Source of the DNA: a virus
Strand: one strand, 5' to 3'
IMG/VR virus record: IMGVR_UViG_3300025138_000366
Location: 1 to 23,557 of that record
DNA length: 23,557 bases
The stretch's first letter is position 1, and every line of letters begins with the position of its first letter. The notes under the pieces are model-generated. The model searched no databases and had not been told where the DNA came from. It was given only the letters and a program-made list of their open reading frames with translations. This document shows positions 1 through 23,557 of this stretch, piece after piece. The position numbers and the translations under genes are program-made.

Positions 1-199
1 GTGTTAAAGTTCCTGCAAAATTATCAAACCCTGCATAATATAGATGCCAGCGATCTGTACAAAAATTTATTTGTCCATTAACAAGTGTTTTTGACGTTCC
101 ACGCTGCGCCACCTGCATCGCCCCATTGATAATCATGTTGCGTTCAGAGAGACTGCCCTCACTAGGAAGATTATCTGCTAGTTTTCTTGCGTTGCTCAT
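1..199 (-). CDS. Tail fibre or receptor-binding protein, partial (C-terminus outside window)
   Basis: The gene starts with ATG at 199 and runs off the left edge, so only about 66 N-terminal residues are visible. They include MSNARKLADNLP, then NMIINGAMQVAQRGTS and FCTDRWHLYYAG. The NGAMQVAQRG...DRW arrangement is a signature I know from phage tail-fibre and carbohydrate-binding virion proteins, where it opens a beta-rich distal domain. The start overlaps the stop of the upstream S74 fibre gene by one base (TAATG), which suggests coupled translation. It closes a run of fibre-type genes. The receptor and full length cannot be judged from this window. Confidence 0.7.
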   Translation of the reverse strand, partial: MSNARKLADNLPSEGSLSERNMIINGAMQVAQRGTSKTLVNGQINFCTDRWHLYYAGFDNFAGTLT

Positions 200-1476
200 T
201 AGCCACCTTCCAATGCTGCTACTTTAGTTTCAAGAGTTTCAACTTTTGTTTTGAGTTCCTTAATACCCTCAATTAAAAGAGGAACAATTTTTGTATAATC
301 TACTGCAAGATATTCTGTGTTTGTTGCTGATACAGAACTGTCTAATTTGGAAATTACCTCTGGTAAAACCGCTTCTAACTCTTGAGCAGAGACACCCAAC
401 TTTTGAGTAGTTTCCTTTTCTTGATATAATTGATTACCCTCTTTATCTTTACCTTTTTTAATGTCTGTAATAGCATCGCTATCTTTGTAGTAAAAACCAT
501 TCATCTGACTAATTTTGCTAAGTGCTTCAGGGATATTATTACTTTTAACTTTTAGTCTATCATCAGAGTAATTATTAAATGAACCAAAAACCGTAACTGA
601 GCTGCTAAAAGTCGCACTGCTGCTAAAAGTTGAAGCACCTTGGATGGTTAAGTTGTTAAAAGTAGGGCTATCACCAGAACCATAGCCAGATGAAACACTG
701 GCCCAACTTGGCGCATTAGAGCCGTTAGATTTTAAATATTGACCGCTTGAACCATAGTTGGCTCCAGACAAGCCTATTTGTCCTGATGCTCCAATACGCA
801 TACGTTCTGTGTTATCTATAAACATTTTGATTGATGACGAACTTACAGAGTTTCCTTGATCTGCACGTAGCTCAATACTTCCACCGTCAATGTTAAAGTC
901 GGCATATCCACCATCTGTGTCTTCTATTCTTAAATCTGGGGCAGAAGAGGCCAGATGTAGAAGTTGAGCAGGAGTACCAGTGCCCACACCAACCCGATCA
1001 TTCGTAGCATCGAGCGTAACTCCTGCAGTCAGTAAGTGTGCGTCAACATCTGTATCAGAATAACCTGACGGTGGAGTTGCCCATGTTAAACCGCCAGTAT
1101 TACCAGACTGCGCTGAAAGAAAATAACCATTGGTGGGAGTGTTACTTACTTTCAGATTGGCTTCGTCAACCACATTGTCAGCAACATTAGTTACTGCTGC
1201 ATCACGCTCAAACGTTAGAAAAGCAGTGATCGTAACTTCATCCCCTGCCGCTGCGCCAGAACCAAGCGTTACCGTAGTTGTGCTTGCGGTATAGTCGCTC
1301 TCTTCTAATCTTAACCCATTCATATGAACCATGATGTCTGAAGGGGTGCAAGCAAGCGTATTACCATCTGTGTCAGCGCCAGTGAAAGCTGTCTGATTAG
1401 CCGTGGCTGTATATGTAAAAATGTTAGCTGATTGTCTGCTAACTACCTTTGTCGGACTACTACCAATATAAGCCAT
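199..1476 (-). CDS. Tail fibre/spike protein with C-terminal S74 intramolecular chaperone
   Basis: The protein has 425 residues. Residues 1-90 (MAYIGSSPTK..., TYTATANQTAF, MNGLRLEESDYTA) form an N-terminal module shared with the gene at 3590-4057 and probably dock the protein to the virion. Residues 140-300 are Ser/Gly-rich beta-type repeats with RVGVGTGTPAQLLHL, typical of trimeric fibres. Residues 303-425 match the peptidase S74 chaperone: SDDRLK at 304-309 gives the Ser and the Lys five residues on that form the known self-cleavage dyad, followed by LGVSAQELEAVLPEVI, AVDYTKIVPLLIEGIKEL and a terminal coiled coil (405-423). In this family the chaperone guides trimerisation and then cuts itself off. 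The key residues are intact, so cleavage before Ser304 is expected. The docking role is inferred. Confidence 0.85.
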   Translation of the reverse strand: MAYIGSSPTKVVSRQSANIFTYTATANQTAFTGADTDGNTLACTPSDIMVHMNGLRLEESDYTASTTTVTLGSGAAAGDEVTITAFLTFERDAAVTNVADNVVDEANLKVSNTPTNGYFLSAQSGNTGGLTWATPPSGYSDTDVDAHLLTAGVTLDATNDRVGVGTGTPAQLLHLASSAPDLRIEDTDGGYADFNIDGGSIELRADQGNSVSSSSIKMFIDNTERMRIGASGQIGLSGANYGSSGQYLKSNGSNAPSWASVSSGYGSGDSPTFNNLTIQGASTFSSSATFSSSVTVFGSFNNYSDDRLKVKSNNIPEALSKISQMNGFYYKDSDAITDIKKGKDKEGNQLYQEKETTQKLGVSAQELEAVLPEVISKLDSSVSATNTEYLAVDYTKIVPLLIEGIKELKTKVETLETKVAALEGG

Positions 1477-1484
1477 TTTTATCC

Positions 1485-1745
1485 TTACTCAGGTTTGGTA
1501 TCTTCTACTTCTGATGCTTTTTTAACAACTTTAAGATCAAATGCTTGTGTTACTTGTGCATCTTCGCCTGTCGCAATAGCCACACTATTTGCGTTGCAAT
1601 GAGTAACCAAAGCCGCAATGATTTCGTCTTTTGCTATTCTAGCTCTGTTAGTCAAAGCATTGTCTGCCCAATCTTGTGGAACTGCTGCTGCATACTCAAG
1701 ACACTTTAGTTCTGTGTCGGTTACTGTTACTTTAATCTCTGCCAT
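1485..1745 (-). CDS. Small conserved phage protein, function unknown
   Basis: An 86-residue protein starting MAEIKVTVTDTELKCLEY. ATG at 1745 is preceded by a GGAGT Shine-Dalgarno with a short spacer. It is helical, with a motif around DWADNALTNRARIAKDEII and an acidic, disordered C-terminus. No catalytic motif is visible. It sits between a putative tail-assembly-chaperone-like gene and the S74 fibre gene, so a role in fibre or tail assembly is the simplest guess, based on position only. I recall similar short proteins beside fibre genes in marine phages but know no named function. Confidence 0.65.
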   Translation of the reverse strand: MAEIKVTVTDTELKCLEYAAAVPQDWADNALTNRARIAKDEIIAALVTHCNANSVAIATGEDAQVTQAFDLKVVKKASEVEDTKPE

Positions 1746-1754
1746 TTTATACTC

Positions 1755-2138
1755 CTATGGTTTTGTAGGCCATGATACATCATCTAAACTGGTTGCGCTT
1801 TTAGTTATGTCACGCAAGTCAGTTCTGTACTTCTTCTGTGCATCAGTCAGGATTAGGTCACTTGATGCCCACCAATCTGTCTCTGCTATTCTACGGTTAC
1901 GTTCTTCACGCAGTAGCCTCATGGGTTCTGCTGCTACAAGGGCATCCTTCTTAGCTTTGACTGCATCCCACGTTGTACCGAAGTGTGATGGGTCTGAGCT
2001 TTCTATGGCAGAGCCGTTGCTATCTGCGCCCATGACCTTGCGGAACATAGTCTCAAACTCAACTTTGTTTGTTGGCTCTCCACGTAACACCCATTCGGTT
2101 ACGCCTAGTTCTGTTAATGCTGTTGCTATATCTGTCAT
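1755..2138 (-). CDS. Tail assembly chaperone-like protein
   Basis: The chosen start is ATG at 2138 (MTDIATALTELGVTEWVLRG), giving 127 residues. It has a Shine-Dalgarno (AGGATAGGA) and lies just after the upstream stop, whereas an upstream ATG at 2177 would overlap the previous gene by 34 bases. The C-terminal half contains LREERNRRIAETDWWASSDL followed by LTDAQKKYRTDLRDI. This RNxxLxxTDWW...W..YRQ.LRD pattern is typical of the phage tail-assembly-chaperone-like family (Phage_tail_APC type) found beside fibre genes. The protein probably helps fold or attach fibres and may not stay in the virion. The family call rests on this motif by eye. Confidence 0.65.
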   Translation of the reverse strand: MTDIATALTELGVTEWVLRGEPTNKVEFETMFRKVMGADSNGSAIESSDPSHFGTTWDAVKAKKDALVAAEPMRLLREERNRRIAETDWWASSDLILTDAQKKYRTDLRDITKSATSLDDVSWPTKP

Positions 2139-2143
2139 TTTTC

Positions 2144-2641
2144 CTATCCTATTAAGTATCCATGCCAACTTGTCCAATACACACTTGAATCGCCATAAAG
2201 GATTTTACCACTTTGTTGTATCGCCAAAGACAGAGTATCACCTGCATCCATTTCACCCACCCAAGTAAAATTATATGACTTATGACCACTAGATTGAGAG
2301 TTCCTTGTTCTAATAACAGTAGTGGAATTATGCTTAACCATAATATCGTTTGTATTTGTGTCACTTGGTGTTAAAAATGTGCCACCAGAAAAGTATATAC
2401 CATGAACTGGAGCAACAAACTTATTAGCATTACCACCAGAAGTTTGAAAACCACTGCCTTGGTTTAAAGTAACAGTATTCCAAGTAACAAGCTCATCTGC
2501 CCCAGAAGCTGTTTGACTGCTGGTTTTATTTACAAACCAAGCAATTACATTAGGGTTCAACACCCTACCACTGCTATCTATAGTTAACCCAGTAGTACCG
2601 CCAGTGTTCTGTATCGTATCAACTTTTAAGATAGAACTCAT
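2144..2641 (-). CDS. Fibre-type structural protein, MSxLKVDTI family, C1q-like
   Basis: A 165-residue protein opening MSSILKVDTIQNTGGTTGLTID, the N-terminal module typical of short phage fibre proteins. The rest is beta-rich with aromatic/glycine spacing (FVAPVHGIYFSGG, YNFTWVGEMDAGDTLSLAI, SVYWTSWHGYLIG) that resembles a C1q/TNF-like jelly roll, a fold usually forming trimers. Its ATG shares four bases with the upstream stop (ATGA), implying coupled translation. It is one of three neighbouring genes with the same N-terminal module but unrelated distal parts. Ligand unknown; it could be an accessory fibre, tip or capsid decoration. Confidence 0.65.
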   Translation of the reverse strand: MSSILKVDTIQNTGGTTGLTIDSSGRVLNPNVIAWFVNKTSSQTASGADELVTWNTVTLNQGSGFQTSGGNANKFVAPVHGIYFSGGTFLTPSDTNTNDIMVKHNSTTVIRTRNSQSSGHKSYNFTWVGEMDAGDTLSLAIQQSGKILYGDSSVYWTSWHGYLIG

Positions 2642-3102
2642 TGGGCTATCTCCTGAAGTGTAAGTGTTGCAGTAGATGGAACCTCATTGGCGTAATTATA
2701 TAATAAAGTACCCACATTTTTATATGCTTGAGTTTTGTAAGTAGTAGCACTAGTAGTAGAGGGGCTATCAAGAAATTGAAAAGCAGCAGTGGTCATACAA
2801 TACGTTGTAACAGTGCTATACATATTTAGTTGGTGTATGTTTGTACTACCTCTAAGTAGTCTTATAATAGCGTCTTGATTATTTAAATAAACCATAGACG
2901 CATGATGTAGAATTAAAATCTTACTGTTTGAAAACTTGGGTGTAATCGTTGCTGTTAATCCCGTATCCGTATGTGTGTTAGCCGAACCAACAGTTGTATA
3001 TGTCGTGGATGTTCCTTGTACAACCTGAACAACATGACCAGCAATCTGCACCCCATTACCACTAGTCTTTTCGTTTATGGTGTCTACCTTGAGAATGCTC
3101 AT
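2638..3102 (-). CDS. Fibre-type structural protein, MSxLKVDTI family
   Basis: A 154-residue protein beginning MSILKVDTINEKTSGNGVQI followed by GHVVQVVQGTST. The middle (LTATITPKFSNSKILILHHAS) and the end (YKNVGTLLYNYANEVPSTAT, LTLQEIAQ) follow a pattern I recognise from small phage tail proteins: a strand-rich body ending in an LxLxEI motif. It overlaps both neighbours by ATGA. The N-terminus is almost identical to that of the gene at 2144-2641, whereas the rest differs, so the two look like products of duplication with swapped distal domains. Function is inferred from context. Confidence 0.65.
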   Translation of the reverse strand: MSILKVDTINEKTSGNGVQIAGHVVQVVQGTSTTYTTVGSANTHTDTGLTATITPKFSNSKILILHHASMVYLNNQDAIIRLLRGSTNIHQLNMYSTVTTYCMTTAAFQFLDSPSTTSATTYKTQAYKNVGTLLYNYANEVPSTATLTLQEIAQ

Positions 3103-3593
3103 GCTGCTATCTCCATTACTACAATAACAGAGTTTTTAAACTGGTCGTTTTGAGCTACAGAAGTTTGTTGCCTCGCTGTAAAAGTTAAAGATGCGCCTAC
3201 TGCATCAGTTAAACTAGTTTCTTCAAAAGTTAGAGCCATAGTAACCCAACTATTATCATCTTTAGCATTATATAAAACACTAGAACCACTATTAACTTTA
3301 TAACCCATAGAGTGCCAACCACTAGTTGCTGGTCTAACAACAGCCGCTTGAACTGTAATAATAAAATTAGAACTTGCATCTAATCTATTTAATGTAACTG
3401 AAGCACCGCTAACTTCTGCATTATTGACGGTAACAGTTGAACCGTCAAACCCTCGTTTTACTTGAAGGACATATCCATTAGGTGAAATAAAACCATTACT
3501 AGCATCAAGCGTCTGACCAGACGGTACGATAATCTTATTGGCATTGCTGCCAGAGCTAAGACCTTTTAAGTTTTCTACGTGTAAAGTACTCAT
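3099..3593 (-). CDS. Fibre-type structural protein, MSTLHVENLKG variant
   Basis: A 164-residue protein starting MSTLHVENLKGLSSGSNANK, then IIVPSGQTLDASNGFISPNG, a segment common at the base of phage fibre proteins. The distal part (YVLQVKRGFDGSTVTVNN to QFKNSVIVVMEIAA) has the same strand-rich layout and final V.MEI motif as its neighbour at 2638-3102, so they are probably homologous folds. It overlaps both neighbours by ATGA. No enzymatic motif is seen. A structural role in host contact or decoration is the best reading. Confidence 0.65.
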   Translation of the reverse strand: MSTLHVENLKGLSSGSNANKIIVPSGQTLDASNGFISPNGYVLQVKRGFDGSTVTVNNAEVSGASVTLNRLDASSNFIITVQAAVVRPATSGWHSMGYKVNSGSSVLYNAKDDNSWVTMALTFEETSLTDAVGASLTFTARQQTSVAQNDQFKNSVIVVMEIAA

Positions 3594-4057
3594 ATGATTG
3601 TCAAGTTCCCATTAACTGTAAGCGTTATGCTTGACGCTATTGTTAGAGGTCCATTACAACTAGCATTGTGTGAGCTAGGTATAGTTGTGTCTGTACCCAT
3701 AGTCTGATCATTAGTCTGAAACAACGCTGTCTTAGTTGTGTTCTGTGTTGTATCAAACAGTGTAGCTCTAATGCTGCTTGCAAATGTACCACCACCTGAT
3801 AGTGTGGGTGTATCTGCTACGCTGAATATGTTGTGAGATATAATAGTTATCTCATCGTTTAGTGCAGCAGCAGCGCCTAACACAACTGTAGTTCCTGTGG
3901 TAGCTGTGTAATCAGCAGGTTGTAATAGTATTCCGTTTTGATATACGTCTAGGTTTCCAATAGAGTATACAGCATTAAATGTGGTTTGTCCAGCAGTAGC
4001 TGTATATGTTTGCGCCCTTCTTGTACCTTCGGTTAGTGACTGTCCTATGTATGCCAT
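3590..4057 (-). CDS. Fibre-type protein with MAYIG N-terminal module
   Basis: A 155-residue protein whose first 80 residues (MAYIGQSLTEGTRRAQTYTA, GNLDVYQNGILLQPADYTA, AAALNDEITIIS) parallel residues 1-84 of the S74 fibre at 199-1476. This module appears at the start of many phage fibres and is probably a beta-sandwich docking domain. The C-terminal half is Thr/Ser/Asn-rich and ends in SSITLTVNGNLTII, a short repeat-like strand pattern. There is no chaperone domain. It could be an adapter for the longer fibre or a decay product of a duplication. It overlaps the next gene by ATGA. Confidence 0.6.
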   Translation of the reverse strand: MAYIGQSLTEGTRRAQTYTATAGQTTFNAVYSIGNLDVYQNGILLQPADYTATTGTTVVLGAAAALNDEITIISHNIFSVADTPTLSGGGTFASSIRATLFDTTQNTTKTALFQTNDQTMGTDTTIPSSHNASCNGPLTIASSITLTVNGNLTII

Positions 4058-4066
4058 GTCTGTGTC

Positions 4067-4792
4067 CTAACTCAATAAGTGCATAGAAAAGTTACTATAC
4101 TTAGCATCATTACCGTATACGTCAAAATTATCACTATATAGGTCAATATAATCATTTGCATTTAATGAAATTACACCTGACCAAGACCACTGATGATGAA
4201 CACTTCCACCGTTAGAACCATATATATTTTTATAACCTACGGCTGAAGCACCTGTAGCATTTATTCTAAGTCTAAGATATCTATTATTCCATGTAGCATT
4301 GTTTTCACTCATTACCCAAATAGTTACAAGATATCTCCCAGCTACTGGAACTGTTGCTCTACCATTGGATGTGTTATACATATTTCCAATATTATAATTA
4401 GTGTGGTCAAAAATATAAACATTACCTGAAGTAACAGTTCCTGCATCTCTGTATGCAGAAAAACTAGGCTGGTGAGGCATTATAATACTACCATCAGCAT
4501 TTATTCTAAACGATGTACCGTTTTTTGCATAATTCCAAGTAAATAGATTATTAGAGGTATCAGAGGATATTTGATACTTATTTGATCCTGCTCTTTGAAA
4601 AAGAATATGTCCATCACCACTAGATGCAGCATTTAAGAATAGATATTTATTGCCAGATCCTGATGGATTATGAGTAATATTACCTGTAATATCTTGGTCA
4701 TTTTGAACTGTTAGCTTACCACTCATAGTATCGCCAGCGGTTTCTACATAAGCTGCACTGTTTCCTGACGCTAAATCTTTTGACTTACCCAT
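4067..4792 (-). CDS. Tail fibre-like protein with C-terminal C1q-type domain
   Basis: A 241-residue protein. The N-terminus contains AAYVETAGDTMSGKLTVQND, the classic GDTMSGxL repeat of tail fibres. The middle (KYLFLNAASSGDGHILFQRA, FRINADGSIIMPHQPSFSAY) leads into a domain of about 135 residues with PSFSAYRDAG, RATVPVAGRYLVTIWV, LRLRINATG and ANDYIDLYSD. That Phe/Tyr/Gly spacing matches the C1q jelly roll, which forms trimers and often binds sugars or proteins. The ATG overlaps the previous stop as TAATG. The assignment to a fibre or tip is strong by motif; the ligand is unknown. Confidence 0.75.
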   Translation of the reverse strand: MGKSKDLASGNSAAYVETAGDTMSGKLTVQNDQDITGNITHNPSGSGNKYLFLNAASSGDGHILFQRAGSNKYQISSDTSNNLFTWNYAKNGTSFRINADGSIIMPHQPSFSAYRDAGTVTSGNVYIFDHTNYNIGNMYNTSNGRATVPVAGRYLVTIWVMSENNATWNNRYLRLRINATGASAVGYKNIYGSNGGSVHHQWSWSGVISLNANDYIDLYSDNFDVYGNDAKYSNFSMHLLS

Positions 4793-5124
4793 TAGGTAAT
4801 CTCCAATATACTCATCATTACATCACAAGAGGAGGCAGCACTTGATGTCACTTTAATCTTATCGTTTGTTTGTAGAACGACTTTTTGATCACCTCCTACG
4901 ACAACAAGACTGCCTCCGCTAGGGACCGTAGCTTGTTTAACCAAAAATGTATCGTTAGATCCATCATTGTGTGCTACATCAACTGTTATAGCTGCAGTAG
5001 TTCTATTAGCACAAGACAAACCGATAACGGTTGTAGCTGTGCTGCTCCCTACTGTGTAGCTTCCCACTATGGTGGCTGATGTGCCTATGCTACGTGAAGT
5101 CTTTCTAAGAAATGTATTTGCCAT
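4792..5124 (-). CDS. Small beta-rich virion protein
   Basis: A 110-residue protein, MANTFLRKTSRSIGTSATIV, with repeated Thr/Val-rich strands (TTAAITVDVAHNDGSNDTFL, VPSGGSLVVVGGDQKVVLQT, NDKIKVTSSA) and an end in MMSILEIT. This is a single beta-sandwich plan like that of small head-tail or fibre-attachment proteins in phages, and the final LEI resembles its downstream neighbours. The stop and next start share one base. No enzymatic signature is seen; a role as adapter or decoration protein is inferred from its place between capsid and fibre genes. Confidence 0.6.
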   Translation of the reverse strand: MANTFLRKTSRSIGTSATIVGSYTVGSSTATTVIGLSCANRTTAAITVDVAHNDGSNDTFLVKQATVPSGGSLVVVGGDQKVVLQTNDKIKVTSSAASSCDVMMSILEIT

Positions 5125-5128
5125 ATTG

Positions 5129-5632
5129 CTATCCCAAAGCTATTGCTAGTGCAACGGCTGAACCTGCTGCATCAAAAGCTGTTGATGCCTCTACACGTGC
5201 ATCTGCTCTAGCGTTTGTGAAGTATAAATTAGTAGACCCTTCTGATAGATCATCTGTGTCGTGATTACCAAAAGAGATTATAGAGTTTAAATCGTGATCG
5301 TTAGATGCAGGGTCAAGGTGAGCAGCAACACTAGCAGGTAAAGTTATGAATACAAACTTAGTTCCTGCTGAGAAGTTTGTTGCTGATCCACTGTTTGAAC
5401 TAGATAGTACTGTAGTTCGTGTTAGTGTGTTAGTGCCACTGTATGTACCTACTCCTACTTCCCACTCATCAGTGCCATTAGCTGTATGCACAATGGCGTA
5501 GTAAGTCGTGTCATTAGTAGACATGACTGATGCAAATGTATCGAAGGTAGCACTTGCACCACCAAGAGTTAGGTTTGATGTTCCTGTAGTAGTAGTGGTT
5601 TCACGTACACGGTCTTTTAGTACTAATGCCAT
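5129..5632 (-). CDS. Tail fibre N-terminal-type protein
   Basis: A 167-residue protein beginning MALVLKDRVRETTTTTGTSN. It carries EWEVGVGTYSGTNTLTRTTV, LSSSNSG and FSAGTKFVFITLPAS, a block that is standard at the start of phage tail fibres. It ends with DDLSEGSTNLYFTNARADAR, another widespread fibre motif, and a short Ala-rich tail. In many phages these blocks lie at the front of one large fibre gene; here the gene stops right after them, so this may be a stand-alone attachment protein to which the separate distal fibre proteins bind. ATG at 5632 has an AAGG Shine-Dalgarno. Confidence 0.7.
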   Translation of the reverse strand: MALVLKDRVRETTTTTGTSNLTLGGASATFDTFASVMSTNDTTYYAIVHTANGTDEWEVGVGTYSGTNTLTRTTVLSSSNSGSATNFSAGTKFVFITLPASVAAHLDPASNDHDLNSIISFGNHDTDDLSEGSTNLYFTNARADARVEASTAFDAAGSAVALAIALG

Positions 5633-5642
5633 TGTATTACCT

Positions 5643-6083
5643 TTACGTTATACGTATGACTGCGTTGGATGCATCTGCTGTAGGAAAGATAACAGTGAAG
5701 TCACCTGCTGTCGATGCCACGTTTGAGCCAAACGAGAATACAGCTATTGCTTTGTTACTGGCTGAACTGTTGTACAGTAAAGCACCAGCAGCCGTGATTG
5801 TCAGGTTAGTGAATACTTCATCTGCAAAGTCTACAAGTGCCGTATCCCCTGATAATGAAATGACAGGCGAATCCAATCCCTGCCCTCCTGCACTATAGTT
5901 TGTTCCTGTAGCTTCATCTGAACTACCTGTCAACTGAGAGTAGTTAGTTGTAGCTTTATTAAAGTTACCTGTAGGTGATGGTTTAATTAGAGCTATCTTT
6001 AATGTGTGTGTGTCTAAGTCGTGAACACCCCCAAGTAGCTCTTGCTTGAAGCTGTTGCACATTGCTGTAGTAATAGTACCCAT
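5643..6083 (-). CDS. Conserved phage structural protein downstream of capsid gene
   Basis: A 146-residue protein, MGTITTAMCNSFKQELLGGV, with HTLKIALIKPSPTGNFNKAT, GTNYSAGGQGLDSPVISLSG, LVDFADEVFTNLTITAAGAL, and an end in FTVIFPTADASNAVIRIT. I recognise this as a common small phage protein coded near the head or tail genes, usually annotated hypothetical. The strand pattern and ending suggest a beta-rich virion component. ATG at 6083 has an AAAGGA Shine-Dalgarno. It follows the major capsid gene after a 63-bp gap with a hairpin, so it may be read at a lower level than the capsid gene. Exact role unknown. Confidence 0.65.
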   Translation of the reverse strand: MGTITTAMCNSFKQELLGGVHDLDTHTLKIALIKPSPTGNFNKATTNYSQLTGSSDEATGTNYSAGGQGLDSPVISLSGDTALVDFADEVFTNLTITAAGALLYNSSASNKAIAVFSFGSNVASTAGDFTVIFPTADASNAVIRIT

Positions 6084-6110
6084 GAGAATGTCCTTTTGTT
6101 AAATGCACGA

Positions 6111-6134
6111 AGAGGCCAGCAAAAGCCAGCCTCT
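6111..6134 (-). terminator. Hairpin just after the major capsid gene (possible attenuating terminator)
   Basis: Fourteen bases past the capsid stop codon there is a 24-base inverted repeat. The arms AGAGGC and GCCTCT pair perfectly, the stem extends inward with two G-T pairs and two G-C pairs, and the loop is TTTT. Only a weak T-run follows on the minus strand, so it may be a partial terminator or a 3' stabiliser that lets capsid mRNA exceed downstream messages. Confidence 0.5.
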
Positions 6135-6147
6135 AAGTTTATCTTGA

Positions 6148-7209
6148 TTATGCAGCGTTGTAACGTGCTGTCACCAATGCTTGTGGGCGTAAAATCTTAC
6201 GTCCGTAAAGGTGCATACCACGTACGATGTCTGCAAATGAGTCAGGATCTCTGTAGTTCTCAACTTTAGAGACTTGCTCTGCAGTTGCTACAGCTTCTTC
6301 TTGACCTGCTAGGATGATACCGAAGTTGTCATCTTGTGCAGTTACACCAGAAGTTCCTGGTCCAGTACCGTCTGTAGGTAGGTTGTTTGAAACATAGACT
6401 TTAAAGCCGTGAATGTTTCCTGCAACCAAGCCATTCTGTAGACCGCCTCCACCGAAGTCTGAATTTAAAAGACGTGAGTCTTCATCTTTCAACATTTCCA
6501 TGAAGATTGGATCAACAACCAAGTATCGTCCACGTGAGTCCACAGTTCCTGTGTCTAACTGACGTGCCATTCTTGCAATAAGTTGCAATGGCGAAGCTGA
6601 GTTGGTAGCTTTGGTTGCAGCACCTGGTAGTCTAGGCACTAGTGGAATGGAGTCACCAGTTGTAGAACTTGAAGCTGAAGTTGTGATGTTGTTCATGTCA
6701 GACATGTCTAACTGGTTCACCTTCAAAAATTCACCGTTGATCTCACTCCCTGTTGGGTGCTGTGCAGTACCTGATACAGTAGTTGCATACTGACCATTGG
6801 CAGGGTTAGTACCTGTCATGTACATTAGAATGTCAGCATCTATTGAGTCAGCCATCTTATATGCTGCTCTGTCTGCAGCTAAAGATACGAAGTCAACATG
6901 TGAGAACTGCTCTTCAATGTCATCCATTTTAAAAGCAAAATAGTTAGCTTTGTCAATGGTTAACTGAAAGTCAGTGTCAGCTAGTTTCTCTACAGTTATA
7001 CCTGTGTGACGCTGTAATGCGTTTACAGTTACATCTGGTTCTTTTTGGATGCGTACAACATCCCCTTGATTTGCAATGTCACCAAAGTATGAATTGTTAG
7101 TGATTGCGCTTACAACAGACGCTTTGCGTAATGCAATTTGTGCCTGTTTTGAGTACATAATGGGGCTAAAATTATTAGTAAAACCCCCACCTGCGGTTCC
7201 TATAGCCAT
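6148..7209 (-). CDS. Major capsid protein
   Basis: A 353-residue protein, MAIGTAGGGFTNNFSPIMYS. Key segments are QIALRKASVVSAITNNSYFG, VVRIQKEPDVTVNALQRHTG, ADSIDADILMYMTG and, near the end, EQVSKVENYRDPDSFADIVR, GMHLYGRKILRPQALVTARY. This is the layout of a phage coat protein of presumed HK97 fold: an N-terminal arm, a strand-rich middle and a closing LYGxKxLRPxALV segment. It lies directly after the scaffold gene, as usual. It has the best translation signal of the block (AAGGAG seven bases before ATG) and a 227-bp leader with a promoter-like sequence, fitting a very highly expressed protein. Confidence is high by content and position. Confidence 0.88.
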   Translation of the reverse strand: MAIGTAGGGFTNNFSPIMYSKQAQIALRKASVVSAITNNSYFGDIANQGDVVRIQKEPDVTVNALQRHTGITVEKLADTDFQLTIDKANYFAFKMDDIEEQFSHVDFVSLAADRAAYKMADSIDADILMYMTGTNPANGQYATTVSGTAQHPTGSEINGEFLKVNQLDMSDMNNITTSASSSTTGDSIPLVPRLPGAATKATNSASPLQLIARMARQLDTGTVDSRGRYLVVDPIFMEMLKDEDSRLLNSDFGGGGLQNGLVAGNIHGFKVYVSNNLPTDGTGPGTSGVTAQDDNFGIILAGQEEAVATAEQVSKVENYRDPDSFADIVRGMHLYGRKILRPQALVTARYNAA

Positions 7210-7373
7210 AGTTAAATCTCCTTATATAGATATGGCGTTGAATTAACACTACATACCCACGATGAAGAGGCTCTTTGTTTTAGGGTAGTCAGCTATGCTT
7301 TGAGAATGCGCTTTCTCTCTGCGCTGGGCCTATACTTAGAGGTAGTTCTTTTGTGTGGCTAGTGCTTGATTAA

Positions 7374-7405
7374 AGCATACACACTTTAGTTATTGTGTAT
7401 ATGCT
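7374..7405 (-). promoter_or_regulatory. Inverted repeat in the capsid gene leader
   Basis: The arms are AGCATACACA (7374-7383) and TGTGTATATGCT (7394-7405) on the plus strand, separated by ten bases. They pair except for a two-base bulge. The repeat lies 26 bases downstream of a perfect TTGACA box. A similar bulged ACACA/TGTGT repeat lies after the leftward promoter at 20601-20629, and both contain CAATAACT on the minus strand. It may be an operator, a processed RNA stem or a part of a phage-specific promoter. Confidence 0.45.
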
Positions 7406-7408
7406 ATA

Positions 7409-7436
7409 GTTTTATCTATGATACTTAAAATGTCAA
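7409..7436 (-). promoter_or_regulatory. Candidate promoter for the major capsid gene
   Basis: A perfect TTGACA (7436-7431) lies immediately after the scaffold stop codon. Sixteen bases further on is TAAAAC (7414-7409), a 4/6 match to the -10 box. The 200-base leader that follows carries no gene, consistent with a dedicated capsid promoter. The -10 box is weak, so this is a moderate call. Confidence 0.4.
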
Positions 7437-8408
7437 CTACTTTCTTGACATATCATAAATAAAGTTTCCATTACGTTGAGCATCTAGTATTTCTTCTTGA
7501 CGCTTCTCGTATTCTTTCATAGACATGTTAGCTACTTCAGACTCGCGAACCATTTTAGCTGACTCGTCAGGCTCTGGTGCGGCTGCACTTTTTGTCTTAA
7601 CTGAAGATGCTGCTGCTTTCTCATTAGGTTTAGCTTTCTTCTTATTAGTAATACCATTGTCTACTTTATACAAATCTATTACACGTGATACAGACTTTGC
7701 ATCATCTACGTTTTCATACAAAGCATCTTGTACCCACTTAGGTTGTTCCTTTGCCCAGTTATGAAACGTATCGTCTTGACGTATCTCTATAAAGTCAGGA
7801 TGCATCTTAACAAGTTCTGCTTCAGCTTTATCACGGTGTGCATTTTGTCGCATCTCTTCTAGTTCAGCCATACGAGCTTCTATATCTTTAGCTGCACTCT
7901 TAGACTTCTTATCAGCTATAGTTTCTATAATAGACGCTACATCAGGATACTCTTTAGTCCAAGCTTCTAGCTCTTCATCAGTCTTAGGCAATACAAGCTG
8001 TTTATTAGCAGCCTTAGATAGTTGAGATTCTAATGCTTCTATCTTAGAAGTAAACTCTTTCTCTTTGTCCTGTTGATGTCTGCGTAGATCACCATAACGT
8101 TTCTTGAAGTTCTTCTCTTCAGCACTTAGCTCATCATCTTCTTGTGCTTTGGCTTCTGGTTTCTCTTCTTGTTTGGTATCACTCTTTGTCTGAACTGGTT
8201 CAGCTTTAGGCTCTTCGCCATTGGGTTCAGCTTCAGTGGTTTCTTCTTCATCAGTTATACCTGCTGCTGCCCTAGCTTTGTTTTTCATTTCTTCTAGTTC
8301 AGCTTCATCTTTCTTGATACGTTCTTCATTAGTAAGGTATCCACTTCTACCTATCACTACTTTTGGAATAGGTGGTTTTACCATTGGGTTGGTTTCGGTA
8401 TCGGCCAT
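7437..8408 (-). CDS. Capsid scaffolding protein
   Basis: A 323-residue, highly charged and helical protein. After an N-terminal patch (MADTETNPMVKPPIPKVVIG, then LTNEERIKKDEAELEEMKNK) comes an acidic disordered stretch (about 50-95), a coiled coil around LSAEEKNFKKRYGDLRRHQQ, a central helical core (KTDEELEAWTKEYPDVASII), and a basic C-terminal third ending RNGNFIYDMSRK. Acid-rich start, coiled coil and basic coat-binding tail are usual for scaffold proteins, and the gene sits directly before the capsid gene. No protease domain is seen here or nearby, so the scaffold may leave the shell intact. Start ATG at 8408 has an AAGGA Shine-Dalgarno. Confidence 0.85.
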   Translation of the reverse strand: MADTETNPMVKPPIPKVVIGRSGYLTNEERIKKDEAELEEMKNKARAAAGITDEEETTEAEPNGEEPKAEPVQTKSDTKQEEKPEAKAQEDDELSAEEKNFKKRYGDLRRHQQDKEKEFTSKIEALESQLSKAANKQLVLPKTDEELEAWTKEYPDVASIIETIADKKSKSAAKDIEARMAELEEMRQNAHRDKAEAELVKMHPDFIEIRQDDTFHNWAKEQPKWVQDALYENVDDAKSVSRVIDLYKVDNGITNKKKAKPNEKAAASSVKTKSAAAPEPDESAKMVRESEVANMSMKEYEKRQEEILDAQRNGNFIYDMSRK

Positions 8409-8430
8409 TTGTTTTTTCCTTATGTTGGGG

Positions 8431-8444
8431 TCAGCCGTAGCTGA
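8431..8444 (-). promoter_or_regulatory. Small stable hairpin with TACG tetraloop before the scaffold gene
   Basis: In the 48-base gap before the scaffold start the minus strand reads TCAGC-TACG-GCTGA. C(UACG)G belongs to the UNCG class of unusually stable RNA tetraloops. No T-run follows, so a role in mRNA processing or protection of the scaffold and capsid message is more likely than termination. Confidence 0.45.
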
Positions 8445-8456
8445 GTAGCCTTATAG

Positions 8457-11400
8457 TTATTTGGATTTCTTCTTCTTCTTTTTCCTCATCATGCCGCCTT
8501 TGTAAACACCTGTTGAGTCATCATCATAATCACCTGCTGCAACATTATCATATATAGGTGAGGGTTTAGCTGCAGGTGTAGGTGGCCTGGAGATAGGTGA
8601 ATCATTATTGTCATTTGAAGACGGGGGTGGTAAGAAAGAATCTGGATCATTTTTAACAGCCTCAAGGAAGTCATCATTACCTACAGGTTTAACAGTTTTA
8701 CTTGGGGAACCAAAAGCTGCACTTGCAGCGTCTGCAGATGCTTGTTCAATTTGTGTTTTAAGCTCATTACTAAGCCCATCATCTACTCCCGGAGTTGTAG
8801 TTTGACTTGCTGTTTGATCATTTGGTGTGTAAACACTTCCTGCTCCCGGATTGTAAGGTTGACCACCTGCCATAGTAGGATCAGCAAAATCTGTATCAGG
8901 TGTTACTGGTTTAGGTATTTGACCTACAGTCTTTTCAAAGTCTCTTCCTAGTATCTTATCTAGTAGTGTAGGTGTTTCTCTTTCTGTAATCTCAAGTAAG
9001 TTTTGATAGCGCATCTTATCTACATTTGAAGTTTCATTAGATGTTAATCTACGTTCTATCTCTCTCTTTACTTGTCTTGTTTGATTCCACATTGCAAACT
9101 TAACTGCTGCACCCATTAAAGGATTTAGTAATCCCAAACCTGATGCTATTACATCACCTTTCAAATCACCTTGACTATTTACCATCTCAGTTAATTCTTC
9201 AAGACTTAGCTCTTTATAGTTAACAGGATCTGGTGTTGGCATATCCATACCTCCTCCAGAATCAGAACCACCGCTACCGCCTATTGCAGGGGTAGGAGCT
9301 ACAGCTACACCTTCACCCACTGGATAGTAACCAGCAGGTATCTCCATTTGTGCTACACCATCTATAAAGGTAATAAATATTCTATGACCTTCATCGTTCA
9401 TGTACTCACGCATCTCAAGTACAGGACCACCTGTACCACCTTCTACTTGATCAACATAGGCGTTTTCCATGTCAAAGCCACCCTTTTGATCAGGGTCATA
9501 GAAGGGTTGATTGAACTGGGCTTCACCACCTATGAGGTTTGTATCTTCTACAGGTGTTGGTAATGATAGTTCCTGTGTTGCCATACCACCTTCATCAAAG
9601 CCTAGACCTTCCATAAGTCTTTTGTAGAATGGTTGATCATAGTAACGTACTGAGTTATTTACAGGCTCTTGGCCTCCTGTGTATGTACTTGCTACCTGAC
9701 CTGCTCTTAGTGATTCATTCTTTGTTGCTGATGCTGGTGATCCATATTTACGTGCGGCACGTTCCATTGGATTACCACTAAAGCCAAAGTCAAACCTAGA
9801 CTGACGATCAGGCTCATCATCACCATCAAATACATCTCTTAGTCTGTTTCGTATAGCTTCAAATCTATTCTTTGGTTTATCTTTTCTGGCCTGAACTCTA
9901 GCAGATATAGCTGCTGGGGAGTTGTCTTTTTTATCATCATTACTAAAAGCTGAAGCCATTATCTCTGCGTGTGTCTTACGTGGGGCAGTACGTTTAGGGG
10001 TTTTTATGTCTCTATTCTTTGCTACATCTTTGTAGTCAGCCATAGATCTTCCACCCCTGTTCATTTGTACAGGTGCTTCATCATCCATTACTTCTAAGTC
10101 TAACTCAGAAAGTTCTATGTCCATTCCCATGTCATCATTCATAGGTTCACCACCCATGCGTCCGTCTTGTGACATCTCTTGGTAACCCATCTTAGCTTCA
10201 GCACGTAGGTCTTCAAATAGTTTTACACCATGAAAGTTTACTACGTCAGCAGCTACAACTATCTCACCTTCACTTAGGTTAGCTGGTATATCATCTCGTA
10301 CATTCTCTGCTGTAGAACCCATTGGTATCTCATTACCTGACACAGGATCTATACCTATTGTGTTATCTGGCACATCACCAAAATTCATATTCATCTGTTC
10401 TTCTAAAGCCATACCGCCCTCACTAAATCCTTGTGCATTTTTAGTAGCTGTTATTATCTTGCCTTTTCTGGTAACGTTACCCTCACCAAATACCTGTTCT
10501 ATTAAAGGTACATATGCCTGAGTCTTTTCATTTCTTTGATAACCTTTGGTTGTAATTTTTCCTTCACCCTTACCCGTACCTTCGTACACAGAAAAGTGTG
10601 CTTTACCATTTGGTTTTATTGCATTCTCTGCCTGTATAGCAATGTCAATAATGTTTTTATCTTCTTGTATAACATTTAATACATTGTGAGACATAGCCAT
10701 ATCAGCCTGTCCATCTTTTACAGAATCAACAACTGCTGCATTATGTTCTGGTGTTCTATTAAATGGATCGTAAACTTTTACAGTTGCACCTTCTTCAGCA
10801 GCATCTTCTACTAAGTTATCAAAGCGCCCACCACCAATGTCAACAATAACATCACCATCTTTTATCTCACCACGTTTTTTTAATTCGTTATAACCTGCAG
10901 GTTTCTTACTAACATTTATAGATGTATCTGCTGAGTCATATAGTTGTTCTGGGTAGGACCATACATCTGTTGGTGCGGCTGACTTATTAGCTGCTTTCTT
11001 ATAATTATTAAAAGACTTACGTATAGCTTCTTCTTTTACAGCCCAATCTACTAAGGATCTATCTAGTCCATTTTCAAGTATATATTGAAAAGTTTCATTG
11101 TCTGGTAACTGTTCAAAGGCTCCAGATATTTTGTCATCGTAAAGCATATCGTCCATCATACTTGGACCCATCTTATTTAGTATAGCTTTTTGATCTGATA
11201 TACTTTCTGCTGCTTCTTCTACTGTATCAAATCTAACGGTAGCTTCTACAGCATCTTTATAGTCATCAAGACTTACAACACCCTTATCTGATGTTTTTAA
11301 TTTATATTTTAATGCTTCTGTTATTGCAGGTATTCTTGACTCAATATTATCCTGTACTTTCTTTTCTGCAGCTTCTACAGCTTTTGCACCGCCACCTGCT

Positions 11401-11873
11401 TCCAAATAACTTTTTTGTACGTTAGCTAGTTCTGCAACTTCTGAGTCTTTAAGATTTAATTTACCCCAATCAAAATCATCCCTATACATATCGTCTAGTT
11501 TAAAAGACTCTGATTTTTTAGGCTTTATCCTAATGTTACCACCCATCATACCTAAAGCATTAGGGTCAACCTCTATACGTTTTATCATATCTGCTGCGTT
11601 ACGTATACCTTTAGCAGCAACATCTCCAATACCTGGAACTGCACCTACTAGAGCAGCACCACCTAGTACAGCAACAAAGCGGTAGTCAGGGTCTTCTTTC
11701 TGAAGCTCGTCATAGATCTCTTTTGCTGCCATAGCATCTCCTATTATAGGAGTCATCTCAGCTACAGTCTTAGCAGCATCTTTGAATGTAAGGTCAGTGT
11801 TTATGTCTGTTACAGGTTCTACACCATAAGACTTTACAAACTCAAGACGTTCTTCCTCAGTTGGTTGGTCCAT
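8457..11873 (-). CDS. Large multidomain virion-associated protein with embedded methyltransferase-like domain
   Basis: A 1138-residue protein. Residues 1-95 hold a hydrophobic, glycine-rich segment (FVAVLGGAALVGAVPGIGD, 66-84) that could interact with membranes. Residues 335-478 look like a class I SAM-dependent methyltransferase: VIVDIGGGRF (342-351) as motif I, YDPFN (368-372) with the acidic residue, ADMAMSHNVLNVI (390-402). Residues 481-578 carry SEGGMAL and DDIPANLSEGEIVVAADVVN plus FEDLRAEAKMGYQEM, a module I recall from marine phage structural proteins. Then follow a basic disordered part (605-700), a second EGGM (761), a helical part (885-985) and a lysine tail GGMMRKKKKKKSK. The gene lies between portal and scaffold, where ejected or internal head proteins are often coded. 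Polyvalent proteins injected with phage DNA are a known class with such mixtures; assignment to it is inference. The target of methylation is unknown. Confidence 0.7.
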   Translation of the reverse strand: MDQPTEEERLEFVKSYGVEPVTDINTDLTFKDAAKTVAEMTPIIGDAMAAKEIYDELQKEDPDYRFVAVLGGAALVGAVPGIGDVAAKGIRNAADMIKRIEVDPNALGMMGGNIRIKPKKSESFKLDDMYRDDFDWGKLNLKDSEVAELANVQKSYLEAGGGAKAVEAAEKKVQDNIESRIPAITEALKYKLKTSDKGVVSLDDYKDAVEATVRFDTVEEAAESISDQKAILNKMGPSMMDDMLYDDKISGAFEQLPDNETFQYILENGLDRSLVDWAVKEEAIRKSFNNYKKAANKSAAPTDVWSYPEQLYDSADTSINVSKKPAGYNELKKRGEIKDGDVIVDIGGGRFDNLVEDAAEEGATVKVYDPFNRTPEHNAAVVDSVKDGQADMAMSHNVLNVIQEDKNIIDIAIQAENAIKPNGKAHFSVYEGTGKGEGKITTKGYQRNEKTQAYVPLIEQVFGEGNVTRKGKIITATKNAQGFSEGGMALEEQMNMNFGDVPDNTIGIDPVSGNEIPMGSTAENVRDDIPANLSEGEIVVAADVVNFHGVKLFEDLRAEAKMGYQEMSQDGRMGGEPMNDDMGMDIELSELDLEVMDDEAPVQMNRGGRSMADYKDVAKNRDIKTPKRTAPRKTHAEIMASAFSNDDKKDNSPAAISARVQARKDKPKNRFEAIRNRLRDVFDGDDEPDRQSRFDFGFSGNPMERAARKYGSPASATKNESLRAGQVASTYTGGQEPVNNSVRYYDQPFYKRLMEGLGFDEGGMATQELSLPTPVEDTNLIGGEAQFNQPFYDPDQKGGFDMENAYVDQVEGGTGGPVLEMREYMNDEGHRIFITFIDGVAQMEIPAGYYPVGEGVAVAPTPAIGGSGGSDSGGGMDMPTPDPVNYKELSLEELTEMVNSQGDLKGDVIASGLGLLNPLMGAAVKFAMWNQTRQVKREIERRLTSNETSNVDKMRYQNLLEITERETPTLLDKILGRDFEKTVGQIPKPVTPDTDFADPTMAGGQPYNPGAGSVYTPNDQTASQTTTPGVDDGLSNELKTQIEQASADAASAAFGSPSKTVKPVGNDDFLEAVKNDPDSFLPPPSSNDNNDSPISRPPTPAAKPSPIYDNVAAGDYDDDSTGVYKGGMMRKKKKKKSK

Positions 11874-12054
11874 TTACCGTTTCCCTCAGTAACTTTAGTT
11901 TTCTTAGTACGTCTATTGCACCCTGCTGTCTGTGCATAACATGCGGTTCATTGGCTGTTTCCAACGCACGTTGTCTTATGTTTATTATTTCATCTATGTG
12001 TTTTTGAAACTGCTCGTAGCATTCTTTATCATTAACCAACTGCTTGAGGTGCAT
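11857..12054 (-). CDS. Small helical protein following the portal gene
   Basis: A 65-residue protein, MHLKQLVNDKECYEQFQKHI, then DEIINIRQRALETANEPHVM and HRQQGAIDVLRKLKLLRETV. It is all-helical with two amphipathic helices. The gene overlaps the portal end by 23 bases and the next start by 17. Short helical proteins of this sort follow the portal gene in many phages with this gene order; I recognise the pattern but know no experimental role. A portal- or head-completion partner is a guess from position. Confidence 0.7.
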   Translation of the reverse strand: MHLKQLVNDKECYEQFQKHIDEIINIRQRALETANEPHVMHRQQGAIDVLRKLKLLRETVNGPTN

Positions 12055-14143
12055 TACCTGTAAATCCTTGCTCTTCTGGTAGTGGTGCTGTACCCATACC
12101 TATCTGTGAACCTCCACCCCCAGTAGTATCAGCTACACTTTGTGGGCCTTGACCTTCAGGACCAGCTACGCCTTGCTCTGGTGTTGGCGCTGGTGCTTGA
12201 AAACCTTTTAAGATCTCAGCTTGTATAGCTGCATCAGCAATAGAGTTAGTCACCTTATCAGGATCTAAGTCCATGCTCTTAGCAATCTCACGTATAATAT
12301 AATCCATCTTAGCAAATGGTGCAAGTACTGGATTCTGTGCTACTTGTAAGAACTGCATCAAACGTTGACTACGTACTTCGTTAGCCATCAAGCTTTCTGT
12401 ACCTGACGCATGTACTTCTAAGTCACCCTTTATATTCTCATCAAAGTCAAACTGCATGTTGAATGCAAAGAATGCTTTACCTAATGGTCTAATTAAATAG
12501 TCATCAACATTCTTAACAACGGTACGGATACTACCGTTAGCAGCAGACATAAGCATAGAGATTCCAGAAGCAGTACGCCCAACTCCTTGAACTCCTGTTT
12601 GACCATGTGCAAAAGATGGGAACCCAGTAGACTCATCAGCTAGTACCCTCGCTTTATCAAATAGTTGCATGTTCTCTTGTGCCACGTTTGGAAACTTTGT
12701 ACCAAAGATAGCTTGTCCTGGAGCGCCACCCTGTCTCCTGAATATCTTTCCAGGATAAACAGATAGGTCTTGGCCGGGAACTAAGTTAGTCTCATCTACT
12801 TCTATGATTAGATTACCAGACATTGCAGCATTGTCAATAGCCATTCTCATAAAGCCATTCATCAATGTCTGTGTATCATCCATGTTCTCAGCAATACCAA
12901 CGCCAAAGAAGGAGTATGGGTTATGCTCATATGGCACAGCGTAGTAGGGTATACGTGTAGGCTTGAATGGGTTTAGTACAAACCGTAGTACTTCACCGTT
13001 GCTTATCCATACGTTACAGTTAACTTCATCTAGGTCACTAAGCTCACTAGGTATATCTACACCATGCTCTTCTAATAACTTAGTATCAACAAAACCCCAG
13101 AACTCTAATACCTCCCAACGCTCTGATGTTGGTTGTGTATCATCATCTTCCATAGTCATTTCCCAGTACTTCTGTGTATAGTCTGGTCCTGAGTCTATAG
13201 CGTTCTGTATACTATCATCCATAAAGTATGGACGTGTCTTTAGTTTGCGTAGTTGTGTACGTGACATCTTGTGTCTTTGTACAACATACTCAGCCTCATT
13301 CATATCTTTAGCTTCTGGGTCAGGATAGAAATCCCATATAGAAACGTGGTCACATTCTGGAACAGTTCTTACAATAGGATCATACTCACCATCTTCGTTC
13401 CAGTTAGGATACTCTTTGTCTACAGCAAACGCACCTTTCATAACACCTGTACCAAGTAGTGCCATTTCAAATGCCATACTTCTTAGGTGTGTAGTAGCTC
13501 CGCTTTCCTGTAGCTGATCATGGATCTTCTTCTCCATCTTCTTAGCTGAAACCATAGCAGGATGAAACGTAACACTAGTAGCTGTAGTACCATCACCCTC
13601 TATAATCTTCTCAGACACAGGTGCTAGTTTTTCTTCCATGCCACCTAGTCTAGCCTGTAGATCCATAAGTGTTTCACCAGGTTTTAACTCTGTGTCACCA
13701 TCTATTAGATAGGGCTTTGGCGCTGGTGAACTCATAGCTGCACTAATAGCAGCCTGTCCTGCTTCTACTCTAGGGTCTATGTTTATATGTACAGACTCAG
13801 CAACACCGTCAGGTAGAACAGTAGGATTTACAGATAAAGGAAACTTATTGTTACCAAATAGTACATCTACTATCTGTCCATATGCTGCTAGTGTTTTTGT
13901 TTTAGTAACCTTTACAAAGATACGAGACTTCTCTGCGTCAGTAAATTGTACATCACTACCATACAAACCTCTGTAGTTTCTATATGCTTTAAGCCATCTC
14001 TGCTCATCAGCGTACCTAGAGTCTTCAGACCTTTTGTATCGGTCTTTTATAAAGCCAATTACACTGTCCTTCTCTTTAAAGATTTTATCATCAGCTTTCT
14101 CTGCTGCAACGACATCATCCGTTTCAAACATTTCTTCAGCCAT
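12032..14143 (-). CDS. Portal protein
   Basis: A 703-residue protein. Recognisable parts are KDRYKRSEDSRYADEQRWLK, YRNYRGLYG near the start; SIWDFYPDPEAKDMNEAEYV, a hallmark of portals of this type; PYSFFGVGIAENMDDTQTLM, NGFMRMAIDNAAMSGNLIIE in the core; GVQGVGRTASGISMLMSAAN and VDDYLIRPLGKAFFAFNMQF in the stem and wing part; and a Pro/Gln/Gly-rich C-terminal tail. The length is close to that of P22-type portals. It would form the dodecameric ring through which DNA enters and leaves. It follows the terminase, separated only by a 68-codon gene, and has a good Shine-Dalgarno (AAGGAAG). Subfamily not resolved. Confidence 0.9.
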   Translation of the reverse strand: MAEEMFETDDVVAAEKADDKIFKEKDSVIGFIKDRYKRSEDSRYADEQRWLKAYRNYRGLYGSDVQFTDAEKSRIFVKVTKTKTLAAYGQIVDVLFGNNKFPLSVNPTVLPDGVAESVHINIDPRVEAGQAAISAAMSSPAPKPYLIDGDTELKPGETLMDLQARLGGMEEKLAPVSEKIIEGDGTTATSVTFHPAMVSAKKMEKKIHDQLQESGATTHLRSMAFEMALLGTGVMKGAFAVDKEYPNWNEDGEYDPIVRTVPECDHVSIWDFYPDPEAKDMNEAEYVVQRHKMSRTQLRKLKTRPYFMDDSIQNAIDSGPDYTQKYWEMTMEDDDTQPTSERWEVLEFWGFVDTKLLEEHGVDIPSELSDLDEVNCNVWISNGEVLRFVLNPFKPTRIPYYAVPYEHNPYSFFGVGIAENMDDTQTLMNGFMRMAIDNAAMSGNLIIEVDETNLVPGQDLSVYPGKIFRRQGGAPGQAIFGTKFPNVAQENMQLFDKARVLADESTGFPSFAHGQTGVQGVGRTASGISMLMSAANGSIRTVVKNVDDYLIRPLGKAFFAFNMQFDFDENIKGDLEVHASGTESLMANEVRSQRLMQFLQVAQNPVLAPFAKMDYIIREIAKSMDLDPDKVTNSIADAAIQAEILKGFQAPAPTPEQGVAGPEGQGPQSVADTTGGGGSQIGMGTAPLPEEQGFTGNAPQAVG

Positions 14144-14342
14144 TATATTCTTCCTTGTTAAAACAATCTAGTTGTATGTCGTAGTATGAGTTGTTTTGAA
14201 ACTTGTTCCAACTAGAGGTGTCAGCCATATTTAGACACTCTTCTTGTGTGTACATTTCTTGTGATACATACTGATTACCTGTATATACCCAGTCAGTTCC
14301 ATTGTTTCCCCATATACTTATTACTAATACAAAAGCTTTCAT
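14136..14342 (-). CDS. Small phage protein with two cysteines between terminase and portal genes
   Basis: A 68-residue protein, MKAFVLVISIWGNNGTDWVY, then GNQYVSQEMYTQEECLNMAD and NSYYDIQLDCFNKEEYNG. The start directly abuts the terminase stop (TAAATG) and the end overlaps the portal start by eight bases. The N-terminus is hydrophobic but short and not a clear signal peptide. The two cysteines and the LxC ending recur in a small family I know from marine phages, found at different places in their genomes. Function unknown; one possibility is a secreted or membrane-contact protein. Confidence 0.65.
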   Translation of the reverse strand: MKAFVLVISIWGNNGTDWVYTGNQYVSQEMYTQEECLNMADTSSWNKFQNNSYYDIQLDCFNKEEYNG

Positions 14343-15923
14343 TTAATACCCAAACGTTGAATCACTGGCTTGAAAACCAGATCGTTGTTTTGCAGGATTG
14401 TAATCCCATATGCTGCTACGTGGTCTTGTCATTATACCATACCTTAACGCATCATACAAGTGATCTTCTGATTTTGTGTCTACATCTTCTGGATTCTTTT
14501 TGTCCAGTGGGATGCTTGGTATCTGAGCTATTGTGTTAGTGCAGTTATTCATAAATACTAACATAGGTTTTTCTATAAAGTCATCTACCTTCAAACGCCT
14601 ATGTATCTCGTTTTTTCCTGCGATACGTGACCCTCTTGAACGGTCTGAAGGACGCCAACGGCAACCCTTCATGTTCATCTGTTCAGCTAATGATGGCCCA
14701 GTATCGCCTCGGTTGTGCCATAAAGAACTATCAAGCACACCGTATCTCATACCTCCGTCTTTAGATTCTGCATCTATTATCATATCAGCTAAGTCTGTAG
14801 CTGTTACTTTAGATACATACATTTCCCTATATACTATAAGCTGCTCATCAGGAGCAACAGTGAACCACAGAACCCCAGTATAAGAACCATAACCATAGTC
14901 GCAAGCCCTAAAGCGTACCCAACTGTCAGGGATTTCAAAGTGTTCGATAACGTGGGCAGTTCTGTCAAATTCGGGAAATGCTGCCCCTTCGTTGATATCC
15001 CAGTTTCCTTCAAGGAGTTGCTTTCTCTGATGCTCTGGTAGTGATAGGAGCATGGCCTCATAGTCACCCTCTTCAGCGAGGTATGGGTTATCGAAGAGAG
15101 ACGCAGGTATAAACCTACGCTTGAATAAAGGCTGACCTTCCTTGCTGTGTCCTTTAGGGAATGTAATTGTTTTACTTGTTTCAATGTCTGTAGCCCAAAA
15201 GTCTTTACCTGCAGGTGCAGGATCTATAAACATCTTCTTAACCCAAGAATGTCCAGCACCACCTGGGTTTGTTGTAGCTCTCATGTACAGACCTAGTTCT
15301 CTGCCGTGTGCGCTACGAAGACGTGATCTCATATAATCCCAAGCGTAAGATGTAGGCCATTGAGTAAGTTCGTCAAACCCAATCCAGTTAAATGCCTGTC
15401 CTTGATACCTAGTAACGTCTGTATCTTTGTCCAGATAAGACATCCATAGTCTTCCACCTCTAGGAGAGATCCACTGTGACTTACGCTCTGACCATTTGAT
15501 TCCTGGTATGGCACGTGGGTATAACTCCTGTGATTTCTGTATTAGTTCCCTTAGTTCTTCTGTTGTGTGTCGTACAAGGAGTCCAGAGAAGTGTGGATCG
15601 TTTAGGCCGTGTAATGGATCTGCCAGCATAGCATAAGACTTACCGCCACCTGCTGCCCCTCCATACAACACCTCTCTCTCAGATGAACTCAAGAAAGATG
15701 TTTGTGGACCTTCATTAGGTTTGAATACAACTTGCTGTGCTTCATCTACGTCATACTCAGGTGCTACTACCTGCGCTGGAGTCAGGGGGGTTGTGACTTC
15801 CGCTGGCTTCTGAATATGCTCCGACTCCTTGTGTTTCGAGCTTCTCGATTTGCGAGAGCGTTTCTTGGAGCCACTTGGCAAGCTTACGTTTAATTGCAGA
15901 TGCTTTTCTACGTCTTTGCTCAA
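14343..15923 (-). CDS. terL: Terminase large subunit
   Basis: A 526-residue packaging motor with both halves intact. ATPase: Walker A GGAAGGGKS (88-96), Walker B FNWIGFDE (178-185), coupling motif RATTNPGG (215-222). Nuclease: acidic residues in CDYGYG (D342), GVLDSS (D398) and SEDHLYDALRYG (D487, D491), as in the RNase H-like terminase nuclease. It cuts concatemers and drives DNA into the prohead through the portal. The start is uncertain: the frame opens with TTG at 15923, and its first 55 basic, low-complexity residues overlap the preceding gene by 167 bases. No ATG occurs before Walker A, so the start must be TTG, GTG or another rare codon within that overlap. Confidence 0.92.
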   Translation of the reverse strand: MSKDVEKHLQLNVSLPSGSKKRSRKSRSSKHKESEHIQKPAEVTTPLTPAQVVAPEYDVDEAQQVVFKPNEGPQTSFLSSSEREVLYGGAAGGGKSYAMLADPLHGLNDPHFSGLLVRHTTEELRELIQKSQELYPRAIPGIKWSERKSQWISPRGGRLWMSYLDKDTDVTRYQGQAFNWIGFDELTQWPTSYAWDYMRSRLRSAHGRELGLYMRATTNPGGAGHSWVKKMFIDPAPAGKDFWATDIETSKTITFPKGHSKEGQPLFKRRFIPASLFDNPYLAEEGDYEAMLLSLPEHQRKQLLEGNWDINEGAAFPEFDRTAHVIEHFEIPDSWVRFRACDYGYGSYTGVLWFTVAPDEQLIVYREMYVSKVTATDLADMIIDAESKDGGMRYGVLDSSLWHNRGDTGPSLAEQMNMKGCRWRPSDRSRGSRIAGKNEIHRRLKVDDFIEKPMLVFMNNCTNTIAQIPSIPLDKKNPEDVDTKSEDHLYDALRYGIMTRPRSSIWDYNPAKQRSGFQASDSTFGY

Positions 15924-16188
15924 CTTCTATTCTCTTCTTTAGACCCATGTGTGATATGTAACGGTCTGTTTCTTTGCTCAACCACTGAGCTACTGCTCTG
16001 TAACTATACTGCTTTAGGTGTTGCTTTGCAAGCTCTAATGCATCTAACTCCTGTTCTACTGGAACAAGTAGCCTATCATTATCTGGATCTACTTCATAGC
16101 CAAACGGAACCTTTACAGTAGTCCTAGCTATTACGTGCCATTCTTTGTTGTGTCCTTTGGGTGGCAGAGGTAACTGCCAGAAGCCCAA
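15757..16188 (-). CDS. Helix-turn-helix-like phage protein between the terminase genes
   Basis: A 143-residue protein from a TTG start at 16188. KVPFGYEVDPDNDRLLVPVE (26-45) followed by LDALELAKQHLKQYSYRAVA (48-67), QWLSKETDRYISHMGLKKRI (68-87) resembles the recombinase domain downstream of the catalytic part in large serine recombinases, including its helix-turn-helix. No catalytic domain is present. A basic helix (90-120) and a Ser/Gly/Pro tail follow. I recall this family next to terminase genes in marine phages. DNA binding is likely by motif; its role may be packaging-site recognition or assistance to the terminase. The tail overlaps the terminase gene in another frame. Confidence 0.65.
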   Translation of the reverse strand: MGFWQLPLPPKGHNKEWHVIARTTVKVPFGYEVDPDNDRLLVPVEQELDALELAKQHLKQYSYRAVAQWLSKETDRYISHMGLKKRIEVEQRRRKASAIKRKLAKWLQETLSQIEKLETQGVGAYSEASGSHNPPDSSAGSST

Positions 16189-16202
16189 TTCTCTTTGTGG
16201 TA

Positions 16203-16571
16203 TTATTCGTTTGTACCTTCTTTAGGTGGTAAATAAAAAATGCCACCTCCACTGGTGACATCTACTTTGTCTACTTTACCAAGACCTGCTCTATCAAGCA
16301 CGTCCTTGGCAGCAATCATTTTTTCTTTGATACCCAACTGAGTGGGGTCTTGCAAAGCGCCCATAAGCGCGAAAGCAGCTTTCGGGGCAGTCCTAGCAAA
16401 GTAAGTCCTAGTTTTTTCAGCGATTTCATCTTTAAGTGCCTCCACTATAGAAGTTGTACTGGAGTTGTCGCCATACCCAGCTAACTTCTTAGCAGCTACA
16501 ACGTCACCTCCAGCATCATCAAATAATACATCCAAGAACCTTTGTTGTCTTTCAGTTAATGTCCTTGCCAT
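16203..16571 (-). CDS. terS: Terminase small subunit-like protein
   Basis: A 122-residue protein, MARTLTERQQRFLDVLFDDA, then GGDVVAAKKLAGYGDNSSTT, SIVEALKDEIAEKTRTYFAR. The opening (LTERQQxFLD..., DVVAAxxLAGY) is the DNA-binding helical part of small terminases. The middle (FALMGALQDPTQLGIKEKMI, AAKDVLDRAGLGKVDKVDV) could oligomerise, and the tail ends in GGGIFYLPPKEG, a likely contact with the large subunit. It lies two genes before the large subunit, the expected order. It overlaps the DUF1127 gene by 20 bases and has an AAGGA Shine-Dalgarno. The call is by motif and position. Confidence 0.8.
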   Translation of the reverse strand: MARTLTERQQRFLDVLFDDAGGDVVAAKKLAGYGDNSSTTSIVEALKDEIAEKTRTYFARTAPKAAFALMGALQDPTQLGIKEKMIAAKDVLDRAGLGKVDKVDVTSGGGIFYLPPKEGTNE

Positions 16572-16713
16572 AAATTACGTTCCTTATTTGTGATCTGCCT
16601 ATGCCTAGATCATTTAGTTGTTTGTCATCCAACATGTGTAGTATTCTAAAGTCTGCACGTTTTTGTTGTCTGATTACGTGGTTATCCCACATTCTTTTTA
16701 GTAATTGTTTCAT
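16552..16713 (-). CDS. DUF1127 family small protein
   Basis: A 53-residue protein from ATG at 16713, chosen because AAGGAG lies seven bases upstream; a longer frame to 16752 lacks such a site. The C-terminal part RILHMLDDKQLNDLGIGRSQ followed by IRNVIYGK fits the DUF1127 pattern (L..LdD.qL.DiGisRs.I...v). The basic N-terminal helix (MKQLLKRMWDNHVIRQQKRA) is also usual. Members are common in alphaproteobacteria; one in Rhodobacter sphaeroides (CcaF1) is reported to bind RNA and influence small-RNA maturation and turnover. Carriage by a phage suggests manipulation of host RNA metabolism, which is inference. It precedes the terminase small subunit gene with a 20-base overlap. Confidence 0.7.
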   Translation of the reverse strand: MKQLLKRMWDNHVIRQQKRADFRILHMLDDKQLNDLGIGRSQIRNVIYGKDIN

Positions 16714-16794
16714 GTACTTTCTCCTTGTTTGTACAAGGGTAGTTATACACAAATGTTAAAGTTGTAGTAGTGCTAAGTTGGAATAGCCGCTATG

Positions 16795-17004
16795 CTATTT
16801 CTTCATCTTTTTCATTGGACGTTCAGCAGGGTTAGATGCTCCACACATCATTGCACCTTTAGCGTAGCCCATCTTCTTAGCCATACCGCCATTCATCATG
16901 CCCATCTTTTTATTAGCCATGCCACCATACATGTAGCCCATCTTCTTAGCTACGGCTGGTGCTTCTTTCTTTAGTGCTTTCATACCGTCATTCATTTTCT
17001 TCAT
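16795..17004 (-). CDS. Met/Lys/Gly-rich repetitive small protein
   Basis: A 69-residue protein from ATG at 17004, which shares four bases with the preceding stop (ATGA). It contains 15 methionines and 16 lysines. Repeats of the type KKMGYxxGGMA occur at about 20-30, 32-42 and 43-53: AKKMGYMYGGMA, NKKMGMMNGGMA, KKMGYAKGAMM. One cysteine (54) follows, and the protein ends RPMKKMKK. Similar GGM/K repeat proteins are frequent in marine phages; function unknown. The positive charge suits binding of DNA, RNA or an acidic protein surface. The GGM motif also occurs three times in the 1138-aa protein, including just before its lysine tail. A short inverted repeat (16782-16799) spans the stop. Confidence 0.65.
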   Translation of the reverse strand: MKKMNDGMKALKKEAPAVAKKMGYMYGGMANKKMGMMNGGMAKKMGYAKGAMMCGASNPAERPMKKMKK

Positions 17005-17261
17005 GTTCGTTTTCTCCCTGATGCTGTTACTGACCATTTAACTTTCTTTGGCCCTGTTTTCTTTGATGCTTCTGCTTTACTTATTCTACCTGCTACCTTT
17101 GCTGGTCTACAAGCTGGGTATGGTCTACTGCTGTCCTTAACACTTTTTCTTCCACACTCCTTGCCTGTCTTTACGTCACGCCAGTCTTCCTTGAACCATT
17201 GAGTTAGTCCACCTTCACCAAAGGATCTACGACTTTGTAGTACGTGTCTTGACTTGTGCAA
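17001..17261 (-). CDS. Small basic Cys-containing protein, DUF5872-like
   Basis: The start is read as TTG at 17261 because AAGGAGG stands five bases before it; an upstream GTG at 17291 has no such site. The 86-residue product contains FGEGGLTQWFKEDWRDVKTG followed by KECGRKS, RPYPACRPAKVAGRISKAEA and TGPKKVKWSVTASGRK. The GLTQWFKEDWxDVxTGxxCGR...YPACRP pattern recurs in phages and some large viruses and, as far as I recall, is annotated as DUF5872. The two cysteines could bind metal in an oligomer. It overlaps the upstream gene by 35 bases. Function unknown. Confidence 0.65.
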   Translation of the reverse strand: MHKSRHVLQSRRSFGEGGLTQWFKEDWRDVKTGKECGRKSVKDSSRPYPACRPAKVAGRISKAEASKKTGPKKVKWSVTASGRKRT

Positions 17262-17409
17262 CTGATCCTCCTTTACTGTAAGTACCCCCACGCTTTTTGT
17301 AGGTCTTAACTAACCAAGCACTTCCATATGCGCTGGGCCACTTAAACTTCTTCTTAGCTTCTGACTTTACTCTAGAGTACAAAGCTGCATTCTTAGGTTT
17401 ATTAGCCAT
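17227..17409 (-). CDS. Small lysine-rich protein
   Basis: A 60-residue protein, MANKPKNAALYSRVKSEAKK, then KFKWPSAYGSAWLVKTYKKR and GGTYSKGGSVAQVKTRTTKS. The segment LYxxVKxEAKKKFKxxPSAYxxxWLVKxYKKRGGxY is a conserved short motif found in phages and in some large DNA viruses; no activity is known to me. The start overlaps the preceding stop as TAATG. Charge and size match the other four proteins of this cluster, suggesting a shared function such as nucleic acid binding. Confidence 0.7.
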   Translation of the reverse strand: MANKPKNAALYSRVKSEAKKKFKWPSAYGSAWLVKTYKKRGGTYSKGGSVAQVKTRTTKS

Positions 17410-17579
17410 TACTTCTTAGCTTTCTTCTTTGCTGTTGCACTCAGGTCTTTGAAGTGAACAACTTGTTTGCTATTCTTACCATGTGTTGCACCAGAATGCA
17501 ACTGTCCGTTTGGCATCTTGTGTGTACCACCTTTGTGTTCAGTGCCATCTTTGAAGTAATGCTTTTGAGCTTTTGCCAT
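17409..17579 (-). CDS. Tiny His/Lys-rich phage protein
   Basis: A 56-residue protein, MAKAQKHYFKDGTEHKGGTH, KMPNGQLHSGATHGKNSKQV, ending KKKAKK. The start shares a base with the preceding stop (TAATG) and its own stop does the same with the next start, so it lies snugly inside the operon. The block HKMPNGxxHSGATHxxxSK is one I recognise from small phage proteins of unknown role. Six histidines in 56 residues, spaced as H..H...H, might bind metal. The frame is short but its coupling on both sides and motif make it a real gene in my view. Confidence 0.65.
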   Translation of the reverse strand: MAKAQKHYFKDGTEHKGGTHKMPNGQLHSGATHGKNSKQVVHFKDLSATAKKKAKK

Positions 17580-17848
17580 TATGTCCTCTTAGATTTTGTA
17601 CCAGCACACTTCCACTTCTTACGAGATAGACGTAGTGGGCTGTTTGGATTAGCTGCTGCCTTTGGATGTTTCTTCATCTGCCCAGCACTTCTTGCACAAT
17701 ACGAATCACCTTTACCTGTACCTGGACGTATACGTTTGCCACCGTCCTTGGCTTTACCTGCCTGACCGTAGCTTACCTTTACCTTACGCCCTGTCTTAGG
17801 GTTAGTCGTTGTCTTGGCAAACATCTTGCCTTTACGTGGAGTAGCCAT
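17579..17848 (-). CDS. Small basic Cys-containing protein, DUF6321-like
   Basis: An 89-residue protein, MATPRKGKMFAKTTTNPKTG, then RKVKVSYGQAGKAKDGGKRI, RPGTGKGDSYCARSAGQMKK and NPNSPLRLSRKKWKCAGTKS. The combination PGTxKGDSYCARSxG...NPNSPxxLSRKKWKC is a conserved phage motif which I recall as DUF6321. The two conserved cysteines lie in GDSYCARS and KWKCAG. Strong positive charge suggests nucleic acid contact; nothing enzymatic is seen. It follows the membrane coiled-coil gene closely and leads the cluster of five small basic proteins. Confidence 0.65.
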   Translation of the reverse strand: MATPRKGKMFAKTTTNPKTGRKVKVSYGQAGKAKDGGKRIRPGTGKGDSYCARSAGQMKKHPKAAANPNSPLRLSRKKWKCAGTKSKRT

Positions 17849-17857
17849 GTCTATCCT

Positions 17858-18502
17858 CTATAGTGGGTTACTTACCATTTCATCATAAGCTTTCCAGATG
17901 TCATCTATCTCCGTTTGAATAACATCTAGCTTGTCACCTATGCCATCTGTAATAGTAGTAGCTTTATCTACTTGGGAGCGTAAGTCAAGTAAAACTTTCT
18001 GTTGCTCTAGTATCTGCTGCATGTTTGTAGCTAGTTGTGCAAGCTTAGAGTTTAATCCTCTGACATCATTATCTACTATAGCTTGCTCTACTGTTTGTAT
18101 TCTACTTGTTGCTGTAGATTCTATTTTGTTTAGATTCTGAGTTAACTGTTGTATTTTTGCAACACTATCATCACTTAGGTTTGTTTCGACTTCTTGTAGT
18201 TCTTTTCTTATTGCTTGACTTGCTGTTGTTAATTGATTTGCTGCAAATGTTTTATTAGCTGTTCGTTCTCTTGCTGTGTCGTTATTTAACTTAGTTAAGC
18301 TTTTTTGTAGTTCTGCAATTTGCTTTGCGTTTGCGCTGGTATTACCTAGTGCTTCACCAACGCCACCCTCTACACCGTAGAACCTGTTGAGAGTATCATA
18401 ACCAAAGTATACACCACCAGAAACTGTAGAGAGAACTGGCAGAGCCACCGCAACCATCCAGCCTTTGACATTAAAGCCTCCTATGCTAAACTCCATTGCC
18501 AT
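17858..18502 (-). CDS. Membrane-anchored coiled-coil protein
   Basis: A 214-residue protein. After a short start (MAMEFSIGGFNVKG) comes one membrane segment, WMVAVALPVLSTVSGGVYFG (15-34), then a long helical coiled coil of about 150 residues (55-205) with heptad-like Leu/Ile/Val spacing. No cleavage site follows the membrane segment, so it should remain anchored in the inner membrane with the coiled coil outside the cytoplasm, although topology is not proven. The layout is that of an inner-membrane spanin, and an outer-membrane-type lipoprotein gene lies upstream in the same operon; I could not verify homology. A superinfection-exclusion or virion role are alternatives. The start overlaps the previous stop as TAATG. 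Confidence 0.65.
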   Translation of the reverse strand: MAMEFSIGGFNVKGWMVAVALPVLSTVSGGVYFGYDTLNRFYGVEGGVGEALGNTSANAKQIAELQKSLTKLNNDTARERTANKTFAANQLTTASQAIRKELQEVETNLSDDSVAKIQQLTQNLNKIESTATSRIQTVEQAIVDNDVRGLNSKLAQLATNMQQILEQQKVLLDLRSQVDKATTITDGIGDKLDVIQTEIDDIWKAYDEMVSNPL

Positions 18503-19368
18503 TAGTTAGGCATGGTTCCATACTGCTCTACGTATTCACCAGCAGTAAATAACTCGGAGGCAGACACCGTATCTTCTGATAGGTAGCCTTGCCATCCAGA
18601 GCCAAAGCCATCATCATCCCAGTTAATTACAAATTCATCTATATTCTGTGTGTATGTAATGGCTGTATAGTTACCAACTACAAAGGTGTTTACCTGTGCA
18701 TAGCTGTCTATGCTTGCTGTTAGTTCTGCGTTGTTAGCTGCAGCCATGAAAGCACCAGCTTGTTGTGCGTAGTTCTCTACCTGTGCTACAGCTTGGTTGT
18801 ACGCATCTACTTCTGCTTGGTCTATGCTGTACTCATCTGTACCCATCATGCCTTGCAATGCAGTCTGCTCTGGTGATGTATCTGCTGAAGCTGCAGTTGT
18901 CATTATACCAGTAGCTGTTAGTATCTCTCCAGCAGCATCTGCTAGTAAATCTATTGCCGCATCCAAGTCATTCATTGCACCTTGGTATTCTTGTGTGAAC
19001 AACTGCTGTGCTGTAGTAGCTGTCTCGTAGTCGTGTCCTATTACAAGTGCGTGTGCTGCTAGGTAATCGTCTAACTCTGCTTGGGTAATAATACCATCAT
19101 CAAATGCGTCATCTTCTATAGTGCCGCCTAGTGCTGCATAGCCCACAGCACCTACTGTCATTGTACCTGCGTCTGTTACCCTATTCTTTATTGCACCCAG
19201 TGAAGCAATTAGTGCATCAATCTTTTCCTGTCCTGTCAGTGTTAAATCAATGGTTAAGACTGTTGACTGTGGGGGTGGACTTACTACTGGACTTGTTGCG
19301 TTTGCTGCTCCTGAACCTATCACTAACGGAAAGCTTAGGAGTATTATCTTCCATAACGATCTCTTCAT
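18502..19368 (-). CDS. Secreted acidic helical protein, function unknown
   Basis: Start ATG at 19368 is supported by GGAGAGG nine bases before it and by a clear signal peptide: MKRSLWKIILLSFPLVIGSG, cleaved after ANA (22-24). The mature part (about 264 residues) is Ala/Asp/Glu-rich, helical and without cysteine. Residues 87-98 (DAFDDGIITQAE) match an EF-hand calcium loop except at position 3 (Phe). A strand-like end contains WDDDGFGSGWQGYLSEDTVS (250-269). The gene overlaps the preceding secreted-protein gene by 122 bases in another frame. No family is recognised. It should act in the periplasm or outside the cell. Confidence 0.65.
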   Translation of the reverse strand: MKRSLWKIILLSFPLVIGSGAANATSPVVSPPPQSTVLTIDLTLTGQEKIDALIASLGAIKNRVTDAGTMTVGAVGYAALGGTIEDDAFDDGIITQAELDDYLAAHALVIGHDYETATTAQQLFTQEYQGAMNDLDAAIDLLADAAGEILTATGIMTTAASADTSPEQTALQGMMGTDEYSIDQAEVDAYNQAVAQVENYAQQAGAFMAAANNAELTASIDSYAQVNTFVVGNYTAITYTQNIDEFVINWDDDGFGSGWQGYLSEDTVSASELFTAGEYVEQYGTMPN

Positions 19369-20023
19369 CTTCGTATTCCTCTCCAACTCGTAATAGAGCA
19401 TCCCAAAACTCTTTATCATCTGCGTACCCTACTACAAACATGGTAGGGTTTTTTCTATATCTATCTATAGCGTTTTTGCCCATCAATAACTTGCCAGTAC
19501 GTGCATCATTTATTGGACATGGAGTATTTGCTAACATCATACTCCTAAACACTGTAGGGTCTTGACACATCACTGATATGGCAGACACCTGTAATCCCAA
19601 CCCACCCAACTGTTGAGGTATCCCTAGTAATCTAGCATTCTTCCTGCGATTACAATTAGGGTCTTGCTGCATCTCACCTTGACTTAGGCCAATTATATTT
19701 AACTGAAGCCCTCTAGTCTTCGGGATTAGACAAGAATCGTTACCTCCCCCACCCATTACTGTTGGAGCTATGGATGACATTACCGGGCTACTCCCCGGAG
19801 ATGAACCTGCTCCATTATAGTTTGTAGTTTGACTAGCGTTGTTAGAATCTACAGTAGAATCTTCGTAGTTGTTAGAGAAGTCACCCTCTATATCGTTGCC
19901 GTTGTCTGTCGTAGTAGTGTTATTGTTAGTTATACCGTCATCAAGGGGTACTTGTTCCTGTGCATACACCAGATTGTAACTCAGTAATAGCAGTATCGCT
20001 ACACATAAGCTCCGTAGCAACAT
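19247..20023 (-). CDS. Secreted Cys-containing protein, function unknown
   Basis: The start is ATG at 20023, giving 258 residues. An earlier ATG at 20080 would put a polar extension before the signal peptide. MLLRSLCVAILLLLSYNLVY-AQ looks like a signal sequence cleaved after Ala21. Residues 30-90 form an Asn/Thr/Ser-rich linker. A compact region follows with four cysteines (98, 124, 153, 169) in DSCLIPKTRGLQLNIIGLSQ, DPNCNRRKNARLLG, AISVMCQDP and NTPCPIND, probably two disulfides. The tail is acidic, then Ser/Lys-rich. I recall similar proteins in marine phages without assigned role. The gene overlaps those on both sides (83 and 122 bases), which is unusual and suggests a fixed set. Confidence 0.6.
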   Translation of the reverse strand: MLLRSLCVAILLLLSYNLVYAQEQVPLDDGITNNNTTTTDNGNDIEGDFSNNYEDSTVDSNNASQTTNYNGAGSSPGSSPVMSSIAPTVMGGGGNDSCLIPKTRGLQLNIIGLSQGEMQQDPNCNRRKNARLLGIPQQLGGLGLQVSAISVMCQDPTVFRSMMLANTPCPINDARTGKLLMGKNAIDRYRKNPTMFVVGYADDKEFWDALLRVGEEYEDEEIVMEDNTPKLSVSDRFRSSKRNKSSSKSTPTVNSLNH

Positions 20024-20177
20024 CCGTATGTCCAATAAGTGCGAGTGTTCTTGCATTCTGGTTTCTCTGACATGCAGCATCCCCCACTCGACACGATGCA
20101 GTATAGTTTATTGTTTGACAAGCTGTTAATATTCCTAATATACATAGTTGTATGGATACGGATCTAATTGTCAACAC
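19941..20177 (-). CDS. Small lipoprotein
   Basis: A 78-residue protein from a GTG start at 20177 with GGAT upstream. The first 20 residues, MLTIRSVSIQLCILGILTAC, form a lipoprotein signal with lipobox L17-T-A-C20; residue +2 is Gln rather than Asp, which predicts sorting to the outer membrane. The mature 59-residue part has four more cysteines (29, 36, 59, 72) and an RNQNARTLALIGHTDVATEL helix. Size and location fit an o-spanin-like lipoprotein, yet it is Cys-rich rather than Pro-rich, so the spanin idea is only one option; adsorption blocking is another. Confidence 0.65.
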   Translation of the reverse strand: MLTIRSVSIQLCILGILTACQTINYTASCRVGDAACQRNQNARTLALIGHTDVATELMCSDTAITELQSGVCTGTSTP

Positions 20178-20201
20178 TTTATTTATCCAACACTAACAAA
20201 G

Positions 20202-20462
20202 TTAGCCTACCCCAGGTCTTTTTCTACCCGGGTCTAACACTTCATGTCTCTTTAGGTGACCCTCTAAGTACATAGCTCTCTCTACATGGTCTAGAGTAAA
20301 GCTTTTTCCTAGCTTAGACCGTAGTGCTTCACGCACATAGAAGACATCTGACTTAGGAATGTGTACACGTCTTAGTCTTTTACTGTCACCGTCTGCTATA
20401 GCATCGTAAAACTCTTCTATTACGTCTTCAGAAGAGTACATACTGACTTTATTCTTATACAT
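20202..20462 (-). CDS. First gene of the leftward block, unknown function
   Basis: An 86-residue protein from ATG at 20462, preceded by TTTTAGG; the frame is open further upstream but lacks a site there. Sequence: MYKNKVSMYSSEDVIEEFYD, AIADGDSKRLRRVHIPKSDV, FYVREALRSKLGKSFTLDHV, then a basic end. The helix-rich middle with VFYVREALRSKLGKSFTLDH could be a small DNA-binding fold, but I do not recognise a family. It is the first gene after a strong promoter, about 130 bases downstream of the predicted start of transcription, a position often held by regulators. Confidence 0.55.
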   Translation of the reverse strand: MYKNKVSMYSSEDVIEEFYDAIADGDSKRLRRVHIPKSDVFYVREALRSKLGKSFTLDHVERAMYLEGHLKRHEVLDPGRKRPGVG

Positions 20463-20550
20463 ATTGTTACCTAAAAGGCGGTATGTACCATAAACTACGT
20501 GTTGAGGAGGAGGATGTGAGGAAGAAAGACACCCAGCATATGATACATAC

Positions 20551-20596
20551 CTAGTATAACACAAGTTATTGGTTATAATTATTAATGTGTTACTAG
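20551..20596 (-). promoter_or_regulatory. Bulged inverted repeat in the 5' leader of the leftward block
   Basis: The arms CTAGTATAACACA (20551-20563) and TGTGTTACTAG (20586-20596) pair apart from a two-base bulge, with a 22-base spacer. It starts just after the predicted transcription start. It shares ACACA/TGTGT arms and the octamer CAATAACT (minus strand) with the repeat in the capsid leader at 7374-7405. Confidence 0.45.
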
Positions 20597-20600
20597 ATTT

Positions 20601-20629
20601 AGTATACAGTAGGTTAGTATAACTGTCAA
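20601..20629 (-). promoter_or_regulatory. Strong sigma70-type promoter for the leftward block
   Basis: Minus strand: perfect TTGACA at 20629-20624, a 17-base spacer, and TATACT at 20606-20601 (5/6 match to TATAAT). This is the best promoter in the window and points at the gene starting at 20462. An AGTTAAACT repeat touches the upstream edge of the -35 box, a natural place for a regulator. Confidence 0.75.
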
Positions 20630-20720
20630 GTTAAACTTTCCTATGTCCAAACTCTTTTATATAGTTAAACTATTTATTTATATTTACTATTTATTAAGTT
20701 AAAACATTAAAAGTTTAACT
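20629..20720. repeat. AGTTWAACT repeat array in an AT-rich tract
   Basis: AGTTAAACT occurs at 20629-20637 and 20663-20671, a degenerate AGTTAAAAC at 20697-20705, and the reverse form AGTTTAACT at 20712-20720. The first three start exactly 34 bp apart. The motif is palindromic around its central base. The surrounding 70 bp are roughly 80% A+T. Between two leftward promoters, this could be an operator array or a replication-origin iteron set. Confidence 0.5.
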
Positions 20721-20738
20721 ACCTGCTCCTGCTCCGCA

Positions 20739-20766
20739 GTTATACCCGGAAATAAGGCTGTGTCAA
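20739..20766 (-). promoter_or_regulatory. Second leftward sigma70-type promoter
   Basis: Minus strand: perfect TTGACA at 20766-20761, a 16-base spacer and TATAAC at 20744-20739 (5/6 match). It lies about 135 bp behind the stronger leftward promoter, and the AGTTWAACT repeats lie between them. Confidence 0.6.
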
Positions 20767-21076
20767 GAGGATATTTGTACATGTGCGACAATTTGTCATC
20801 ATTCTAAAATTCACTTCTGTGTGTTTATGTATATATACGTACTGGGTAACGGGGGGTGGCCCTCGCAGGGTGTCCATTTTGGAAGTGACTTTGCTATATT
20901 TGCAAGGTATTTAACTACTAAGCTACTGTTTTTACTACATAAAGTAACTGATATATCGTCAATAGACTACAAAAAAGTGTTGTAATTCTGCAACATCTCA
21001 ACAAGTGTGTCCTTTTTGCAACAGGGATGCATAAATACCACACCCCTATAGTGTTGCACAAATGTCACACCCCTCT

Positions 21077-21138
21077 CACGCGCACACACATACACGCGCA
21101 CACCTGGGCGCATACGCCTGGACGCACACACACGCGCG
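21077..21138. repeat. Alternating purine-pyrimidine (CA/CG) tract
   Basis: Perfect alternation covers 26 bases at 21077-21102, ten at 21108-21117 and sixteen at 21123-21138, made of CA, CG and a few TA steps. Such sequence can adopt left-handed Z-DNA under negative supercoiling. The high GC content contrasts with the A-rich flanks. Confidence 0.7.
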
Positions 21139-21370
21139 AGCAGATATACAATAACAAAAAACTTTTTAGTAGAACGAATCAGGAACGAATCACCCACAAC
21201 AGAACAAAACAGGAAACACTAAAAAAGGTTTCGTTTAAAAACAACAACTTACAAGTTTATCAAATTTTATGCTTGCAATGCGTTTTGCGGTATGCCCTTA
21301 ATAGAACATCGAAAACGAAAAGAAACAAAACGCAAGCGATGTATATCCTTCAAAATGTTTCAGTCTCTTT

Positions 21371-21400
21371 TTGACAGCAACGGTGGAATGCCCTTGTAAA
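21371..21400 (+). promoter_or_regulatory. Candidate rightward promoter
   Basis: Perfect TTGACA at 21371-21376, an 18-base spacer and TGTAAA at 21395-21400 (4/6). Three other perfect TTGACA boxes on the plus strand (21453, 21539, 21712) lack a good -10 at standard spacing, so this is the best of a weak series for the rightward operon. Confidence 0.35.
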
Positions 21401-21718
21401 TACTAACTAACTACTTTGACTACTAACAAACATACGAAATACTAAACGTTATTTGACAATGGCAATAAGCCCCTCTGATGTTTTACAAGTTGATGCATTG
21501 GATTATAGACAAAAACAACTTCTTATTTGGTTACGACCTTGACAAAGTTTAGGACTAGATTTGCACCAATACTCGACTGAAAGTATATATGCGATAATTG
21601 CTTTCAGGTGGCTTCAGCTAATGGCTAGGGGTCTTCACGTTGGAAAGGGTGGCACTCGGCAAATGAGACTTAGCGCAAGCGAAAGTGCAAAGAGTGACAA
21701 TAAATATTTACTTGACAG

Positions 21719-21740
21719 GTAGGCAATTAACGTTGCCTAC
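21719..21740 (+). promoter_or_regulatory. Perfect inverted repeat before the GP88 gene (operator or leader hairpin)
   Basis: GTAGGCAA (21719-21726) and TTGCCTAC (21733-21740) pair perfectly around a six-base centre. It begins one base after a TTGACA box (21712-21717) and ends about 20 bases before the Shine-Dalgarno. No T-run follows. An operator overlapping a promoter, or a stabilising 5' hairpin, are the likeliest readings. Confidence 0.55.
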
Positions 21741-21770
21741 TCTCTGGTAGATATAACTTAGGAGGATACT

Positions 21771-22508
21771 ATGACTTATAAACTATTAGGTGTTGGTACT
21801 AATGCCAAGACAATCAAGGGTGATGGCTCTGAATACTTGACAGCTATCTTGTATATGACACCCTACAAAGTGATGGTGGATGGCAAGTCTTTTAATAGTT
21901 GTGCGATGGCTGAACAAGCAAGCTGTATTGATGCGTGTCTATATACAGCAGGACGTGGCAAGTTTAGCAATGTACAGTCAGCTAGACAACGCAAGGCTCA
22001 ATGGTTTTACAAGGATAGAGATAGCTTTATGGATCAACTGATTGACGACATAGATAGGTTTCAAATCTATTGCATGAAGCGTGACATTCAACCTTGTGTG
22101 AGACTGAACGGCACTACTGACATTCGTTGGGAGTTGATCAAAGTTGATGGACAAAACGTATTCGAGTTGTTCCCTAATGTGCAGTTCTATGACTACACCA
22201 AGATTGCTAATCGTAAGTGTAAGGACATACCCAACTATCACTTGACATGGAGTTACTCCAACGCAAATGCAGATTATGCCAAGCTACTCGACAAAGCATT
22301 AGAGCAAGGTATGAATGCGGCAGTAGTGTTCAGATCTAACTTTATCCAAGTCAAACCTAAAGCTTGGCATAATTGGAAGGGATACCCTGTCATTGATGGC
22401 GATCAAGACGATCTAAGATTTCTTGACCCAAGGGGTGGACACATTGTTGCACTCTATGCTAAAGGTGAAGCTAAGAAGGATCAAACAGGATTTGTACAGG
22501 AGGTGTAA
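21771..22508 (+). CDS. GP88-family phage protein
   Basis: A 245-residue protein with AGGAGG six bases before ATG. NAKTIKGDGSEYLTAILYMT (11-30), CAMAEQASCIDACLYTAGRG (44-63), VQSARQRKAQWFYKDRDSFM (68-87), VRLNGTTDIRWE (about 109-120) and DGDQDDLRFLDPRGGHIVAL near the end match the gene product 88 family of phages, whose function is unknown. Three cysteines, C44-x7-C52-x3-C56, form a possible metal-binding cluster. Alternating predicted strands and helices give a barrel-like rhythm. It is the first gene of the rightward operon, with the next ATG directly after its stop. Family call is fairly firm by motif; activity is open. Confidence 0.75.
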   Translation: MTYKLLGVGTNAKTIKGDGSEYLTAILYMTPYKVMVDGKSFNSCAMAEQASCIDACLYTAGRGKFSNVQSARQRKAQWFYKDRDSFMDQLIDDIDRFQIYCMKRDIQPCVRLNGTTDIRWELIKVDGQNVFELFPNVQFYDYTKIANRKCKDIPNYHLTWSYSNANADYAKLLDKALEQGMNAAVVFRSNFIQVKPKAWHNWKGYPVIDGDQDDLRFLDPRGGHIVALYAKGEAKKDQTGFVQEV

Positions 22509-22509
22509 C

Positions 22510-22695
22510 ATGAAAACTGTAATAGAAAAAAAGATAACAACTACTAAGGTTTATCAAGTGCGAACCTTGCCTATAAGGAAGGGTAGTGACTACAGGTTTA
22601 GATTATTTGTTGACGGATATGCTAAAACCCTGTACAAAAATATTGAGGAAGCTGAAAAACATTTGGAGGTATTATCTTATGGAAGATACAAATAA
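22510..22695 (+). CDS. Small phage protein of unknown function
   Basis: A 61-residue protein from ATG at 22510. The strong AGGAGG upstream lies within the end of the GP88 gene, and fixes this start rather than the longer frame from 22423. MKTVIEKKITTTKVYQVRTL, then PIRKGSDYRFRLFVDGYAKT, LYKNIEEAEKHLEVLSYGRY. It has a short beta-beta-beta-alpha look: strands with a FRLFVDGYAKTLYKN turn, then an EEAEKHLEVL helix. No family recognised. It overlaps the next gene by 17 bases. Confidence 0.65.
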   Translation: MKTVIEKKITTTKVYQVRTLPIRKGSDYRFRLFVDGYAKTLYKNIEEAEKHLEVLSYGRYK

Positions 22696-23413
22696 AATTG
22701 TAATCAGTCTTTATGACTACACTGGTGAAGCACTCAAGCCTTGGGCAGAGGCAGGGTATACTTGCCATGCTTTTGACATACAGCATGATGAGGCAGGTTG
22801 GGTAGATCGTTTTGATGGTGGTGGTTCTATTCGCTATCACAAATCTGACTTACATAACATTGCAAACCTTGACGCAATCTATGACAGTCTATCAGGCAAG
22901 GAAGTCACCTTTGCTATGGCATTCCCTGTCTGTACTGACATGGCGGTATCAGGTGCGGCACACTTCAAGCGTAAGCGTGAACGTGACCCATTGTTCCAAC
23001 GCAAGGCGGCGAACTATGCCATATGGTGTGCTGAATTATTCCAAGCATTGGGTTGTCCATACTTTATAGAAAACCCTGTTAGTGTACTATCAACTCTATG
23101 GCGCAAACCTAATTACAAGTTTCACCCATATGAGTATGGTGGATACATACCTGACGATCAAGCGGAACATCCCAAGTGGCCTGACTACATTGCGCCAATG
23201 GATGCATACCCTAAGAAAACTTGTCTATGGACTGGTGGTGGCTTCATTATGCCTACCATAGCACCAGTAGAACCAGAGACAGGCCATAGTAGACAGCACC
23301 TCAAGCTTGGTGGTAAGTCTATGAAGACTAAGAACATACGCAGTGCAACACCTCGTGGCTTTGCACAAGCGGTGTACATGACAATAACAACTCAATACAA
23401 ACCCAATCTATAG
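22679..23413 (+). CDS. C5-cytosine-methyltransferase-like protein
   Basis: A 244-residue protein from ATG at 22679, chosen because GGAGG lies nine bases upstream; the open frame begins at 22586. IVISLYDYTGEALKPWAEAG (7-26) resembles motif I and AFDIQ (31-35) motif II of C5 methyltransferases. FPVCTDMAVSGAAHF (82-96) stands where the catalytic Pro-Cys is expected, and YFIENPVSVLST (128-139) equals the ENV motif. RSATPRGFAQAVY (221-233) resembles the closing motif. Many phages carry such short enzymes in which PPCTxxxxSG replaces the classic motif IV; here it is P-V-C-T, still with Cys85. It probably modifies phage or host DNA, but the base and site are unknown, and loss of activity is possible. 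Confidence 0.7.
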   Translation: MEDTNKIVISLYDYTGEALKPWAEAGYTCHAFDIQHDEAGWVDRFDGGGSIRYHKSDLHNIANLDAIYDSLSGKEVTFAMAFPVCTDMAVSGAAHFKRKRERDPLFQRKAANYAIWCAELFQALGCPYFIENPVSVLSTLWRKPNYKFHPYEYGGYIPDDQAEHPKWPDYIAPMDAYPKKTCLWTGGGFIMPTIAPVEPETGHSRQHLKLGGKSMKTKNIRSATPRGFAQAVYMTITTQYKPNL

Positions 23414-23423
23414 GAGGATTATC

Positions 23424-23557
23424 ATGTTTGTAATACTAGCAACTAAACCACTCAATGACGGCACTAAAGGTTTCCGTTTCAACTTCTTCGGTAAGAAGGG
23501 TATCATTCGACAGCGTAAGCTACAGTCCAACGGTATCAAGTTTACCAAGGGTGATTG
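23424..23557 (+). CDS. Partial protein of unknown function (cut by window end)
   Basis: ATG at 23424 follows a strong TAGGAGG site. The first 44 residues are visible: MFVILATKPLNDGTKGFRFN, FFGKKGIIRQRKLQSNGIKF, TKGD. The basic, strand-rich start has no motif I recognise. It belongs to the same operon as the methyltransferase-like gene, ten bases after its stop. Confidence 0.65.
   Translation, partial: MFVILATKPLNDGTKGFRFNFFGKKGIIRQRKLQSNGIKFTKGD

Follow-up and report, generated by a model that had tools for sequence, protein, structure and literature searches.

What does a methyltransferase-like domain do inside a large protein that is encoded among the head genes of a phage, and is it a fixed part of that protein? 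The question is raised by an ORF of 1138 aa with an ATG start, located at 8457..11873 on the minus strand of the window, by which we mean the whole stretch of 23,557 nucleotides analysed here. From the ORF list and a comparison of loci, its product, called protein X in the following, is a modular protein and presumably virion cargo or an ejection protein. A sequence-only reading of the same DNA had placed a 1138-aa product between portal and scaffold, leaving the strand unstated, and the ORF is indeed found there. The phages concerned are of the HMO-2011 type, which is reported to be prevalent in the ocean.

The head-gene locus and the constant parts of protein X

The window is a virus fragment from an HMO-2011-type podovirus. 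Among isolated phages, the portal of Roseobacter phage CRP-207 is nearest to the window portal with 83.6% identity, and the HMO-2011 portal shares 67.5%. On the minus strand, the terminase large subunit (terL, 14343..15923; Pfam and PHROG matches) and the portal protein (12032..14143; phrog_332/1216, SU10_portal) are followed by a 65-aa ORF of conserved position (11857..12054), which fills the interval between portal and X and overlaps X by 17 bases. Downstream of X lie the presumed scaffold protein (7437..8408), named from its position since its family phrog_13678 is unnamed, and the major capsid protein (6148..7209; Phage_capsid_4, phrog_267). We compared this arrangement with related loci, denoted by L-numbers, those from IMG/VR being fragments. 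The order terL, portal, ORF of ~65 aa, X, scaffold and capsid recurs in nearly all loci that encode the core of X and have their flanks present. Phages CHOED and Slicky01 lack X at the corresponding locus in an otherwise equal gene order, and X is therefore accessory. In L203, L085, L086 and L136, X is divided over two genes, one ORF encoding the core and the other the cassette or leader. Elsewhere in the window, positions 16795-17848 (minus strand) hold a group of small, strongly basic ORFs, one of which has Met/Gly/Lys-rich repeats (MGYMYGGMANKKMGMMNGGM).

Three parts of X are constant among relatives. The leader, residues 1-117 (11523..11873, minus strand), was delimited by conservation and contains a hydrophobic helical hairpin (TPIIGDAMAAKEIYDELQKE...VAVLGGAALVGAVPGIGD), and its end, the conserved GGN[IV]R[IL]KPK, is the left junction of the cassette. 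It contains the most hydrophobic stretch of the protein, the membrane-helix-like residues 67-85 (11619..11675, minus strand; mean KD 1.75), which agrees with the hydrophobic N-terminal stretch reported in the sequence-only reading. A second hydrophobic stretch lies in the C-terminal part at residues 908-926 (9096..9152, minus strand). AlphaFold2 gave an unreliable model for residues 1-303 (pLDDT 36 from 19 mostly partial rows), so the membrane hairpin is proposed from hydropathy and conservation. The core module begins with FSEGGMALEEQ and reads FSEGGMALEEQ...DPVSGNEIP..VRDDIPA.LSEGE.VV.ADVV...GVKLFEDLR; it forms the right junction of the cassette, and relatives of it are encoded in at least ~600 IMG/VR stretches. 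Its conservation had been recognised before with an extent of 481-578; the comparison retains the conservation and moves the borders to residues 483-611 (10041..10427, minus strand). The Lys-rich C-terminal tail KGGMMRKKKKKKSK (8460..8501, minus strand), also noted before, recurs among relatives: at least six Lys or Arg are found among the final 14 residues in 76 of 117 relatives and in 5 of 782 control ORFs. A direct sequence search of the whole protein against the PDB gave zero matches, NCBIfam gave none, and no known ejection-protein or MuF domain was detected with Pfam, PHROG or PDB. Identification of X as a MuF protein was rejected, as the MuF domain is missing in Pfam and PHROG searches. 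In the literature searched, no description of gene X in HMO-2011-type phages was found.

The methyltransferase domain MT1

Residues 304-480 (10434..10964, minus strand) are the class I SAM-dependent methyltransferase domain MT1, delimited by profile, model and structure matches. The sequence motifs VIVDIGGGRF (342-351), YDPF (368-371) and SHNVLNVI (395-402) are exactly where the sequence-only reading put them, and the landmarks are motif I D345-IGGG, D369 after beta-2 and the invariant N397-x-LNVI. With 19.5-22.4 bits against PF13489, the window copy by itself stays below the curated Pfam cut-off of 27 bits. A search of IMG/VR with a profile of the domain yielded 149 confirmed relatives, the best 80 of which were kept. 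Among 40 non-redundant relatives, 39 match PF13489 (best 3.1e-10), and L083 (36.3 bits), L087 (32.0), L082 (30.6), L071 (29.2) and L228 (29.1) exceed the cut-off. The motif is thus not a chance match.

The structure prediction points to the same assignment. The AlphaFold2 model of MT1 (pLDDT 85.7, pTM 0.85; one alignment row, from an annotated record, was left out) has a Rossmann-like alternation of beta and alpha elements with strands and helices ordered as in small class I methyltransferases. Foldseek returned 311 PDB chains at E<=1e-3 (best E 2e-7); nearly all of the 50 matches listed are named methyltransferases, with 3e23 and 3h2b, two enzymes in complex with SAM or SAH, at the top and Trm9 and UbiG behind them. 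All 40 MT1 domains keep D-I-G-G-G and the DP that follows beta-2, N-x-LNVI is likewise invariant, and the domain is under purifying selection, with a dN/dS of 0.05-0.25 between relatives and the window copy. We conclude from model and alignment that residues 304-480 form a genuine class I methyltransferase fold, as had been proposed, with the predicted SAM site intact. The invariance of this site over 40 divergent domains together with the low dN/dS suggests that catalysis is maintained. On direct reading, neither the DNA amino-methylase motif [DNS]PP[YFW] nor the PC motif of C5-methyltransferases is present in MT1. Since the [DNS]PP[YFW] signature is absent, DNA is an unlikely substrate, and the identification of MT1 as a DNA methylase was rejected for its missing catalytic motif; DNA as one of the possible targets, as suggested earlier, has become less likely accordingly. 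NCBIfam and PHROGs hold no functional name for the family, and the searched sections of the polyvalent-protein paper (PMC5512222) do not contain it. A separate 275-aa ORF of the window (22586-23413, plus strand) matches phrog_757 'DNA methyltransferase' (2.6e-71); it is visibly unrelated to MT1 and lies near a GP88-family protein (21771-22508).

MT1 has a history of its own. Between L060 and the window, synonymous divergence is 0.24 in MT1 versus 0.66 in terL, 0.62 in the portal and 0.61 in the core; for L064, L066 and L067 it is 0.32-0.37 in MT1 versus 0.65-0.79 in portal and terL. Because it is low in the cassette alone, recent transfer of MT1 between lineages, beyond selection, is indicated. 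Outside X, MT1 occurs in proteins of 1500-3700 aa with ART-PolyVal, LPD3, InPase or FtsK_gamma domains, and also in a few MAG contigs. The ORF at 292-11535 of L077/L078 encodes 3748 aa; MT1 occupies residues 1905-2083, ART-PolyVal is weakly matched at 2342-2519, and by eye a ParB-like sequence stands just upstream of MT1. In L083:3034-8955, a 1974-aa ORF has the DNA-reading FtsK_gamma domain (3.3e-18) shortly before MT1. Phage relatives of MT1 in the BFVD (A0A8S5M7J1, A0A6J5T5D0 and A0A8S5UCF8) are 37-42% identical with TM-scores of 0.84-0.85.

An exchangeable slot between leader and core

Protein X is a mosaic of leader, exchangeable cassette, conserved core and Lys-rich tail. In near-identical phages the slot between leader and core is either empty or filled by MT1, by a second methyltransferase-like domain (MT2), by a domain resembling Phage_L5_gp82 or by yet others. 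L004 and the window are 97% identical in the portal, 97% in the leader and 98% in the core; L004 has no MT1, its junctions are sharp, and its cassette of ~250 aa is unrelated to that of the window. The leader is 92-94% identical over residues 1-122 throughout L004-L010, where the cassettes differ. Since portals that are 97% identical go with different cassettes, the cassette does not follow the structural proteins. The first half of the window cassette, module H (residues 118-303; 10965..11522, minus strand), was delimited by locus comparison and looks helical, although its AlphaFold2 model is unreliable; it is joined to other partners in L035, L036, L040-L042 and L110. In L055 the methyltransferase stands directly behind the leader and before the core with no 118-303 insert, and in L068 the order is reversed, with the core before the methyltransferase. 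Sequence comparison at these conserved junctions shows that different domains recombine into the slot. The sequence-only reading named no described example of this exact domain order: we found no paper that describes it, and relatives such as L055, with N-terminus, methyltransferase and core but no 118-303, show that it is not unique. The same reading saw the methyltransferase domain and missed the main point, that it is an exchangeable cassette.

A sample, rather than a census of nature, was drawn with the core of the window by taking its 80 best matches. Among the 72 classifiable proteins in it, the slot holds a Phage_L5_gp82-like domain in 23, other domains in 20, no cassette in 19, MT2 in 6 and MT1 in 4; only loci fetched with the core were counted, as those fetched with the methyltransferase would bias the numbers. 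MT2 is characterised by LDFGAGLGLS...YEPFP...LNVLNVVP and is also present in the isolated phage CRP-3. It occupies the same slot in L104, L105, L106, L133, L136 and CRP-3 gp36 (L239:623-4501), and has weak similarity to TIGR04096, a putative methyltransferase associated with dnd (E 0.012), and to phrog_2774. LNV[IV] is kept in both domains, and hhalign aligns them with a probability of 26% over 81 columns; with this low value a single family was rejected, and MT1 and MT2 are treated as distinct or very distant.

Other relatives of X carry further domains. The cell-wall hydrolase domain Hydrolase_2 is clear in X of CRP-2 and CRP-3 (E 1e-11 to 6e-16), with weaker matches in the relatives from phiM6 and RHph_N3_13, and CHAP/NlpC, LPD23 and ParB-like domains occur as well. 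Homologous genes pair a hydrolase with MT2 or MT1, or a ParB-like domain with MT2; X of the window has one recognised enzymatic domain only. A separate class I methyltransferase gene stands directly downstream of X in CRP-13 (gp54, L235:6246-6941) and CRP-345 (gp61, L243:7689-8228). CRP-9 has such a gene behind the coat gene. According to a published comparison, the packaging and morphogenesis modules of HMO-2011-type phages show very few insertions and deletions (PMC8528129). Gene X is a cassette-exchange hotspot within this module described as indel-poor.

Proposed role of protein X and comparison with known systems

We favour the reading that HMO-2011-type podoviruses produce X along with their head module as a modular cargo protein resembling polyvalent proteins, in which MT1 serves as an interchangeable effector. 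X is probably packaged in the virion and sent into the host with the DNA, and may act there before phage genes are expressed, as the sequence-only reading had raised; this is suggested by where the gene lies, by the fusions to murein hydrolases and by the hydrophobic hairpin. Packaging and delivery with the DNA would most simply account for a head-module gene in which cell-wall hydrolases, exchangeable enzymes and a membrane-like hairpin come together. The core and the basic tail would hold X inside the capsid, close to the portal or the DNA, and at infection X would be ejected with the genome or ahead of it. Versions with a murein hydrolase may open the cell wall, and the hairpin may help X to cross the inner membrane or to sit in it. 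The cassette enzyme would then act early inside the cell, where MT1 of the window may methylate not DNA but a protein, an RNA or a small molecule of the host. An arms race with defences or targets in the host could then be behind the turnover of cassettes. The literature searched contained no virion proteomics for X of any HMO-2011-type phage.

Rather unlikely, in our judgement, is a structural or assembly role, in which X is an internal core or portal-associated protein and the methyltransferase works late or during assembly, its substrates being, for instance, proteins of the capsid, the portal or the host, with no injection. The position of the gene among late structural genes would suit this, as would the many phages in which the core has no recognised enzyme, including HMO-2011 gp49 and 19 of the 72 sampled proteins; yet cassettes differ where portals are 97% identical, CHOED and Slicky01 lack X altogether, and murein-hydrolase fusions fit entry better than assembly. 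We give little credence to X being an ejection (pilot) protein of the usual podoviral kind, in which the swapped segments are essentially filler or adapted to the envelope and the methyltransferase fold has become non-catalytic and serves binding or is competent for unfolding. Ejection proteins are known as mosaic and variable in size and to swap enzymatic domains (PMC8954989), and some X proteins carry no cassette, but SAM-site motifs invariant over 40 divergent domains, the dN/dS of 0.05-0.25 and the persistence of MT1 in unrelated giant proteins argue against it. That MT1 is a phage DNA methyltransferase which guards the entering DNA against restriction, a role proposed for polyvalent proteins of the DarB type, is very improbable. 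DNA adenine methylases are known among polyvalent proteins, DarB is located in the P1 head (PMC5512222), and the DNA-reading FtsK_gamma domain precedes MT1 in L083, but MT1 has neither [DNS]PP[YFW] nor PC, the folds closest to it belong to methyltransferases of tRNA, quinones and small molecules, and its ~177 aa include no recognised target-recognition domain.

Beyond the cargo reading, we tentatively raise the possibility that constant leader, core and basic tail are a general delivery platform of HMO-2011-type phages, fixed in its place between portal and scaffold, which would package and inject any recombined cassette, including at least two methyltransferase-like domains, with MT1 as a non-DNA methyltransferase of the first minutes of infection. 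If so, the platform would be for phages what polymorphic toxins and effector systems are elsewhere. Provided that X is packaged, its cassettes (methyltransferases, murein hydrolases, ParB-like and LPD domains) would be ready-made early effectors with targets that can be tested singly, and its constant flanks could serve as a natural protein-delivery tag.

Direct relatives of X are HMO-2011 gp49 and the X proteins of the Roseobacter phages CRP, at the same locus and with core E-values of 1e-28 to 1e-61. HMO-2011 gp49 begins at the core module and consists of core and tail only, X of CRP-3 has Hydrolase_2, MT2 and DUF7178, and X of CRP-2 has Hydrolase_2. The BFVD relatives of MT1 share its fold and either stand alone or form part of other phage proteins not encoded at the X locus; labels of theirs such as NodS and leucine-rich repeat protein are database names, and the functions are putative. 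Similar to X, the MuF polymorphic toxins of temperate phages are portal-adjacent and combine a constant head-associated part with an exchangeable effector (PMC5576092). X differs in having no MuF domain and no recognised toxin or immunity gene, and its cassette is usually N-terminal of the core, whereas the MuF effector is C-terminal. Podoviral ejection proteins such as T7 gp14/gp15/gp16 are, like X, large and mosaic, some with murein hydrolases and putative membrane segments (PMC8954989). X has no Pfam, PHROG or PDB match to those of T7 or P22 and no detectable sequence relation, and unlike T7-type proteins it has its gene between portal and scaffold and may be missing (CHOED, Slicky01). Polyvalent proteins, as presented by Iyer et al. 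2017 (PMC5512222), are multidomain, encoded near portal or terminase genes and equipped with exchangeable enzymes, and the same holds for X. The link to them drawn in the sequence-only reading has gained ground, with MT1 relatives adjoining ART-PolyVal, InPase and LPD3 and X relatives carrying wall hydrolases, LPD23 and ParB-like domains. In contrast to polyvalent proteins, which usually have several enzymatic domains, X of the window has one recognised, is smaller, and keeps a constant core, a basic tail and a fixed locus. The methylases described in that paper are DarB-like adenine methyltransferases that carry NPP(Y/F) and, in nearly every case, a fused helicase, whereas MT1 has neither motif nor helicase. 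Of the known systems, polyvalent and podoviral ejection proteins come closest, and we infer that X functionally resembles both.
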